Part shown: positions 1-64,000 of the stretch, piece by piece
Numbering within the stretch: position 1 is the first letter of the stretch
Layout of the letters: the number at the start of each line of letters is the position of its first letter
From: Clostridia bacterium
GTDB lineage: Bacteria > Bacillota > Clostridia > Oscillospirales > Acutalibacteraceae
Direction: 5' to 3'
Length of the DNA stretch: 64,000 bases
Assembly (NCBI GenBank): GCA_017516745.1
Contig: JAFXBF010000003.1
Span: 1-64,000 of the forward strand
Program-made: the position numbers and the translations under genes
Notes under the pieces: model-generated
Told to the model about the DNA's origin: nothing
Database searches by the model: none
What the model saw: only the letters and a program-made list of their open reading frames with translations

Positions 1-141
1 TGCAAAGTGCAAAACGCAAAGTGCAAAGTTAAGGGTCGCTTCGCTCCGATTTTATAAAATGTTAATTTAGAGCGATTTATACAAATGGGTGAGGGCGAAG
101 CCCTCCCACAATTTTGCATTTTGAACTTTGCATTTTGCATT
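1..141. repeat. Intergenic palindromic repeat, copy A
   Basis: Repeated GCAAAATGCAAAGT-type words form the left arm (1-30), and their reverse complement forms the right arm (111-141). The centre holds a GGGTGAGGGCGAAGCCCTCC hairpin-like block. The same centre and right arm recur at about 12571-12630. No ORF lies inside. It resembles a dispersed MITE-like or REP-like intergenic element and may start before the window. Confidence 0.7.
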
Positions 142-197
142 GTTAGTCATTAAACTTAAAAAATTATATCTACCCTCTTTATATCTTTGAAGTTTTG

Positions 198-206
198 TGC
201 TATAAT
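198..206 (+). promoter_or_regulatory. Extended -10 promoter of the tsaE operon
   Basis: TGcTATAAT is a perfect extended -10 box at 198-206. The -35 region 17 bp upstream (178-183, TTTATA) is weak, as is usual for extended -10 promoters. It lies just upstream of the first gene of the long housekeeping run. Confidence 0.6.
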
Positions 207-237
207 TCCAAAGATAAATTGAAATTGTACGCATCGG

Positions 238-693
238 GTGATTTTTTTGAAAAGAGTTTTCACGACAAAAAGTGCATACGAAACAGAAGGCTTAGGCAAA
301 AAGCTCGGTGCTGTGCTTCGCCGTGGCGATGTCGTTGCCTACTTCGGCGGACTCGGTGTGGGCAAAACCGCTTTTACCCGTGGACTTGCCGAGGGTATGG
401 GAATTGCCGCCGATGTCAGCAGCCCTACTTTCGCAATTGTTAACGTCTATCACGGCTCACCCATGCTCTGCCATTTTGATATGTACCGTATCGACGGCTG
501 GGATGACCTTTGCACCACGGGATATTTTGAATATCTTGAGGACGATGCGGTGCTTGCCGTTGAGTGGAGCGAGAATATAGAAAACGTACTGCCCGAAAAT
601 TCTTTTTTCATAAACATAATAAAGGGCGAAACGGACGAAACAAGAATTATCGAGATAGAAGGGGATGAGCGGCTTGAAAATATTGGCGCTTGA
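238..693 (+). CDS. tsaE: tRNA t6A biosynthesis ATPase TsaE
   Basis: P-loop ATPase of the cytoplasmic TsaBDE complex, which makes N6-threonylcarbamoyladenosine at A37 of ANN-decoding tRNAs. The P-loop GGLGVGKT is at residues 37-44 and the family SPTF motif at 62-65; EWSEN near the end is also typical. The length of about 150 aa is normal. The GTG at 238 has no good ribosome site. A TTG at 247 follows GGGTGA with normal spacing and may be the true start. It overlaps tsaB by 29 bp, which implies translational coupling. First gene of the operon. Confidence 0.93.
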   Translation: MIFLKRVFTTKSAYETEGLGKKLGAVLRRGDVVAYFGGLGVGKTAFTRGLAEGMGIAADVSSPTFAIVNVYHGSPMLCHFDMYRIDGWDDLCTTGYFEYLEDDAVLAVEWSENIENVLPENSFFINIIKGETDETRIIEIEGDERLENIGA

Positions 694-1375
694 AAGCTCT
701 GCAGTCAGCGCAGGTGCTGCTGTGAGTGTTGACGGTAAAATAGTTGCCGAAAATTTTGTCAACGCAGGGCTTACCCATTCGCAGACCCTTCTGCCCATGG
801 TTGATGCCTGCCTAAAAACGGCGAATGCAACCGTTTCGGATATGGATGCCGTTGCAATTGCAAACGGCCCCGGCTCATTCACGGGTATACGTATCGGCGT
901 TGCGGCGGTAAAGGGGCTTTGCTTCGGCGGTAAAAAGTGCATAGGTGTTTCTACTCTTGAAGCTATGGCTTATAACCTTCTGGGTGCGGACTGCATAGCA
1001 CTCTGCGTTATGGATGCACGCTGCTCGCAGGTGTATACTGCTATGTTTGACTGCGGCGAAAAAATTGTAAGGCTGTGCGAAGATAAGGCTGTTATGATAG
1101 CTGACCTGCCGGAAATGATAGAAAATGCCAAAAAAGATATAAAAAAAGATGTAATAATACTTGGCGACGGTGCCGAGTTGTGTTATAATTATTTGAAAAC
1201 TGTTTGCAACGGCGTTTCTCTTGCCCCGGTAAATGTGCGTTATCAGCGTGCGGCAGGCGTTGCACTTGCGGCGGAATATGTCGGTGAGCTTATTGAGGCA
1301 GATGCACTCAAGCCCGTATATTTACGAGTGCCGCAGGCAGAAAGAGAATTGAAAAAGAGGAGAGATAACCAATGA
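665..1375 (+). CDS. tsaB: tRNA t6A biosynthesis protein TsaB
   Basis: Inactive ASKHA-fold partner of TsaD in t6A synthesis. The signature GPGSFTGIRIG is at residues 68-78. The N-terminus ILALESS matches the family, which normally begins MKIL. The ATG at 665 sits directly on AGAAGGGG, so a TTG at 674 (about 9 nt from that site) is a plausible real start. At 236 aa it is of usual length. It lies inside the tsaE end and overlaps rpiB by 4 bp (ATGA). tsaD is not in the window. Confidence 0.92.
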   Translation: MSGLKILALESSAVSAGAAVSVDGKIVAENFVNAGLTHSQTLLPMVDACLKTANATVSDMDAVAIANGPGSFTGIRIGVAAVKGLCFGGKKCIGVSTLEAMAYNLLGADCIALCVMDARCSQVYTAMFDCGEKIVRLCEDKAVMIADLPEMIENAKKDIKKDVIILGDGAELCYNYLKTVCNGVSLAPVNVRYQRAAGVALAAEYVGELIEADALKPVYLRVPQAERELKKRRDNQ

Positions 1376-1809
1376 TAGCTTTAGGTGCAGACCACGGCGG
1401 CTACGAACTCAAGGAAAGCATAAAGAAACACCTTGATGAAAAGGGTGTTGAGTATAAGGATTACGGCTCATATACGGGTGAGGCTATAGATTACCCGATT
1501 ATCGCAAAGCAGGTTGCCGATGCAATTGTCAGCGGCGAATGTGAAAGAGGTATTCTCTGCTGCGGCACGGGTGTGGGTATCTCCATTGCCGCAAACAAGG
1601 TAAAGGGTATTCGCTGCGCCTGCTGTTCGGATTGCTTCAGCGCACACTATACAAGACTTCATAACGATGCCAACGTTCTCGCAATGGGCGGCAGAGTTAT
1701 CGGCGCAGGCCTTGCGTGTATGATGGTTGACACCTTCCTCGAAACCGAGTTTGAAGGCGGCAGACACGCACGCAGAGTAGGTCTTATCACAGAAATCGAA
1801 AACAGTTAA
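1372..1809 (+). CDS. rpiB: Ribose-5-phosphate isomerase B
   Basis: RpiB/LacA-family isomerase interconverting ribose-5-P and ribulose-5-P. The GADHGG substrate loop is at residues 5-10. The catalytic cysteine lies in CCGTGVGIS (residues 63-71). The length of 145 aa is standard. It starts on an ATGA overlap with tsaB. In Firmicutes rpiB commonly precedes upp, as here, linking pentose phosphate to PRPP use. Galactose-6-P isomerase (LacAB) is the only alternative and is less likely in this context. Confidence 0.93.
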
Positions 1810-1835
1810 AGTATAATAATCAGGAGGATAAAGAA

Positions 1836-2462
1836 ATGGCAGTTCATGTAATGGATCATCCGCTTATTCAGCACAAGGTTTCCGTTTTAAGAGATGTTAA
1901 AACCACCTCCAAGCAGTTCCGTGAGCTTGTCAGCGAAATAGCAATGCTTATGTGCTACGAGGCAACACGTGACCTTCCTCTTGAGGATAAGGATGTTCAG
2001 ACTCCTCTTGCAACGGCACACACAAAGGTTATCGCCGGCAAGAAGCTCGCCTTTGTTCCGATTCTCCGTGCAGGTCTGGGTATGGTGGACGGTGTTCTCA
2101 CCCTCGTTCCCAACGCAAGAGTAGGCCACATCGGTCTTTACCGTGACCCCGATACTCTCCAGCCCGTTGAGTATTACTGCAAGCTGCCTGCCGATATTGA
2201 GCACCGTGAGGTTATCGTTGTTGACCCGATGCTTGCCACAGGCGGTTCGGCGATAGATGCTATTGCACAGATTAAAAAGAGAGGCCCCAAGGATATCAAG
2301 TTTATGTGCCTTATTGCCGCACCCGAGGGTGTAGAGGCTCTTACAAAGGCACACCCCGATGTTGAAGTTTATATTGCCGCACTTGACGATTGCCTCAACG
2401 ACCACGGCTATATTGTGCCCGGTCTCGGCGACGCAGGCGACAGAATATTTGGTACTAAGTAA
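1836..2462 (+). CDS. upp: Uracil phosphoribosyltransferase
   Basis: Converts uracil and PRPP to UMP in pyrimidine salvage; cytoplasmic. The PRPP-binding loop reads [10 protein letters not shown] and the uracil-binding end reads PGLGDAGDR. At 208 aa it is normal. CAGGAGG lies 10 nt before the ATG. Downstream of rpiB by 26 bp with no terminator between, so cotranscribed. Confidence 0.96.
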
Positions 2463-2515
2463 TTTCATCGAACCTTACTTAATCGAAAACACTTTTAGGA
2501 AAGGAAGGAACAATA

Positions 2516-2956
2516 ATGAAAGTTGTTCTCAAGCAGGATGTAAAGTCACTGGGCAAGAAGGGCGAGCTTGTAACCGTTTCCGACGGCTATGCAAGAAACT
2601 TCCTCTTCCCCAAGAACCTTGCTTCCGAAGCAAATGCTCAGGCTATGTCCGAGCTTAAAAACAAAGAGCAGGCGGAGAAATACCGCATTGAAACCGAAAC
2701 AGCCGCTGCAAAGGCAGCCGCAGCTAAAATTGAAGGCAAGACAGTTAAGGTTGTTGCTAAGGCAGGCCAGAACGGCAAGCTCTTCGGCTCCGTAACCTCC
2801 AAGGAGGTTGCCGCACAGATTAAGGCAGATTTCGGCGTTGAGCTTGACAAGAGAAAGGTAGACGTTGAGGATATCAAGTCCTTCGGCACCTATCCCGTAA
2901 CCGTAAAGCTCAATCACGGCGTAACAGCTTCACTCTATGTACAGGTCTGTGAATAA
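2516..2956 (+). CDS. rplI: 50S ribosomal protein bL9
   Basis: Binds 23S rRNA through its N-terminal domain. The signature [16 protein letters not shown] is followed by the family [11 protein letters not shown] motif, then a long Ala/Lys helix and a C-terminal domain ending VTASLYVQV. At 146 aa it is normal. AAGGAAGGA precedes the ATG. It is paired with dnaB 33 bp downstream, the usual Firmicutes order. Confidence 0.97.
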
Positions 2957-2989
2957 TTAACTATTGATGTAAAGAAAGGGGGATGCAGC

Positions 2990-4375
2990 GTGGCAGATGT
3001 ATCCACAAACTACGACGGTATGAATATGCCCTACAGCCTTGAGGCAGAGCAGGCAGTGCTCGGCGCAATACTCAAGGATCCTCGCTGTATGCCTACCGTG
3101 CTTATTCACCTTAAGGCGGAGCATTTCTATATGCCGCAGCACAGAGCTATTTTCACTACTGTTGTAATGCTCGACGCAAATGCTCAGCCCATTGACCCGC
3201 TTGTAGTGCTTGAACGCCTTAAAAAAGATGGCGTTTACGACGATGCGGCAGGTAAAACCTACCTCTATCAGCTTGCTCAGGCTGTGCCGTCGGTGCAGAA
3301 TGTTGAGTCCTATGCGAAGATAGTGCGTGAAAAATTCTATCTCCGCTCGCTGATTTCCGCTTCCCGTGAAATTATCGACAGCTCAATGAATGAGGACAAT
3401 TCTGCGGACTTGCTTCTCGATTCTGCAGAGCAGAAGATATACAACATCCGCCAGGGCAGAAATACCGATGCGCCCTCACGCCTTAACGATATTATCAACA
3501 ACGAGGTTTTTGAACGCCTCAAGGTCATATCCAATAAAGAGGAGCGTGAAAAGCACAAGGGCTTACCTTCGGGCTTTTCAATGCTTGACAGGCATATTTC
3601 CGGCTTCAACAAGTCCGACCTTATAATTATCGGTGCCCGTCCCGGTATGGGTAAAACGAGCTTTGCACTAAACCTTGCACGAAATATCGCTATCTGCGGC
3701 GGCAAAAAGGTTGTAATGTTCTCGCTCGAAATGACAAAGGCTCAGCTTGCCGAAAGAATACTCGCAACGGAAGCAAGAGTCGATGTCAAGAAAATGCGTT
3801 CGGGCGAATTTGACGATGCCGACTGGCAGCGTATGGGCGTTGCAATAGAGTCGCTTGTCAACTGCGAGCTTTATTTTGACGATACCTCTACTATTACCGT
3901 GCCTGAAATGAAGGCAAGAATACGCCGTATGCGTGATGTTGATGCAGTTGTTGTCGATTATCTCGGCCTTGTCAAGTCCGAAAAGGATTACGGCGCACAG
4001 CGTGTGCAGGAGGTTTCGGATATCACCCGTAACCTCAAGCTCATGGCAAAGGATCTCAACATTCCCGTTATCGTTTGTTCACAGCTCGCCAGAGTTACCG
4101 AGGGCAGGGGTAAATCCCACCGCCCGATGCTGGCTGACCTGCGTGACTCGGGTTCAATCGAGCAGGATGCCGATATAGTCCTTATGCTCTACAGACCGTT
4201 TTACTATATTAATGAAAAGGACGGTCCTCTTACCGAAGAGGATCTCGCCAAGAAGAACGAGGCAGAGCTTATCATAGCCAAAAACAGACACGGCTCGCTT
4301 GAAACCGTGCCTCTGCACTGGAACGGTGCGTTCACTCTGTTCTCAACGGCGGAAAAAACACGTAATGAAGATTAA
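2990..4375 (+). CDS. dnaB: Replicative DNA helicase DnaB
   Basis: Hexameric 5'-3' helicase of the replication fork. The N-terminal DnaB domain begins near PYSLEAEQAVLG. The RecA-fold C-terminal domain has Walker A GARPGMGKT (residues 215-223), Walker B VVVDYLGL and the conserved DLRDSGSIEQDAD motif. At 461 aa it is typical, and no intein is present. The GTG start at 2990 has AAAGGGGGATGC upstream. It overlaps tilS by 11 bp. Confidence 0.97.
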   Translation: MADVSTNYDGMNMPYSLEAEQAVLGAILKDPRCMPTVLIHLKAEHFYMPQHRAIFTTVVMLDANAQPIDPLVVLERLKKDGVYDDAAGKTYLYQLAQAVPSVQNVESYAKIVREKFYLRSLISASREIIDSSMNEDNSADLLLDSAEQKIYNIRQGRNTDAPSRLNDIINNEVFERLKVISNKEEREKHKGLPSGFSMLDRHISGFNKSDLIIIGARPGMGKTSFALNLARNIAICGGKKVVMFSLEMTKAQLAERILATEARVDVKKMRSGEFDDADWQRMGVAIESLVNCELYFDDTSTITVPEMKARIRRMRDVDAVVVDYLGLVKSEKDYGAQRVQEVSDITRNLKLMAKDLNIPVIVCSQLARVTEGRGKSHRPMLADLRDSGSIEQDADIVLMLYRPFYYINEKDGPLTEEDLAKKNEAELIIAKNRHGSLETVPLHWNGAFTLFSTAEKTRNED

Positions 4376-5714
4376 AGCAATCCGTGCAATTGAGCGTCAT
4401 CAGATGCTTCACCCGGGGGATACCGTTCTGGCAGCTCTTTCGGGCGGAGCAGATTCGATGGCGCTTCTTCACGTTTTATATGAGTTAAAAGAAGAATATA
4501 ATATCAATATTATTGCTGCCCATTTCAACCACGGTATCCGTGGTGAGGAGGCAAAGCGTGACGAAAATTTCTGCGTTGAGGTGTGCAAAAGCCTTGGTAT
4601 TCAGCTTTTTGTCGGCTCTGCGGATATCCCTGAGCTTGCAAGGGAAAAGGGTATGGGTATTGAAGAATGCGGCAGAAAAGAACGCTATGCCTTTTTTGAA
4701 AGGGTTGTTCCCCAAGCGAAAATTGCAACGGCGCACACGCTTTCCGACTGTGAGGAAACATTTCTGTTTAACCTCGCAAGAGGTGCTTCGCTAAAGGGCT
4801 TGGGCTCAATTCCGCCCGTGAGAGATAATATCATCCGTCCGCTTATTTACTGCTCAAGGGATGATATTGAAAAATACTGTGCTGAAAATAATATTCCGTT
4901 TGTGACGGACAGCACAAATTTAAGCGACGAATACACACGCAATCATATCAGGCACAATATTGTGCCGCAGCTCAAAAAAATCAATCCGTCTTTTGACTCC
5001 GCTTTTGAAAGGTGCCTTTCCTCTCTGCGTGAGGATGAGGAATTGCTCGATATTCTGTCATCTTCCGTACTCGAAAACGCAAGTGCAAAAAACGGCTGGC
5101 TTGCGGAAAATCTGAACACCGTGCATCCTTCACTTAAAAGAAGGGCTGTTGCAAAAATAATTGAAGAAGTTACCGCCGAAAAGCCTCAGGCGCACCACAT
5201 TGAGGCTGTGTGTGAAATACTTTCTCATGGCGGCAGCACACAGATTCTAACGGGAGTTTCTCTTTGCGTTTACAACGGTGTGCTTGCAAGGGAAGAAATT
5301 GAAGCCGACGAATGGGAGCAGTATTTTGTTTCGGGCACTAACTTTTTGCCCTATGAAACGGTAATTTCGTCCTTTTATGACAAAAATGACAAAATAAATA
5401 TACAAAAATTTAACAAACAACTATTGGCGAATGCTATAGATTATGATAAAATAAAAGGAGTGCTGATTTTCAGCTCGATTAAACAGGGCGATAAAATCCG
5501 TCCGAAGGGCAGGGGAGTTACAAAACAGCTCCGCCGTATTTTTAACGAAAATCACATTCCGCCTTCACACCGTAACCGTATATCCGTTTTACGTGATGAG
5601 TGCGGTGTCGTGTGGGTCAGCGGTGTCGGCGTTGACGAAAGAGTGAGTGCCGACGAAAATACCGGAAGGCTTCTGATTCTTGAAGCCGTGGGAGAAGACA
5701 GATATGAAGAATGA
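4365..5714 (+). CDS. tilS: tRNA(Ile)-lysidine synthetase TilS
   Basis: Modifies C34 of tRNA-Ile(CAU) to lysidine so that it reads AUA. The PP-loop motif SGGADSMALLH is near the N-terminus. The family linker and a C-terminal substrate domain follow; the segment with GDKIRPKGRG matches the TilS C-domain. The ATG at 4365 is chosen over a longer frame because MKIKAIRAIERH is the expected N-terminus. It overlaps dnaB and hpt by 11 bp each. A tRNA with a CAU anticodon lies at 55245. Confidence 0.95.
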   Translation: MKIKAIRAIERHQMLHPGDTVLAALSGGADSMALLHVLYELKEEYNINIIAAHFNHGIRGEEAKRDENFCVEVCKSLGIQLFVGSADIPELAREKGMGIEECGRKERYAFFERVVPQAKIATAHTLSDCEETFLFNLARGASLKGLGSIPPVRDNIIRPLIYCSRDDIEKYCAENNIPFVTDSTNLSDEYTRNHIRHNIVPQLKKINPSFDSAFERCLSSLREDEELLDILSSSVLENASAKNGWLAENLNTVHPSLKRRAVAKIIEEVTAEKPQAHHIEAVCEILSHGGSTQILTGVSLCVYNGVLAREEIEADEWEQYFVSGTNFLPYETVISSFYDKNDKINIQKFNKQLLANAIDYDKIKGVLIFSSIKQGDKIRPKGRGVTKQLRRIFNENHIPPSHRNRISVLRDECGVVWVSGVGVDERVSADENTGRLLILEAVGEDRYEE

Positions 5715-6243
5715 TATACAGTCCGTTCTTTTTTCGCAGGAAGAGCTTGAGGCAATCGTAAAACGCCTCGGCGCACAGATAAGCGAAGATTATAAGGGCA
5801 AGAATCTTCTGCTTGTAAGCATTCTCAAGGGCTCTATTGTCTTTATGTCCGACCTTATGAGAAGCATTACTTTGCCCTGCCGTATAGATTTTATGGCGGT
5901 TTCCAGCTATGGCTCGGGCATAAACAGCTCGGGAAATGTTAAAATTATTAAAGACCTTGATATCTCACTTGAAGGCTATGACCTTCTTATTGTAGAGGAT
6001 ATCCTCGACAGCGGCAGAACGCTCAGCTCACTTATGGAAATTCTTTCCACCAGAAAGCCCAAGAGCATTGAAATCTGCACACTTTTTGATAAGCCCGAAC
6101 GCCGTGAGGCAGATGTGTATGCAAAGTACATAGGTGCCTGCGTTCCCGATGCGTTCATAGTCGGCTACGGTCTTGATTACGATGAAAAGTACCGCAATCT
6201 GCCCTATGTCGGCATTCTTAAACCCGAGGTTTACGAGAAATAA
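5704..6243 (+). CDS. hpt: Hypoxanthine phosphoribosyltransferase
   Basis: Purine salvage enzyme making IMP/GMP from the base and PRPP. The PRPP motif VEDILDSGRTL is present, and the N-terminal SILKGSIVFMSDLMR loop is typical. The ATG at 5704 gives 179 aa, the standard length; the open frame extends 24 bp further upstream without support. It overlaps tilS by 11 bp. The order tilS-hpt-ftsH is the conserved Firmicutes one. Confidence 0.96.
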   Translation: MKNDIQSVLFSQEELEAIVKRLGAQISEDYKGKNLLLVSILKGSIVFMSDLMRSITLPCRIDFMAVSSYGSGINSSGNVKIIKDLDISLEGYDLLIVEDILDSGRTLSSLMEILSTRKPKSIEICTLFDKPERREADVYAKYIGACVPDAFIVGYGLDYDEKYRNLPYVGILKPEVYEK

Positions 6244-6284
6244 GTTAACTATTCAATTTTCAGATATATTCAAGGAGTGAAAAA

Positions 6285-8192
6285 ATGGACACAAAGAAGT
6301 TAAAAAGCTTTTTGCCCTACCTCATTATTCCCGTTGTAATAATCGGCCTTGCTTTCTATTTCCTTACTTCGTCAACGGAAAGCACAAAGCTGAAGTATTA
6401 CGAGGTCGTGGCAAAATTCCAGGCGGGCGAGGTAACTGAATATACCCTTAACCTCAGCTCGGGTGCATTGGTTTACTATGAGGAGGGTGAAAAGACCCCC
6501 AAGAAGTACACCGTGCCGAATGTAAACCTGTTCCTTGAGGACGTTCATTTTGACGTAATGGAACACAACAAGGCTAATCCCGATTCACCCATAAAGGTTG
6601 AACTCGAGAAGGGTGCCGAAAATTCCTGGCTGCTTCAGGTGCTGCCCACAATTATTCTTATGGGCGTGCTCGGTGTGCTGATGTTTGTTATGGTGCGCCG
6701 TATGGGTCAGACCTTTAATAACGAAACCAACAAAACGCTCAGCTTCGGCAAGGCGAGAATCAAAAACGCCAAGGACGAAAAGCGTAAGGCCACCTTTGCC
6801 GACGTTGCAGGCGCAGACGAAGAAAAGCAGGAGCTTTCCGAAATTGTTGAGTTCCTTAAGGACCCGCAGAAGTTTAACGAGCTCGGTGCACGCATTCCCA
6901 AGGGCGTTCTGCTTGTCGGCCCTCCCGGTACGGGTAAAACTCTTCTTGCCCGTGCGGTTGCAGGCGAGGCAGATGTTCCTTTCTTCTCAATTTCGGGCTC
7001 CGACTTTGTTGAAATGTATGTCGGTGTCGGTGCCTCCCGTGTAAGAGATTTGTTTGACCAGGCAAAGAAGAATTCACCGTCGATTATTTTCATAGACGAA
7101 ATTGATGCCGTAGGCCGCCACAGAGGCGCAGGTATGGGCGGCGGTCACGATGAGCGTGAGCAGACCCTCAACCAGATGCTTGTTGAAATGGACGGCTTCG
7201 GCGCAAACGAGGGCGTTATCATTATCGCCGCAACAAACCGCCCCGATATCCTCGACCCTGCACTTCTGCGTCCGGGCCGTTTTGACCGTCAGGTTACGGT
7301 TAACTACCCCGACCTCAAGGGCAGAGAGGAAATTCTCCACGTCCACGCAAAGGGCAAGCCCCTTGCACCCGATGTTGATTTGTCCGTTATTGCCCGTTCA
7401 ACCGTAGGCTTTACGGGTGCTGACCTTGAAAACCTTCTCAACGAAGCTGCTCTTCTTGCCGCAAGAATCAACAAGAAGGCAATCACAATGAAGGAAATCG
7501 AGGAAGCAACGGTCAAGGTTATTGTCGGTACGGAAAAGAAGTCCCACAAGATGAGCGACAAGGAAAAGCGCCTCACCGCCTACCACGAGGCAGGCCACGC
7601 AGTTGCAACCTTTGCGCTCGAATCACAGGATCCCGTTCACGAAATTTCAATTATCCCCCGTGGTATGGCAGGCGGCTACACAATGTCCATCCCGACAGAG
7701 GACAAGAGCTATACCACAAAGAACGATATGCTTGACAACATTGTTACCCTTCTCGGCGGCCGTGTTGCGGAAAAAATCGTTCTCGGCGATATTTCAACAG
7801 GTGCTTCAAACGATATTGAGCGCTCAACCTCAATTGCCAGAAATATGGTTACAAAGTACGGTATGAGCGATGCTCTCGGCCCGATTTCCTTTACTTCGGG
7901 CAGCCACGAGGTCTTCCTCGGCAAGGATTACGGCCAGACACGCAACTATTCCGAAAATGTTGCAGGCTCAATTGATAACGAAATTGACGCTATCATCACA
8001 AACGCCTACAGCCGCTGCGAAAAGATACTCACCTATAACCTCGACAAGCTTCACAAGGTAGCAGGCTATCTTATCGAACACGAAAAGATGAGCGGCGAAA
8101 CCTTCAAGCAGTATATGCTCGGTGAAGAGCCCAAGCCGGAAGTTGAGCCTGTTGTTGAAAAAGAAACAACAGAAGAAAACGAAAATGCATAA
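6285..8192 (+). CDS. ftsH: ATP-dependent zinc metalloprotease FtsH
   Basis: Membrane AAA+ protease for quality control of membrane and regulatory proteins. Membrane spans lie at about residues 11-28 and 116-137 around a short extracytoplasmic domain. Walker A GPPGTGKT is at 212-219, Walker B IFIDEID at 268-274 and the zinc site HEAGH at 434-438. The C-terminus is acidic (EEKP/EVEP repeats). At 635 aa it is full length. CAAGGAGTG precedes the ATG. Confidence 0.97.
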
Positions 8193-8202
8193 ATAAGTAT
8201 TG

Positions 8203-8235
8203 TTTGCCGACACTGCTTTGAGCAGTGCCGGCAAA
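8203..8235 (+). other. Intercistronic hairpin between ftsH and parE-like gene
   Basis: TTTGCCGaCACTGC pairs with GCAGTGcCGGCAAA around a TTTGA loop, with one mismatch. No T-run follows, so it is probably not an intrinsic terminator. It may stabilise or process the transcript upstream of the next ribosome site. Confidence 0.45.
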
Positions 8236-8260
8236 ATGCGGTATAAAGAGAGGTAATATA

Positions 8261-10246
8261 ATGCCTAAGAAAGCGGAATACGGAGTAGAAAGCATAACCT
8301 CCCTCAAGGGTGCGGACAGAGTCCGCAAGCGTCCTGCCGTTATTTTCGGCTCGGACGGTCTTGAGGGCTGTGAGCACTCCATTTTTGAAATTATCTCAAA
8401 CTCAATAGACGAGGCAAGAGAGGGCTACGGCGAAAAAATCGTCATAACCCGTTTCTCCGACGGCTCTGTTGAAGTACAAGACTTCGGCAGAGGTATTCCC
8501 GTTGACTACAACCCCAAGGAAAAGAAATTCAACTGGGAGCTTGTTTTCTGCGAGCTTTACGCAGGCGGTAAGTACGACACCAACGACGGCGGCAGCTACG
8601 AATATTCGCTTGGTTTGAACGGCCTGGGTCTTTGTTCAACGCAGTACGCTTCCGAGTATATGGAAGCCGAAATCAAAACGGGCGGCTACCGTTATGAGCT
8701 CAAGTTCAAAAAGGGTAAGTCTGTGGGCAAAATGATCAAAGAGGAATATGCCAAAAAGGATACGGGTACAAGAATCAAATGGAAGCCCGACCTTGATGTT
8801 TTTACCGATATAAACGTACCGCTCGAATATTTCCAGTCCACACTCAAGCGTCAGGCAATAGTCAACGCAGGTGTGCGCTTCATCCTCAAAAATCAGAAGG
8901 GTCACACCGCTTCCTTTGAAACCTACGAGTACCTTTACGAAAACGGTATCAAGGACTATGTTGACGAGCTCGGCGGCGAAGAAGCTATGAGCGCAACACA
9001 GTTCTGGACTGCGGAGCGTGTCGGCCGTGACAGAGAGGATCAGAAGGACTATAAACTCAAAATCAACGCCGCTTTGCGCTTTTCCAATAAAACGCAGGTC
9101 AAGGAATACTACCACAATTCAAGCTGGCTTGAATACGGCGGTGCACCCGACAAGGCTGTGAGAAGTGCTTTTGTTTCATCAATTGATGCATACCTTAAGC
9201 AGAACGGCAAGTATTCAAAAACCGACCCGAAGGTCAGCTTTCAGGATATTGAGGACTGTATGATTCTCGTCATTTCCTCATTCTCAACTCAGACCTCCTA
9301 TGAAAACCAGACAAAGAAGTCTATCAACAATAAGTTCATTCAGGAGGCTATGGCTGAATTCTTCCGCCGTCAGCTTGAAATTTACTTTATCGAAAATAAG
9401 CTTGAGGCAGAAAAAATCTGCAATCAGGTGCTTATAAATATGCGCAGCCGTGTCAAGGCTGAAACCACAAGGCAGACAATCAAAAAGAGCCTGCAGACCA
9501 ACAACGATATGGCAAACAGAGTTCAGAAGTTTGTCGATTGCAGAAGCCGTGATGTCAGTATGCGTGAGCTGTTTATTGTTGAGGGTGACTCTGCATTGGG
9601 TGCCTGTAAGCAGTCGAGAGACTCCGAATTTCAGGCGATTATCCCTGTAAGAGGTAAGATTCTCAACTGCTTAAAATGCGAGTATGACAGAATTTTCAAG
9701 AGCGATATCATAACCGACCTTATCAAAGTTCTCGGCTGCGGTATCGAGGTCAAGGGCAAAATGGCAAAGGATTTAGCCTCCTTCAACCTTGAAAATTTAC
9801 GCTGGAACAAGGTTATTATCTGTACCGATGCCGATGTTGACGGCTTCCAGATAAGAACGCTTATCCTTACAATGATTTACCGCCTTATGCCTACACTTAT
9901 AGAAGAAGGCTATGTTTTCATTGCGGAATCGCCGCTTTATGAAATCACCTACAAGGATGAAACCTGGTTTGCCTACACCGAAAAGGAAAAGGCAGATGTA
10001 TTGGCTGAGCTGGAAGGCAAAAAATTCACCATTCAGCGTTCAAAGGGTCTCGGTGAAAACGATGCGGATATGATGTGGCTTACAACAATGAATCCTGCCA
10101 CACGCCGCCTTATTAAAATTGAGCCCGATATGGCACAGGCTATGTCGGAAAAATTTGAGCTTCTGCTTGGCGACAACCTTGCAGGCAGAAAGCAGTATAT
10201 TGCAGAAAACGGTCATCTCTATATTGATATGGCCGACGTAAGCTGA
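8261..10246 (+). CDS. parE: Divergent type IIA topoisomerase ATPase subunit (ParE/GyrB-like)
   Basis: ATP-driven subunit of a DNA gyrase/topoisomerase IV enzyme. The GHKL ATPase has ISNSIDEA, DFGRGIPV and GLNGLGL in place of the usual GLHGVG. The TOPRIM domain has VEGDSALG and CTDADVDGFQIR. The ATG at 8261 follows GAGAGGTAATATA; the frame extends 36 bp further upstream without a site. At 661 aa, and paired with a ParC-like gene 17 bp downstream, it is most likely topoisomerase IV. The motifs are more diverged than in a standard gyrase, and subtype assignment needs a tree. Confidence 0.85.
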   Translation: MPKKAEYGVESITSLKGADRVRKRPAVIFGSDGLEGCEHSIFEIISNSIDEAREGYGEKIVITRFSDGSVEVQDFGRGIPVDYNPKEKKFNWELVFCELYAGGKYDTNDGGSYEYSLGLNGLGLCSTQYASEYMEAEIKTGGYRYELKFKKGKSVGKMIKEEYAKKDTGTRIKWKPDLDVFTDINVPLEYFQSTLKRQAIVNAGVRFILKNQKGHTASFETYEYLYENGIKDYVDELGGEEAMSATQFWTAERVGRDREDQKDYKLKINAALRFSNKTQVKEYYHNSSWLEYGGAPDKAVRSAFVSSIDAYLKQNGKYSKTDPKVSFQDIEDCMILVISSFSTQTSYENQTKKSINNKFIQEAMAEFFRRQLEIYFIENKLEAEKICNQVLINMRSRVKAETTRQTIKKSLQTNNDMANRVQKFVDCRSRDVSMRELFIVEGDSALGACKQSRDSEFQAIIPVRGKILNCLKCEYDRIFKSDIITDLIKVLGCGIEVKGKMAKDLASFNLENLRWNKVIICTDADVDGFQIRTLILTMIYRLMPTLIEEGYVFIAESPLYEITYKDETWFAYTEKEKADVLAELEGKKFTIQRSKGLGENDADMMWLTTMNPATRRLIKIEPDMAQAMSEKFELLLGDNLAGRKQYIAENGHLYIDMADVS

Positions 10247-10263
10247 GAAAGGGGAGAGGACGA

Positions 10264-12501
10264 ATGGCAAAGAAAAAGCAGGACAAACAGCCTAAAAGCG
10301 AAGTCAACCCCAACGCCCATATTCTCGGCGCAGGCGAGGTTGTAAACCAGCGCATTACCGATACGCTCGAGGTCAACTATATGCCCTATGCAATGAGCGT
10401 TATTATGTCCCGTGCAATCCCCGAAATCGACGGCTTGAAGCCTGCCCACAGAAAGCTGCTTTATACAATGTATAAAATGGGCCTTCTTAACGGCGGCAGA
10501 ATAAAGTCCGCTAATATTGTCGGTCGTACAATGCAGCTCAACCCACACGGTGATGCCGCAATTTACGACACAATGGTGCGTCTCTCCCGAGGTTACGAGG
10601 CTCTGCTTCATCCGCTTGTTGATTCAAAGGGTAACTTCGGTAAGGCTTATTCCCGTGATATGATGTGGGCTGCCTCCCGTTATACCGAGGCAAAATTAGA
10701 GCCCGTCTGTGCCGAGCTTTTCGGCGATATCGATAAGGACACCGTTGACTTTGTTGACAACTACGACAACACTATGAAGGAGCCCACGCTTCTCCCCGTT
10801 TCCTTCCCGAGTGTGCTTGTCAACAACAACACGGGTATTGCCGTCGGTATGGCAAGCTCAATCTGCTCGTTTAACCTCAACGAGGTCTGCCGTGCGGCAA
10901 TTGAGATGATAAAAGACCCCGATTACGATGTTTCCGAAATTATCAAAGCGCCCGATTTTATCGGCGGCGGTCAGATTATCTACAACCCCGAGGAAATGGC
11001 AAACGTCATCAACAACGGCAGGGGAAGCATCAAGGTAAGGGCAAAGTATAAGTACGACAAGTCCAACAACTGTATAGATGTTTACGAAATTCCGCCCACC
11101 ACAACGGCGGAGGCTATAATTGATAAAATTATCGAAAAATTCAAGGCAGGCTCACTCAAGGAAATCAGCGACGTGCGTGACGAAACCGACAAGAGCGGTC
11201 TTAAAATCACAATCGATTTAAAGCGCGGTGTCGATGCCGAAAAGCTGATGTTAAAGCTTTATAAGCAGACACCTATGGAGGACACCTTCTCCTGTAACTT
11301 CAATGTCCTTATTGCCGGTATGCCTCAGGTGCTCGGCGTAAAGGCGCTTCTTGAGGAGTGGATAGCCTTCCGCACCGAATGTGTGCGCAGAAGAACCTTC
11401 TTCGACTTGCAGAAGGCGAAAAACAGACTTCACCTCTTGCAGGGCTTGCAGAAGATTCTGCTTGATATTGACAAGGCGATTAAAATTATCCGCAACACCG
11501 AAGAGGAAAAGGAAGTTGTCACCAACTTGATGATAGGCTTCGGCATTGACGAGCTTCAGGCGGAGTATGTTGCGGAAATCAAGCTGCGCCACCTCAACCG
11601 TGAATATATCCTCAAGCACACCAAGGATATCGAAAGCCTTGAAGAAGCCATAAAGGATATGGAGGATATCCTCAAAAGAGGTCAGCGTGTCAAGAAAATT
11701 ATTGTTTCAGAGCTTGAAAACGTAATCAAGAAATACGGCAAGGAGCGCAGAAGCGAAATTATCTATAACGCCGAAATCGTAGAGGAAGAGGACGAAAATC
11801 CCGTTTCAAACGAGCCCGTACACCTGTTTATGTCCGAGGGCGGCTACTTCAAAAAGATTACTCCTCTTTCGCTTCGTATGAGCGGTGAGCAGAAGGTCAA
11901 GGAAGGCGACAAAATTGCCTACACCTGCGACACCACCAACGATGTTGAGCTGCTCTTCTTCACAAACAAGCAGCAGGTCTATAAGGCAAAGGCGGATGAT
12001 TTCGAGTTTACCAAGGCAAGCGTGCTGGGTGACTATGTGCCCTCAAAGCTTGATATGGAGCCTGAAGAAGCCTTTATGTATATGGCGGTAACCAAGGATT
12101 ACAGCGGCTATATGCTTTTCTTCTTTGAAAACGGTAAGGTTGCAAAGGTCGATATGTCCGCTTATGCAACAAAGACCAACCGCAAAAAGCTGATTAAAGC
12201 CTATTGCGATAAATCTCCGCTTGTTTCGGCGCTGTATGTAAAAGAAGATACCGAGCTTGTGCTCATTTCAAGTGCAGGCAGACACCTTCTTTTCAACACC
12301 GGCTCCGTTTCACCCAAGACGACCAAGGACACCCAGGGTGTCAGCGTGCTTACCCTCAAAAAGGGTCAGCGCCTGATGACTGTCAGACCCTATGTAGAGG
12401 GTGAATTTGTAAAGCCCTACCGCTACCGCACGAAAAATCTGCCCTCAACGGGTGCACTCCTGAGCGCAGAAGACAGCGGTGAGCAGCTTTCACTTATATA
12501 A
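10264..12501 (+). CDS. parC: Divergent type IIA topoisomerase cleavage subunit (ParC/GyrA-like)
   Basis: DNA breakage-reunion subunit that partners the preceding gene. The catalytic tyrosine is Y140 in ASRYTEAKL. The quinolone-region equivalent reads HGDAAIYDT, with Ala98 where GyrA/ParC usually has Ser83/80, and Asp102 kept. A long coiled-coil segment and a shortened, non-canonical C-terminal domain follow. No GyrA-box QRRGGKG is seen, which favours topoisomerase IV over gyrase. AAAGGGGAGAGG precedes the ATG. Total 745 aa. Confidence 0.85.
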   Translation: MAKKKQDKQPKSEVNPNAHILGAGEVVNQRITDTLEVNYMPYAMSVIMSRAIPEIDGLKPAHRKLLYTMYKMGLLNGGRIKSANIVGRTMQLNPHGDAAIYDTMVRLSRGYEALLHPLVDSKGNFGKAYSRDMMWAASRYTEAKLEPVCAELFGDIDKDTVDFVDNYDNTMKEPTLLPVSFPSVLVNNNTGIAVGMASSICSFNLNEVCRAAIEMIKDPDYDVSEIIKAPDFIGGGQIIYNPEEMANVINNGRGSIKVRAKYKYDKSNNCIDVYEIPPTTTAEAIIDKIIEKFKAGSLKEISDVRDETDKSGLKITIDLKRGVDAEKLMLKLYKQTPMEDTFSCNFNVLIAGMPQVLGVKALLEEWIAFRTECVRRRTFFDLQKAKNRLHLLQGLQKILLDIDKAIKIIRNTEEEKEVVTNLMIGFGIDELQAEYVAEIKLRHLNREYILKHTKDIESLEEAIKDMEDILKRGQRVKKIIVSELENVIKKYGKERRSEIIYNAEIVEEEDENPVSNEPVHLFMSEGGYFKKITPLSLRMSGEQKVKEGDKIAYTCDTTNDVELLFFTNKQQVYKAKADDFEFTKASVLGDYVPSKLDMEPEEAFMYMAVTKDYSGYMLFFFENGKVAKVDMSAYATKTNRKKLIKAYCDKSPLVSALYVKEDTELVLISSAGRHLLFNTGSVSPKTTKDTQGVSVLTLKKGQRLMTVRPYVEGEFVKPYRYRTKNLPSTGALLSAEDSGEQLSLI

Positions 12502-12630
12502 TGAAATAATAGATAATAAATAATAATGAATAAATAATAGTTGTGGGCGGGACACCCGCACCCGAATATATAAAGGGTGAGGGCAAAGCCCTCCCACAAT
12601 TTTGCATTTTGCACTTTGCATTTCGCATTT
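12502..12630. repeat. Intergenic palindromic repeat, copy B
   Basis: An AT-rich AATAATAGATAATAA block is followed by GGCGGGACACCCGCACCC (12546-12563) and then GGGTGAGGGC-AAAGCCCTCC with a GCATTTTGCACTTTGCATTT tail. The first GC block is the exact reverse complement of 29747-29764. The second block and tail match copy A at the window start. It is a mosaic of the two repeat types. Confidence 0.7.
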
Positions 12631-12631
12631 A

Positions 12632-12722
12632 AAAAAGCCGTCAACTACAGGCTTACTCCGCAGTTAACAGCTTCAGCGGAGAAAAAGCCATACAAACACA
12701 AACTAAAAAATAACGGCTTTTT
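12632..12722 (+). terminator. Nested-stem terminator or small structured RNA after parC
   Basis: Three nested stems fit in about 90 nt. The outer one is AAAAAGCCGT/ACGGCTTTTT (12632-12641 and 12713-12722), the middle GGCTT/AAGCC (12650-12654 and 12685-12689), and the inner CTCCGC/GCGGAG (12656-12661 and 12676-12681). The outer stem ends in a T-run, so it can terminate the topoisomerase operon. The multi-stem design is richer than a normal terminator. Confidence 0.6.
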
Positions 12723-12808
12723 ATCCACTGATAGTATTTTTGCCTAAACAAAGGGCAGATATACGCTTAAAATTTTACCGAATAAATACATCTTTTTACA
12801 AAAAGGTG

Positions 12809-12837
12809 TTGCATTTCTTGTTTCAATGTGGTAGAAT
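12809..12837 (+). promoter_or_regulatory. secG promoter
   Basis: TTGCAT (12809-12814), 17 bp spacer, TAGAAT (12832-12837) preceded by TG at the extended -10 position. Transcription would begin about 12844, giving an 80-nt leader with a small CGGG/CCCG hairpin near 12857-12873. Confidence 0.75.
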
Positions 12838-12926
12838 ACCGAAGTATCGAATATGTCGGGGTGTTATGTCCCGTAACAAAAGAAAGGGTATTCGCTTCAA
12901 ATTCAAGCGTTAAAAGGTGATTAATT

Positions 12927-13175
12927 ATGTTATGGTATCAGGTTGTTTTCGGCGTAGTTCTTATAGTTCTTGCAATCGCAATCGTTGCACTTGTTCTCCT
13001 TCAGGAGGGTAACTCCAAGGGTCTTTCCGGTGCAATTGCAGGCGGTGCAGAAACCTTCTTCGGCAAGAACAAGGGTCGCACAATGGAGGCAAAGCTTGTC
13101 AAGCTCACAAAGATTGTCGGTATCGGCTTCTTTGTACTTGCACTTGCAGCAAAGATTATCCTCACAATTTTCTGA
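12927..13175 (+). CDS. secG: Preprotein translocase subunit SecG
   Basis: Small membrane subunit of the SecYEG channel. Two hydrophobic segments (about residues 5-23 and 61-80) flank the conserved cytoplasmic loop with LQEGNSKGLSGAIAGG. At 82 aa it is standard. AAAAGGTG precedes the ATG. It is monocistronic, with its own promoter and terminator. Confidence 0.95.
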   Translation: MLWYQVVFGVVLIVLAIAIVALVLLQEGNSKGLSGAIAGGAETFFGKNKGRTMEAKLVKLTKIVGIGFFVLALAAKIILTIF

Positions 13176-13195
13176 TTTTAATAAAATCAAACTCA

Positions 13196-13223
13196 CAGCC
13201 ACGAGTTTTCGTGGCTGTTTTTT
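13196..13223 (+). terminator. Terminator of secG
   Basis: CAGCCACGA/TCGTGGCTG stem followed by TTTTTT, 20 bp after the secG stop. Confidence 0.85.
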
Positions 13224-13259
13224 GTTTGCAAAATTATACTTTTTGAAACAGTAATTGAA

Positions 13260-13600
13260 TTTGTGTGTAGGGGATGATGTCCCGACGTAAAGCGTTATAT
13301 CAATTTATCGGTATGTTATGTTACTTTTGTCAGGCGTTACAAAAGTAACCAAAAGAACTTGTGGGCTTGCCGCACTCCGCTTGACGGCTGACGGTATGTA
13401 AGTCCGCTCAGCAGACAGAACAAAAAATGTTTTGTTCTGCTGCCGCAACGGCTCTCAAGTGAAATCGGACTTTTTATGTTTGTTCTGCCGCCTGCGGAAC
13501 TTCGCTCGGATAAATGAGTTAGGTTTATTGCCCGTCAGCCTGCTTCGTTCCAACTGCAAAGATAGCCTGAATTTATTTTGCTTTTTAGTTACCGTTTCAA
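13260..13600. repeat. Non-coding stretch with dispersed-repeat features
   Basis: About 340 bp without a credible gene. It contains GTTACTTTTGT/ACAAAAGTAAC (13320-13349) and a strong hairpin with arms near 13411-13425 and 13430-13443 (ACAGAACAAAA/TTTTGTTCT core). The composition resembles intergenic repeat blocks common in gut Clostridia. Short frames inside lack ribosome sites. Confidence 0.45.
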
Positions 13601-13649
13601 CAAAGTATACTTTATTAAAACAAAAGTAAAATTTATTAAAACAATCTTA

Positions 13650-13677
13650 TTGACTTCTTTTTACAATATGATATCAT
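13650..13677 (+). promoter_or_regulatory. Promoter of Gfo/Idh-DMT operon
   Basis: TTGACT (13650-13655), 16 bp, TATCAT (13672-13677) with extended TGa. It lies 38 bp before the start codon. Confidence 0.65.
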
Positions 13678-13714
13678 AACCAGTAGTTATGTTTATAAAC
13701 AGAGGTCTAATATT

Positions 13715-14998
13715 ATGTCAGTTAAACCCGTAACAGCCGTTATCGTCGGCGGCGGCCACCGTTCATTTACTTATGCCGAATTGGCGCTCAAAAGCCCCGG
13801 AAAGTTAAAGATAGTCGGTATTGCCGACCCTAATCCTTTCCGATGTGAAAAAGCAAGAAAGATGTTCGGCTTTCCGAAAGAAAACTGCTTTTCATCTGCG
13901 GATGAGCTGGCTTCCGTGCCGAAGTTTGCCGATGCAATAATCAACGGCACTATGGACCATCAGCACGTTGAAACGGCAATTCCACTGCTTAAAAAGGGCT
14001 ACGATATGCTGCTTGAAAAGCCCTTTGCCGTAAACCTCGATGAGCTTGACAGCCTTGTAAAGGTTGTTGAAGAAAACGGCAACAAGGTTATGATTTGCCA
14101 CGTGCTTCGTTACACACCGTTTTACCTTGCAATCAAGGAGCGTGTGCTTTCGGGCGAAATCGGCGATATAATCAGCATCAACACCTTTGAACACGTCAGC
14201 TACCACCACGTTTCCACCTCTTACGTAAGAGGCAAGTGGGGCAATTCCGACAACTGCAAAACCTCAATGCTGCTTGCAAAATGCTGTCACGACCTTGATA
14301 TAATGATGTGGATGATGGGTGAGGACAAGCCCAAGACCGTTTCAAGCTGCGGCTCAATTTTTCAGTTCAAGCCCGAAATGGCACCCGAGGGCGCAGGCAC
14401 AAAATGCCTTGTTGACTGTCCGCACAAGGACACCTGTCTTTATTCCGCAAAGCGTATTTATATCGACCACCCCGACAGATGGGAATTCTACGTCTGGTCT
14501 GCGCTTGAGGATATGGAGAATGCCACGATTGAAGACAAAATCAACCTTCTCAAGGGCGACAGCCCCTACGGAAAGTGTATTTATAAAAGCGGCAACAACG
14601 TTGTTGACCACCAGAGCGTAATGGTGAATTTCGCTTCGGGCGCAACGGGTACACACAATATGGTTGGCGGTGCGGCAAGACCGCTGCGCAGAATTGAAAT
14701 CGTCGGCACAAAGGGCGAAATCTGGGGTGAATTTGAGCACAACGATATCCACGTGCTTCGCATAAATCCCGACCCCGGCAAGGAGTTTGACGAGGAAATT
14801 ATTGACCTTTCCGCTTTCTGCGAGGGCGGCGGTCACGGCGGCGGCGACCTCGGCCTTGCGGAGGATTTCGTCAATTTTGTAAGGGGCGAAAAGCCCTCTG
14901 TTTCCTGCACAAGCATTTTTGATTCCGTGGCAGGCCACAAAACCGTTTTCCTTGCCGATATCTCCCGTGAAAACGGCAGCGTAACAATGCAGTACTGA
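13715..14998 (+). CDS. Gfo/Idh/MocA family oxidoreductase with cysteine-rich insert
   Basis: NAD(P)-dependent dehydrogenase acting on a sugar, inositol or amino-sugar derivative; the substrate is not readable. The Rossmann start is AVIVGGGHRS. The family LEKP motif is at 100-103 and KCCHDLD at 189-195. A less common feature is Cys231, Cys235 and Cys241 (CLVDCPHKDTC), which could bind a metal or be structural. The length of 427 aa is longer than the usual 330-390. A DMT-type transporter follows by 5 bp, suggesting shared use of an imported solute. Confidence 0.88.
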   Translation: MSVKPVTAVIVGGGHRSFTYAELALKSPGKLKIVGIADPNPFRCEKARKMFGFPKENCFSSADELASVPKFADAIINGTMDHQHVETAIPLLKKGYDMLLEKPFAVNLDELDSLVKVVEENGNKVMICHVLRYTPFYLAIKERVLSGEIGDIISINTFEHVSYHHVSTSYVRGKWGNSDNCKTSMLLAKCCHDLDIMMWMMGEDKPKTVSSCGSIFQFKPEMAPEGAGTKCLVDCPHKDTCLYSAKRIYIDHPDRWEFYVWSALEDMENATIEDKINLLKGDSPYGKCIYKSGNNVVDHQSVMVNFASGATGTHNMVGGAARPLRRIEIVGTKGEIWGEFEHNDIHVLRINPDPGKEFDEEIIDLSAFCEGGGHGGGDLGLAEDFVNFVRGEKPSVSCTSIFDSVAGHKTVFLADISRENGSVTMQY

Positions 14999-15003
14999 GG
15001 TAT

Positions 15004-15942
15004 ATGTTGATGAATGAAAATAATAAAAAGATGATGGGCGGCAACTTTGCGCTTCTGCTTGCCGCATTCATCTGGGGCACATCCTTTGTTGCACAGGATG
15101 TGGGCAAGGACTACGTCGAGGCGTTTACATACAACGGTATCCGTATGCTTATGGGTGCCGCCGTGTTACTGCCCGTTATCCTTGTAATGCAGTTCAAAAA
15201 GAGAAAAACGGACACACGCACACCCGTTCAGAAGAAAAAGGACGCTTTCGTTCAGGCTAAAAGCGGTATTATCTGCGGCGTGCTGCTGTTTTGCGCAAGC
15301 AATCTCCAGCAGTTTGCGTTTTATTACATCCCCTCCGAAGAGGGCGCTTCGGGCAAAATCGGCTTTATTACGGCGCTTTATATGCTCCTTGTGCCGATTT
15401 TCGGCCTGTTTCTCAAGCAAAAGCAGCGTGCGCTTGTGTGGTTTGCGGTCATAATGGGCTGTGTGGGCGCATACCTGCTTTGTGTCGATTCGGCTATGAC
15501 CATAGGCTTCGGCGAAATTCTGGCGCTTGGCTGTGCCGTATTCTTTGCTTTCCATATTCTTTATATCGACAGCGTTTCCGCAAAAGTGGACGGCGTTATC
15601 CTTTCCTGCTCACAGTTTGTTGTTGTAGGTGTGCTGTCAATAATCTTTATGTTTATTTTTGAAACACCGCAGATTAGCAATATCAAGGCGGCTATAGTTC
15701 CTATGCTCTATTCGGGCGTTATGAGCAGCGGCGTTGCCTATACTTTGCAGATTATCGGTCAGAAGCACACCAAGCCTGCCGTGGCTTCGCTTCTTATGTG
15801 CCTTGAATCTGTTTTTGCCGTGCTTGCAGGCTGGGTTATTCTGCACGAAGAGCTTAGCGCCAGAGAATTAATCGGCTGTGTAGTTATGTTTGTTGCGATA
15901 ATTCTCACAAATCTCCCTGAAAAGAAGGGTAAAAAAGCTTGA
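15004..15942 (+). CDS. EamA-type DMT transporter
   Basis: Ten-span drug/metabolite-type inner-membrane transporter of 312 aa with two EamA repeats. The N-terminal AAFIWGTSFVAQDVG is the family signature. The second repeat ends in VFAVLAGWVILHEELSARE. TGAGGTAT precedes the ATG at 15004, and a second ATG lies at 15013. It is cotranscribed with the preceding dehydrogenase and closed by a terminator. Substrate unknown. Confidence 0.88.
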   Translation: MLMNENNKKMMGGNFALLLAAFIWGTSFVAQDVGKDYVEAFTYNGIRMLMGAAVLLPVILVMQFKKRKTDTRTPVQKKKDAFVQAKSGIICGVLLFCASNLQQFAFYYIPSEEGASGKIGFITALYMLLVPIFGLFLKQKQRALVWFAVIMGCVGAYLLCVDSAMTIGFGEILALGCAVFFAFHILYIDSVSAKVDGVILSCSQFVVVGVLSIIFMFIFETPQISNIKAAIVPMLYSGVMSSGVAYTLQIIGQKHTKPAVASLLMCLESVFAVLAGWVILHEELSARELIGCVVMFVAIILTNLPEKKGKKA

Positions 15943-15948
15943 ATTTTG

Positions 15949-15980
15949 TCAAGAAGTGCATTGCCACTTCTTGATTTTTT
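15949..15980 (+). terminator. Terminator after DMT transporter
   Basis: TCAAGAAGTG/CACTTCTTGA stem with a T6 tail, 7 bp after the stop. It sits only 13 bp before the next start, so the next gene may depend on read-through or on a promoter inside this region. Confidence 0.8.
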
Positions 15981-15992
15981 ATAGGTGATAAT

Positions 15993-17075
15993 ATGAAACT
16001 TGAAAAAATTGATACCAACTTTGCTGTAGGTGAGATTAATTCTGACGGCATGAAAACCTACAGCATACATACCTATCCCTTTAAAATTTACGGGCTTTAC
16101 AATTGTAATGAGCATAATTACACCCGTATGCCCTATGAGGTTGCCGAAAAGGTGAATGACGGAGTAAAATGGCTTCATACCAATACCTCAGGCGGCAGAC
16201 TCCGCTTTAAAACGGACAGTGCAAGAATAGCCCTGCGTTATATCCTGCCCGATATCTGTCTGCTGCCGCATATGCCCGTAACAGGTGTTTCCTGTTTCGA
16301 TTTGTACGCTGACGGCGGCTTTGTGAAGCCCTTTATTCCGCAGGGAGATTTTTACGGCAAGGCAAAGGAAAAGGGTGAAAAGGAGTTTTATTCAGAAATT
16401 AATTTAGGATCGGGTAAAATGCGTGATATCCTCATAAATTTTCCGCTTTACAACAATGTTTCTGCGGTCTGCGTTTTGCTTGAGGACGGTGCAGCCGTGC
16501 TTGAAGCGGATGAATATACTCACCAAAAGCCCGTTGTTTTTTACGGCTCGTCAATCACTCAGGGCGGCTGCGCAGGACATCCGGGCAACAGCTACGAGGC
16601 AATTATTTCACGCAAGCTCGACTGTGATTTTCTTAACCTCGGCTTTTCGGGCAGCTGCAGGGGTGAGGACGAAATGGCGCACTATATCGCAACGCTTGAT
16701 ATGAGTGCCTTCGTTTACGATTACGACCACAACGCACCCGATGCCTCTTGGCTTGAAAAAACGCACGCACGTTTCTTTGAAATCCTCCGTGCCGCAAAGC
16801 CCGATTTGCCCGTAATAATGGTTTCCGTTGCGGATAAGCACTTTGGCGAAGATATTGAAAAGCGCAAGGCGATAATCCGCAAAACCTATGAAACGGCAGT
16901 TGCAAACGGTGACAAAAACGTTTATTTTATTGACGGGCAGGAAATTTACGGCGATAAGGCAGACTATGCAACCGTGGATTTCTGCCACCCGAATGACCTT
17001 GGCTTTTATCTTATGGCGGAAAAGATAGGCGAGGTAATAACAGATATTTTAAAAGGAATGCAAAATGAAATATAA
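15993..17075 (+). CDS. GxDLY-SGNH family esterase
   Basis: Likely carbohydrate or acyl esterase with an N-terminal GxDLY-type domain (GVSCFDLY at about residues 92-99) and a C-terminal SGNH hydrolase. Catalytic blocks are FYGSSITQGG (Ser), LNLGFSGSC, YDHNAP (Asn) and FCHPND (His/Asp). No signal peptide is seen, so a cytoplasmic role is likely. The 360 aa length fits the family. GGTGAT precedes the ATG. It overlaps the next gene by 11 bp. Confidence 0.85.
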   Translation: MKLEKIDTNFAVGEINSDGMKTYSIHTYPFKIYGLYNCNEHNYTRMPYEVAEKVNDGVKWLHTNTSGGRLRFKTDSARIALRYILPDICLLPHMPVTGVSCFDLYADGGFVKPFIPQGDFYGKAKEKGEKEFYSEINLGSGKMRDILINFPLYNNVSAVCVLLEDGAAVLEADEYTHQKPVVFYGSSITQGGCAGHPGNSYEAIISRKLDCDFLNLGFSGSCRGEDEMAHYIATLDMSAFVYDYDHNAPDASWLEKTHARFFEILRAAKPDLPVIMVSVADKHFGEDIEKRKAIIRKTYETAVANGDKNVYFIDGQEIYGDKADYATVDFCHPNDLGFYLMAEKIGEVITDILKGMQNEI

Positions 17076-17553
17076 ATACAGAGTCGGCTTATATGTTTTG
17101 AATATGATGACGGCTGAGCTGTCAGTTGTGTTGATGTTTTTAATTATAGGACTGGTAACAAATGAACCTATTGCAACGATATATCGTGTTTTAATGTCTA
17201 TACTTCCTTTTTTATTTGTTATGTGTTTTATGTTTATGGGTGAATATAAAAACCGATACGTTGAAACCTTTGATGATTATATGCACCTTAATTCGTTCAG
17301 GTTCAAAGGCTGGAGACATCCACGTTCGTTAAATGTAAAATATGAGGATATGTGGTATATTGAAGCCAAATGTTTGCCACTGATAGGTGTGTGGGCAATT
17401 CGTATCAACGCAAAATTTCTGCCGCACAAGGTTACAATTTCCTATTGCTTTAAAAACAGCAGTCAGCTTTATGCCGAGCTTTGCGAGAAGGCAAGACTTT
17501 TTAAGCCGGATGTGTATATTGATGACCGCTTAACGGAATATCTGAATAAGTAA
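17065..17553 (+). CDS. Hypothetical membrane protein with two spans
   Basis: Not recognised. It has two hydrophobic segments (about residues 10-30 and 38-58) followed by a soluble domain of about 100 aa with paired aromatic residues (KYEDMWYIEAKC). This layout resembles bacterial PH-like or YcxB-like proteins, but no motif decides it. The start lies inside the end of the esterase gene. A strong terminator follows. Confidence 0.7.
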   Translation: MKYKYRVGLYVLNMMTAELSVVLMFLIIGLVTNEPIATIYRVLMSILPFLFVMCFMFMGEYKNRYVETFDDYMHLNSFRFKGWRHPRSLNVKYEDMWYIEAKCLPLIGVWAIRINAKFLPHKVTISYCFKNSSQLYAELCEKARLFKPDVYIDDRLTEYLNK

Positions 17554-17564
17554 AATTAAAGATG

Positions 17565-17607
17565 CTGTATCAAAATGTCTGTTCGCACAATTTTGATACA
17601 GTGTTTT
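17565..17607 (+). terminator. Terminator after esterase/membrane-protein pair
   Basis: CTGTATCAAAA/TTTTGATACAG stem, then TGTTTTGCTTTT. Confidence 0.8.
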
Positions 17608-17705
17608 GCTTTTGAGGCATTGGACAATATGCACAAATGCAATGAATTGACGATGTGCAAATTTGCAGAAAAAGTTAATATACGTATAAAATGTGCACAA
17701 AACTA

Positions 17706-17734
17706 TTGCAATAATGCTTTAAAATTGGTAATAT
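17706..17734 (+). promoter_or_regulatory. Promoter of small ORF and large secreted protein
   Basis: TTGCAA (17706-17711), 17 bp, TAATAT (17729-17734) with extended TGg. The transcript would carry a leader of about 300 nt before the large CDS at 18047. Confidence 0.7.
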
Positions 17735-17787
17735 TTACTTAACAACTTGCATAAGTTGAATAAATTAGAAAAAAGGATGTGATTCCA

Positions 17788-17904
17788 ATGGCTCAACACC
17801 TTTCACCCGAAAAACCAAATAACGGGGCACATTTGAAAGATTATTGTGTAAAAAATGCGTATTCTCTTTTGCCATCACGTCTTTTCTTTGTTCTTAAAAA
17901 ATAA
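17788..17904 (+). CDS. Possible 38-aa leader peptide
   Basis: A short frame beginning MAQHLSPEKPNNGAHLKDYC and ending LPSRLFFVLKK. AAAAAAGGATG lies 8 nt before the ATG, and a strong promoter sits 50 bp upstream. No family is recognised. Its place between promoter and the large secreted-protein gene suggests a leader peptide, but it may simply be a small independent gene or chance frame. Codon use gives little support either way. Confidence 0.4.
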   Translation: MAQHLSPEKPNNGAHLKDYCVKNAYSLLPSRLFFVLKK

Positions 17905-17992
17905 ACAGGGCGGTTGCGGCAAAAGAATATGCCGTTCAAGCTTATATTACTTGCGCTTTCAGATGTGTCCGACTAAACATGATGAGAAAAAT

Positions 17993-18019
17993 TTCGGCCG
18001 ACTTGAAACACCGGCCGAA
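17993..18019 (+). promoter_or_regulatory. Leader hairpin upstream of secreted-protein gene
   Basis: TTCGGCCG (17993-18000) pairs perfectly with CGGCCGAA (18012-18019), ending 15-20 nt before the ribosome site AACGGAGAAAC. No T-run follows. It could modulate translation. No known riboswitch consensus was recognised in 17905-18046. Confidence 0.4.
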
Positions 18020-18046
18020 GAAAAAGTTTAGAAACGGAGAAACATT

Positions 18047-20320
18047 ATGAAAAAACTTAACAAATCCTTTGCTGTCCTTCTGACGGCACTTTTGCTTTTG
18101 TCAATTATTCCGATGGGCTTAAGCGCATCGGCTGCGGATCCCATATCGCTTACCTACCGCAACGCAACCGTAAAGGTTGCTCCCACCGTTACACCCAGTA
18201 CATTTGAATACGGCCTGAGCTACGGCGACCTTACTGTATCAGGCGGTGAGGTTTGGTACGAAGGCGAAAAGGTTGAAGGCTATTTCGGCTTTAACACTCT
18301 CACAACCGTTCCTACTCCCCGTGAGGATTCAGTGCTTACGCTTTATTTCTTCCCGACAGACGAAACAAAATACAAAAAGGGCTCGTTCAGAACGACAGAC
18401 GATTACCCGATTGAAAACTGGCCGACGATAACCGTTACTGCGATTGAAACCGCTCTTCAGGGTACGGCAACGGCCGCTGCAATCGACCCCGGCACAAAGC
18501 TTTCTGACGCAACGATAACGGGCACGGTTATAAACACGAAAACAGGCGAACCGATTGAAGGTGGTAAATGGGCTTACGATTCCATATCAAACGTCCAATC
18601 GGGCAGCAAAAAGATTTATGAGAGCGGTACATATTCCGCAACGTGGACTCTCAAGGGTCATGCGGACGTTACAACTACCGTGCAGGTAAACGTAAACGAT
18701 AACCCTGCATTGGCTTCGGGTATATCTGTTTATCCGACGGTTCTTGATGATGACCTTGTCTGGTCGCCCGACCTCACATACGGTGACATCAAGTTTGAAG
18801 GCGGACGTGTTATCTACGAGGGTCAGCCCATAACCGGTATCTTCAAATGGCAGAACAAGGATACCGTAAAAGTCGCAGGTACGAATATAAGCACATCGGC
18901 ATACTTTGTGCCCGACAACCCCGACCTTGCCGGCTTCTTCGCTAAAAGCGCACAGATGATATCTCTGAGCATATCCCTTAAGCCCGGCACACTCAACGTT
19001 AGGGTGCCTATGCCGCTTGAGATTGTTCAGGGTACTGTAGGCTCTTCGGTAAAGGCTGATGCCCTGCTCGGCTTTGAGTTCGGCGAGGGAATTGACCCTG
19101 CAAACGTAACCGTGAAGTTCAGCAAGAGTCTTTCAACTCTTGAGCCCGGAACATATAACGATATAACAACCACAGTAAGCTGCGCAAATTACGAGAGCCT
19201 TGAGTTCAATCTTCCCATAAAGATAATTGCTCCCAAGAAGCTTCCGATTACAAAAACTCCCGAGGCCGTTAAGGTCAACTACGGCTACGTGGCCAAAAAC
19301 AGAAAGGCTGCAGATGCAGGCTTTGAGTTTGAGGAGGGCTTTGATGCCTCTAAGGTTATGGTTGAATGGGGCGTAAGCGTAAGAGACCTTCCTCTGGGTA
19401 AGACAGAGCCTATGGAAATTAGGGTTTATCTTGATGACAACTATGAGGATATTACCCTCACTCTCCCGATTGAAATAGTCAAGCGACCCGATACGGGCAA
19501 GTTCGGCTCACTTGCCGTTAATACCCGTAACTCCAACAACGAGGGCGTAATTCAGGTAACTCTTGCTTTCCATGACCAGTACAAGAACGGTACGGCAAAG
19601 GTCTGGCTTACCGACGGCACGAATACCTGGGTTCTCGGCGAGAATATTCCGCCCACCTACAGCCATACGGAGAGCAGTAAGCGCAAGATATTCGAGCATC
19701 AGATTGAGCAGCCGGGCACATATACCTTTGTTGCCTACGCCGAATACACTCCCGGTGATGCAGACTGTATCTACTTTACAAATCCGGTTATGGAATCCCA
19801 CGCAACGACAGTTACCTACGAAAAGTGGATCAAGATGACCTGCATCAATACAAGGTACGATACAAGTGTGCTCGACGTATACAAGGGCAAACAGATTTCG
19901 GCAAGAACCTCGATTTCTTCAAGCGATTTCTCCTATTGGGAAATTCTTGATTCAAAGGGCAGAAAATACGACCCGTCAGTTTTCGGCCTTGACGAGGATG
20001 ATATGAAGGAAACGACCCTTGCTTTCTATGTTCCGATTGATGAGGACTTCACAATTGCGGCAAGAGATAAGTTCTATATTCCGCCTATCATACAGCCCGA
20101 TGTTCCCGATGAACCGGATAATCCCGATAACCCCGATGACCCCGATAATCCCGACGACCCTGTTGATGAGCCTACCCTTTGGGAGCAGATAGTTGCTTTC
20201 TTCCAGAATCTTTTTAACGGCTCAGGTGAAGGTATACAGCTTCCCTCCTGGCTGGTAAGATTCTTTAATATCATAGTCTCCTTCTTCACAGGCTTATTCA
20301 ACGGTCTGTTCGGTAAATAA
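18047..20320 (+). CDS. Large secreted Ig-like repeat protein
   Basis: Secreted or surface-bound protein of 757 aa. A signal peptide (residues 1-30) ends near SASAADP. Several beta-rich modules follow; paired segments such as LTYGDIKFEGGRVIYEGQ and LSYGDLTVSGGEVWYEG show an internal duplication, with MBG/Ig-like character. A Pro/Asp linker (PDEPDNPDNPDDP type, about residues 684-708) leads to an amphipathic C-terminal tail with FFQNLFNG and FFTGLFNGLFGK. No LPxTG motif or dockerin is present, so the tail itself may be the membrane or wall anchor. Function unknown. Confidence 0.8.
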   Translation: MKKLNKSFAVLLTALLLLSIIPMGLSASAADPISLTYRNATVKVAPTVTPSTFEYGLSYGDLTVSGGEVWYEGEKVEGYFGFNTLTTVPTPREDSVLTLYFFPTDETKYKKGSFRTTDDYPIENWPTITVTAIETALQGTATAAAIDPGTKLSDATITGTVINTKTGEPIEGGKWAYDSISNVQSGSKKIYESGTYSATWTLKGHADVTTTVQVNVNDNPALASGISVYPTVLDDDLVWSPDLTYGDIKFEGGRVIYEGQPITGIFKWQNKDTVKVAGTNISTSAYFVPDNPDLAGFFAKSAQMISLSISLKPGTLNVRVPMPLEIVQGTVGSSVKADALLGFEFGEGIDPANVTVKFSKSLSTLEPGTYNDITTTVSCANYESLEFNLPIKIIAPKKLPITKTPEAVKVNYGYVAKNRKAADAGFEFEEGFDASKVMVEWGVSVRDLPLGKTEPMEIRVYLDDNYEDITLTLPIEIVKRPDTGKFGSLAVNTRNSNNEGVIQVTLAFHDQYKNGTAKVWLTDGTNTWVLGENIPPTYSHTESSKRKIFEHQIEQPGTYTFVAYAEYTPGDADCIYFTNPVMESHATTVTYEKWIKMTCINTRYDTSVLDVYKGKQISARTSISSSDFSYWEILDSKGRKYDPSVFGLDEDDMKETTLAFYVPIDEDFTIAARDKFYIPPIIQPDVPDEPDNPDNPDDPDNPDDPVDEPTLWEQIVAFFQNLFNGSGEGIQLPSWLVRFFNIIVSFFTGLFNGLFGK

Positions 20321-20366
20321 AAAAGCCAAAATCTGCTGCTTTGCAGCAGTAATACATAATGTTTTT

Positions 20367-20406
20367 CTCCCCTCTGCCCGGTTACCCGGGCACGGGGGAG
20401 TTTTTT
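20367..20406 (+). terminator. Strong terminator after secreted protein
   Basis: CTCCCC..GCCCGG paired with CCGGGC..GGGGAG, followed by TTTTTT. A smaller CTGCTGC/GCAGCAG hairpin lies just upstream. Confidence 0.9.
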
Positions 20407-20445
20407 GACTAAATATTACAATTTTTCAAAGAAATTATTTTACTC

Positions 20446-20474
20446 TTGCCTTTTACTTTTTTATTTGGTAAACT
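20446..20474 (+). promoter_or_regulatory. Promoter of YjdF-like/GH29 operon, with palindrome
   Basis: TTGCCT (20446-20451), 17 bp, TAAACT (20469-20474) with extended TGg. The palindrome ACGGTTAAACCGT at 20486-20498 lies just after the start point and could be an operator. Confidence 0.6.
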
Positions 20475-20526
20475 TACATTGTTGTACGGTTAAACCGTGA
20501 CAGTATAAATTGAGGGAGAAAGATTT

Positions 20527-21354
20527 ATGAAAAACTACATTGCAAGAATCAAGGCTAACGCAAAGCCGATAGAAATAGTCTGGTGGTGGATTTTCCGTGC
20601 CATTATGATTTTCGGTATTCTCGATTCAATATTCGGCTTCACTCCGCTTGGCGGCAGACCTATGATGGTAAAGCAGATGGCGGCTAACCTTGTCGGTATG
20701 TTCGCCTGGGAAATATGTATGGCAACAAGCAAGAAGAACTTTATGCACTATCTGCCTTCCTATATTCAGGATATTTCCGTTGTAGGTTTCTTTATGGCAT
20801 CCTTCTGCGGTGCATATGTCAACCTTTACTATTCATTCCGTTACTACGACCTTATATTCCATATATTCGGCGGTATAGCAGGTGCTCTCTTCGGCTACGA
20901 GGCAATCACGGCTATGCAGGTGCGTGATAAGATTAAGCACCACGTTCCGCTTATTGCTCTTGCCGCCTTCGGTGTTTCCTTTATTGCAGGTAACGCCTGG
21001 GAAATTGTAGAGTTCGTTCTTGACCAGTTCTTCGGCTCCGATGCTCAGCACTGGTGCTATCAGGAGGCACAGGCAGCAGCCGAAACTTACGGTAAGGACT
21101 TCCTTGCAAATCCGCACATAATCCCTCATGTTATAAGTGAGAGCCTTTGGGCTGAAGGCTGGACAGCAGAAACCTTTGAATACCGTTGGGCACTTATGGA
21201 TACTATGGAAGACCTTCTTTGTAACTCAATCGGCGGTATTCTTGCCTATGTATTCCTGCTTGTTTACCCCTATCGCCACAAGGGTAAGTTCGACATTAAC
21301 AAGGTTATTGATGCTCAGCCTGCAAAAGGACAGAAGGAAGCTGTTACAAAATGA
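20527..21354 (+). CDS. YjdF/DUF2238-like membrane protein
   Basis: Polytopic membrane protein of 275 aa with about six spans. Conserved polar positions in membrane segments match the DUF2238/YjdF pattern: YDLIFHIFGG, GNAWEIVEFVLDQ and MDTMEDLLCNSIGG. The family function is not established. GGGAGAAAG precedes the ATG. It overlaps the fucosidase gene by 4 bp, so the two are translated together; whether it helps in glycan use is only inferred. Confidence 0.75.
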   Translation: MKNYIARIKANAKPIEIVWWWIFRAIMIFGILDSIFGFTPLGGRPMMVKQMAANLVGMFAWEICMATSKKNFMHYLPSYIQDISVVGFFMASFCGAYVNLYYSFRYYDLIFHIFGGIAGALFGYEAITAMQVRDKIKHHVPLIALAAFGVSFIAGNAWEIVEFVLDQFFGSDAQHWCYQEAQAAAETYGKDFLANPHIIPHVISESLWAEGWTAETFEYRWALMDTMEDLLCNSIGGILAYVFLLVYPYRHKGKFDINKVIDAQPAKGQKEAVTK

Positions 21355-22697
21355 TTTCTTTTAACGAATTTATCGAAAATGCAGGCAAGGTAGTACCCAC
21401 CAAACGTCAGCTTGAACGCCTGAGGGAAACACAGTTTTACGCCTTTATCCATTTCAGCCCCAACACCTACACGGGTCTTGAATGGGGTACGGGCAAGGAA
21501 GACCCTGCAATTTTCAACCCTACCGAGCTTGACTGCGACCGGTGGGTTGAGGCTATAAAATCCGCAGGTATGAAGGGCGCTGTTATCACCGCCAAGCACC
21601 ACGACGGCTTCTGCCTGTGGCAGACCGCCACTACGGAGCATTCAATCAAAAACAGTCCCTACAAAAACGGCAAGGGTGACGTTGTGCGTGAGCTTGCCGA
21701 AGCGTGTGAAAGGGGAGGCATAAAGTTCGGCTTTTACCTTTCTCCGTGGGACAGAAATGCCGCCTGCTACGGCACGGATGAGTATAACGATTTCTACCGT
21801 GCACAGTTAACCGAGCTGCTTACAAACTACGGTGAGGTTTTCCACGTTTGGTTTGACGGCGCTTGCGGCGAAGGCCCGAGCGGTAAAAAACAGGTTTATG
21901 AATTTGAATCGTTTTTTGAGCTTGTGCGCAAATATCAGCCCAACGCTACGATATTTAAGGATGACGGCCCCGATTTGCGCTGGTGCGGCAACGAAAGCGG
22001 CAGCGCAAGGCTTTCCGAGTGGGCAGTCGTGCCCCACGAGCTTTGCTTCTACTGCGATAAGCAGACCGAGGGTGCTTTGCTTGAAGGCGGTATTCCTTAC
22101 CACTCAAACTGTGACTGCGATATAGGCAGCCTTGAAAATATTATGTATTCCGAGGGTCTTGTTTTCTGCCCGTCCGAAATAGATATGTCAATCCGTCCGG
22201 GCTGGTTTTACCACCCCGAGGAGGAGCCTCATTCGCTCGAAAGGCTTTTCAATACCTATCTTCGCTCTGTCGGCGCAAACACAACCTTCAACCTTAACAT
22301 TCCGCCCATGCCAAACGGTAAGTTTGACCCGAGGGATGTTACACGTCTGAAAGAGCTTGGCGATAAAATCCGCAGCACCTTTGCCGTAAACCTTTGCGAG
22401 GGTGCAAAAATCACCTGCACTCACACTTCACCCACACAGTCGGAATACCTTGTTGAAATGGGCGAAGTGAAGAAGATAAAATATTTTGAGCTTCGTGAGA
22501 ATATAGCCAACGGTCAGCGTATCGCTTCGTTCAGAATAATCGGCAGAAAGGACGGCTTGTGGGAAACCTCTTATGAGAATTACACCACCGTCGGCAACAG
22601 AAAAATCTGTGTGCAGGAGTCAGAGTGTGATGCGTTCAAAATCATCATCACCGCCTCCCGTGGCAGGGCAGATTTAGAAAAAATTGCGGCTTATTAA
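21351..22697 (+). CDS. GH29 alpha-L-fucosidase
   Basis: Glycoside hydrolase releasing alpha-linked fucose. It has the family blocks FYAFIHFSPNTYTG, TAKHHDGFCLW and the nucleophile segment VWFDGACGEGP (Asp). At 448 aa, with a C-terminal F5/8-like beta segment, it is close to GH29 subfamily B size. No signal peptide is seen, so imported fucosyl-oligosaccharides are the likely substrate. It starts on ATGA with the membrane gene; a small gene follows by 9 bp. Confidence 0.9.
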   Translation: MISFNEFIENAGKVVPTKRQLERLRETQFYAFIHFSPNTYTGLEWGTGKEDPAIFNPTELDCDRWVEAIKSAGMKGAVITAKHHDGFCLWQTATTEHSIKNSPYKNGKGDVVRELAEACERGGIKFGFYLSPWDRNAACYGTDEYNDFYRAQLTELLTNYGEVFHVWFDGACGEGPSGKKQVYEFESFFELVRKYQPNATIFKDDGPDLRWCGNESGSARLSEWAVVPHELCFYCDKQTEGALLEGGIPYHSNCDCDIGSLENIMYSEGLVFCPSEIDMSIRPGWFYHPEEEPHSLERLFNTYLRSVGANTTFNLNIPPMPNGKFDPRDVTRLKELGDKIRSTFAVNLCEGAKITCTHTSPTQSEYLVEMGEVKKIKYFELRENIANGQRIASFRIIGRKDGLWETSYENYTTVGNRKICVQESECDAFKIIITASRGRADLEKIAAY

Positions 22698-22706
22698 GGT
22701 GAATTT

Positions 22707-23027
22707 ATGAACAATATACCCGATATAACATTTGAATATCTGCTCGGTGCTGTGCCCATCTGGGGTAAGCCAAACATCTGGTACGGCTCCGTAACATATA
22801 AGGAAAATACGGGCGTTTTTGATGACCGCTTCCGCTACAGACTCACCGTTAAGGTGGACGAGGAAAACGGCAACAAAATCAGCGCATCGTACTATATAGG
22901 CTGGCAGTCCTATGACATTGTTGACAAGGAAAAAATCACCGAAGAATTTTTCCCTGCGGACGATGAGGGCACGGCGCAGGCTATAAACTGGCTGCGTGAA
23001 CAGCTTGAAACAGTAACAAAAATGTGA
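22707..23027 (+). CDS. Hypothetical protein, 106 aa
   Basis: Not recognised. A soluble acidic protein with WGKPNIWYGSVTY, a central beta-strand pattern and a C-terminal helix (AINWLREQLETV). AAGGTGAATTT precedes the ATG, and the gap after the fucosidase is 9 bp, so it is the third gene of that operon. Confidence 0.7.
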   Translation: MNNIPDITFEYLLGAVPIWGKPNIWYGSVTYKENTGVFDDRFRYRLTVKVDEENGNKISASYYIGWQSYDIVDKEKITEEFFPADDEGTAQAINWLREQLETVTKM

Positions 23028-23094
23028 TTTTTGCCTAAACAACCGTTGTTTTTTTAATACAACTTATATAAAACGAAAAAATATAAAAAAGCTC

Positions 23095-23123
23095 TTGCAT
23101 TTTAGTGTTTAATCTGCTAAAAT
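23095..23123 (+). promoter_or_regulatory. rpmB promoter
   Basis: TTGCAT (23095-23100), 17 bp, TAAAAT (23118-23123) with extended TGc. Confidence 0.8.
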
Positions 23124-23167
23124 ACTTAATGTTCGTTTAGTAAAAGCTTAAAAGGAGGTTTTCACCA

Positions 23168-23356
23168 ATGGCAAAATGTGAATTCTGCGGTAAGGGCGTT
23201 GCTTTCGGTATTCAGGTTTCCCACTCCCACAGACGTTCCAACAGAACATGGAAGTCCAACATCAAGCGTGTTAAGGCTGTTGTAAACGGCTCTCCCAAGA
23301 GAGTTTATGCTTGCACCCGTTGCCTTCGTTCAGGAAAGGTTACCCGCGCTATCTGA
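23168..23356 (+). CDS. rpmB: 50S ribosomal protein bL28
   Basis: Ribosomal large-subunit protein of 62 aa, normal size. It is the zinc-binding form, with CEFCGKG at the N-terminus and CTRCLRSGKV near the C-terminus giving four cysteines. AAAAGGAGG precedes the ATG. Monocistronic, with its own promoter and terminator. Confidence 0.97.
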   Translation: MAKCEFCGKGVAFGIQVSHSHRRSNRTWKSNIKRVKAVVNGSPKRVYACTRCLRSGKVTRAI

Positions 23357-23373
23357 CGCAATTTTGTTGATTT

Positions 23374-23406
23374 AGAGACTGTCGGTTTTCCCGATAGTCT
23401 CTTTTT
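23374..23406 (+). terminator. Terminator of rpmB
   Basis: AGAGACTgTCGG pairs with CCGAtAGTCTCT, followed by TTTT. Confidence 0.85.
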
Positions 23407-23462
23407 CATTTTTCAGGAGCACCCCGGTCTTAATCACGCAAGTGCTTTGTTCTTTATTACAC

Positions 23463-23491
23463 TTGCAATTTATTGCATTATAGTATATAAT
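23463..23491 (+). promoter_or_regulatory. Promoter of glycerophosphotransferase gene
   Basis: TTGCAA (23463-23468), 17 bp, TATAAT (23486-23491): near-consensus. Confidence 0.8.
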
Positions 23492-23520
23492 ATCCATTTG
23501 AAAAAGGAGTTGAATTTACC

Positions 23521-24768
23521 TTGAGTAAAATGACTGCTGTAAAAAACATATTGAGACTTATCAAACGTAAGTTTATGAAAAGGCTTGGCGATATCAGAAG
23601 AAGCTTCTGGTACTATCACCTGTGGCCGCACTACTATAAGAAATACTCAAAGCAGCCCATTGACGAAAAAAAGGTTGTTCTTGCGTATTCAAGCCTTTAC
23701 AAAACCCTTCCCGACAACCTCAGGTGCATTAAAGAAGAGCTTGAGGGCAGAGGCTACAACTGTGTTACAGTCAACAGGGGAGAGGGCGACAACCGCTACA
23801 AGAACAAGATTTTGAACGAGCTTGCCAAGTTTATCGACTGTGAATTCTTCTTTAAGGAATTCGGCAACTGCCGTGCACTTTTCCTTGTGGATTATTATTT
23901 CCCCGCTTTTGCAAACAAGCCCCGTGAGGGTCAGGATATTGTCCAGTTATGGCACGCCTGCGGTGCTTTCAAAATGTGGGGCTACTCTACGGTGGATAAA
24001 AAATGGGGTGCAAACAAGTCATCACTTGACAAATTCCCCGTGCACAATACATACACAAATGTCTGCGTTTCTTCGCCGAAGGTCAGCTTTGCCTATGCCG
24101 AAGCCTTTAACTGCGATGAAAAAACGGTAAAGCCGCTCGGCACACCGAGGACGGACGTTTATTTTGACCCCGACTTTGTAAAAAGCGGCAGAGAAACACT
24201 CAATCAGCTCTGTCCCGGTATCGAGGGCAAAAAGGTTATTCTTTACGCTCCCACCTTCCGTGGCAACAGCCTGAGGAATTCCTATATGCGCAACACTCTC
24301 GACCTTGATGCGCTTTATGACAATCTTCACGAGGATTATGCCTTTGTTATGAAGCTTCATCCGCTTACCGCAAAGGCTTTCAAACTCACCGAGGAACAGC
24401 AGGAAAAGTACAACGGCTTCCTTTACGACGTTTCACAGGCAGCCAATATCGACACGGCACTTTGTGCGGCTGATATAGTTATTTCCGACTATTCTTCGCT
24501 TATCTTCGAGTATTCACTGCTTGAACGCCCGATGATATTCTACGCCTATGACCTCGAGAAGTATGAGAACGACCGCAGCTTCTATTTTGATTACAGAAGC
24601 TTTGTGCCGGGTGAAATAGTTGAGGATACCGAGGGCATCATAAACGAAGTAAAGCGTCTTGAAACGGGCTTTGACAAGCAGAAGGTAATCAACTTCAAAA
24701 ACGACTTTATGTCAGCCTGTGACGGCAATTCAACCAAGCGTATCTGCGATTATCTTTTCAACAGTTAA
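23521..24768 (+). CDS. CDP-glycerol glycerophosphotransferase family protein (TagB/TagF-like)
   Basis: Likely transfers glycerol- or ribitol-phosphate to a wall or lipid-linked glycan at the inner face of the membrane. It has the Glyphos_transf blocks QLWHACGAFKMWG, ILYAPTFRGN, VMKLHP and ISDYSSLIFEYSLL. At 415 aa it matches TagB-type enzymes. Translation starts at TTG 23521, with AAGGAG 11 nt upstream; the first in-frame ATG (23530) is too far from that site. No polymerase or flippase neighbour is present, so polymer identity is open. Confidence 0.87.
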   Translation: MSKMTAVKNILRLIKRKFMKRLGDIRRSFWYYHLWPHYYKKYSKQPIDEKKVVLAYSSLYKTLPDNLRCIKEELEGRGYNCVTVNRGEGDNRYKNKILNELAKFIDCEFFFKEFGNCRALFLVDYYFPAFANKPREGQDIVQLWHACGAFKMWGYSTVDKKWGANKSSLDKFPVHNTYTNVCVSSPKVSFAYAEAFNCDEKTVKPLGTPRTDVYFDPDFVKSGRETLNQLCPGIEGKKVILYAPTFRGNSLRNSYMRNTLDLDALYDNLHEDYAFVMKLHPLTAKAFKLTEEQQEKYNGFLYDVSQAANIDTALCAADIVISDYSSLIFEYSLLERPMIFYAYDLEKYENDRSFYFDYRSFVPGEIVEDTEGIINEVKRLETGFDKQKVINFKNDFMSACDGNSTKRICDYLFNS

Positions 24769-24778
24769 ACATTAAAAA

Positions 24779-24826
24779 ACACGGCAGCTTCACCGAAAAA
24801 GTGAAACTGCCGTGTATCTTTTTTAT
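24779..24826. terminator. Bidirectional terminator between convergent genes
   Basis: ACACGGCAG/CTGCCGTGT stem with an inner TTCAC/GTGAA. T-runs lie on both sides, so it serves the glycerophosphotransferase gene (+) and purC (-). Confidence 0.9.
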
Positions 24827-24830
24827 TGGC

Positions 24831-25514
24831 TTATCTTTCGTTGATGTACTTTGTAAGCTCAACGGGGTCAACGATAACGCCGTCCTTGTAAACTCTCATG
24901 TTGCCGGAAGCGATTTCGTCAATGAGGATAACCTCGTCGTTATTGTAGCCGAACTCGAACTTGATATCCCAAAGGTCGAGACCGATGGACTTGAGGTCGT
25001 CAGCAACAATCTTTGTAATCTTGAGTGTCTGCTCCTTAAGGCTATCGAACATAGCGGGAGTCATAACACCGAGTGCTGCAAGGCCTTCGCCTGTAACAAG
25101 CGGGTCGCCCTTAGCGTCGTCCTTGAAGGTGCACTCAACATAGCCGCCCTCAAGAGGTGTGCCGTCTGCAATGTAATCGCCGTATCTGCGGATGAAGCTG
25201 CCTGTAGCAACAAGGCGGCAGATAACCTCGAGACCGTGGCCGAATACCTTTGCAGGAAGAACTTCCATTGTAGCGTCGTCAATGTTTGCGCTTACGTAGT
25301 GGGTCTTGATGCCTGCTTCCTTGAGAAGCTCAAAATAGTGAATGGAGGACTTGAGGTTAGCCTTGCCGATGCCCTCGATTGTAAGACCGACTGTGTTCTC
25401 GCCCGGATCGAAAACGCCGTCCTTGCCTGTGCAGTCGTCCTTGAACTTGAGCATTACGTTGCCGTTTTCAAGGCTGTAAACGTCCTTTGTCTTGCCTTCG
25501 TAAATTTTTGTCAT
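24831..25514 (-). CDS. purC: SAICAR synthetase PurC
   Basis: Purine biosynthesis enzyme joining CAIR and aspartate. The N-terminus [25 protein letters not shown] and the [11 protein letters not shown] block are diagnostic. The ATG at 25514 follows AGGGGAGTG; the frame extends 30 bp further upstream without support. At 227 aa it is normal. It stands alone, away from other pur genes in the window. Confidence 0.95.
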
Positions 25515-25672
25515 TGTAAACACTCCCCTATGCGAAAAATGCATAAATAAAATAACATAAATAATTTAACACAATTTTTAAAATATGTATATAGTTTTCA
25601 ATAAAAAAACCGATATTTCAATAATAAAAATTTGAGCTTTGAAAAACGCAAAATATGTAAAAAATGCAAAAA

Positions 25673-26704
25673 TCAGAAGTTATAGTTGGGATAAACCTTC
25701 TCGCCCTTTTCTGCGGATTCAACAATTGCAAGGCATACCTCAACGGTCTTTGCGCCTTCTCTTGCGTCTGTGGGAATGGGCTTGCCGTTGAGAATGGCAT
25801 CTGCGAATACCTCAAATTCCTTTACGGCGTTGTGGTTGTTGACCTCAAGCTCGATGATTTCGGGCTTCTCGGGTGCAACACCTTCTTCGTCGGCAACGAA
25901 AAGCTGCATTGTGGGTGAGGTGTTGTCGCAGATAATTGTGCCCTTTGTGCCGTAGATAACCGTGCGCATTGTATAGTCACGCTTACAGCCTGTGGAAACA
26001 AAGACCTTGCCCATACATCTGTCGCTGAATTTCATAAGTGCGATGGTTGCATCATCATAATCAACCTTGGGAAGCATAAGGTGCGTGCCGTAGGCAAAAA
26101 CCTCCGTGGGGTCGCCTGCAAGCCAGCGAAGAAGGTCAACAGCGTGGCAGCCGCCGCCGATAACACCGTGGCGCTTGGGGTCAGCGCGCCAGTGCTGTGT
26201 GCCGTCTGCATTTTCAACTATCTTCATATAGTCGTGTGCGTATTCGCTTTCAACGAAGTAAACTTCGCCGATAAGACCCGAATCGATAATTTCCTTTGCC
26301 TTGATAAAGGAAGGTGTGAAGCGGCAAATCTGACCGACCATAAACTTGCAACCGGATTCGTCTGCAACCTTTACGATTTCCTCAATATCCTCACGGGTGA
26401 GCGCAAGGGGCTTTTCACAAAGCACGTGCTTGCCTGCACGAAGCAGCTCGGAAACAACCTTTTTGTGCTGCTGGTCAGGGATAGCAACGGAAACAACATT
26501 GATATCCTTGTTGTTGATAATGTCGTGGTAATCCGTGCACTGCTTTTCAACGGGAATATCGTACTTTTCGCCTGCCTTGCGCAGAGTCTCCTCGTTGCAG
26601 TCGCAGATAAGTGCGATTTCAGCATCGTCATAAGCCATTGCGCCTTCAACGTGTGCCATGCCGAACATCATACCGATGTTGCCGACAACCAATTTTTTGC
26701 TCAT
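25673..26704 (-). CDS. Gfo/Idh/MocA family oxidoreductase
   Basis: NAD(P)-dependent dehydrogenase on a sugar-type substrate, 343 aa, normal family length. The dinucleotide fold starts VGNIGMMFGMAH, a variant of GxGxxG. VLCEKPLAL carries the catalytic Lys. A GGGCHAVDLLRW block carries the conserved His. AAAAGGAGAAC precedes the ATG. It is transcribed separately from the esterase upstream. Substrate not readable. Confidence 0.9.
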   Translation of the reverse strand: MSKKLVVGNIGMMFGMAHVEGAMAYDDAEIALICDCNEETLRKAGEKYDIPVEKQCTDYHDIINNKDINVVSVAIPDQQHKKVVSELLRAGKHVLCEKPLALTREDIEEIVKVADESGCKFMVGQICRFTPSFIKAKEIIDSGLIGEVYFVESEYAHDYMKIVENADGTQHWRADPKRHGVIGGGCHAVDLLRWLAGDPTEVFAYGTHLMLPKVDYDDATIALMKFSDRCMGKVFVSTGCKRDYTMRTVIYGTKGTIICDNTSPTMQLFVADEEGVAPEKPEIIELEVNNHNAVKEFEVFADAILNGKPIPTDAREGAKTVEVCLAIVESAEKGEKVYPNYNF

Positions 26705-26740
26705 AACAGTTCTCCTTTTGATATATATAAAACTTTAAAT

Positions 26741-26769
26741 ATTTTACTATAAAAATAAGATTTAATCAA
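26741..26769 (-). promoter_or_regulatory. Promoter of Gfo/Idh gene
   Basis: On the minus strand, TTGATT (26769-26764), 17 bp, TAAAAT (26746-26741). The -35 overlaps the stop codon of the upstream esterase gene. Confidence 0.7.
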
Positions 26770-27743
26770 CTCTTAAATGACCACTCGCCGCTGTTTTTTT
26801 CGAAATATACGGGCAGATAGGGCAGAACAAAGTCATATGTTGCGGCAAGGCAATCTCTGCCCTCTTTGAATCGGGTTACAATTGACCAGGCGTGCTTTGC
26901 GATTTTTTTGTCGCCCTTGTAAAGAGCGTGTGCAACGCCTGCTTTTTCAAGGTCGGCAGCCATATCAAAGCTTTCGTATTGCAGCAAATCCTTTACACAC
27001 CACACAAGGTATGAGGGCGGAAAAGACGGCGTAATCACGGGGTTGGCAAGTCGGCTTTCCTCGGTTTTCAGGTATTCAGCAAATTCAGCTTCCGTCATAC
27101 CGAAGAAGGTTGCCGTCATCATTTTGATAAACGGGAATTCAGACTGCTTTTTGCTGCTGTCGAATATTCTTCTTAAATCGGCACAGCCGCTGTGTGAAAC
27201 GAGCGCCTTTATTTTCAGCTTGCCTGCGTGTCTGAATTCAATGCCGAGCTTTTTCAGCGTTTCGGGGTCGTTGCCGTAGCAGGCGACATAGGAAATAAAG
27301 TATCCGCCTGCACTTTCACCTGCAATAACAATATTGTCGGTATCAATGCGGTATTTGTCTGCATTGTCAAAAATATAATCAATTGCGGCAAATATTTCCT
27401 TTAGCTGTGTCGGAAAGATTTTCTGCGGTGCGTAGGAATAGCTGACAGAGGCGGTGAAAAAGCCAAGCTCAGCCCAGTTCATAATATAGGGGTTGCGCAT
27501 TGCGGTAACGCCCGATATCCAGCCGCCGCCGTGAATGTACAAAAACAGCGGCTTTCTGACGCTTTTCAAATCCTTGCGGCAATAGGTTTTGATGTAGTTG
27601 AGTCTGCCTTCTCCGTACGGCACACGGCTTTCATACTCAACCCCACGGGGAGTGGGTCGGTATGTCGCAATCATTGCAAGCGTTTCCTGCGTGTTGAGAT
27701 TAAGCTGTCTTGCTATGCCTTTTCTGTAAACATCCTTGTCCAC
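26766..27743 (-). CDS. Alpha/beta-hydrolase, HSL/carboxylesterase type
   Basis: Cytoplasmic serine esterase of 325 aa. The oxyanion motif HGGGW and nucleophile motif GESAGG are both present. The Asp is probably in VKDLLQYES and the His in KHAWSI. The GTG start at 27743 is supported by GGAGGTG 7 nt upstream. It could deacetylate imported sugars. Closest by motif to the acetyl-hydrolase (Aes/HSL) group. Confidence 0.88.
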   Translation of the reverse strand: MDKDVYRKGIARQLNLNTQETLAMIATYRPTPRGVEYESRVPYGEGRLNYIKTYCRKDLKSVRKPLFLYIHGGGWISGVTAMRNPYIMNWAELGFFTASVSYSYAPQKIFPTQLKEIFAAIDYIFDNADKYRIDTDNIVIAGESAGGYFISYVACYGNDPETLKKLGIEFRHAGKLKIKALVSHSGCADLRRIFDSSKKQSEFPFIKMMTATFFGMTEAEFAEYLKTEESRLANPVITPSFPPSYLVWCVKDLLQYESFDMAADLEKAGVAHALYKGDKKIAKHAWSIVTRFKEGRDCLAATYDFVLPYLPVYFEKNSGEWSFKS

Positions 27744-27773
27744 GGTGATACACCTCCGAAAAAACTTGCCTAT

Positions 27774-27802
27774 ATTTTATCACAAGCCGTGCCCGAAAAC
27801 AA
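27774..27802 (-). promoter_or_regulatory. Promoter of esterase gene
   Basis: Minus strand TTGTTT (27802-27797), 17 bp, TAAAAT (27779-27774). Divergent from the promoter at 27826. Confidence 0.7.
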
Positions 27803-27825
27803 CGGAATAATTATAATTATTATAG

Positions 27826-27854
27826 TTGATTATTGGGGTGAATTCTGCTAAAAT
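27826..27854 (+). promoter_or_regulatory. Promoter of GH36 gene
   Basis: TTGATT (27826-27831), 17 bp, TAAAAT (27849-27854) with extended TGc. The AT-rich inverted sequence ATAATTATAATTAT (27807-27820) lies between the two divergent promoters. Confidence 0.75.
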
Positions 27855-27884
27855 AGACTTATTAATGTGACGGGAGCGATAATA

Positions 27885-29603
27885 ATGGATAAAAAGTACA
27901 CCGTAAGCTTTAAATTCGGCGGCAAGCAGTTCACAACCAACGACAAGGAGAACGATTTTTACCGCCTTGAAATTGAAAATAAGGACAACAGCTACAAGGT
28001 CACAATTGTTCCGAAAAAGACAATTGAGCTTGTAGAATTCTATTCCGAAATTCCCTATGAGTTTAAGCCCGGCGACCTGTTCTTCGGCAACGGCTACCAG
28101 TCCTGGACAAAGACAAGGGAATACAAGGCAAACGAAATTATGCGTGGCTGCATTAAGCTTGCTAACATTTCCGAATACACAAAGGGTATTGCAAGAAAAA
28201 CGGGCGACGAATGGATTGTAAAGTATTCCGAAAAGCCCGGCGAATTCCACAGCCACTGCTATACCTACATCCGCAACGGCGAAAGCGTAAAGCTCTGGGG
28301 TTCACTTACCGAAAAAACAGGCTTTACCATTTTCAAGGTAAAGATGAACGAAAACCGCTTCTATTTCACAAAGGATTTGCTCGGCAAGGTGCTCACCGCT
28401 CCGCTTGAGGTGTTCGATATCGTTTGTTTTGAGGGCGGCTACGAGGAGGTTTTTGACAACTACTTCGGCCTGTGGGATATGCCCGAAACAAGGCACGGCA
28501 CAATGAGCGGTTATACCTCCTGGTACAACTATTTCCAGGATATTGACGAAAATATTATCCTTCGTGACCTTGACGGCCTTGATGATTATAAGGATTTGGT
28601 CAACATCTTCCAGATTGATGACGGTTACGAAACATATATCGGCGACTGGCTTGACCCCAACCCCGCAAAGTTCCCCAACGGTATGAAGTACATTGCAGAC
28701 AAAATCCACGACAAGGGCTACAAGGCAGGTATCTGGCTCGCTCCCTTCAACTGCCAGAAGATTTCCCGTATGGCAAAGGAACACCCCGACTGGCTTATCA
28801 AGGACACCAACGGCAAGCCGATGGTCGGTTGTATTGCCTGGGGCGGTGCATATACATTCGATATTTACAATGAAGAAGTAAGAGCTTACCTTAAGGAAGT
28901 TTTCGATACAGTGCTCAACGACTGGGGCTACGATATGGTCAAGCTCGACTTCCTCTACAGCCAGTGCATCAAGCCCAGACACGGTAAGAGCAGAGGCGAA
29001 ATTATGTGCGATGCTATGGCATTCCTTCGTGAGTGTGTCGGCGACAAGCTCTTCCTCGGCTGCGGTGTTCCGATTGGCCCTGCTATGGGCGTTGTTGATG
29101 CCTGCCGTATCAGCTGTGACGTTGACCTTTACTATGAGGGCCTGTTCTTCAACCGTATTCAGGTTGCAAACGAAATGCTCAACGCAAGAAGCGCAATCAA
29201 CAACTCCATCTTCCGCCGCCATATGAACGGCAGAGTCTGGATGAACGACCCCGATGTATTCTTCCTTCGTAAGAATAACCTCAAGTTCAGCGACGTGCTG
29301 CTCATGCACATCAATAAACTCCAGTTCACAGACGAGCAGAAGTATCTCCTCGGTAAAATCAACAACCTTTGCGGTAATGTTCTTTTCGTTTCCGATAACG
29401 CAGGCGATTACGATAAGGCCGCACAGACTCTCGTGCGAAAGTTCTTTAAAAAGACGGACGAAAAGATTATCAGCGCCGAATATGTTAACAGCGAAGTAAT
29501 CAGACTCGTAACCGAAAAGGACGGGAAGCAGGAAACGTTCACATTCAACCTTGCAGAGGGCAAAATCCTCTCCGGTGATGATTGGAAAAAGTATTTTGAA
29601 TAA
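27885..29603 (+). CDS. GH36-type alpha-galactosidase
   Basis: Retaining glycosidase of the melibiase clan, 572 aa. QIDDGYE begins the barrel. AGIWLAPF is typical, VKLDFLY carries the catalytic Asp nucleophile, and CRISCDVD carries the probable acid/base Asp. No signal peptide, so it acts on imported raffinose-type or galactosyl oligosaccharides. The ATG at 27885 follows GGGAG; a GTG at 27867 has no site. Divergent from the esterase gene. Confidence 0.88.
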   Translation: MDKKYTVSFKFGGKQFTTNDKENDFYRLEIENKDNSYKVTIVPKKTIELVEFYSEIPYEFKPGDLFFGNGYQSWTKTREYKANEIMRGCIKLANISEYTKGIARKTGDEWIVKYSEKPGEFHSHCYTYIRNGESVKLWGSLTEKTGFTIFKVKMNENRFYFTKDLLGKVLTAPLEVFDIVCFEGGYEEVFDNYFGLWDMPETRHGTMSGYTSWYNYFQDIDENIILRDLDGLDDYKDLVNIFQIDDGYETYIGDWLDPNPAKFPNGMKYIADKIHDKGYKAGIWLAPFNCQKISRMAKEHPDWLIKDTNGKPMVGCIAWGGAYTFDIYNEEVRAYLKEVFDTVLNDWGYDMVKLDFLYSQCIKPRHGKSRGEIMCDAMAFLRECVGDKLFLGCGVPIGPAMGVVDACRISCDVDLYYEGLFFNRIQVANEMLNARSAINNSIFRRHMNGRVWMNDPDVFFLRKNNLKFSDVLLMHINKLQFTDEQKYLLGKINNLCGNVLFVSDNAGDYDKAAQTLVRKFFKKTDEKIISAEYVNSEVIRLVTEKDGKQETFTFNLAEGKILSGDDWKKYFE

Positions 29604-29610
29604 TTAACCC

Positions 29611-29645
29611 AAAAGCCCTCGGCAGTAAATGCCCGGGGCTTTTTT
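29611..29645 (+). terminator. Terminator of GH36 gene
   Basis: AAGCCC..GGC pairs with GCC..GGGGCTT, followed by a T-run. Confidence 0.85.
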
Positions 29646-29836
29646 ACAGTTTAGCGATAAAATCGCTAAACTGAAATTTGAAATAAGAAAGAATAAATAA
29701 TAAAGAATAAAGGTGGGTGGGCTTCGCCCACACCCATTATATAATCGGGTGCGGGTGTCCCGCCATCAATTATTATTTCTTATTTATTCTTTATTCTCTA
29801 TTCTTTTAGCAACAATTTATTGTTGCGCTAAACTGT
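29646..29836. repeat. Intergenic palindromic repeat, copy C, with 11-bp terminal inverted repeats
   Basis: ACAGTTTAGCG (29646-29656) is the exact reverse complement of CGCTAAACTGT (29826-29836). Inside are AATAAATAATAAAGAATAAA and its approximate complement, and two GC hairpins (GGTGGGTGGGC-TTCGCCCACACC and GGGTGCGGGTGTCCCGCC). The second GC block is shared in inverted form with copy B. Size of 191 bp, no ORF: MITE-like. Confidence 0.75.
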
Positions 29837-29889
29837 ATTTTGTCACCAACAGCATTCCTCACTCGTTTTATATATGAAAGGAGGACGTT

Positions 29890-30375
29890 ATGAAGAATCG
29901 GGATCTCGAAAAAGAATTTGAAGAAAAATACAATCTTTATGCGGCTATGCTTTACAGAATATCCTTTCTGTATCTCGGCAACAGCGCTGATGCCGAGGAT
30001 GTGTTGCAGGACGTTTTTACAAAATATTTTTATAACAAAAACAAGTTCAGCAGTCCTGAGCACGAAAAGGCGTGGCTTATAAGAACAACGCAAAATGCCT
30101 GCCTTGATTTGCTCAAAAAAGCAGGCAGGAAGAACCTAAATCTTCAGGATGTTACCCTTTCCGTGCAGAGCGATAACGATGCACGGCAGGATATATTACG
30201 AAGCGTTTTTGCCCTGCCGCCCAAATACAAAATTGCGGTGCTGCTGTACTATTACAACGGCTATTCCGTTGAGGAAATTGCCCGAATACTCAGAATAAGC
30301 AAAGCCGCAGTAAAAAAGCGTTTGCAACGGGGCAGAGAAATGCTTAAACCTGAATTGGAGGATTATGTACAATGA
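29890..30375 (+). CDS. ECF-family RNA polymerase sigma factor
   Basis: Alternative sigma factor of 161 aa. Region 2 is visible as LGNSADAEDVLQDVFTKYF and region 4 as YSVEEIARILRISKAAVKKR. AAAGGAGG precedes the ATG. The following gene overlaps by 4 bp and encodes a single-span membrane protein, the usual arrangement for sigma plus cognate anti-sigma or sensor. Regulon not readable. Confidence 0.93.
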   Translation: MKNRDLEKEFEEKYNLYAAMLYRISFLYLGNSADAEDVLQDVFTKYFYNKNKFSSPEHEKAWLIRTTQNACLDLLKKAGRKNLNLQDVTLSVQSDNDARQDILRSVFALPPKYKIAVLLYYYNGYSVEEIARILRISKAAVKKRLQRGREMLKPELEDYVQ

Positions 30376-31256
30376 AAAAGGAAGAGTTTATAAATATAAT
30401 TGATGATATTCAGCCGGATATACATATGAAAAACAGGCTTAAAGCAAAGGTTATCGGCAGTGCTTCCTGCGTGAAGCCTAAAAGAATAACAAGGGCGGTT
30501 GTTGCCGTGTGCCTTGCCGCAATTATTGTTCTGGGCACAGGCTTTGTCGGAAAACGACCCGTAAGCGACCCGGAAAAACCTACCGAAGGCACCACACAGA
30601 ATATAGTGCTTGATATGATGAGCGGCTTTATTGTGCTTGCAAGTGCCTGTGACGGCGAAACCGAAGAGGAAAATCAGACCGTAATTCCACTTGAAATCAA
30701 TGAGGGATATGACTGCGGTATCAAATTAATAGCAACCGATATCCGAGGTTTAACGGACAGCGAAAAGGAAAAAATACGCACCGACCTTGATAACGGGATT
30801 TACGCTTACTGTGACGAAGAGGGCTTTTTCAGGGGCAGAAGCCATACCGACGGTACTGATGAAATTTACCTGACCCGGTATTCCGTCAACGAATTCAGGC
30901 TGAATTTGGAGGAGGGCAGAAGCGTAAAAACCGTAACGGTGAAAAACACATCCGAATACGGTCAGCTTGTTTATTCTGTAGGCAGACCTGTTTTTTCTGC
31001 TCCCGAACACGGCCACGAAATCGTTGTCAGCGGTGAGGAATTCAACAGTAAAACAGACGGCTTTTACTGGGAGCACACGGACGAAATGTTAAAAGCTCTG
31101 TCGGAAAACAACGGTATATCTTTTTCAGTCTTTAATGACACGGTTACCTTTACCGTTGAGTACACCGACGGGGTTAAAGCAACGGGTGTTGTGGATATCG
31201 TTTTCAATGAAAACGGAGAAGCAACAGCCATTTGCAAAGATTATACTTTAAAGTAA
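30372..31256 (+). CDS. Membrane-anchored partner of the ECF sigma factor
   Basis: Protein of 294 aa with a short cytoplasmic N-terminus (about 35 aa), one span near residues 39-56 and a large extracytoplasmic beta-rich domain of about 230 aa. No zinc anti-sigma HxxxCxxC motif is seen. The position (ATGA overlap with the sigma gene) suggests anti-sigma or sensor function. Not otherwise recognised. Confidence 0.75.
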   Translation: MKKEEFINIIDDIQPDIHMKNRLKAKVIGSASCVKPKRITRAVVAVCLAAIIVLGTGFVGKRPVSDPEKPTEGTTQNIVLDMMSGFIVLASACDGETEEENQTVIPLEINEGYDCGIKLIATDIRGLTDSEKEKIRTDLDNGIYAYCDEEGFFRGRSHTDGTDEIYLTRYSVNEFRLNLEEGRSVKTVTVKNTSEYGQLVYSVGRPVFSAPEHGHEIVVSGEEFNSKTDGFYWEHTDEMLKALSENNGISFSVFNDTVTFTVEYTDGVKATGVVDIVFNENGEATAICKDYTLK

Positions 31257-31306
31257 AGGGAGGTGAAGCAGAAAAAAGTATAGCTTTTTTACGGGAAGAG
31301 ATAAAG

Positions 31307-31336
31307 GACAGCACAGTATGGGTGAACTGTGCTGTC
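31307..31336. terminator. Probable terminator between convergent genes
   Basis: GACAGCACAGT/ACTGTGCTGTC perfect 11-bp stem. T-runs are weak, so efficiency is uncertain. Confidence 0.55.
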
Positions 31337-31345
31337 TTGTTAATG

Positions 31346-32005
31346 TTATATATCAAAGTATTCATCAAGCTCAGCGTATTTATAAAAAAACACCTTACTA
31401 AGCTCTCTTATTTCCTTTTCCTTGCCTGCGGCTGATTCGTCGTAAACCGCCGCTACGGGGAAGCCTGCCTTTGCCGCAGTTTCAACTGCGTGCGGCGAAT
31501 CCTCAAACACGTAGGTTTCCTGGCTTTCCGTGCCGAGAAATTCAAGTGCCTTTTCAAAAATCAACGGGCTTCTTTTGCTGACCCCAAAATCTGCGCAGGT
31601 AAAAATTTCGTCGAAATATCCGAGCATACCGTTGTGCTCGAGTGCGGGAATTGCGAGTCTTCTTTCCGTTGCCGTTGCTACGCACATTTTAATTCCTGCT
31701 TTTTTTAAGCGTTCAAGAAACGGTATTACGTCCTCTTTCGGAGGCACGAGGTTGATATAGAAATTGTCTATCTGCTCGTGCATAAAGGCAAGCACATCCT
31801 CAGCCGTGCAGTCGAGGTTATACTCGTCCACAACATACTGCGAGGATTCACGCAGAAACATAGTCGAAACCCTTTCACGCAAATCGGGCTTGGGCGTAAC
31901 GCCACGGGCGGTGAGAAAATTGAAGCTCAGGTCGTTCCATATCGGCATTGAGTCAATAAGTGTGCCGTCAAGGTCAAAAATAGCGGCGGAAATTTTATTT
32001 GCCAT
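31346..32005 (-). CDS. HAD-family phosphatase, beta-phosphoglucomutase-like
   Basis: Cytoplasmic Mg-dependent phosphatase or mutase of 219 aa. The motif I DLDGT is within FDLDGTLIDS, motif II is VATATERR, and motif III/IV is near VFEDSPHAVETA. A helical cap between motifs I and II places it in subclass I (PGMB-like). It overlaps thiN by 11 bp; last gene of a three-gene minus-strand operon. Substrate unknown. Confidence 0.88.
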   Translation of the reverse strand: MANKISAAIFDLDGTLIDSMPIWNDLSFNFLTARGVTPKPDLRERVSTMFLRESSQYVVDEYNLDCTAEDVLAFMHEQIDNFYINLVPPKEDVIPFLERLKKAGIKMCVATATERRLAIPALEHNGMLGYFDEIFTCADFGVSKRSPLIFEKALEFLGTESQETYVFEDSPHAVETAAKAGFPVAAVYDESAAGKEKEIRELSKVFFYKYAELDEYFDI

Positions 32006-32645
32006 TTGCTTCCTCCCTTTCGGGCAAGATGCCTGAGCTTTCGATTATGATTATTGCCGTGCCCTCGTGCACGGTGATTTTAGCGGCTTTACCCGTGAAT
32101 TCGTTGCTTATCCCTAAAGGTCGGTCACAGGGCAGGGGAGCACGGTCGAGCTCATATTTAAGCCCTTTAAGCGTTACGGTGCAGCTTTTGCTTCCCCACG
32201 GAATAACGGAAATATATCCGCTGTTTTCTTTAGGAAAAATGAGCGTGCAGTCCTTTGCGGTGGTGATTACGTAGTCCTTGTCAATAATAAAACCCTGCTT
32301 ACCTTCGTTTGCAAGGTGAGCAAGCACCTGAATATTGCCGAGGGTGTGCGCAATTCTGCCGCCTGTGCCGCCGTAAATCAGAAAGCGGTCACAGCCTGCC
32401 TCAATGCCTTTTATTACGGCAAGCATCGTGTCCGTGTCGTCCTTCACGCTCGGGTGGGTTTCGGTGTTGGGGTGGTCGGGCACAAAGCCGAGCGAGTCAA
32501 AATCCCCCACAACAAGGTCAGGGTTAATTCCAAGCTCGGTAAGCCTTTCGTAGCCTGCATCAACGGCGATTATTAAGTTTTCCTTTTCGGGTTTGAAGCC
32601 CCCGGCGTAAAAATCTCCGCCGCCGACAAGTAAACAGGTTTTCAT
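31995..32645 (-). CDS. thiN: Thiamine pyrophosphokinase
   Basis: Transfers pyrophosphate from ATP to thiamine to make TPP. Family blocks are IIAVDAGYERL, VVGDFDSLG, KDDTDTMLA and GGTGGRIAHTLGN. At 216 aa it is normal. It overlaps trmB by 4 bp and the HAD gene by 11 bp. TPP made here would serve the TPP enzyme at 46351 among others. Confidence 0.93.
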   Translation of the reverse strand: MKTCLLVGGGDFYAGGFKPEKENLIIAVDAGYERLTELGINPDLVVGDFDSLGFVPDHPNTETHPSVKDDTDTMLAVIKGIEAGCDRFLIYGGTGGRIAHTLGNIQVLAHLANEGKQGFIIDKDYVITTAKDCTLIFPKENSGYISVIPWGSKSCTVTLKGLKYELDRAPLPCDRPLGISNEFTGKAAKITVHEGTAIIIIESSGILPEREEANGK

Positions 32646-33310
32646 AAATACGCTTCCAGTCTGTAAATGGGCATGCCCTGCGAAGCAAAGCGGTGCTCAT
32701 ATTCTGTTTCTATGTTGCCCTCAAAGCCGCTGTTGTGCAGGTCGAGGGATATGTTTTTGAGCTTGAAGCCGAAGGCGGAAAACTGCTCCAGCGAATACTC
32801 GAAAAAGTGCATATTGTCCGTCTTTTGGTGGATTTCGGCGCCGTCCTTAAGAATTACGGCGTAGCTTTTGAGGAAGCGTGCGTTGGTAAGCCTGTGGTTG
32901 GCGTAGGAATTTTTGGGGTAGGGGCAGGAGAAATTGAGGTAAATACGCTCGATTGACTTGGGCGCAATGAATTTTTCAAGGTACTCTGCACCGCCGTGAA
33001 GAAAGCGTACGTTTTCGATTTTTTCTTCCCTTGCCTTTTCGCTTGCCGCAACAATAACGTTTGCAACCTTTTCGAGTGCAAGCACGTTGATATCGGGGTT
33101 GGCTTTTGCCAGCTCACAGGCAAATTTGCCCTTGCCGCAGCCGACCTCAAGCACAACCGGCTTGTCGGTGCCGAAAATCTCCTTGAAATCGAAGTATTCC
33201 TTCTTTTCTATTGCCGTCATGAAGTTGCGATCATCGCTGAAAAGCTGAATTATGTTGTCGCCGCATTCGTTCAGGCGCTCTTCAAGATATTTCTTTTTTC
33301 TCATTCTCAT
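32642..33310 (-). CDS. trmB: tRNA (guanine-N7)-methyltransferase TrmB
   Basis: SAM-dependent enzyme methylating G46 of tRNA. The SAM motif reads VLEVGCGKGKFACELA. The family NFSDPWPK segment is present as NFSCPYPKNSYANHRLT, with Cys in place of the common Asp. The C-terminal YEHRFASQGMPIYRLEA is as expected. At 222 aa it is normal. First gene of the trmB-thiN-HAD operon; a third-codon ATG at 33304 is an alternative start. Confidence 0.9.
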   Translation of the reverse strand: MRMRKKKYLEERLNECGDNIIQLFSDDRNFMTAIEKKEYFDFKEIFGTDKPVVLEVGCGKGKFACELAKANPDINVLALEKVANVIVAASEKAREEKIENVRFLHGGAEYLEKFIAPKSIERIYLNFSCPYPKNSYANHRLTNARFLKSYAVILKDGAEIHQKTDNMHFFEYSLEQFSAFGFKLKNISLDLHNSGFEGNIETEYEHRFASQGMPIYRLEAYL

Positions 33311-33330
33311 AGCTGATTTTCCTTTATCAT

Positions 33331-33358
33331 AAAAGCCACACAGTTGCGTGTGGCTTTT
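33331..33358 (-). terminator. Terminator of DivIVA-like gene
   Basis: AAAAGCCACAC/GTGTGGCTTTT perfect 11-bp stem, with T-runs on both strands. It separates the DapA/DivIVA pair from trmB. Confidence 0.85.
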
Positions 33359-33362
33359 GTTG

Positions 33363-33953
33363 TTATTCGGTTTCTTCTTCGCCGATTATTTCAACAATAG
33401 TTTCTTCGTCTGCATCATCTGCAAAGCTGACCAGCATTGACATAAGGCTGCGCACCTCGTGGTTGACCTGCTCTTTGATAAGCTTTGCCTTTTCCTGCTC
33501 AAGGCGAGCGGCGGCAGTAATTGCATCTGCCTTGCGCTGTGCATCCTTTTCAAGCTTCTGCACAATCTGCGCAACCTCTGCAATCATTTTTGAAGCCGCA
33601 TCGCTGTAGCAGTCTGAAGCCTCGCCGTCTTTTTCACGGGCTGCTGCAAGCTCAGCCGTCAGCGCCTCTTTTTCGGCTCTGAGTGCGGCAATTTCTTCGA
33701 GCAGACCTTCGTTGCCGTCTGTATTATCTTCGGCAACGGCTGTTTCACGCAGCTTTTGCAACGCCAAAGCAAGAGCGGTGCAGTCCTTGCGGAGTTTTGA
33801 ATTTTCCTCGTGGAGAGCATCATATTTTTCCTGCAGGAAAGCATAGCTTTCTCGAAGCTGTGTTTCCGACTGGCTTGCATAGCTGATGTACTCGTCAACC
33901 TCAGCGCAGTTGTAGCCCTTTCTTGAAATGGAAAAGCTGTTGTTATCGGCCAT
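33363..33953 (-). CDS. DivIVA-domain coiled-coil protein
   Basis: Likely membrane-curvature or division-associated protein of 196 aa. The N-terminus FSISRKGYNCAEVDEYI fits the DivIVA lipid-binding start. Long heptad stretches run from about residue 28 to 170 (EENSKLRKD, EEIAALRAEKEALTAELAA), with an acidic tail. AAAGGCGGT precedes the ATG. 33 bp downstream of the DapA-like gene without a terminator, so cotranscribed. Confidence 0.8.
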   Translation of the reverse strand: MADNNSFSISRKGYNCAEVDEYISYASQSETQLRESYAFLQEKYDALHEENSKLRKDCTALALALQKLRETAVAEDNTDGNEGLLEEIAALRAEKEALTAELAAAREKDGEASDCYSDAASKMIAEVAQIVQKLEKDAQRKADAITAAARLEQEKAKLIKEQVNHEVRSLMSMLVSFADDADEETIVEIIGEEETE

Positions 33954-33986
33954 TTTGAATACCGCCTTTAGTAGTGTTTGGATTAA

Positions 33987-34898
33987 TTAGTCGTTATAGA
34001 ACTTGAAGCCTGTTGCCTTTGCCCAGTCGAAGAATACACGAAGTGACTTGAGTCTCTGGGGGTTGAGATTGTGGCTGCCTCTTGTGTACCAGTTGAAGCC
34101 CTCTATGCCGCAAAGTCTGACGAGGTATTTGGCGCTTGCGCAGAAGCCGGAATCAATGGCGTTGTCAAGCACACAAATCTGCTGGTGGGTGTAGTTTGCA
34201 GCCTCTCTGTCGTTCTGAACAAAGAATTCGTCGTACATCTTGGAGAACAGGTATGCGCCGCAGCTTGTGGGTGTGGCAACAACACCTCTTGCGCCTGCCT
34301 CATAAGCCTCCATAAGGTAGGGAATGTTAGCCTGAAGAACGGCGGAGTCACCCTGAACGGCAATCTTTTCCTTAATCTTTTCAATGCGGCAGGTTGTGTC
34401 CTTAATGCCGTGGAACTTGCCTGTTTCAACAAGCTTGCCGTAACATTCAGCATCCATAAGGTGAGGCTGCATACCGGGGAACTCGTAAAGAATAATGGGG
34501 AGAGTTGTGTGCTCTGCAAGTTCGGAGAGGTATGTAAACATTCTGTCGTTATTGTCGCAGTAGCCCTTTGTAACAAAAACAAGACCTTCAACGCCTGTCT
34601 GCTCCATGCGCTTGATTTCCTCAACCTGACCGTGCCAGGTGGGCTCAACGTTTGCGGTAGCAACAACGGGTGTACCGTTGGCGTGCTTAACAGCAAGTGT
34701 AGCAAGCTCAATTCTCTCGTCGGGTGTAAGGGTAGTCATTTCGGAGCTGCCGCAGCAAGCGAAAAGGTGCTGTGCGCCCTGACGGGACTGCCACTCAACG
34801 TACTTTTTGTAAACCTCAAAGTCGATTGAACGGTCTTCCTTGAACGGAGTGAGAAGAAGTGAATAAACGCCTTTGTTGTCGAAAGCTCTGTTTGCCAT
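33987..34898 (-). CDS. DapA/NanA-family class I aldolase
   Basis: TIM-barrel Schiff-base aldolase of 303 aa. The lysine is K166 in FHGIKDTTC and the general-acid tyrosine Y138 in LYEFPG. The DapA GTTGE position is CGSSEM here, with Glu shifted to Met, so it is not a standard dihydrodipicolinate synthase. A 2-keto-3-deoxy-acid or sialic-acid-like substrate is possible. The ATG at 34898 follows GAGGG; the longer frame is unsupported. Confidence 0.85.
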   Translation of the reverse strand: MANRAFDNKGVYSLLLTPFKEDRSIDFEVYKKYVEWQSRQGAQHLFACCGSSEMTTLTPDERIELATLAVKHANGTPVVATANVEPTWHGQVEEIKRMEQTGVEGLVFVTKGYCDNNDRMFTYLSELAEHTTLPIILYEFPGMQPHLMDAECYGKLVETGKFHGIKDTTCRIEKIKEKIAVQGDSAVLQANIPYLMEAYEAGARGVVATPTSCGAYLFSKMYDEFFVQNDREAANYTHQQICVLDNAIDSGFCASAKYLVRLCGIEGFNWYTRGSHNLNPQRLKSLRVFFDWAKATGFKFYND

Positions 34899-34936
34899 AA
34901 TTTTAACCCTCGGTTCTGAATTTTTAGTTTTTCTAC

Positions 34937-34965
34937 AGTATAACTCACACGAGCACAAAAATCAA
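34937..34965 (-). promoter_or_regulatory. Promoter of DapA-like/DivIVA-like genes
   Basis: Minus strand TTGATT (34965-34960), 17 bp, TATACT (34942-34937). Confidence 0.75.
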
Positions 34966-35011
34966 CAATTAAATAACAAAATATTTGTTCTCTATTATTT
35001 ATTTATTGCAA

Positions 35012-35036
35012 TAAAAATTGCCGCCCGAGGGCGGCT
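35012..35036 (-). terminator. Terminator of PadR operon
   Basis: GCCGCC/GGCGGC stem (35020-35035). On the minus strand it is followed by a T-run (complement of 35012-35018). Confidence 0.8.
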
Positions 35037-35050
35037 TGTGAATTGTGGCT

Positions 35051-35509
35051 TTATGAAAGTGTGCCGTTTGCGCTGCAGGTAATTGTAATTGTTTTTTCAA
35101 CGGTTTTTGTAGGAATGCCAAGGAAATACTTTTTAGCGGTTACGTCACCCGTTGCCTTGTTGCCGCTTTTGGTTGCGGTTGCCTCGGTTATTTTCCAAGA
35201 AGAATCGGAAATCGTGTATGTAATGCTTGAATTTGTACAAGTTGCTGAGCTTCCTGTATAAGTAAACGTGCCCTTAAGTGTTGCTTTCCATTGCACATCA
35301 CCGTCTGAATCGTAATGGGTATAGTGCTTTTGACCGGTAATGGTGTTTGTAGCTCTTGCAGTTGATGTTATTTCAACATCGCTGATTATAATATATGAAC
35401 CGTCACCAAAATAAATTATATTTTCATCGTCGGTGTTAGCTGTTGAATTGAAGCAAAACAACGAAAGCATAAGGGTGAGCGTAAGAAGCCACGACAAGGA
35501 CTTTTTCAT
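35051..35509 (-). CDS. Small secreted protein of the PadR operon
   Basis: Not recognised as a named family. It has 152 aa with a clear signal peptide (MKKSLSWLLTLTLMLSLFCF) and a Thr/Ser-rich beta domain. The ATG at 35509 follows AAAGGATG. It is the third gene after PadR and HAAS genes and overlaps nothing. An extracytoplasmic role under PadR control is inferred. Confidence 0.7.
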   Translation of the reverse strand: MKKSLSWLLTLTLMLSLFCFNSTANTDDENIIYFGDGSYIIISDVEITSTARATNTITGQKHYTHYDSDGDVQWKATLKGTFTYTGSSATCTNSSITYTISDSSWKITEATATKSGNKATGDVTAKKYFLGIPTKTVEKTITITCSANGTLS

Positions 35510-35531
35510 AATTAATACATCCTTTCTAATT

Positions 35532-35945
35532 TTAACTTTCTTCATCTGATATGGTGCTTTGTTCTTCGGATGAATGCAACACTTCCACCTCGGACTCTAC
35601 CCCATATCCGCCGTAATCCTTGTGTGCGTCAATAAGGGTAATAATCAGCGAGAGTGCAACCATAGCGACGATAACAATAACCCCGACAAGCACGGTTTTT
35701 CTGATGCTTATCATTTTTTTAATTTTCTTCGGCTCAACCTCGGCGTTGAACTGTGCACAGATTTCCTGCGGTGTGCCGAACTGGCTGTAAACCTCGGAAA
35801 TATCGTTTACACCGTTTTCCTCGATATAGTCCAAAATGCTGTTTTCAATGTCTTTGGTTATTCTGTTTTTCTCGCCGTCTGGGCAGACGAGGTTGCTTTT
35901 GATTTGGGCAACAAAGGCTTCGGCATCCTTTTTTATATTATTCAT
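35532..35945 (-). CDS. HAAS/DUF1700-type membrane protein
   Basis: 137-aa protein with an N-terminal helical HAAS-like domain (residues 1-80, with DYIEENGVNDISEVYSQFG) and one span at about residues 84-106. HAAS-domain proteins are typically encoded next to PadR regulators, as here. GAGGAG precedes the ATG at 35945, and the start overlaps the padR end by 8 bp. Confidence 0.82.
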   Translation of the reverse strand: MNNIKKDAEAFVAQIKSNLVCPDGEKNRITKDIENSILDYIEENGVNDISEVYSQFGTPQEICAQFNAEVEPKKIKKMISIRKTVLVGVIVIVAMVALSLIITLIDAHKDYGGYGVESEVEVLHSSEEQSTISDEES

Positions 35946-36285
35946 TGGTATCAGCTCCTCTGTCAAGTATAAGGGCTATGCCAAGACTTATTTCGTCATA
36001 TTCGTGCAGAATACGCTGCAGGTATTCCCTGCCTGCAGGCTCAATGTGGTAATACTTCCTTGTGCGCTTTTTGCCTACGAGCTTTGAGTAGGTTGAAAGA
36101 TATCCTGCGTCAACCAGCTTGTAAAGCACGAGGTACAGCGTACCTTCAAGCATTGTAAACCTGCCGCCGCTTTTTTCGCTGAAAAGCTGCGTTATCTGGT
36201 AGCCGTACATATCCTCCTGACACAGCAGATACAGTGCCAATATTTCCGTACAGCCTCTTTTAAAATTTTCTTTGTTCTGGCTCAT
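35938..36285 (-). CDS. PadR-family transcriptional regulator
   Basis: Winged-helix repressor of 115 aa. The family core is GCTEILALYLL, MYGYQITQLF and LEGTLYLVLYKLVDAGYL. GKKRTRKYYHIEPAGREYL is the wing and following helix. The start could also be 36306 or 36297; 36285 is chosen for family fit. It heads a PadR-HAAS-secreted protein operon that it probably represses. Confidence 0.87.
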   Translation of the reverse strand: MSQNKENFKRGCTEILALYLLCQEDMYGYQITQLFSEKSGGRFTMLEGTLYLVLYKLVDAGYLSTYSKLVGKKRTRKYYHIEPAGREYLQRILHEYDEISLGIALILDRGADTNE

Positions 36286-36321
36286 TTTATTTACCATTCC
36301 TGTCAACAGTTTGATAGGCTC

Positions 36322-36351
36322 ATTATACCATTACTAAACCGAAACGGTCAA
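36322..36351 (-). promoter_or_regulatory. Promoter of PadR operon
   Basis: Minus strand TTGACC (36351-36346), 18 bp, TATAAT (36327-36322) with extended TGg. Confidence 0.75.
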
Positions 36352-36431
36352 GAGGACGGCGTTTCCTTACCTTTGGTTATATTATAACTGCAATTGTATT
36401 GCTTGTAAATACCTTTTGTGTAAATATATTG

Positions 36432-36460
36432 TTGACAAGTATATGCTTTTATGATATCGT
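36432..36460 (+). promoter_or_regulatory. Promoter of M23 peptidase gene
   Basis: TTGACA (36432-36437), 17 bp, TATCGT (36455-36460) with extended TGa. Confidence 0.65.
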
Positions 36461-36553
36461 GAAGCTAAAGGAAAGAAAATTTTGATTGAAAGAGATGAGT
36501 CCGATGCAGAAATAAATAATTGTTCAAGAAATATTAAAAAGTTGGTGATATAA

Positions 36554-38023
36554 TTGTTTAAGAGAAAGAAAATAAAAGCTATCCTCTGTGTCCTGCTTGC
36601 GGTGTCGGTTGTGTTTGCGCCCTCTGTAAACATTGCCGCCCAAGGTCTGATTTTTGATAACCAAGGTATTTACGAGGAGCAGTTATTTGAGGGCGGCGAG
36701 TGTGAGTTGGGTAAGTTTTCAATAACGGCAATGATTGCAATGATAAAAGCGTATCCTAATTCATATGGAGAAAATTTGTTTGTAACAAGTGTTATCCTCC
36801 GCTTGATTAAAAATGCTTTGCCGGAGGTTTTTGCTGCTCCTTTTCTTCAGATATTCGGTTTTCAAGAGCCATTCAAGGTATACGGACAGGCAAACCGTAA
36901 CTATTATAAAATAGAATACTTCGGCAAAACAGGCTACATACTCAAAAGCCAGGTTGAGCTTATGGAAACTCAACAGGTTCATATGGCTAAATCCAGTATG
37001 AATATTTACGCAGGGCAGTCACAAACGCTCGGTATGAAAAACGGTTTAAAACCGACCGATTATAAGTGGACGAGCAGCAACAGCAACGTTGCCACCTATG
37101 ATCCTAAAACTCAAACCGTAAAAACAGGCAATGTCGGCACGGCAACAATAATCGGTGTCAACGGTGATAAGTGTGCGTATTTTACCGTTAACGTGGTGCG
37201 CCAATGGATAACAGGGTTTAAAGATTGGAACCATAACGGCAACACAACAGATGCAACCGTAACAGCAAAGGTTGTTACTTCTGTCGGTGCAAGGCGTGCA
37301 CCCGAAGAAATCGAAAATTTCCACACAACAATACCAAAAGATACTAAGGTTATTGTAAGAGGAAATATCGGTAAATGGCTGTTTGTAAAGTTCTACGAGA
37401 ATAACAAAGAAAAATTTGCTTACGTTACTGCGGACTATCTTGACACAGGTACAAGCGACAGCACCAAGGGCGACAGACTGTTTTACGCAACCCTTGGTTG
37501 GCGTTTTCCGGTTGAAAACAATAAAACATACAATTATATTTCTTCGCCTTATGGTCCGAGAGATCACGACACAGTACCAAGACATGTTGGGATTGATATT
37601 GTAGGGAAAGAACGTGGTCAAATCGCAAATCAACCCCTTGTATCTGTCTGCGATGGAGTTGTTAAAGAAGTCGGATACAGTAAAGCTTGCGGAAATTATG
37701 TATCAATCACTACCGATTGTATAGATCCTGTAACCCAAAACAAATTAGTTGTCATATATATGCATTTGATTGAGCCACCAAAGATCACAGGTGAAAAACC
37801 AATCTCAAAAGGTGATCCAGTTGGTAATGTTGGCGATACAGGAAAATCGGGAGGCTACCACCTTCACTTTGATGTTAATAATGAAAACAAGAAAAACAGT
37901 AATAGCAACGAGGGTTATGCTTATAAGCACTCAATTAATCCGATTTATTTCTTTCCTACACAAGAAATAATATATAAATATTGTTCATCCTGGGAAGGCT
38001 TGTATTGGCCAGGAATAGAATAA
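36554..38023 (+). CDS. Secreted M23 (LytM-type) peptidase with Big2 domain
   Basis: Predicted peptidoglycan endopeptidase of 489 aa. A signal peptide (residues 1-30) is followed by a region of unknown fold and an SH3-like segment (KIEYFGKTGYILKSQV). A Big2 Ig-like domain follows (YAGQSQTLGM, WTSSNSNVATYD), then a second SH3-like unit and the C-terminal M23 domain with HVGIDI and HLHFD zinc motifs. TTG start at 36554 with GGTGAT upstream. Base composition is more AT-rich than the left half of the window. Confidence 0.87.
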   Translation: MFKRKKIKAILCVLLAVSVVFAPSVNIAAQGLIFDNQGIYEEQLFEGGECELGKFSITAMIAMIKAYPNSYGENLFVTSVILRLIKNALPEVFAAPFLQIFGFQEPFKVYGQANRNYYKIEYFGKTGYILKSQVELMETQQVHMAKSSMNIYAGQSQTLGMKNGLKPTDYKWTSSNSNVATYDPKTQTVKTGNVGTATIIGVNGDKCAYFTVNVVRQWITGFKDWNHNGNTTDATVTAKVVTSVGARRAPEEIENFHTTIPKDTKVIVRGNIGKWLFVKFYENNKEKFAYVTADYLDTGTSDSTKGDRLFYATLGWRFPVENNKTYNYISSPYGPRDHDTVPRHVGIDIVGKERGQIANQPLVSVCDGVVKEVGYSKACGNYVSITTDCIDPVTQNKLVVIYMHLIEPPKITGEKPISKGDPVGNVGDTGKSGGYHLHFDVNNENKKNSNSNEGYAYKHSINPIYFFPTQEIIYKYCSSWEGLYWPGIE

Positions 38024-38037
38024 AAGGAGCAAAAACT

Positions 38038-39072
38038 ATGAAAAAATTATTGTCCGCTATACTTTCCGTTTGCGTGTTATTCAGCATTAGTTCTTGCGGA
38101 AACAAACCAAACAAAAATTTAAAAGAGGAAGAGACATCATCTTCTGCACAGGGAACTGACACAATAGGTATGGATATCGGAGGTATGTCCGAAGACTATA
38201 AATCACTATATGACGAATACAAATACCGTTCAACATATTATTCTATTCCCTATTCTTTTGTGGAATTAGTAGGCGAAGAGGTCTTTTGGGAGTGGTATGA
38301 TAAAACACCATACCGAGTGTATCCACTAAACGTTGAAGAAATGGCTATGGTTGCATTCATCAAGAAATTCAAAATTTCACGTGAAGACTTTGACAAAGCA
38401 AATGAAAAGCGAAAACAAACTTTGTTGGAATGGGGTGGCGTTACAGTTATAAATCCCGCAAAGGATGATCCTTATTATGATAGAGATATAGAAAATTGTG
38501 AGTTGTATGACGGAGACTTAATTTACACATTTGACAATGAGCTTATAAATGCCTACTACCTCTACGTTGACCCGTACGAGGACGAAGGCTCAACCGATGA
38601 ACACGTTCACGATATCGAGGACTGCGACTGCGGCGTTGATTTCAAGCTTGATGATATGTCTATGAGATATATGTATTATTCCTTGACCTATCCACACGCA
38701 CAACTTGTTGAAGATAAGGAAGCATTTGACAAATGGTACGAAGAAATAGTAGTAACAGACGATATGGATGAAATGCTGTTAGTTTCCTTTGTTAAACACT
38801 TCAATATTTCCAAAGAAGATTTTGAGAAAGCCAATGAGGAATGGATAAGAATTATAACAGAAGATGGTGACACACCGGTTATGCCTCCGTTTGATACCGC
38901 ACACGAGGCAGAATTGGACGAAGTGCCCAACGCCGACGTTATTTACACCTTTGACAACGAATTTATTAAAGAGTATTACAAGCGTGAAAACGCAAACGTA
39001 ACCCTCGAAATCCCGACAACCGTAGGGGACGGCGTCCTCGACGTCCCGAATGAAGAAACCACAGCAAATTAA
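38038..39072 (+). CDS. Lipoprotein with internal duplication
   Basis: 344-aa predicted lipoprotein; the lipobox FSISSC ends the signal peptide. Not recognised as a family. Two related halves are visible. YDKTPYRVYPLNVEEMAM with FIKKFKISREDFDKAN matches YEEIVVTDDMDEMLLVSF with FVKHFNISKEDFEKAN. IYTFDNELI likewise matches IYTFDNEFI. AAAGGAG precedes the ATG at 38038. It follows the M23 gene by 14 bp, so a cell-surface partner is likely. Confidence 0.78.
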   Translation: MKKLLSAILSVCVLFSISSCGNKPNKNLKEEETSSSAQGTDTIGMDIGGMSEDYKSLYDEYKYRSTYYSIPYSFVELVGEEVFWEWYDKTPYRVYPLNVEEMAMVAFIKKFKISREDFDKANEKRKQTLLEWGGVTVINPAKDDPYYDRDIENCELYDGDLIYTFDNELINAYYLYVDPYEDEGSTDEHVHDIEDCDCGVDFKLDDMSMRYMYYSLTYPHAQLVEDKEAFDKWYEEIVVTDDMDEMLLVSFVKHFNISKEDFEKANEEWIRIITEDGDTPVMPPFDTAHEAELDEVPNADVIYTFDNEFIKEYYKRENANVTLEIPTTVGDGVLDVPNEETTAN

Positions 39073-39098
39073 CGGTGAAAATTAAACATAAAAGCAAT

Positions 39099-39167
39099 GT
39101 CATTCTGAGCGAAGCGAAGAATCTTAAATCCAACGCAAAAGCTCCTTCACTTGCGTTCAGGATGACA
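39099..39167. repeat. Short dispersed inverted repeat
   Basis: TGTCATTCTGAGCGAAGCGA begins the unit, and an imperfect complement TTCAGGATGACA ends it. This TGTCATTCTGAGCGAAG word is a very common intergenic repeat in several bacterial phyla. No coding content. Confidence 0.7.
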
Positions 39168-39210
39168 TCACCAAAAAAGCATTTTTTAATTGTAAAAAAT
39201 CGTAACAACA

Positions 39211-39250
39211 AAAAACAGCTCAGCCGAGAATTAATCGGTTGAGCTGTTTT
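39211..39250. terminator. Bidirectional terminator at left edge of head cassette
   Basis: AAAACAGCTCA..CCGA pairs with TCGG..TGAGCTGTTTT. A/T-runs on both sides serve the lipoprotein gene (+) and the phage-like cassette (-). Confidence 0.85.
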
Positions 39251-39273
39251 GCTGTAATGTGAGTAAAACCGTT

Positions 39274-40116
39274 TTATTTCAGAGCGATATAGCAATAATC
39301 AATATTCAGCTTATTGAGCAAAACAAAAGTATCGCCGTAGTTTTCGGATATGCCCTGTTTTATCGAAAAGCCGTTGTCATTGAGGTACACACCTGCGCTT
39401 GAATAGTTCTGCGCCGCAATGCCGCTCATACAGTAGGAGGCTCCGCTTGTCGTGTAAAATATCGGCAGGATTGAGGGTATAACAATAACCGCCTTCGGTC
39501 TGAAACCGAGCCTTATGCTGCGGCTGGCTTCACCCGTGCCGAAATATGCGCCTACGGTGATTGAGGAATTCCACTTTGCCCTTTCCTCCTGCGATATGTG
39601 CAGGTTTGTGTCGTTGATATGCGAGGCGCAGAAAAATGTCTTCGGCAGAAACGCCTCGTACTGCACATCGCTTGATTCCGCAGGGCAGAACTGCGCCTGA
39701 ACGTCTGCCCAGCTTTTCATAACAAAGGCATCCGTTTCTCTGTCGGCGATTATCGCCTCACAGCCCGACTGAACAAGGTTGAGGTCACTCTTGAAGGAAA
39801 GGCAGTCAACTGTTCTTGTGAACGCATCGTGGCAGGCTGTGCCGCCCATTGCATAGGGCACGTGAATTGAAAAACGCAGCCTGATATCCGCCATACGGCA
39901 GTATTCGTCGGGCACAAGCTCACCCTCGCTGTTTTCAACGAAGAAATCGCTGATTTTAACGCTGTCAAGCCCTACCGATATAATCGGATTTTTAAGCGGT
40001 GTCGCCTTGGGTACGGGCGGAAACTCCGTGAGGAATTTTATTTCACCGAAAACTTCTGTCTGTTCGTTGAGCCATTTAACAATGTCCTTGGGCATTGCGC
40101 TTATAGAATTTGACAT
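39274..40116 (-). CDS. Phage tail-terminator-like domain fused to fibre-tip domain
   Basis: 280-aa last gene of the head cassette. Residues about 1-130 resemble a tail terminator/completion protein (WLNEQTEVFGEIKFLTEFPP, ISVGLDSVKISDFF). After FFCASHINDTNLHISQEERA a fibre-type domain begins, in the style of HxxxxERxxWN spacer motifs in Firmicutes fibres. It contains IRLGFRPKAVIVIPS and ends YCYIALK. The ATG at 40116 follows GGAGG by 9 nt; a TTG at 40125 is also possible. The fusion is inferred from these motifs. Confidence 0.65.
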   Translation of the reverse strand: MSNSISAMPKDIVKWLNEQTEVFGEIKFLTEFPPVPKATPLKNPIISVGLDSVKISDFFVENSEGELVPDEYCRMADIRLRFSIHVPYAMGGTACHDAFTRTVDCLSFKSDLNLVQSGCEAIIADRETDAFVMKSWADVQAQFCPAESSDVQYEAFLPKTFFCASHINDTNLHISQEERAKWNSSITVGAYFGTGEASRSIRLGFRPKAVIVIPSILPIFYTTSGASYCMSGIAAQNYSSAGVYLNDNGFSIKQGISENYGDTFVLLNKLNIDYCYIALK

Positions 40117-40117
40117 A

Positions 40118-40447
40118 TCATTCAACCTCCACTATCGTTCTGATAATTGCCCAGATATAAAAGACCCTGTCGCCGTTGTATACTCTTTCGGCACGGTCAA
40201 TCTGGTATTTTGTTCCGTCTGAAAACAGGAAAGCCCCGTCATCCGCAAGCGTCAGGTCAGGGTCGGGAGGGCCTATATAAAGGTAGTGTCCCTGGCTGTT
40301 GAAACCGATTTGAGTGTAAACGCCGTCAAGGTACATTTTGTTTTTATATCTCAACGGCTGAATAAACGCCTTGTATTTCTTTGCGGACTCGGCTGAGTTC
40401 AGTTCAACCGTTCTGCCGTAGGTGTCAAGCAGCTTTTCAATTTTCAT
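40118..40447 (-). CDS. Head-closure/head-tail joining-like protein
   Basis: 109-aa protein placed between connector and tail-terminator-like genes, the normal slot of a head-closure protein. Its all-beta pattern (VYTQIGFNSQGHYLYIGPP, FLFSDGTKYQIDRAERVY) fits small neck proteins, but the assignment rests mainly on order and size. It overlaps the upstream gene by 4 bp and the downstream gene's alternative start by 8 bp. Confidence 0.6.
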   Translation of the reverse strand: MKIEKLLDTYGRTVELNSAESAKKYKAFIQPLRYKNKMYLDGVYTQIGFNSQGHYLYIGPPDPDLTLADDGAFLFSDGTKYQIDRAERVYNGDRVFYIWAIIRTIVEVE

Positions 40448-40812
40448 ACACCCACCTGCCTGAAAACAAAGCTCGAATCTTCAATCAGGTCTGCCGCTGC
40501 GGCAAAGGCCTCATCCCTCACCGCAACCGCCAGCTCAACCGCCGCCGCAGGAGAACGGCTCACCGTAACATCGCCTGCCTTGAAGCTTGTCGTGCCCTGT
40601 GAATCAACGGCGTTTCTTATCGCAATACGGTAAAAGGCGAGTGCCGCCGCACATGAGGCAATGCGGCTGTCGTTTTCGTCTGCACCCTCACGCAGGCGTT
40701 TTTTTATTTCATTAAGGCAGAGTGAGCAAAGAGGCAGAGCGTTCTCTGCCTCTTTCTCGTCGAGGGTCATAAGCTGCCTTAATCCGTTAAGTACAGTATA
40801 GTTACCGATCAA
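40444..40812 (-). CDS. Head-tail connector-like protein
   Basis: 122-aa mainly helical protein directly after the major capsid gene, the expected slot of a gp6-like adaptor. CSLCLNEIKKRLREGAD and ASCAAALAFYRIAIR form amphipathic helices. TTG start at 40812 with AAGG upstream. Assignment by synteny and helical profile. Confidence 0.6.
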   Translation of the reverse strand: MIGNYTVLNGLRQLMTLDEKEAENALPLCSLCLNEIKKRLREGADENDSRIASCAAALAFYRIAIRNAVDSQGTTSFKAGDVTVSRSPAAAVELAVAVRDEAFAAAADLIEDSSFVFRQVGV

Positions 40813-40831
40813 AGCGCCTTACCCCCGTAAA

Positions 40832-41836
40832 TTAAACTTCAAGTACACGGGATGCATCCGTGAAGATTTTTGCAAAGCCTGCAATTGATGTGATTGCGGC
40901 ACGCTCAAGCTGTCTGTCAATGAGCTTGTCGTATTCGGTCATAACCTCGCCTGCCTTTACCATTTCAAGTGCACAGTTTTTGTCAAGGCCGATGATTTTG
41001 CCGCTTTCAACGGCAGAAGAACGGATGAGCTCTGCACCGATGGGTGTAATCATTTTACCTGTTGCGTGGAAGCTAAGGCCTGCCGCAGAATCCTTGAATT
41101 CGGGAAGGTTGAGCATATTCACGGCATCCGCATTGTTTGCAATAAGCACGTTCATCTCATACGGGTCAAGGTCCTTCCAGAGGTTTACGATGTCGGCATA
41201 ACCGAGTGTGCCCGAGGTGAGTGCCTTTGTTGCGGCTGCAGCATTGCCGTTGCCGTCACCGTTTACGATGACGTCAATCGCATCGGCAAGCTGTGCCTTT
41301 GCGATGTATGCGCCAATCTGGCGGAGTGTTACGGTGAAAAGGTCAAGGCGCTGGAATCGGATTGCCTCGTAAGAAGCAACAAGCATTCTGCCTCTCTTCT
41401 TGAGCTTTACAAGGTTTTCACGGGTCTTGACAACCGTCTGCGGAATTGTGCTGCCCTCGGCAACCTCTTTGAGTGCCTTGTCGTCATCTGTGGGAATGCT
41501 TGTGATTGAGCGGTAGTCAAGCGAATCTATGTTGGTAACGCTTGCAACGAGCTTGGGAAGTACGTTTGCTTCCTCCATACCCTGTCTTACTGCTCTTGCA
41601 ACATATTCGGGGAAAAGTGTTGCGCTGTCGCTTGTCTTGAAGAACTTTTCAACAACGTCGCTGCCTGTGCCGCTTACCCTGATGTCAAAACGCTTGAGTT
41701 GTCGCTGATAGGCGTCAAGGCCCTCAAGTGCACTGCCCTTGTAGTTTTCGGACGGGTCAATGCTCTCAAGAGCAGAGGTAAATGAGCCGCCGCAGTAAAG
41801 TCCTTTTTCAAGTCTGATATTGTCAAAATTTGCCAT
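40832..41836 (-). CDS. HK97-fold-type major capsid protein
   Basis: 334-aa shell protein. TLFPEYVARAVRQGMEEANVLP at residues 74-95 resembles the start of the capsid core, and DSLDYRSITSIP the early strand. YDKLIDRQLERAAITSIAGFAKIF near the end is capsid-like. Encapsulin was considered, but the upstream portal, terminase and protease genes make a phage capsid far more likely. AAGGAAGGAG precedes the ATG; strong sites suggest high expression. Confidence 0.8.
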   Translation of the reverse strand: MANFDNIRLEKGLYCGGSFTSALESIDPSENYKGSALEGLDAYQRQLKRFDIRVSGTGSDVVEKFFKTSDSATLFPEYVARAVRQGMEEANVLPKLVASVTNIDSLDYRSITSIPTDDDKALKEVAEGSTIPQTVVKTRENLVKLKKRGRMLVASYEAIRFQRLDLFTVTLRQIGAYIAKAQLADAIDVIVNGDGNGNAAAATKALTSGTLGYADIVNLWKDLDPYEMNVLIANNADAVNMLNLPEFKDSAAGLSFHATGKMITPIGAELIRSSAVESGKIIGLDKNCALEMVKAGEVMTEYDKLIDRQLERAAITSIAGFAKIFTDASRVLEV

Positions 41837-41858
41837 AGTTATTTACTCCTTCCTTTCA

Positions 41859-42203
41859 TTAAAGCAGAATGCCTGCTGTGAGTGCCGCTGTGTCTACCTC
41901 AAGCACGGTGACAAGCTTGCCGTTTGTTGAGTCCGCCTTGATTTTTGTGTCGCTTGCGGCAGCGATTGCCGTAACACCGAGTGCAGGTGCAGAGCCCGAA
42001 TAGGGCAGGGTAACAAAGCCCGAAATCTGTACGGCGGCAATGTTTTCTCTGCTTGAAACAACAACGCCTACAATCTTGCCGTTTGCCGCACAGGGGCTTA
42101 CCGTGCCGTTGGCCGATACGGTTACAAGCGTGCCGGCGGCAAGCTCCTCAACTGTGCTGAAAGTGACTACCTGTTCGTTGATACCTTTGAATGAAACTGA
42201 CAT
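41859..42203 (-). CDS. Capsid decoration/cement-like protein
   Basis: 114-aa all-beta protein (EQVVTFSTVEELAAGTLVTV, IVGVVVSSRENIAAVQISG) between protease-scaffold and capsid genes, where decoration proteins lie in many siphophages. AAGGAGG precedes the ATG. Composition rich in Ala, Val, Thr is typical of such proteins. Confidence 0.7.
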   Translation of the reverse strand: MSVSFKGINEQVVTFSTVEELAAGTLVTVSANGTVSPCAANGKIVGVVVSSRENIAAVQISGFVTLPYSGSAPALGVTAIAAASDTKIKADSTNGKLVTVLEVDTAALTAGILL

Positions 42204-42215
42204 ATTTTATCCTCC

Positions 42216-43196
42216 TTAAATTTTGAATTCCTTGTTATCGGTTTTGGTTTCTTTAGTGAATGTGCCGAGCTGGGGTGTGAGCGGAAAACGTTTTGCCGCA
42301 TTTGCCGAAAAAGCCTTTTCAAGTTCGGTAAGGCTGTCTGTGGGAAGCTGGCTGCAAATTTTTTCAAGCTCGTCTGAACTCAGCTCGGGCACAGCCATTG
42401 CGCCAAGCCTGGCGACTTTTGTCTCAAGTGCTTTCCTGTACCTTTCGGCATCCTTTGAAAGCTCCTGAAGGCTGTGGATTTTACGGGTAAGCTGAGAAAA
42501 AGCCTCAATGCTCAGCGTAATTGCATCACAGCCCGTGGCGGCCTTTTCAATTCTGTCCAGCTCCATACCCTCGGGCACGGTGAAGCTCTTTGTCACACCT
42601 GCCTCGGGCTGGGCAGGCACGGCAACAAAGCTGAATTCATAAGCGTCGGTAGGCTTGCTGAGCACGGTGTGGCACATCCTGCCGTCATAAATTTCGCCCT
42701 TGCGGTGCTTGCAGCCGCCCTTTCTGATTTCTGCGTTGCACACCGAGCAAAGCTGACTGCTCACGGTACAGCTGATGCTCGTTTCCTTTTTTATGCCCGA
42801 TTTAATCTGCTCAATAAGCTCCTCGCTTTTGGGCGTTATGGGGATGTATGCCCTCGCCTTGAGAGCGGTGTAGTTTTCGCCCGTTGAAGTCTTGCGCACT
42901 TCGCTTTCTTCAATCCAGGTCTTAAAAATTCTTGAGTGCTGGTTTTCTGTTTTCATACTGTGGTCTGCAATACCTGTCCTGCCCTCAAACATAGGTGCAA
43001 GTGCGGTAAGCGCCTCAACGCTGAAACGCTCGAAATCCCTGTCGATTTCATTGTCGCACAGCGTAAGATTGAAACAGAAAACCTCGTCTGCTTTAAGCTC
43101 CTTCACCGTGTAACGGTTGATTAGCTCAAGGTCGTTGTCCGTCGGGATAAAAGAACATTCAACCCCCGACGGTGCGTTCTTCTGTAATTTCTCCAT
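42216..43196 (-). CDS. Prohead protease/scaffold-like protein with zinc-knuckle insert
   Basis: 326 aa. The N-terminal 200 residues resemble prohead protease-type proteins (MFEGRTGIADHS, AYIPITPKSEELIEQIKSG, KPTDAYEFSFVAVPAQ). An insert with CSVCNAEIRKGGCKH and a later Cys could bind zinc. The C-terminal 100 residues form a coiled coil consistent with a scaffold. A Ser-His-Asp triad cannot be assigned with confidence. Its ATG overlaps the portal stop (TAATG), and GGAGGAATA precedes it. Confidence 0.7.
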   Translation of the reverse strand: MEKLQKNAPSGVECSFIPTDNDLELINRYTVKELKADEVFCFNLTLCDNEIDRDFERFSVEALTALAPMFEGRTGIADHSMKTENQHSRIFKTWIEESEVRKTSTGENYTALKARAYIPITPKSEELIEQIKSGIKKETSISCTVSSQLCSVCNAEIRKGGCKHRKGEIYDGRMCHTVLSKPTDAYEFSFVAVPAQPEAGVTKSFTVPEGMELDRIEKAATGCDAITLSIEAFSQLTRKIHSLQELSKDAERYRKALETKVARLGAMAVPELSSDELEKICSQLPTDSLTELEKAFSANAAKRFPLTPQLGTFTKETKTDNKEFKI

Positions 43197-44278
43197 TATT
43201 CCTCCTTGGTTAATTTGAGCGCCTGCGCCGAATAAAGCTCGGCACGGGAAAGCTCAACCATATCCTGCAGCATTATGTCGTCCCAGATTACCTGCGTGCC
43301 GCCCGAAAGTCCGAAAAGTCTCAGGCAGGTATCGGCAAGCCTTGTTATTGCGGGTGTAAGTATTCTGCGGTAGGCTTCAAGCTCGCTTGTCAGAGCATCT
43401 GCCTGCTGTGAGGACATTCTCTCCGTGCTCGACCAGCTTAAGCCCAGCAGAAACGGCGGTAAGCCCGTTTTTGAAACAATCTGTTCAAGCAGCTGTCTTA
43501 CGGGTATTTCGCTGTCCGGAATCTGTGTTTCCGAGCCGATAGCCTTAATCTGAATGTCACCCACGGCAACGAAATCTCTCACGCTCTCGCTGCTCATGGC
43601 GCTGCTCCATTCCTTTGCAACCTGCATTGCCCTTTCCTTGGCGTATGCCTTGTCAAGCGCATCGTTTGCAGGCTTGTAGGTTACTGCAAAGCGTGTGTTG
43701 CCAAGGCGCTCCCAGTTGGTGCCCGTAGTTCTGAAAATCTGCATAAGCGTCTGTGCAACAAAGGGCAGGCCGCTCAGCAGCGAATTTCCGCAAAGCTCGC
43801 CGGGCTTCGGATTAAGAGCCGACATAATGACAAGCTCGGGGTACCTGACTTTCTGCGGTGTACCAGAACAAACCGTGAAAACGTCGATATCAATGCCGTT
43901 TGCGTTTCGCTTCAGTTCAATATTTTCCAGCGGTGCGTTAAAAAGCGCAACGGGGAGCCCCGTGCTGTCCGTAACGATTTCACCTATGGCCGTGCCGTAG
44001 GTGAGAAGCTGTTCAAAATAGCTTGACACAAAGCTTTCAAGTCCAAGGCTGTTGCCGTTGACATTAACCACAGCGAAAAAACGGTCAAGCGTATCCTGTG
44101 CGGTTAAATCCGTACAGCGTATATGGAATCCGCCCGTAAGCCTTACCAGCTTCATAATCGCCGCATCAATAATCGGCACGGCATCTCTGAGTGCGGAATA
44201 CAGCCGCAGCTGCTGCCTGCCGAGTGCCGAACAGCTTTCCAGAAACGCAAACGGATTTTGTGCGTGTCCCGTCTGCAC
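43196..44278 (-). CDS. Phage portal protein
   Basis: 360-aa dodecameric DNA-entry protein of the capsid vertex. Recognised by SALRDAVPIIDAAIMKLVRL, LTYGTAIGEIV, SLLSGLPFVAQTLMQIFRTT and GLPPFLLGLSWSSTERMSSQ. The frame opens at GTG 44278 without a good ribosome site. A well-placed ATG at 44333 (AGGAAAGGA upstream, overlapping the terL end) is in another frame. One base fewer in the A-runs at 44302-44316 would join it to the portal frame, so the N-terminus may be frameshifted. Confidence 0.82.
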   Translation of the reverse strand: MQTGHAQNPFAFLESCSALGRQQLRLYSALRDAVPIIDAAIMKLVRLTGGFHIRCTDLTAQDTLDRFFAVVNVNGNSLGLESFVSSYFEQLLTYGTAIGEIVTDSTGLPVALFNAPLENIELKRNANGIDIDVFTVCSGTPQKVRYPELVIMSALNPKPGELCGNSLLSGLPFVAQTLMQIFRTTGTNWERLGNTRFAVTYKPANDALDKAYAKERAMQVAKEWSSAMSSESVRDFVAVGDIQIKAIGSETQIPDSEIPVRQLLEQIVSKTGLPPFLLGLSWSSTERMSSQQADALTSELEAYRRILTPAITRLADTCLRLFGLSGGTQVIWDDIMLQDMVELSRAELYSAQALKLTKEE

Positions 44279-44319
44279 CGAGCAGACCTCGGCTTCGGCG
44301 GTGTTCTTTTTGCTTTTTC

Positions 44320-45612
44320 TTATAGCCTTTCATTCCTTTCCTGTGCAATGGCGAAAAATTCGCTGCTGCCCGTTTCCATCAGCGTTGTCACAAAGTAGCG
44401 CAGGTCGTCCATTGCGTGGTCGTTAGTCTTTTTCGGGGTGTCCTTTGTGCAGTTGTCTTCCCAGCGGTACAGCGAAAATTCACGTATGATGTCACGGCAG
44501 GGTGAACAGATTTTGATTTTGCCGCTTTTTAATGCTTCGGATACCTTTCTTATTCCGTCAAGCACATCGTTTCTTGCCGGAACAACACGGAAATGCCCGT
44601 GCCTGCGTATGCACTCAATAAAGCTCGCCGCAGACGGGTCAACCGTAACCGAGTCGATATCCCTGTCACCTGCCAGCTTTTCAAGTGCGCTGTAGTGTTC
44701 TTCGTCCGTTTTTTGTTCTCCGAGCAAGCGTGAATCGTGGTAATATTCATCCAGCCTGTACCATATTCCGTTCTGCTTTCCCCACAGCCCGAAGGAGGCA
44801 GGGTTTACCGTGCCGTAGTCGCACGAAATACAGTAACGGTCAAATTCACCGTCGGGCACTTCGCAAACGTTTCTGCTTTCACAGAAAAACGGGTAAACCT
44901 GTCCCTGCACAGCCACCCACTTGCCCTCAACAAAACGTTCGTAGAACGAGCCGCTGTAAAGGCTGCGGTAGCGCTCCATAATCTGCCTTGTAAGCGATGG
45001 GTTGTCCTGCATTAAAAAGTGCAGGTAAAGGCAGTTTTTTTCTTCGCTTTTCTTTATCCACTCCTCGTGAAACCAGTGAAGCGGATTGTCGGGGTTGCAG
45101 TTAAACCAGAATTTCGAGCCTTCAACCGAGCAGCGGGCAAGTGCCTGCTCAACAAACGAGCGTGGCATAAGCGCAACCTCGTCCAGCAAAACGCCGCCAA
45201 GGGTCATGCCCTGAATAAGTGATGCGGAGGATTCATCCTTACCGCCGAAAAGATAAAAACTGTTTGCCTTGCCGTCAAAGGAAATCTCAATAAGATTTTT
45301 CGACACCTTTTCGGTGCACTCAAAGCCAAGCTCTCTGAGCACGGGCAGCAGGGGAGTGATAACATTTCTTTTCAGCGAGGTTACCGTTTTGCCGCAGATT
45401 GCAAAGGCCGTGCCGTCAAAAGCGGAAAAAGCCCAGGCGATAAACGAAATTGACATACAAAGCGTCTTGCCCGACCTTACAGCACCGTCGCAGATGATGG
45501 CATCACGCATTTTGTAGGGCGAAGAAGGACACCACCAGGTGAGTGCGGTCAATTGCTTTTCGGAGAAAGGCTTGAAGCTGCTGTAAAGCTTATTAACTTT
45601 ACTCAAACGCAT
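44320..45612 (-). CDS. terL: Phage terminase large subunit
   Basis: ATP-driven DNA packaging motor and nuclease, about 430 aa. Walker A is GAVRSGKT, Walker B LLDEVALM, followed by a coupling block with WFNCNPDNPLHW. RNase H-like nuclease acidic residues lie in SCDYGTVNP, VTVDPSAA and HAMDDLRYF. Both active sites look intact. The start is set at ATG 45612 (TTG 45606 is possible). It overlaps terS by 14 bp. Confidence 0.9.
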   Translation of the reverse strand: MRLSKVNKLYSSFKPFSEKQLTALTWWCPSSPYKMRDAIICDGAVRSGKTLCMSISFIAWAFSAFDGTAFAICGKTVTSLKRNVITPLLPVLRELGFECTEKVSKNLIEISFDGKANSFYLFGGKDESSASLIQGMTLGGVLLDEVALMPRSFVEQALARCSVEGSKFWFNCNPDNPLHWFHEEWIKKSEEKNCLYLHFLMQDNPSLTRQIMERYRSLYSGSFYERFVEGKWVAVQGQVYPFFCESRNVCEVPDGEFDRYCISCDYGTVNPASFGLWGKQNGIWYRLDEYYHDSRLLGEQKTDEEHYSALEKLAGDRDIDSVTVDPSAASFIECIRRHGHFRVVPARNDVLDGIRKVSEALKSGKIKICSPCRDIIREFSLYRWEDNCTKDTPKKTNDHAMDDLRYFVTTLMETGSSEFFAIAQERNERL

Positions 45613-46087
45613 CTCTCCCGTAAAGTGCCCTTGCCGAGCTGTTGAGTGCCTCGTAAAACGGCAGAGCGGCTGCCGTCTCACCTTCACTCATTTCTGCGAG
45701 CCTTTCAAGCGGTTTGAGCCTGTCGAAAAACTTGATTTCAAGGCCGCCTCCCTTTGGTCGTTTGATTTCGGAAACGTTGAACAAATCCATTTCGGCCAGC
45801 TCCTCTTTTGTAGGTGCTTCTTCCCGGAAAAGCAGGCTCAGCGCATCGGCTGCAGACCCGAAGGCAAGCCGTTTGTAGCCTGTTGCCGCCTCTGCCTGCA
45901 TAGGCTTGAAGCGGTTAGAAACAGCGGCAATTTCCTCGGCTATTTCCTTGCGTGAAAGCAGCTTTACCGAAGCGGATTTCGGGTTGAGCGTATAGCCTGA
46001 CCTTGCTGCCGCTTCACTTCCGTTGCGAAGATAAGCGTAGTTTAAGCAAAACAGCTTTTCTCTTTTGCTTAAGGGTTTCTTTGCGAT
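45599..46087 (-). CDS. terS: Phage terminase small subunit with non-ATG start
   Basis: DNA-recognition subunit of the packaging terminase. The usual ATG-based call (45901) would cut off the conserved helix-turn-helix half. The frame stays open upstream and encodes KPLSKREKLFCLNYAYLRNG and SEAAARSGYTLNPKSASVK, the Terminase_2 N-terminus. No ATG/GTG/TTG lies in frame there. GAGAAGGTG sits 5 nt before an ATC at 46087, which would give 162 aa. A GTG at 46093-46095 is one base out of frame across an A6 run, so a lost A is the alternative. Confidence 0.75.
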   Translation of the reverse strand: MAKKPLSKREKLFCLNYAYLRNGSEAAARSGYTLNPKSASVKLLSRKEIAEEIAAVSNRFKPMQAEAATGYKRLAFGSAADALSLLFREEAPTKEELAEMDLFNVSEIKRPKGGGLEIKFFDRLKPLERLAEMSEGETAAALPFYEALNSSARALYGRDAFE

Positions 46088-46296
46088 TTTTTCACCTTCT
46101 CACATTTTTAGTGGAGCAGTTTTCCGTGCGGCGGAAATTTCACGAAAGTGTAAAGCTAACTTACTTTACGTAAGCTTTATTTAACACTTTTCAAAAACTC
46201 CTCCCACTCAAAAGGGGTACAGCCCGTTTTTCTACACAAAAAGGTTGACAAAATCGGCAAAAGCTCAAAATGTTAACAAATTGTTCACAAATGCAA

Positions 46297-46341
46297 ATAA
46301 AAAAGACCTGTCAGAGCGTGTTGAACTCTGACAGGTTTTTA
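46297..46341 (-). terminator. Terminator of TPP-enzyme gene
   Basis: CCTGTCAGAG/CTCTGACAGG perfect stem, with a T-run on the minus strand. The 209 bp between this and the terS start contain an imperfect AAAGC/GCTTT hairpin near 46152-46178 but no clear sigma-A promoter. Confidence 0.88.
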
Positions 46342-46350
46342 ACATAAAAA

Positions 46351-48156
46351 TCAATCAACCAAATCAATTATCATATTTTCTTTCAGTTCATCTCTGCTCA
46401 AAAACGGTGCAAGGTCTTCGAGCGGAGCGGAAACTATGGTGCCGTCTTCAAGTCGTTTTGACGAAGCCTTGGGCTCAAATTTCTGCTCGGGGCTGACAAC
46501 AACCTCGCAGAAAACAGGGTCTTCCTCTTTCAGCACCTCATCAATAACCTTTGAAAGCTCCTTGTTTTTTTCAATACGGTAATACTTCATCCCGTAAGCA
46601 GGTACGAGCTTCGACATATCGGGAAAGCTCAAATCTCCGCTTTCGGGGCCGATACCTACCAGCGGCTCACCGAAGAAATTCATCTGCGACTGCCTGATTG
46701 AGTGGTAGCCGCCGTTATTAATCATAAACGTTTTAATAGGCAGGCGGTTTTGCAGTATTGTCTGCATCTCCTGCAAATTCATCTGTATGCTTCCGTCACC
46801 CGTGATGAGGATTATATCCTTGCCTCTTTCAGCTTCGGCAACACCTATAGCCGCAGGCAGGTCGTAGCCCATTGAAGCAATGGCGGAATTTATTATAAAT
46901 CTCTGCTTTTTCTTTATAACATAAGCGTGGCTGCCCACAACGCAGGCAGAGCCGTTTCCGACTACCGTAATGTCACCTTCATTGAGCTTGGAGCTTAACT
47001 CTTTTATGAATGCGTAAACGTTGGCTTCTTCGCACTCGTAGTGCTTCGGGAGTACAACGGGGTATTTGATTTTCCAGTCTGTGCATTTTTCGTGCCAGTC
47101 GGATTTCGGAAAACGGAATTTTCTTTCGTCGATTCTTCTTTCAAGTGCTTCAAGAAAATCCTTTGCGTCAGCCCAAATCGGAAAGTCCGCATTTACATTC
47201 GGCTTTTTCAGTTCCTCGCTATCTATATCAACAACAATTTTCTTTGCAGCCCTTGCCCAGGTATGATAGTTGTAGCCAACCTGCCTGATACTCAGCCTGC
47301 TGCCCACACTCAACAGCAAATCGCTGTTCTGCACGGCAAAGTTGCCCGGTCTGTCGCCCATAATGCCTGCCCTGCCGACATAAAGCTCGTGCTCGTCCTC
47401 AATGCAGTCAATGCTGTTCCAGCCAGTAACAACCGGAATGTTGAGTTTATCTGCAACACGGTAAAATATCTCGTGTGCACCCGCAATTCTCACACCGTTG
47501 CCTACATTAAAAACGGGTCTTTTACTTTCAGCAATAAGGTCAAGCACCTTGTCAGCAGTTTCAACGCTGACAGGGCAGGGGAGGCCTTCGTCCTCTTCGT
47601 CATAGCTGATAAGCTCGTCCGTTTCAATGTATGCGCCCTGAACGTTCATCGGAATATCCAGCCAGCACGGACCAGGTCTGCCGCTCTGAGCAATTTTGAG
47701 TGCTTTTTCAAGGCAGTATCTTATCCGCCACGGTTCAACAACCATTTCGCTGTACTTCGTCATACAGTCAACGGCTTTTGTGATGTCGAATTCCTGGTCA
47801 CCCATTGCACGAAGGTTAAGTCCGCTGCCTCTTGCCGTTGTGTCATAACGCACCTGACCCGAAATAATCAGCATCGGTATTGAATCAAGCCAGCCGCCCA
47901 CAACACCCGTAATGGCGTTTGTGCCGCCCGGGCCCGTTGTAACGCAGACACCTGCAATTTTATTGTGTATTCTCGCATAGGCTTCAGCCGCAATTGCACA
48001 CGCCTGCTCGTGGTGGTTGTAAACACAGTGCAAGCCCTCCTGATGGCCGAAAGCATCGTTGAGGTGCATTGCACCGCCGCCCGTAACGGTAAACAGCGTG
48101 TCAATGCCGTTGTCAACAAGAAACTGTGATATAAATTGAGAAACCTTGATTTTCAT
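46351..48156 (-). CDS. TPP-dependent enzyme, acetolactate-synthase-like
   Basis: 601-aa thiamine-diphosphate enzyme with the three-domain acetolactate synthase layout. The N-terminal FTVTGGGAMHLNDAFG and catalytic-Glu block NHHEQACAIAAEAYA are present. The TPP-Mg motif runs from GDGSIQMN to MINNGG. The GGGAMHLND wording is that of sugar- or polysaccharide-associated paralogues rather than biosynthetic IlvB. No IlvN neighbour. The ATG at 48156 follows GGTGAT; 48162 and GTG 48165 are alternatives. Reaction unknown. Confidence 0.85.
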   Translation of the reverse strand: MKIKVSQFISQFLVDNGIDTLFTVTGGGAMHLNDAFGHQEGLHCVYNHHEQACAIAAEAYARIHNKIAGVCVTTGPGGTNAITGVVGGWLDSIPMLIISGQVRYDTTARGSGLNLRAMGDQEFDITKAVDCMTKYSEMVVEPWRIRYCLEKALKIAQSGRPGPCWLDIPMNVQGAYIETDELISYDEEDEGLPCPVSVETADKVLDLIAESKRPVFNVGNGVRIAGAHEIFYRVADKLNIPVVTGWNSIDCIEDEHELYVGRAGIMGDRPGNFAVQNSDLLLSVGSRLSIRQVGYNYHTWARAAKKIVVDIDSEELKKPNVNADFPIWADAKDFLEALERRIDERKFRFPKSDWHEKCTDWKIKYPVVLPKHYECEEANVYAFIKELSSKLNEGDITVVGNGSACVVGSHAYVIKKKQRFIINSAIASMGYDLPAAIGVAEAERGKDIILITGDGSIQMNLQEMQTILQNRLPIKTFMINNGGYHSIRQSQMNFFGEPLVGIGPESGDLSFPDMSKLVPAYGMKYYRIEKNKELSKVIDEVLKEEDPVFCEVVVSPEQKFEPKASSKRLEDGTIVSAPLEDLAPFLSRDELKENMIIDLVD

Positions 48157-48188
48157 TTTCATCACCGAAGAAGTTAGTTATATAATGT

Positions 48189-48217
48189 ATTATATATTAT
48201 AAGATATTTTGTGTCAA
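48189..48217 (-). promoter_or_regulatory. Consensus promoter of TPP-enzyme gene
   Basis: Minus strand TTGACA (48217-48212), 17 bp, TATAAT (48194-48189): perfect consensus. Confidence 0.9.
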
Positions 48218-48249
48218 ATTACAGTTTGTTAACTTAAGGTAACACGCTA

Positions 48250-48278
48250 TTGCACAACATTTGTAAATTTATTATAAT
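48250..48278 (+). promoter_or_regulatory. Promoter of secreted lipase gene
   Basis: TTGCAC (48250-48255), 17 bp, TATAAT (48273-48278). A TGTAAA word (48262-48267) in the spacer matches the half-site of the palindrome at 53296-53313. Confidence 0.85.
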
Positions 48279-48306
48279 ATAGAAAAACAACCAAAGGAGA
48301 AACAAA

Positions 48307-49569
48307 ATGATAAAAAAGATTACCGCTTTTCTTCTTGTGTTTACTCTTGCTTTCTCGTCCCTTGCGATAAGCTCCTATGCCGTAAATGACAGCAAAACGG
48401 ATTATCCCTACATATTTGTTCACGGTATGGGCGGGTGGGCACCCGATAACAGGTTTTATTCTCTTTCGCCTTATTGGGGCGGCGGTCTCGGCCTGAATGA
48501 TACCGACCTTATCAAAATACTCAACGAAAAAGGAATTGAAGCTTATGCGCCTGCTGTCGGCCCATTGAGCAGTGCTTGGGACAGAGCCTGTGAGCTTTAT
48601 GCACAGCTTATGGGCACGGTTGTCGATTACGGCGAGGCTCATTCCAAAGCCCACGGACACAACCGCTACGGCTTCAGCTATGAGGGCAAGGCGGTTATGG
48701 GCGAGCCCTGGAATATGAAGGGTAAAATTAACCTCGTCGGCCATTCCTTCGGCGGCGAAACGGTAAGGCTTTTTACCTCTCTTATGGCTTTCGGCTGTGA
48801 GGAGGAGCTTGCCGCAACGGGTGAGGATACAAGCGAGCTTTTCAAGGGCGGTCACGACAGCGTTCACGCCTGCATCACTCTTTCAAGCCCTCACAACGGC
48901 TCACAGGTTGCAAACTACCTTGTTGACCCACAGGTGACTATGCTCCTGCTCGCAACGGCACTTAATGCTCTGGGCGGTATTTTCGGCAATAATTTTCTCG
49001 TTTTCTCCTTCCAGTTAAGTCAGTTCGGGCTCACACCTTCGCAGGATGAATTCCGAGCCCTGCCCGATTTCAAGGGTATATATAACTTCTGCAAATATAA
49101 TGACAACTGCGGCTATGATATGACTCTCCGGGGTGCAAGAGAGCTCAACGAAAAAATCAAGCTCGCTCCCAACACATATTACTATTCATATTCAACCGCC
49201 GCAACAAAAGAAGGTCTTTTTGGTCTGCAGTATCCCATAAGCTCACTCAACCCGATTTTCTATATTTCGGGTGCAATGCTCGGTCTCACAACGGGTATGA
49301 CAATTGACGGAATAAAAATTGAGGGCGACTGGACAGTTAACGACGGAATTGTACCGCTTGCCTCTGCTCTCTATCCATCAACGGATGCCGCAACAGCCCG
49401 TGATTACGAGGAAGCAATTGCCGCAGGCGAAAAAATCAAGCCCGGCAGATGGTACTACCTCGACACAATGTACGGCACAGACCACTTCGATTTCTGCGGC
49501 ACAAAGGACTACCCAACAACCTTTGAGGACTTCTACTTCGGAATGATAGAAACCGCAAACAGCAGATAA
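48307..49569 (+). CDS. Secreted family I.5-like lipase
   Basis: Extracellular triacylglycerol lipase/esterase of 420 aa. A signal peptide (1-25) precedes the PYIFVHGMGG oxyanion block. The nucleophile is S147 in GHSFGG, the acid probably D346 (VNDGIVP) and the base H393 (TDHFDF). Zinc-site residues of Geobacillus-type lipases are kept as D92, H112 and H118. The fourth position (Asp in that family) is Ser238. It is paralogous to the lipase domain at 53433. AAAGGAG precedes the ATG. Confidence 0.88.
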   Translation: MIKKITAFLLVFTLAFSSLAISSYAVNDSKTDYPYIFVHGMGGWAPDNRFYSLSPYWGGGLGLNDTDLIKILNEKGIEAYAPAVGPLSSAWDRACELYAQLMGTVVDYGEAHSKAHGHNRYGFSYEGKAVMGEPWNMKGKINLVGHSFGGETVRLFTSLMAFGCEEELAATGEDTSELFKGGHDSVHACITLSSPHNGSQVANYLVDPQVTMLLLATALNALGGIFGNNFLVFSFQLSQFGLTPSQDEFRALPDFKGIYNFCKYNDNCGYDMTLRGARELNEKIKLAPNTYYYSYSTAATKEGLFGLQYPISSLNPIFYISGAMLGLTTGMTIDGIKIEGDWTVNDGIVPLASALYPSTDAATARDYEEAIAAGEKIKPGRWYYLDTMYGTDHFDFCGTKDYPTTFEDFYFGMIETANSR

Positions 49570-49584
49570 AACTGATTAAAATTC

Positions 49585-49617
49585 AAGGCATACACGACTA
49601 CCAATCGTGTATGCCTT
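49585..49617. terminator. Bidirectional terminator between lipase and phosphoesterase genes
   Basis: AAGGCATACACGA/TCGTGTATGCCTT perfect 13-bp stem between convergent genes. Confidence 0.85.
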
Positions 49618-49624
49618 AATTGTT

Positions 49625-50848
49625 TCATTCAACAGGTGTTATTGTTACCTGCTCTTTTTCGTATTGGGACGGGTATTTGTCCTGATAATAGTTTTCTTTG
49701 ATTATTTCAAAATTACCGTCGGGGGTGTAATTAATGATTGTACAGCCTCTCTGTATGCCCTGTTTATAAATTCCGGGGTAGGCGAGGTAGTCGATGCTCA
49801 TACCGTAGCTCATCATTACGCCTTTATATTCCAGCATAAAATTGTTTTTGTGGTCGTGTCCGACAAAAACAGCCTTGGTCGAGCCTTTTTCAAGCATAGC
49901 CTCAAACATTCTGTCATCGCCGACGCCGCAGTAAACCATGTTTTCCTCATCTTCGCCTGCATCACCGCCTAAGAATTTTACGTTTTCCGTATCTTTCCTT
50001 CCGTTATCGTAGTATTCAAACCACGCATCCTTGTGCTCGGTAAGCGGAATGTGCATATAAAGGCTTGATGTAAAGGGCTTGCCGTTGTTCTGCACGGTAA
50101 GGTTTTCAATTGTTTCCTCGTACCACGCAACCTGATTTTCGTGGAAGTTGTCGTACTTCCAGAATATTCCGAACGGGTCGGACGGCAGATAAGAATGGCT
50201 GTCCATAACAAACAGCGCCTGAGTAAGCTCGCCCTTGGTGTTTCTGACGTTTATAACGTAGTTTCCGTAGCCGTCAACATTTTCAGAGCCCGGTTGGTAA
50301 AGGCAGTACTTGAAGCCGCTGTCTGCATAAAATGCGGAAATCTTTTCACGGTTATAGTAGCTGTAGCTTTCCGTGTCGTGGTTGCCGAATGCCACCGTCC
50401 AGTATACGCCGAGCTTTTCCATCAGCGTTGCGAAGGTTTTTGCACCCGTGAGGTTGTTGAATGTGCCTGCCTGAAACGGTACGGGGTAAGCAATATCGCC
50501 CGTAGCAATAACAAGGTCGGGCTTTTCGGCCTTTATCATTGCGGCAACGGCGTTGAGTGCCATTGCGTCCTTCTTTGCGGACATCCAACCGCCGCCGATG
50601 TGTACATCGGTAATCTGCATTACCTTGAAGGTTTCGTCTGTTGTGAATGTATAAAAGCCGTTTGCATCCTTTTCGGGTACAAGTTGGTTTTCAGTTTTCA
50701 CTGTTTCAAAAGTGCCTGCAAGCTCAATGTTTTTGTTTGAACATATCACATTTGCAATTACGGTAACCACCGTCAGAATTACAATAACAGCAGCAATACA
50801 GCCAAGCACCTTTTTTGCCTTGCCTTTGCCGTTTTTATTTTTTTTCAT
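49625..50848 (-). CDS. Membrane-anchored calcineurin-like metallophosphoesterase
   Basis: 407-aa phosphoesterase with a basic N-terminus and one span (about residues 14-33), so the catalytic domain faces outside. Metal motifs DVHIGG, GDIAY, GNHDTES, the HIPLTEH segment and GHDHKNN are all present. Close to the purple-acid/CapA-like YkuE-type group. 25 bp downstream of the phosphoglycerate-mutase-like gene; last gene of the amylase operon. Substrate unknown. Confidence 0.87.
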   Translation of the reverse strand: MKKNKNGKGKAKKVLGCIAAVIVILTVVTVIANVICSNKNIELAGTFETVKTENQLVPEKDANGFYTFTTDETFKVMQITDVHIGGGWMSAKKDAMALNAVAAMIKAEKPDLVIATGDIAYPVPFQAGTFNNLTGAKTFATLMEKLGVYWTVAFGNHDTESYSYYNREKISAFYADSGFKYCLYQPGSENVDGYGNYVINVRNTKGELTQALFVMDSHSYLPSDPFGIFWKYDNFHENQVAWYEETIENLTVQNNGKPFTSSLYMHIPLTEHKDAWFEYYDNGRKDTENVKFLGGDAGEDEENMVYCGVGDDRMFEAMLEKGSTKAVFVGHDHKNNFMLEYKGVMMSYGMSIDYLAYPGIYKQGIQRGCTIINYTPDGNFEIIKENYYQDKYPSQYEKEQVTITPVE

Positions 50849-50873
50849 ATCCCATATTTCCCCTAAAATAGTT

Positions 50874-51533
50874 TTAGAAAAGATGCCGTGTGTTGTTTGC
50901 GGTGCGCAGTAACGGTTTTCTGCCGTCCTTACGCAGGACTATGCAGGTGGCTGAACAGTTGTCAACCTCCCAGTTGAAGGTTTCGTCACACCCGATTTCA
51001 AGACATTCCCTTATCAGATACCCGAAATATGAGCCGTGAGAAACCACAATTACCGTTTCGCCGCTATGGTAACTGTTCCTGATGTAGTCAATGCAGCGTT
51101 TGGCTCTTGCAGCTAACATTTCGGTGCTTTCGTTTTCGGGCAGAAGCAAAGTGCCGCCCGTAGCTGTAGGCTCTTCGGTACAGGGAATTGCAAGCGGAAA
51201 ATCCCTTTTCAGCATTTTCTGCTCACAGCCTGCTATCCGTGTGTCTATCTCCATAAGGTCGGGCAGCAGTTCAATTTTCATCCCTAACTTTTCCGCCGTG
51301 GGATAAACGGTTTGTACCGTTCTTGTAAGGGGGCTTGCGTAAATGTGCGCAATGTCTCCTTTTTCAAAACAGCCGGCAAGCTTCTGTGCCTGCTCAAGTC
51401 CGTTTTCCGTCAGCGGAGGGTCATCGGGGTGAAAGCCCTCAGGGGTTGCGAGCCCTACGTTTCCACAGGACTCGCCGTGCCTTATAAAAACTATCTGTGT
51501 CTTGTAATCGTCACGTTTCCGTAAGCCCAGCAT
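50874..51533 (-). CDS. Histidine phosphatase / phosphoglycerate mutase family protein
   Basis: 219-aa cytoplasmic phosphatase. The phospho-histidine motif is FIRHGESCGN, the second catalytic His is in VVSHGSYFG, and ASPLTRTVQT is typical. More likely a broad phosphatase than glycolytic mutase. Its ATG lies 1 bp after the amylase stop, with no clear site, suggesting coupling to amylase translation. Confidence 0.87.
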   Translation of the reverse strand: MLGLRKRDDYKTQIVFIRHGESCGNVGLATPEGFHPDDPPLTENGLEQAQKLAGCFEKGDIAHIYASPLTRTVQTVYPTAEKLGMKIELLPDLMEIDTRIAGCEQKMLKRDFPLAIPCTEEPTATGGTLLLPENESTEMLAARAKRCIDYIRNSYHSGETVIVVSHGSYFGYLIRECLEIGCDETFNWEVDNCSATCIVLRKDGRKPLLRTANNTRHLF

Positions 51534-51534
51534 A

Positions 51535-53199
51535 TCAGTCGAAAAGATAAACTCTGGTTTCGTAGGGGCGTGTCGTGAAGCTGCTTGCGGAAGCCGGGTT
51601 ATCCTTGTAGTTACAGAGAATGGGTGTGCCCTTTGTCAGGTCAAAGCCTGCGGGAGCAGTAAAGTTGACACACTTCTCGGAGTAGGAGCAGATTACGAGC
51701 ATCTTCTTGCCCTGGTAGCTTCTGGAGTATACGTAAAGCTCCTTGCTCATTTCGTTGTATTCCTTGTAGTCACCTTTGGCAATAATCGGGTTTTCCTTGC
51801 GGAACTTGATAAGAGCCTTGTAGTGGTTGAAGATTGAATCGGGGTTTTCCATTTCGTCCTTGGCGTTGATGCCATCCTTGTAGTTGGGGTTGACGGGCAT
51901 CCACGGTGTGCCTGTTGTGAAGCCTGCGTTTTCGCTGTTGTCCCACTGAACGGGTGTACGTGCGTTACCACGGCTTACCTTCTTGAGTCTTTCGTTTGCC
52001 TTTTCATCGGACATACCGAGCATTTTAAGGGTTTTGCCGTTGTTGATTGCAAAAACGTCCATATAGTCCTCAACCTTGGGCAGGTGAATGTTTACCATAC
52101 CGATTTCCTGACCCTGATAAATGAAGGGTGTACCGCACTGGAGCATATAGGAGTTGGCAATGGATTTACCGCTTTCCGTTCTGTACTTCTCGCTGCCGTA
52201 GCGGGAAATGATTCTCGGGTGGTCGTGGTTTTCCATATACAGTGCGTTCCATGCCTTGTCCTTAAGACCGTACTGCCATCTTGAAAAAGCCTTCTTGAGC
52301 TTCCTGAGGTTGAAGGGCATAGCCATAAACTCGGTAAACAGGCAGTCTGCTTCCATGTGCTGGAAGTGGAACATCATATCAAGCTCCATACCGGGGCCCT
52401 CTTTTATGTATTTGAGCGCCTTGTTGGGAGTCATCATCGGTGCTTCACCGACAACGAAACAGTCGTATTCATTGAGTACCTGACGGAATTCCTGAAGGTA
52501 TTCGTGAATATGCGGGCCGTCAGCATAGTGCTCCATACCGCAGGCCTGGGGAATGGGGAAGCCGTTGGGCAGACCCTCACGCTTTGATACAAAGGTGATA
52601 ACGTCCTCACGGAAACCGTCAACGCCCATATCAAGCCAGAATTTCATAATGTCTTTAACTTCCTGTCTTACGGCAGGGTTATCCATATTCAGGTCAGGCT
52701 GCTTTTTGGAGAAAAGGTGCAGGTAGTACTGACCGTTTTCGGGGCAGTATTCCCACGCCTTGCCCTCAAAAAGTGAGGACCAGTTGTTGGGGCATTTGCC
52801 GTTTTTGCCGTCACGCCAGATGTAGTAATTGTGGTACTTGCTGTTCTTGTCAATACCCTGCTTGAACCACTCGTGCTCGTCGGAGGAATGGTTTACAACA
52901 AGGTCCATAATAACCTTCATACCACGCTTGTGAGCCTCGTCAAGCAACTTCTTGAAAAGCTCGTTGTCGCCGTAATCGGGGGAGATGTTTCTGTAGTCGG
53001 AAATGTCGTAGCCGTAGTCAGCGTTGGGTGAGCAATAGAGAGGGGAGAACCAGATGCAGGTGATACCCAGGTCCTTGAGATAGTCGAGCTTTGAGAGTAC
53101 ACCCTCAAGGTCTCCTATGCCGTCGCCGTTGCCGTCGCAGAATGAACGGGGCCAGATCTGGTAGCACACAGCGTCCTTATACCATTGAGTTTTTTCCAT
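51535..53199 (-). CDS. GH13 oligo-1,6-glucosidase/alpha-glucosidase family enzyme
   Basis: 554-aa cytoplasmic retaining glucosidase (GH13_31-like). Regions: DLVVNHSS (I), GFREDVI (II, nucleophile Asp), VVGEAPM (III, acid/base Glu) and MENHDHPR (IV). The start WYKDAVCYQIWPRSF is typical of oligo-1,6-glucosidase or trehalose-6-P hydrolase types. AAAGGAGTG precedes the ATG. First gene of an operon with a phosphatase and a phosphoesterase. Confidence 0.92.
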   Translation of the reverse strand: MEKTQWYKDAVCYQIWPRSFCDGNGDGIGDLEGVLSKLDYLKDLGITCIWFSPLYCSPNADYGYDISDYRNISPDYGDNELFKKLLDEAHKRGMKVIMDLVVNHSSDEHEWFKQGIDKNSKYHNYYIWRDGKNGKCPNNWSSLFEGKAWEYCPENGQYYLHLFSKKQPDLNMDNPAVRQEVKDIMKFWLDMGVDGFREDVITFVSKREGLPNGFPIPQACGMEHYADGPHIHEYLQEFRQVLNEYDCFVVGEAPMMTPNKALKYIKEGPGMELDMMFHFQHMEADCLFTEFMAMPFNLRKLKKAFSRWQYGLKDKAWNALYMENHDHPRIISRYGSEKYRTESGKSIANSYMLQCGTPFIYQGQEIGMVNIHLPKVEDYMDVFAINNGKTLKMLGMSDEKANERLKKVSRGNARTPVQWDNSENAGFTTGTPWMPVNPNYKDGINAKDEMENPDSIFNHYKALIKFRKENPIIAKGDYKEYNEMSKELYVYSRSYQGKKMLVICSYSEKCVNFTAPAGFDLTKGTPILCNYKDNPASASSFTTRPYETRVYLFD

Positions 53200-53241
53200 A
53201 ATTCAACACTCCTTTAAAGAAGAATATTTATTTTAAATAAA

Positions 53242-53270
53242 ATTATATCAAAGAAATTTAAACTTAACAA
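53242..53270 (-). promoter_or_regulatory. Promoter of amylase operon
   Basis: Minus strand TTGTTA (53270-53265), 17 bp, TATAAT (53247-53242) with extended TGa. Confidence 0.8.
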
Positions 53271-53295
53271 TACCGAAACCGAAAAAAATCACAAA

Positions 53296-53313
53296 TGTAA
53301 AGCCGGGTTTACA
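53296..53313. promoter_or_regulatory. 18-bp palindromic operator candidate
   Basis: TGTAAA-N6-TTTACA, centre GCCGGG, lies midway between the divergent amylase and HTH-lipase promoters, 26 bp upstream of the amylase -35. It has the size of a dimeric XRE regulator site. A second perfect palindrome ATTTTTTCGAAAAAAT is at 53327-53342. Confidence 0.5.
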
Positions 53314-53382
53314 CGCAAAATTATATATTTTTTCGAAAAAATGCAAATTCCAACCCGACTTGCTGGACTTTTTTACCCGATT

Positions 53383-53392
53383 GCTATACAAT
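53383..53392 (+). promoter_or_regulatory. Extended -10 promoter of HTH-lipase gene
   Basis: TGCTATACAAT (about 53382-53392) forms an extended -10. The best upstream match, TTGCTG at 53360-53365, is 19 bp away, so the -35 is weak. Start about 40 bp before the ATG. Confidence 0.5.
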
Positions 53393-53432
53393 AAAAATAC
53401 AACACAAAACTTGATTGTACCGAGGTGCAGTA

Positions 53433-55070
53433 ATGAATTTAGGTGAAAGAATATTAGACCTGCGCAAAAAGAGCGGTCTTTCCCAGGAGGAGCTTGCCGA
53501 AAAATTAGGCGTGTCACGCCAGTCGGTTTCAAAATGGGAAACGGGTAACGTTATGCCCGATATTGACAAGGCTGTTGCAATGTGTGAGCTTTTCGGTGTA
53601 ACAACGGATTACCTTCTCAAGGGCAAGGCAGACCACGCAAGCGCAGTATATAACGATGTTCTGGAAGAAGAAATTATCGGCGAAATTCCCTGCGATGAAG
53701 AGGACGAAGCTGCCGAAATCCACGCAGACTCAACGGAAACTCACGATGTAAAGCCGCCTTTACATGAGGAAGAGAAGGATAAAAAAGAAGAAAAGCCTGC
53801 CTATCTCAAAGCAATTGCAGGTGTGCTTGCGGTTATTCTTGTTTTTGCAATAATTCTGCCCATTCCGCTCGGCGGATACAAAAGGCTGTGGGCAAAGTTT
53901 ACAGAGCCGCCTGTTGCCTACCCGTACGTGCTTGTTCACGGTATGGGCGGTTGGGGCGAAGGCGCAGGCATCAACAGCCTTTCACCCTATTGGGGCTCGG
54001 TTACGGGCAGCCTTTCAGCTTACCTGCGCTCAACAGATATAAAGGTTGCGGAAGCCAATGTCGGCCCGTTTTCAAGTGCGTGGGACAGAGCTTGTGAGCT
54101 TTATGCCCAGCTTACGGGTATGAGGGTTGACTACGGTGAGGCACATTCAAAAATCCACGGCCACGACCGTTACGGAAAAACATATACAACAAAGCTCGTC
54201 GAAGGCTGGGGTGATGAAACTGAAGGCGGCCAGCTTCAGAAAATCAATCTCATCGGCCACTCCTTCGGCGGTAATACAATCCGCCTGCTCACAAGTCTGC
54301 TTGAATACGGCAGCCCTGAAGAACAGCAGGCAAGCGGTGACGAGGTTTCCGAACTTTTTACAGGCGGTAAGGGCGAATATATCAACAGCGTTACAACCCT
54401 ATGTTCACCGCATAACGGCTCAACTCTTTACTATGTCGTGGACAGATACAACCTTATTCAGACAGCACTCGGTGTGCTCTATGCCGCAGGCGGTGTGACG
54501 GATGTTATCGAAGGCGGACTGATAGATTTCAACCTTGACCACTTCGGCATCCAATCGGGCACAAGCGAAACACTTTCGCTTATCAATCAGAAATTCAGCA
54601 CAGGCACAGATAATGCCTTTTACGATTTGTCGCCGCACGGTGCTGCTGAGCTCAACAAAACAATAAAAACGGTTGACAGCGTCTATTATTTCTCCTACGC
54701 CTATTGCACAACGGATAAATCCGTGCTTTCAAATCATCAGATTCCGAGAAAATCCACTCTGCTCGTGCTTATGCCCGTTGCAACACTTATCGGCAGATAT
54801 ACAAACACAAGCGACTCTGCAGCAATAAAAATTGATGAAAGCTGGCTTCCAAATGACGGCCTTGTAAATGTCGTCTCCGCACAGTGTCCGAGCGATGAAG
54901 AAATGTTCAGTTACACCGCCGATACTGAAATCGAGCGTGGCAGGTGGTACGTTTTCCCCACTCTTGAAGGCGACCACGGCACGGTAATCGGTATGAACGG
55001 TAACGTGCAGAAAACCCACAGCTTCTATACCGACCATATGGCAATAGTCGATGCCCTCCCCAGAAACTGA
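53433..55070 (+). CDS. XRE-type HTH regulator fused through one membrane span to a lipase domain
   Basis: 545-aa protein of unusual layout. Residues 3-62 are an XRE helix-turn-helix (GLSQEELAEKLGVSRQSVSK). Residues 75-122 are a charged cytoplasmic linker. Residues 124-146 span the membrane, and residues 163-545 are a complete family I.5-like lipase outside the cell. Catalytic residues are S277 (GHSFGG), D475 (LPNDGLV) and H515 (EGDHG). Zinc ligands D218, H238, H244 and D369 are all kept. The frame is continuous. The ATG at 53433 follows GAGGTG. A paralogous secreted lipase lies at 48307. A lipid-sensing one-component regulator is the inferred role. Confidence 0.85.
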   Translation: MNLGERILDLRKKSGLSQEELAEKLGVSRQSVSKWETGNVMPDIDKAVAMCELFGVTTDYLLKGKADHASAVYNDVLEEEIIGEIPCDEEDEAAEIHADSTETHDVKPPLHEEEKDKKEEKPAYLKAIAGVLAVILVFAIILPIPLGGYKRLWAKFTEPPVAYPYVLVHGMGGWGEGAGINSLSPYWGSVTGSLSAYLRSTDIKVAEANVGPFSSAWDRACELYAQLTGMRVDYGEAHSKIHGHDRYGKTYTTKLVEGWGDETEGGQLQKINLIGHSFGGNTIRLLTSLLEYGSPEEQQASGDEVSELFTGGKGEYINSVTTLCSPHNGSTLYYVVDRYNLIQTALGVLYAAGGVTDVIEGGLIDFNLDHFGIQSGTSETLSLINQKFSTGTDNAFYDLSPHGAAELNKTIKTVDSVYYFSYAYCTTDKSVLSNHQIPRKSTLLVLMPVATLIGRYTNTSDSAAIKIDESWLPNDGLVNVVSAQCPSDEEMFSYTADTEIERGRWYVFPTLEGDHGTVIGMNGNVQKTHSFYTDHMAIVDALPRN

Positions 55071-55088
55071 AACCTATAAACCATTCCC

Positions 55089-55123
55089 AACTGCGGTGCA
55101 TTCCAATGTGCCGCAGTTGTTTT
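55089..55123 (+). terminator. Terminator of HTH-lipase gene
   Basis: AACTGCGG/CCGCAGTT stem followed by GTTTT. Confidence 0.8.
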
Positions 55124-55187
55124 ATAGATTTTCATAACACATATTTCCGATTCTGTGCCTACTCTAAAACTATTTTTCAAAAAAATC

Positions 55188-55216
55188 TTGACAAATGCTT
55201 TTATATTTGCTATACT
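55188..55216 (+). promoter_or_regulatory. tRNA operon promoter
   Basis: TTGACA (55188-55193), 17 bp, TATACT (55211-55216) with extended TGc. Confidence 0.9.
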
Positions 55217-55244
55217 TCAAAAGCTGTTGATTTTACAGCCATTT

Positions 55245-55321
55245 GGGCCATTAGCTCAGTTGGTTAGAGCAACCGGCTCATAACCGGTCGGTCCGGGGTT
55301 CGAGTCCCTGATGGCCCACCA
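55245..55321 (+). tRNA. tRNA with CAU anticodon (Met or Ile2)
   Basis: 77-nt cloverleaf with encoded CCA. The acceptor GGGCCAT pairs with ATGGCCC, the D-arm is GCTCAGTTGGTTAGAGC, the anticodon loop CTCATAA and the T-arm GGGTTCGAGTCCC. CAT reads Met, or AUA if C34 is modified by TilS (gene at 4365). The identity elements were not decisive by eye. Confidence 0.95.
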
Positions 55322-55331
55322 AATTTAATAT

Positions 55332-55407
55332 AGGGGTATAGCTCAGTTGGTAGAGCAGCGGTCTCCAAAACCGCGTGCCGAGGGTTCAAGTCCTTCTGCC
55401 CCTGCCA
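55332..55407 (+). tRNA. tRNA-Trp (CCA)
   Basis: 76-nt cloverleaf with encoded CCA. The acceptor AGGGGTA pairs with TGCCCCT, the anticodon loop CTCCAAA has anticodon CCA, and the T-arm is AGGGTTCAAGTCCTT. Its 3' end faces the integrase of the element downstream and is the probable integration target. Confidence 0.96.
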
Positions 55408-55409
55408 TG

Positions 55410-55451
55410 AAATCGTTGAAAAATCAAGGTTTTTCAGCGATTTTTCTTTTT
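55410..55451 (+). terminator. Terminator of tRNA operon
   Basis: AAATCGTTGAAAAA pairs with TTTTTCAGCGATTT (one G-T pair), followed by TTTTTCTTTTT. Confidence 0.8.
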
Positions 55452-55522
55452 AATTCAATTACTTTCAGAGATCAATTTTCTTGCTTTTTCCTGCAAAATA
55501 TATGGTTTTTTCGAGATTTTTA

Positions 55523-55540
55523 CTGTCAAATTTACTGTCA
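55523..55540 (+). promoter_or_regulatory. Candidate left arm-type integrase sites
   Basis: CTGTCAAATTTACTGTCA contains TGTCA at 55524 and 55536, a 12-bp period. The same TGTCARATTTRC unit occurs three times in the same orientation at 59251-59279. Paired arm sites at both ends are typical of tyrosine recombinase elements. Confidence 0.5.
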
Positions 55541-55573
55541 GAAAACATACTGAAAAACCGCTTGAAATCAAGC

Positions 55574-55611
55574 AATAAAGGCTGCCTTGTTTATGCAAGA
55601 CAGCCTTTATT
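55574..55611 (-). terminator. Terminator of integrase gene
   Basis: AATAAAGGCTG..CTTG pairs with CAAG..CAGCCTTTATT, 6 bp after the integrase stop on the minus strand. Confidence 0.85.
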
Positions 55612-55616
55612 CATTG

Positions 55617-56807
55617 TTAAATTATAAAATTATTCATTACCGCATCCTTATAACTATCAAATATGCTTACATAAATCCTTGCTGTAAAAGCGGGATCACT
55701 GTGTCCTAAAAGTTTGGACACGAGTTCAATCTGACCCTTTGAATGCATATAAGCCATAGAGGCGAAGGTGTGTCTGAGGGTATGTACTCCGCATTGCTTT
55801 ATTCCGGCGTATTTAAGAATGGAATAAAACCTTTTATCAAAGCTTCTTTCGCCGAAAATTGCGCCGTTAGGTCCATGTATTATAAGTCCGTCATATCCTT
55901 CGGGCTCGGCTGCTTTCAGTTCTTTGATAATGTTCAATACCTCCGGATTGAGCTTCATCTTTCGGATGGAGTTGTTGGTTTTGGGTGTTTGTACATACCG
56001 CTTTTTCTTTCCGGTGCTTTTTCCGTTTTCATCACGCTCTTTAACCGCAGTGACGGTTTTGTTAATATGATACACACCGGTTTCAAAATCGATATCGGAA
56101 TACTTTGTTGCAAGTGCCTCACCAAGTCTTATCCCTGTGTTAAGCATAAAGATAAAGAAAATACCTTGGTGAAATCTATTAACTCCGTTTTTATACTTTG
56201 CTGTACACGCTTTCTTGAATCTTTCGATTTCGTCATTGTTGAACACAATGATCTTTTCTTTTTCTTCCTCATCTTCATTGATGATAGTTTTGTCAGCTTT
56301 CAGTGTGATAAGCCAAACCGGATTAAGTTTTGCCATATTGTTTGCAACGGCAAATTTGAAAAAATCGGACAAAAAATCCTTTGTCTTCTTCTGTGTGCTG
56401 TACTTATATCCTTGATTCTTGACATAATCAAGAACAGCTTGTGCTGCGTAAACATCAAAATCACTAATCTTTGTAATGCCAACATAGTCTAAAGCTGGAG
56501 AAACCTGATATTTGAAAGTTTGCTCCAAACGGTCAAATGAACTGCTTTTCACCTTGTTAATTTTGATTTTATACAGCCACTTTTCCATTTCAGCTTTAAG
56601 TGTACAGCCATTCTTGTCATAGCTCTTAGGATTCCAATCCTGTAGGAAGTCATCTCTTTTGGCTTTAACATCGCTTCTGGTTTTTCCGTAAAGCGATTTT
56701 GTGATTTTTTTGCCTGTCAGTCCATCAATACCCAAGGTCAGTTCACAACACCAACGATCATCCGATTTTCTTCGGTATATCGTATCCTTTGGTTTTTCGT
56801 AATACAT
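55617..56807 (-). CDS. Tyrosine recombinase (integrase)
   Basis: 396-aa phage/ICE-type integrase. An N-terminal arm-binding AP2-like part (DRWCCELTLGIDGLTGKKI) and a SAM-like core-binding domain precede the catalytic domain. Catalytic residues are the Arg in GIRLGEAL, HTLRHTFA (His-x-x-Arg), the His in LLGHSDP and the nucleophile Tyr in ARIYVSIF. It points toward tRNA-Trp 210 bp away, as expected for the element's att end. AAGGAG precedes the ATG. Confidence 0.93.
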   Translation of the reverse strand: MYYEKPKDTIYRRKSDDRWCCELTLGIDGLTGKKITKSLYGKTRSDVKAKRDDFLQDWNPKSYDKNGCTLKAEMEKWLYKIKINKVKSSSFDRLEQTFKYQVSPALDYVGITKISDFDVYAAQAVLDYVKNQGYKYSTQKKTKDFLSDFFKFAVANNMAKLNPVWLITLKADKTIINEDEEEKEKIIVFNNDEIERFKKACTAKYKNGVNRFHQGIFFIFMLNTGIRLGEALATKYSDIDFETGVYHINKTVTAVKERDENGKSTGKKKRYVQTPKTNNSIRKMKLNPEVLNIIKELKAAEPEGYDGLIIHGPNGAIFGERSFDKRFYSILKYAGIKQCGVHTLRHTFASMAYMHSKGQIELVSKLLGHSDPAFTARIYVSIFDSYKDAVMNNFII

Positions 56808-56913
56808 TGAGTTACTCCTTGATTAATTGAATTGTTTCTTTTTCTGAATATTTAATTCTTTAGGTGCTCAGCTGCCGGTTTTAAACCGGCAGCTGATAAT
56901 CTGTTTTTGTTTT

Positions 56914-57120
56914 TCAACATTTAATTCTTTTTTCGCTGTTTTGTTCCCATTCGAGAAGAAGGTCTTCGCGGATAAAGAATTTACCAGAAAGGTAAAACGC
57001 AGGAAAATCCTTGCGTCGAACAAGTGCATAGGCAGCATCATTTCCGATTCCGTAACGGTCTTTAAGATCCTTTACTTTCAGAAGCTTGTGGCTTGTATTG
57101 ATATCTACGATGGTGTTCAC
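56914..57120 (-). CDS. Excisionase-like HTH protein
   Basis: 68-aa winged-helix protein (LLKVKDLKDRYGIGND, FPAFYLSGKFFIREDLLLEW), the usual excisionase/MerR-like fold. It lies just upstream of the integrase with which it is probably coexpressed. The GTG at 57120 is directly on the AAAAGGGGG site. An in-frame ATC 6 nt further resembles the terS situation, so the exact start is unclear. Confidence 0.75.
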   Translation of the reverse strand: MNTIVDINTSHKLLKVKDLKDRYGIGNDAAYALVRRKDFPAFYLSGKFFIREDLLLEWEQNSEKRIKC

Positions 57121-57474
57121 CCCCTTTTAACTCATGCTTATGATGAAGGCATAAAAGATTTACATTCATCAGAAGATTGCAACACAGGAGGTGTTGAGAG
57201 GAGCATACAGACAATAACCTTGTGTTTCAATCTTCAAAGAAAGTATGTAAGATTGAAAGAATTTTTGATAAAATTGTGTTATCTCAATTCAGAAATTGTC
57301 TTTTATGCTTTGGATTTATATTTAATCTTTCTTTCAATATTAATTGTATCAATACACTTATCTTAAGTCCACGCGTAATAGCGCACGATCTTTAACGCGA
57401 ATTACGAATTATGGCCGTCTATAGCGCACAAATCAACCGATTTCAATAGATCCGGAGGATTTGTGCGCTCATTA
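57121..57474. repeat. Structured intergenic region with inverted repeats
   Basis: 354 bp without a credible gene. One copy of the element's GAAAGTATGTAAGA repeat is at 57239-57259, embedded in a TTTCAATCTT/AAGATTGAAA inverted repeat. CGTAAT/ATTACG flanks 57376-57409. A perfect 12-bp inverted repeat AGCGCACAAATC/GATTTGTGCGCT is at 57423-57434 and 57458-57469, with a 23-nt loop. No T-run, so an origin or regulatory role is as likely as termination. Confidence 0.55.
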
Positions 57475-58536
57475 TTAATTGAACGGTGAATAAGTAACGT
57501 AGCCGTCTTTTACTTTTTTAAATCCGAGTGTTGACGATATGTGCTTCTTTACGGTATTGACCGATATATCCAAGACATTTGCTAAATCTGAAATCTTCGC
57601 TGTGCCGTCATCGCTTTTGATGTTCTTATAAGCACTAATCAACTTTTCTGCTTTCTGCTTTTTTGCGTTTTTTGACTTTCTGAATAGATCATCTTTAGTG
57701 TTGAGGTTCTGATATTTTGAGGAATCGATGCTAAAAATGCCGTCTTTGAAAATGACATTAAGCGGCGGATGCGGTGGGAAATGTCTTGAGACAATTTTAA
57801 TATGTTCCTTTTTACAGTCGTTCTTCTCATATACTCTTGTTATGCCTACGAGAGTCTGAGCGTACCTGCCAAAAATTGATGAACCTGAAATCATATCAAT
57901 AGAGCTTGTATATCCTTCAGTTGCCTTTTTAACATGATGGCAAAGAATTATTGAGGACCGTAAAGCGGCAGCCAGTCTGTCCATCTCTTTCATAAAATGA
58001 TCAACGTCTTCAGACTGACTTTCGCGACCGTTTAAAAAGTTATATACAGAATCAATAATAATTGCACTATACAAGTCCGATTGAACATTTTCAATCATTG
58101 CGTTAACAAATGATGTTGTTTCAGTATAGCCATTCATATTTGTAACTGTGATATGATTCATGCAATCCTTACTGATTGAACGATTTTGACAAATTTGTTC
58201 AATACGCTTATAAGTTTCAGCTGCGCCATTTTCAATGTCACAAATGAAAACGTTACCGCATTCGCATTTGTGCTCAAGCCATTCTCCGCCGCAGGCAATG
58301 GCAATAGCAAGGTCAGCAGTAAGATATGATTTGCCTGCTTTTGCCGGACCGTACACAATCATCTTATGTCCTCGATGCAGCAACCCGTTAATAAGAACAG
58401 GAGCAGGCAAAACATAATCTTCAACCTTGTTAAGCGGCATAGCATCAAAAAGCTCGGTTTTGAAGTGCAGCTGAGAAACATCCGGTAAATTACACGGATT
58501 TATTACCGGAGCAGATTCTGTAACAAGGTTCATCAT
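57475..58536 (-). CDS. RepA/RecA-fold replication ATPase
   Basis: 353-aa P-loop ATPase of the RepA/KaiC-like hexameric helicase group. Walker A is YGPAKAGKSYL, Walker B IIIDSVYNF, and sensor-like LCHHVKKATEG is typical. The C-terminal 60 residues form a winged helix (KISDLANVLDISVNTVKKHI). Probably the element's replication or mobilisation helicase. 3 bp downstream of the DUF669-like gene, so cotranscribed. Confidence 0.8.
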   Translation of the reverse strand: MMNLVTESAPVINPCNLPDVSQLHFKTELFDAMPLNKVEDYVLPAPVLINGLLHRGHKMIVYGPAKAGKSYLTADLAIAIACGGEWLEHKCECGNVFICDIENGAAETYKRIEQICQNRSISKDCMNHITVTNMNGYTETTSFVNAMIENVQSDLYSAIIIDSVYNFLNGRESQSEDVDHFMKEMDRLAAALRSSIILCHHVKKATEGYTSSIDMISGSSIFGRYAQTLVGITRVYEKNDCKKEHIKIVSRHFPPHPPLNVIFKDGIFSIDSSKYQNLNTKDDLFRKSKNAKKQKAEKLISAYKNIKSDDGTAKISDLANVLDISVNTVKKHISSTLGFKKVKDGYVTYSPFN

Positions 58537-58539
58537 AAG

Positions 58540-58953
58540 TTAATTCCTTGGAATGAATTTGTCCACTGAGTTAATAGTCTTGAAGTCGAGCTTCTTTTGG
58601 ATGATGTGGCAACCACCCTCTTTGCCAACAATTTCGTCCCACGCAGGTGGTGCATCTTCTTCGGGTGTCATACCGATAGCTGCGAAGAAATCGCTGATCA
58701 TCTGAATGTTACCTTCTGTAAGAAACAGCTTTTGATTGATGACAACATTACCGTGCTCGTTGTCGATTTCCAGACGAAGGTTAGCTACGGGACAAGATGT
58801 GGAATCGTCCTCATAAAAGTCCTTCTCAAAGTGTACAACTTTGAAACGGTAGTGACCTTCGCTGAGGAGAATGAACTCCTCTGTTTTTGCAAGCGGGCTT
58901 TCCCAGCCCATTACTGAATCTGTGCTCTTGCGAGCGTTCGGAAAATCTGTCAT
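58540..58953 (-). CDS. DUF669-like single-strand DNA-associated protein
   Basis: 137-aa protein. LLSEGHYRFKVVHFEKDFY, VANLRLEIDNEHGN and the C-terminal FKTINSVDKFIP match the DUF669 pattern seen beside phage or plasmid replication ATPases. Role in ssDNA handling is inferred from families in this slot. GAAAGGAG precedes the ATG; first gene of the operon with the ATPase. Confidence 0.7.
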   Translation of the reverse strand: MTDFPNARKSTDSVMGWESPLAKTEEFILLSEGHYRFKVVHFEKDFYEDDSTSCPVANLRLEIDNEHGNVVINQKLFLTEGNIQMISDFFAAIGMTPEEDAPPAWDEIVGKEGGCHIIQKKLDFKTINSVDKFIPRN

Positions 58954-59018
58954 TGAGATTTTCTCCTTTCATTTTTTATATTTGAGTAAAAACAAACGAG
59001 TTGTTTGCTATTCTCAAC

Positions 59019-59197
59019 GAAAGTATGTAAGACTGAAATGATTTTTGTGACATTTCTTGAAAACGCTGATAAAACTCATTCCCTCACCACACTTTTCGAA
59101 GAAAGTATGTAAGACTGAAATAAATTTTGCGATATTTCTTGAAACCACTGTTAAATCATCTCTTCCACTTGCTTTCAAGGAAAGTATGTAAGAGTGG
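59019..59197. repeat. Tandem ~80-bp direct repeats
   Basis: GAAAGTATGTAAGACTGAAAT starts identical units at 59019 and 59101; a partial unit starts at 59180 (GAAAGTATGTAAGAGTGG). Spacings are 82 and 79 bp. A fourth copy of the core is at 57239. Between cores, ATTTCTTGAAA is also conserved. On the plus strand every core reads Glu-Ser-Met-stop in the frame continuous with the previous unit. Possible iterons or regulator sites upstream of the replication operon. Confidence 0.65.
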
Positions 59198-59250
59198 CTT
59201 TCAAAAAGTAAAAACAACGAAATTCATACTTAAAACAACAGAAAAAAGGT

Positions 59251-59279
59251 GTCAGATTTGCTGTCAATTTTGCTGTCAA
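59251..59279 (+). promoter_or_regulatory. Candidate right arm-type integrase sites
   Basis: TGTCA at 59251, 59263 and 59275, 12-bp period, unit TGTCARATTTRC, matching 55523-55540 in sequence, period and orientation. Suggests the right end of the integrated element lies close by. No copy of the tRNA-Trp 3' end was seen after it. Confidence 0.5.
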
Positions 59280-59849
59280 AAACAGCGGTATATATAATAA
59301 ATAGTTAATAATTGATAGATAAAAGAGAATGCAAGGATATGCAAGTGATTTGCAAGTACTGTTTGGAATTCTCTTCACAAATATTAAGCTCAGGAAAATA
59401 ACAGTACCTGACATAGCAAGTCAAAGCGATACAAGCAGATTAGCAGAACAAGGCATAACAGGACATTACCAAGCATAACCCGGAAGAACTCATCATAGCA
59501 AAGCAAGACCTTTTCAACACAAAACAACGTCAGCGAAAAATATAAAGTAACAGACACGCAGTAAGCAACATCAAGCAGGAACAATTCGGCGATGGAAGGG
59601 TCGAGCAAGACAAGGCTTGCTCTCGCAAAAGAGGTTACAATGCAAAACGAAGCAAAAACCTGATGAAGGTCTTTGCTTCGGAAAAAGTTTGCTAAATAAA
59701 ATTTGCTTTATAGATTTTTTGAACATATTACGGTTGTTGTCTATTATACTGTTTATATTATTTACGATACTTGCGAAAACGGTTATTGTTAATCCCTCTT
59801 GCGGATAAAGATGTGCTTAGAAAAATGCTTAACTATAAAAAATGAAGGA
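59280..59849. other. Non-coding AT-rich stretch
   Basis: About 570 bp in which I see no gene. The plus strand of 59390-59650 is purine- and A-rich, with short broken frames that lack ribosome sites. Probably decayed mobile-element DNA. Confidence 0.4.
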
Positions 59850-59890
59850 AAAGCGGTATCACTCCGATTGAGGAGAGATACCGCTTTAAA
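59850..59890. terminator. Terminator-like hairpin
   Basis: AAAGCGGTATC/GATACCGCTTT perfect 11-bp stem with A/T-rich flanks on both sides. Confidence 0.7.
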
Positions 59891-59917
59891 TTTGTTTATC
59901 TAACTATTAATTGCAAT

Positions 59918-60250
59918 ATGAGCATGACAGAAATAGCTGACCTTTGTGAAAAATTTGATTTAATTTACAGCTCTCTCACTTTTCATTATGTCAGGGTTTT
60001 TGACACTTTCGCTAAGAATATGTATTCTGTTTTCAATGCAGGCGGTCAGCTTTTAATTTTGCAGGAGCATCCGATTATAACCTCTACCGTTGACAGCGCG
60101 CAGTTCAGACATATATTGGATGAGCAAATAGGCGGTCAACTCAAGGCAGGATTTACACTCAAAGCATTATACGAAGACCGTGACGGAGAAGGCAGAAACA
60201 TAATCGGCAAATATTATCCGCAGTATGTTGCAACGTTTGCGGTGAAATAA
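59918..60250 (+). pseudogene. Fragment of a SAM-dependent methyltransferase
   Basis: 110 codons matching only the C-terminal part of a class I methyltransferase: FDLIYSSLTFHYVR, NAGGQLLILQEHPI, then GRNIIGKYYPQYVATF. The SAM-binding N-terminal half is missing, and an internal segment between EHPI and the end appears deleted. No ribosome site. Truncated remnant. Confidence 0.7.
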
Positions 60251-60268
60251 AAAGGGGAAGTGAACCCT

Positions 60269-60355
60269 ATGTATAAATCCGAATTCTGTTAAGTGCATTA
60301 TGAAAAAGAATACAAAGTTGCATTTGTAAAAATGGAAGAAGTTTTATTCTTATGA
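60269..60355 (+). pseudogene. Short gene remnant with internal stop
   Basis: MYKSEFC-stop-VHYEKEYKVAFVKMEEV: a frame interrupted after seven codons. The wording resembles the start of small Clostridia proteins reading like VHYxxEYNVVFVKW, from memory only. GGGGAAGTG precedes the ATG. The rest of the gene is absent. Confidence 0.45.
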
Positions 60356-60443
60356 AAACTAATGCTCTCCTTTGTTTTTGTTATAGCCTATTACTATGTA
60401 AAGTGCAAATTGAGATGAGAAATTTAATATATTTGAAAAATAG

Positions 60444-60472
60444 TTGACAAAAACATTAGATTATTGTAAAAT
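60444..60472 (+). promoter_or_regulatory. Promoter of the ImmA/IrrE pair
   Basis: TTGACA (60444-60449), 17 bp, TAAAAT (60467-60472): strong, 33 bp before the first ATG. Confidence 0.85.
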
Positions 60473-60504
60473 AAGTTCGTAATATAATCGCAAAGGAGTA
60501 TAAA

Positions 60505-61134
60505 ATGCAGAATCAGTTTAATGATATTTTTTCTCACAGAGAATTACTTAGCTTAGCTTCAATTGTACAAGTTGGTGATGCAACATACCATGATTTAGTA
60601 AAATCGCAACAATTAATGTTTGACCACCCTTATTTCAATGATATAAGAGGTAGAATTAGGACTAAACTTGTACAGATGCAATGTGAAATTGAGAGTCACG
60701 ATCCTATGTTTCCATTTGAATTTGTGCAGCGCGAGTTTAAGTATAAGCAGATGATTCCTGAACTTAGAAGCAAAAATGCAATTATACATATAGCACGAAG
60801 CAAGTCGCCTGATGTGTTGCCATATGCTTCAAAATATAAAATTAACCTTTCAAACAATAACCATACATTATATCGACAGATGGTTTTTGATCTCAAGCAA
60901 ACTCCACCATATAGTGAGGAACCTTATTATGCTCTTCTAACTTTCGGCGGTTCTATTAACCCTTTTTCAGCTATCCAGTTTCCCGAACCTGGTTATACTG
61001 GTGTTGCAGAGAGTTTGCCTCTCCCTCAATTTGTCTTAAGCAATGAGACCGAAAATGCGCAGATTTTTGAGCGTAAGAAAGCTGCTTTAAAACAGAAGGT
61101 TTTAGACATTGGAATCAAGGAGATAGTTTCATGA
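60505..61134 (+). CDS. Hypothetical partner of XRE/ImmA-IrrE protein
   Basis: Not recognised. A 209-aa soluble protein, mixed alpha/beta, with EEPYYALLTFGGSINPFSAIQ and a C-terminal helix. GCAAAGGAG precedes the ATG. It overlaps the next gene by 4 bp (ATGA) and shares its promoter. The arrangement is like a two-gene toxin-antitoxin or defence unit, in which this would be the effector or target of the metallopeptidase. Confidence 0.7.
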   Translation: MQNQFNDIFSHRELLSLASIVQVGDATYHDLVKSQQLMFDHPYFNDIRGRIRTKLVQMQCEIESHDPMFPFEFVQREFKYKQMIPELRSKNAIIHIARSKSPDVLPYASKYKINLSNNNHTLYRQMVFDLKQTPPYSEEPYYALLTFGGSINPFSAIQFPEPGYTGVAESLPLPQFVLSNETENAQIFERKKAALKQKVLDIGIKEIVS

Positions 61135-62270
61135 TAAATTTGATTATACCCTCACGAATAACCGAAGCTCGAGAAGCACGCGCAATGTCAATGGAAGATC
61201 TGGCTGAAAATATTGGTGTTACAAGACAGGCTATTTCCAAATATGAAAGGGGTATTACAAGCCCCTCTCCTGAAATGTTGCAGGCAATTTCTTATAGCTT
61301 GAGTTTCCCTTTGGATTTCTTTTACAAAACTGAGAAAAAAATTAATGCTGGTAGCAGTTCTTTGTTTTTTCGTTCAAATTCTAATATACCAAAGAAAATA
61401 AAAAATGCTTGCAAATATCAAATTAAATGGACTGATGAAGTTAAGAAACAGCTGGAGGAATATGTTGATTTTATCGAACGAGATGTGCCAACTATAGATA
61501 TCGAGTATAACGATTTAACATTTGATGATATTGAAGAAATGGCATTGAGTATTCGAAGAGAATGGGGATTAGGTGACGAACCGATAGGTGATTTAATTGG
61601 TGTATTAGAGAACAGAGGCATTATCATAACGCAATTTGCTACAAATAAGTTTTGCGAATTTAAAGGAATAGACGCATTTTCTTGTTGGAAAGACGGAACT
61701 CCGTACATTATATATCATTCTATCACCAAAAGTGCAGTTCGAACACGATTTAGCATTTTACACGAATTAGGCCATTTGATAATGCATAACTCTATTTCAG
61801 AAAGTGACTCATTAAAGAAAGATATAGTTGATTTTGCGGATATGCAAGCAGACAGATTTGCTGCAGCTTTTTTACTACCAGCAACTTCATTCCCTAATGA
61901 TATACGAAGTACATCTTTAGTTTCTTTAGAAGCTGTTAAACGAAAATGGGGAGCTGCGATGTCTACAATCATCAGACGTTGTGAAACTTTAGAGTTATTG
62001 ACAGATAATCAAGTTAACTATTTAAAGCGTCAAATGACCACACAAAAGTACTGGCATAAAGAACCTTTAGATGATGTTTTGAATATTCCTGCTCCAGAGA
62101 TTTTGCGTGATGCTATTTATCTTTTAATTGATAATGGTATAATTACTAAGTCATCTTTTATAAATTCATCAGCTTTATCTACAAACGATTTAAAGTATAT
62201 TTGTGGCTTGCCAGATGCTTTTTTCGATGAATGCGATCAACGCAAAAAGCCCGCTTTGCGATTGGTTTAA
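61131..62270 (+). CDS. XRE-HTH plus ImmA/IrrE metallopeptidase
   Basis: 379 aa. The N-terminal XRE domain (SMEDLAENIGVTRQAISKYE) is at residues about 18-70. The central ImmA/IrrE domain has the zinc motif HELGHLIMH and a following ADRFAAAFLLP, where the third-ligand position reads Asp-Met-Gln-Ala rather than the common Glu. A helical C-terminal region follows. Known relatives cleave repressors in phages and ICEs or act in defence pairs. No ribosome site of its own; translation is coupled to the upstream gene. Confidence 0.87.
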   Translation: MINLIIPSRITEAREARAMSMEDLAENIGVTRQAISKYERGITSPSPEMLQAISYSLSFPLDFFYKTEKKINAGSSSLFFRSNSNIPKKIKNACKYQIKWTDEVKKQLEEYVDFIERDVPTIDIEYNDLTFDDIEEMALSIRREWGLGDEPIGDLIGVLENRGIIITQFATNKFCEFKGIDAFSCWKDGTPYIIYHSITKSAVRTRFSILHELGHLIMHNSISESDSLKKDIVDFADMQADRFAAAFLLPATSFPNDIRSTSLVSLEAVKRKWGAAMSTIIRRCETLELLTDNQVNYLKRQMTTQKYWHKEPLDDVLNIPAPEILRDAIYLLIDNGIITKSSFINSSALSTNDLKYICGLPDAFFDECDQRKKPALRLV

Positions 62271-62301
62271 ATTAGAAAGCCACACAATAGTAGTAATAGA
62301 A

Positions 62302-62643
62302 CAAGAACCACAACCTGTGTTATAAAAGGCTACGATAAAAAGACCTCAGTAACCGCTACCAAATACGCAACGGCGGAACACGAATTTGGTGAATATATCA
62401 CATATGTATACGAACTAACTGAAACTATCATGTGTGAGAATACGGGTTGTAGTAAAACTGATACAATAAGCTATATATGAGGAGAATGGGAATCAAACGG
62501 TGGACGCAAAGTTTTTCATAAACGGAACAGAAACGAGAATTTGTGCTTGCGGTGTTGAAGAAACCCGTGAGGATGACCGTTCTGCAATAATCATAGTTAT
62601 CTTTGATACGGTGTTTGGCTTTATTGTTAGTTTGTTTAAATAA
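62302..62643 (+). pseudogene. Frameshifted C-terminal remnant of a surface protein
   Basis: Frame 1 (62311-62480) reads a cysteine-pair repeat (HEFGEYITYVYELTET, CENTGCSKTDT) and then stops. The continuation in another frame (from about 62487) reads FFINGTETRICACGVEET and ends FDTVFGFIVSLFK. These are the CxxC repeat and hydrophobic tail style of secreted repeat proteins. No start, at least one frameshift. The tail resembles that of the protein at 18047. Confidence 0.65.
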
Positions 62644-62659
62644 GCATAACACTTCAATA

Positions 62660-62692
62660 AACGGATCTCTGAAAAGAGGTCCGTTGTTTTTA
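62660..62692 (+). terminator. Terminator after surface-protein remnant
   Basis: AACGGAtCTCT pairs with AGAGgTCCGTT, followed by GTTTTT. Confidence 0.8.
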
Positions 62693-62752
62693 TCCCCAAA
62701 TTCGGCTGTCTATTATTGGTAAATTTACATCAATGATTTTCCGGTTGCGGTA

Positions 62753-62761
62753 TGATATAAT
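62753..62761 (+). promoter_or_regulatory. Extended -10 promoter of second ECF sigma gene
   Basis: TGaTATAAT at 62753-62761; the -35 position (62733-62738, ATGATT) is weak. Confidence 0.55.
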
Positions 62762-62857
62762 GAAAATATAATTTTTTAAAAAATTTTCCGTTACATTTTG
62801 AATTTCGGCTGACTACATAATGAAAGCAGATTTTATCACACGAAAGGAGACGGCGCA

Positions 62858-63397
62858 ATGTCGGTTAAAAAACAGGCTTCAGTCTTGCTGCAGCAGTGTT
62901 ATGACGATTATCGGCTGAAGCTGTTTAATTACTGTCTTGCTCGTCTTTCGGGTGAGCGTGAAGCGGCTGATGACTGTGTTCAGGAAGCGTTTCTGGTGTT
63001 TAATAAACGGCTGCTTGACGGTGAGGAGTTTGAAAACCCACGGGCTTTTCTTTATCGTACGGCAGAAAACTTCGTCAAGCGCAGGCAGGAAAAAATCACC
63101 AATGAAACCAAACGCAATGTGCCGCTTGAAGCTGCAGAGGATGCGGCAGTAAGTGACGAGATTTATACTGAAACACTCGACAGTATTGATTTTGATGCTC
63201 TTGCAAAACGGCTGATTGACGAACTGAGCGAGGATGAAAAAACGCTGTATAACCTGCGGTACATACAGAACACCCGTGTTGATGAAATTGCCTTGGCTTT
63301 AAAAATTTCACGGCCTGCGGCTTCAATGAGGCTGGTAAGGCTGAAAACAAAAATAACCGATATGGTGACCCGATTAGATTTTGAGAAAGGAGGCTGA
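62858..63397 (+). CDS. ECF-family RNA polymerase sigma factor
   Basis: 179-aa alternative sigma factor. Region 2 (CLARLSGEREAADDCVQEAF) and region 4 (DEIALALKISRPAASMRLVR) are both clear. AAAGGAGACGG precedes the ATG. A membrane partner gene follows by 5 bp. Second ECF/partner module of the window, distinct in sequence from the one at 29890. Confidence 0.92.
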   Translation: MSVKKQASVLLQQCYDDYRLKLFNYCLARLSGEREAADDCVQEAFLVFNKRLLDGEEFENPRAFLYRTAENFVKRRQEKITNETKRNVPLEAAEDAAVSDEIYTETLDSIDFDALAKRLIDELSEDEKTLYNLRYIQNTRVDEIALALKISRPAASMRLVRLKTKITDMVTRLDFEKGG

Positions 63398-63402
63398 CCG
63401 AT

Positions 63403-64000
63403 ATGACTGTAACAGTTAACAGAGAAGTTTTTCTTCACCCTGACTTGATGCAGGATATTTCCGAAACGCTCTGCGATTACCTCAACTCCCTTATTGATGC
63501 GGAGCTTGAAAAGGAGAATGCAGATTTCGATTTCATAGACGAATGTGCTTGTGCCATTAACGCAATCCGTGAAGGTTTTGTTGATGCCGTTCTTCCGGTT
63601 ATTTCACGCAAAGAATTCATGGCAAAGATTGGTATAAAAACAAACAGAGTTTCCAAGGCTTTTGCAGCGGTTGTCGCTGCAGCGATTATGCTTGTTGCCG
63701 GCAATTCGGCAATTGCTGCCGCAACGGACTACAATATTATTGAAGAAGTTGCGCAGAAAATTGCTGACTTTATTTCAAACAGCGAGGACGAAACAACACT
63801 TCCGTCTCAGACTGAACCAACAACTGAATCAGCACAAACAACGGTTTTACAGAAAAAGGAAGAAGATATAACCATTGAGTTTGAAGAAGGCTTTAAAACA
63901 GAATACAAAGTCGGCGAAGCCTTTGATTCAAAGGGGTTAAAAATTTATTTACTTTATGATGACGGCAGTAAAAAAGAGCTTGAAGCAAAGAGCTATAAAA
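63403..64000 (+). CDS. Membrane partner of ECF sigma factor (partial, runs off window)
   Basis: Open frame of at least 199 codons with no stop before the right edge. ATG at 63403 with AAAGGAGG 9 nt upstream. A cytoplasmic helical N-terminus (about residues 1-80), one span near residues 86-106 (FAAVVAAAIMLVAGNSAIAA) and a Thr/Gln-rich linker follow. Then comes the start of an Ig-like domain (YKVGEAFDSKGLKIYL) of Big-3 style. Likely anti-sigma or sensor exposed at the surface. Confidence 0.8.
   Translation, partial: MTVTVNREVFLHPDLMQDISETLCDYLNSLIDAELEKENADFDFIDECACAINAIREGFVDAVLPVISRKEFMAKIGIKTNRVSKAFAAVVAAAIMLVAGNSAIAAATDYNIIEEVAQKIADFISNSEDETTLPSQTEPTTESAQTTVLQKKEEDITIEFEEGFKTEYKVGEAFDSKGLKIYLLYDDGSKKELEAKSYK

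Follow-up and report, generated by a model that had tools for sequence, protein, structure and literature searches.

A predicted transmembrane regulator with a lipase ectodomain in uncultured Clostridia and its candidate operator sites

The fusion gene and its neighbours

The window studied here, i.e., the whole analysed stretch of 64,000 nucleotides from a Clostridia bacterium contig, contains a gene whose product joins an XRE-type helix-turn-helix (HTH), a membrane span (TM) and a lipase domain in one chain. The gene and its parts are the following:

53433..55070, + strand: HTH-TM-lipase gene, a single ORF with an ATG start, 545 aa
53433..53630, + strand: XRE helix-turn-helix, residues 1-66 (HTH_3; recognition helix SRQSVSKWE)
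53631..53801, + strand: acidic linker, residues 67-123, fast-evolving as judged by dN/dS
53814..53870, + strand: single predicted membrane span, residues 128-146 (Kyte-Doolittle mean 2.89)
53916..55067, + strand: lipase domain, residues 162-545 (from Lip_C, PDB 5ah0 and conservation)

The frame runs uninterrupted from the ATG at 53433 to the stop at 55070; the mechanically called ORF opens 18 nt earlier, at an in-frame TTG. In the Pfam comparison, HTH_3 (residues 9-61, E 3.3e-18, 65.9 bits against a cut-off of 23) and Lip_C (PF24708, residues 163-523, E 1.2e-56, 192.5 bits against a cut-off of 27) were the top matches of the protein. Among the PDB sequences, the N-terminus matched XRE repressors, including P22 C2 and 434, and residues ~162-538 best matched lipases (5ah0 with E 1.8e-69, 8yye, 5ah1 and Geobacillus-type enzymes). 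The model for YSIRK-targeted staphylococcal lipases (NF047351) gave 246.6 bits, below its NCBIfam cut-off of 650. The catalytic S277, D475 and H515 and the metal positions D218, H238, H244 and D369 are all present in the 545-aa protein. An earlier sequence-only reading had described an N-terminal HTH, a linker, a single span and a full lipase in one uninterrupted frame, and the ORF, Pfam and Kyte-Doolittle analyses confirm this description; the label “family I.5” for these lipases comes from that reading.

Directly 3′ of the fusion gene lie the genes for tRNA-Met (55245-55321) and tRNA-Trp (55332-55407), followed on the minus strand by those for a phage-type integrase (55617-56807) and an AAA_25 protein (57475-58536); by its sequence, the segment 55245-58953 looks like an integrative element at tRNA genes. 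On the other side, 4 kb upstream and on the same strand as the fusion, 48307-49569 encodes a free Lip_C lipase of 420 aa with a signal-peptide-like start. Besides the fusion, the genome contains at least four further relatives of the lipase domain.

Spread, conservation and phylogeny of the fusion

The full-length architecture was found in 8 of the 11 genomes of the genus (46-100% identity) and in at least 7 of 250 genomes of the family, the latter number being a lower bound because N-termini were read only for the loci fetched in that search. A scan of contigs from named genomes revealed the HTH on at least 22 loci, among the 80 of 104 related loci that were kept. Their hosts are all uncultured Clostridia, Oscillospiraceae or Ruminococcaceae, and their sources are ruminant gut (15) and horse faeces (1), with six given without a source. 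The set used for comparison comprised 127 lipase loci, leaving out the duplicates L104, L107, L011 and L013 and the HTH-less loci L022, L024, L033, L037, L078 and L084; it includes 33 distinct HTH-lipase genes, all from uncultured Clostridia, with many rows related, so that counts over loci are not counts of independent events. Thus, the case that the sequence-only reading had set against itself, a fusion with no homologue of the same build, is not what the genus genomes and the lipase loci show. A frameshift, a misassembly or a chance fusion was ruled out by the identical frame in independent assemblies from many hosts.

The active site is strongly conserved. S277, D218, H238 and H244 are invariant in all 33 HTH-lipase proteins, and D475 and H515 are kept in 32 of the 32 rows long enough to include them. 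Position 369 is D in 22 of the 33 proteins, E in 10 and Q in one; therefore, the claim that all four zinc positions are kept holds for the 545-aa protein and is not strictly true of the family. One span was predicted in each of the 29 fusion proteins examined, a set also used below for charge, linker length and shuffling (30 fusions were known at that stage, and L093 was left out). For six pairs of relatives, dN/dS was 0.04-0.19 in the HTH and 0.04-0.14 in the lipase; it was 0.22-0.49 in the linker (computable in four of the six pairs) and 0.015-0.21 in the span plus stalk (five of the six). Judged by these ratios, both the HTH and the lipase are held by purifying selection, and the linker drifts.

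When the 127 lipase domains were placed in a tree, all 33 HTH rows grouped with six HTH-less members (L091, L066, L067, L070, L074 and L076) in a single clade of 39 rows (SH-aLRT 97). Placed on this tree by a quick method and with several forks left open, the HTH label requires four changes, which fits one gain of the HTH followed by about three putative losses. The six HTH-less members of the clade can thus serve as a natural control for promoter sites, since the HTH was probably lost there.

Candidate sites O1 and O2 and the genes behind them

Upstream of the fusion gene, two sequence elements and an inferred -10 box were located, and one of the elements recurs within the gene:

53296..53313, no strand assigned: O1, perfect palindrome TGTAAA-N6-TTTACA, 137 nt 5′ of the ATG
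53348..53366, + strand: O2, degenerate, with the left half TTCCAA, N6 and the arm TTGCTGG; two mismatches to the pattern
53387..53392, + strand: inferred -10 box TACAAT, with the O2 arm starting 27 bp before it
53747..53764, no strand assigned: second exact O1 copy, within linker codons, the only other exact copy in the window

In the genus, O1 is found upstream of the fusion gene in seven of the eight fusion-bearing genomes, with differing N6. Over the whole set, an exact O1 lies within 300 nt upstream of 24 of the 33 fusion genes vs. none of the 93 HTH-less lipase genes whose upstream DNA exceeds 150 nt; these genes were taken to begin at the first Met of their frame, so that the upstream region may be misplaced. 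The fusion gene L090 was scored as lacking an exact O1 because its site, at -302, exceeds this distance. After shuffling of the upstream regions, 0.002 genes on average had an exact O1, compared to 22 observed in 29. When O1 or O2 was accepted with at most one mismatch, 31 of the 33 fusion genes bore a site (the start of L103 being placed too late in this count) vs. 0 of 93 HTH-less genes, and the six HTH-less members of the fusion clade had neither O1 nor O2. These data bear on the proposal of the sequence-only reading that the protein is a one-component transmembrane regulator acting on DNA: its DNA part gained support, since sites of the kind present at 53296-53392 track the HTH, and they fall inside the segment 53270-53430 that had been named for DNA binding.

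The coupling between recognition helix and site is not strict. The two fusion genes lacking O1 and O2 at one mismatch are L016, with the helix SCRTVSDWE and no match to either site even at two mismatches, and L105, with SRQAVSKWE. The helices of L094 (SRQTVSGWE) and L096 (SRQTVSSWE) are altered, yet both genes have an exact O1, and L065, L247 and L110 combine the common helix with the presence of O2 and the absence of O1.

Genome-wide, the 11 genus genomes contain 20 exact O1 sites (six with the reversed pattern as a control), seven before fusion genes, three inside them, four before genes of a family we refer to as GYP, one before a DUF5104 gene and five elsewhere. The copy within linker codons recurs in two further genomes (G002 and G006) and is absent from the other fusion genes examined for it. 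In 16 other fusion-bearing genomes, 28 exact O1 sites were found (control 18), of which 16 lie before fusion genes (in 15 genomes), one before GYP and 11 at neither; given these 11 and the control value, scattered single O1 sites are to be regarded as background. Two more exact O1 sites may be mentioned. One (G005:C63:73359-73376, L045:11360) lies ~500 nt upstream of the O1 nearest to a fusion gene, with no convincing gene between them. The other (G000:C28:19271-19288, L051:9272) lies just before a gene for a 124-aa membrane protein, DUF4064-like below the cut-off, which is followed by an XRE gene with the helix SRQTIIAIE; there, O1 may be due to chance or shared.

Side-by-side comparison of the upstream regions defined O2 as a TGTAAA-like left half, six bases and the arm TTGNTNG. 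Both the arm and a -10 box were found in 28 of 33 fusion promoters and in all nine GYP promoters, compared to 1.23 of 42 in shuffled sequences, and 8 of 94 HTH-less lipase promoters passed a looser test for the arm and the -10. Of the 37 promoters having both, 36 show a distance of exactly 27 bp from the start of the arm to the -10, and the remaining one a distance of 26 bp. The five fusion promoters failing the arm test (L248, L103, L098, L130 and L016) each show, by eye, an arm-like stretch 27 bp before a -10; these were excluded from the count. In the 26 promoters with an exact O1, the O1-O2 distances fall into three groups (32-36, 41-45 and 52-53) lying, by inspection, about one helical turn apart, with spacings shared by related promoters.

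Assuming that transcription starts 7 nt after the -10, O2 is centred at about -42, which would be the place for an activator touching RNA polymerase at this putative site. The -35 boxes range from a weak TGGACT at the window's fusion gene to a fair TTGAAA in several promoters, and a -35 of TTGAAA needs no activator; given this range, repression from O2 may also occur.

A scan of the genus with O2 alone returned mostly GYP and fusion promoters, plus unrelated sites. Among these are O2-like sites before a gene for a 417-aa secreted-looking protein (G005:C20:6345-6363, L283) and before a 210-aa XRE gene (G003:C10:92841-92859, L258), which may represent further targets or a related regulator. A looser composite pattern matched in 163 of 398 genomes and is therefore too noisy for listing a regulon. 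Ten regions were chosen by eye from its matches, and five of them have a full promoter before a gene (two in G311, one each in G376, G332 and G185); the similar promoters in these four genomes, all of which contain an HTH-lipase, precede small membrane-protein genes. One more region has a full promoter at a contig end (G410, in whose genome the fusion was not detected), and the remaining four (in G066, G350, G144 and G206) were unconvincing on inspection.

GYP is an uncharacterised family of 229-247 aa with a hydrophobic N-terminus, followed by a domain that is probably located outside the membrane. None of the seven members scanned reached the cut-off of any Pfam family, and the best match among PDB sequences (E 0.38) was not convincing. 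The nine GYP promoters analysed (three in G001 and one each in G000, G002, G005, G006, G268 and G311) all have O2, along with an exact O1 in five, O1 with one mismatch in three and with two in one; a distant GYP-like gene in G230 has neither site. Five of the 11 genus genomes and three of the 250 family genomes have GYP, all of them fusion-bearing, as are G268 and G311; three of the eight fusion-bearing genus genomes (G003, G007 and G008) are devoid of GYP. In the window's own genome, the GYP gene lies on a contig separate from that of the fusion:

G000:C10:2067-2783: GYP gene

In G001, the composite promoter also precedes the DUF5104 gene adjoining the fusion gene. A second, tandem GYP copy in G006 (G006:C57:15343-16079, L054) looks broken because it is split over two overlapping frames.

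Proposed working, alternatives and known relatives

The protein is very probably a membrane-anchored one-component regulator acting on DNA, as judged from its domains and the sites described above. The HTH must be inside the cell because DNA is met there. Related free lipases start, by eye, with signal-peptide-like stretches, and hence the lipase of the fusion is most likely outside. In 26 of 29 homologues, the side preceding the span holds more Lys and Arg than the side following it, and in three the numbers are equal; the net charge follows the positive-inside rule in 24 of 29; in the 545-aa protein, the net charge is 0 before the span and +2 after it, against the rule. On balance, we favour a one-component regulator in the membrane that probably activates its own gene and a few genes for surface proteins and whose ectodomain is the lipase. 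Comparison supports the DNA side well; lipid sensing, catalysis and the sign of regulation are inferred, the lipid half being argued from the conserved active site, which is compatible with either sensing or cleavage of a lipid signal. Likewise, binding of O1/O2 by the fusion's HTH, activation over repression, orientation in the membrane, enzyme activity and a lipid signal are all putative.

Mechanistically, the XRE domain would reside in the cytoplasm and bind the composite operator, with O1 upstream and O2 beside the -35 region, and the linker and the single span would tether it to the secreted-type lipase on the outer face. A lipid ester bound or turned over by the lipase may then alter receptor pairing and thereby the occupancy of O1/O2, raising synthesis of the protein itself, of GYP chiefly, and of other membrane-anchored or extracellular proteins. 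We tentatively suggest that an active surface lipase signals its catalytic state (acyl-enzyme, or occupancy by substrate or product) via the span to the XRE domain, thus switching a private regulon. As tentatively, this regulon may consist of GYP and other small surface proteins behind the composite promoter, along with the fusion gene itself. If true, this would amount to a circuit in which one chain both digests and senses lipids in gut Clostridia.

The alternative that survives best, still an unlikely one, is a surface lipase under dosage control, whose HTH sets or represses its own expression, while no outside signal ever reaches DNA. In 6 of 16 fusion-bearing genomes, the sole exact O1 of the genome is indeed at the fusion gene, conservation of the catalytic positions matches that in free lipases, and O2 abuts the -35 region, a place open to a repressor as well. 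The composite promoter is, however, not private to the fusion gene, being present before all nine analysed GYP genes, the G001 DUF5104 gene and small membrane-protein genes in four genomes; moreover, for such control a cytoplasmic repressor would do, making the fusion superfluous.

It is rather improbable that the lipase fold serves as a binding-only receptor that is catalytically inactive in the cell. Enzyme-derived domains can turn into sensors, as the BlaR1-type receptors show according to the available part of the source, but degenerate sensor domains usually lose catalytic residues, whereas here, in every row reaching them, the catalytic Ser, Asp and His and three metal positions are unchanged (n = 33 proteins). 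Still less probable is a cut within or close to the span that would release the regulator. Membrane regulators are reported to work by regulated proteolysis in some cases (PMC7593790), but full-length CadC binds DNA uncut via a 50-residue linker (PMC5936718, likewise in part), and the linkers of the fusions examined here comprise 28-81 residues.

The least credible alternative is a RodZ-like role, with the HTH binding protein and another XRE paralogue using O1/O2. In RodZ, which also combines an HTH with a span, the HTH binds MreB, and the genome has 54 HTH_3 matches, but the sites track the HTH within one lipase clade, its HTH-less members included, and L016, with its altered helix, lacks both sites (a single case). 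Among the 25 of 30 Pfam families listed, the fusion shows neither an HTH_25-type HTH nor the RodZ C-terminal domain, both of which mark RodZ.

The preferred reading, a transmembrane regulator with a lipase ectodomain, fits into a class that is recognised and widespread (PMC10269533); a word search of the main text of this article gave zero occurrences of XRE, lipase, enzym- and hydrolase. The earlier statement that its author knew of no such system stands in part: no XRE-span-lipase regulator was found in the openly licensed literature among the top-ranked matches listed, while transmembrane regulators as a class are well described. What is new is the likely operator O1/O2. With the ToxR/CadC type, the fusion shares an N-terminal DNA-binding domain, one span and a C-terminal domain that is most likely outside, and its linker resembles that of CadC, which is disordered, ~50 residues long and acts in the full-length protein (PMC5936718, available part); it differs in that an XRE (HTH_3) domain takes the place of the winged HTH and a complete lipase fold that of the dedicated sensor domain. 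Secreted lipases of the clostridial/Geobacillus type (5ah0, 5ah1, 1ku0; Lip_C) have the whole lipase domain with its catalytic and metal positions in common with the fusion, where the HTH and the span replace the signal peptide.

BlaR1 is the nearest enzyme-derived receptor known to us, and it works differently. BlaR1/MecR1 also carry a serine-enzyme-derived outside domain on a membrane receptor; BlaR1 works via a metalloprotease domain, as the available part of the source has it, in contrast to the fusion, whose DNA-binding domain is in the same chain, with one span. BlaR1 acts via a separate repressor. The fusion has one span only and, among the 25 of 30 Pfam families listed, no BlaR1-type metalloprotease domain. 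Repressors of the lambda/P22/434 type share the HTH_3-type fold, an 18-bp palindrome and two sites, one of them near -42; unlike them, the fusion is membrane-anchored and bears a lipase domain. For Vibrio cholerae, an effect of a dietary fatty acid on TcpP by way of TcpH is reported (PMC11323476), so that gut lipids as an input to this class would not be without parallel.

Only a minority of transmembrane regulators have a known input; here, an apparently complete enzyme with a definable substrate class forms the presumed outside domain. With a recognisable enzyme domain and a likely DNA target mapped to the base, both ends are testable with simple reagents, which would offer a handle on lipid perception by uncultured gut Clostridia and on the new surface-protein family GYP.

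Other XRE proteins of the same genome may be mentioned. At 61131-62270, adjoining the gene for a 209-aa protein (60505-61134), a 379-aa protein with an XRE-type N-terminus and a HELGH motif is encoded, which looks, by eye, like a regulator-peptidase. A 692-aa XRE frame with five predicted spans (L197:435-2510) and other XRE proteins with spans indicate that XRE-membrane fusions are not rare in this genome.
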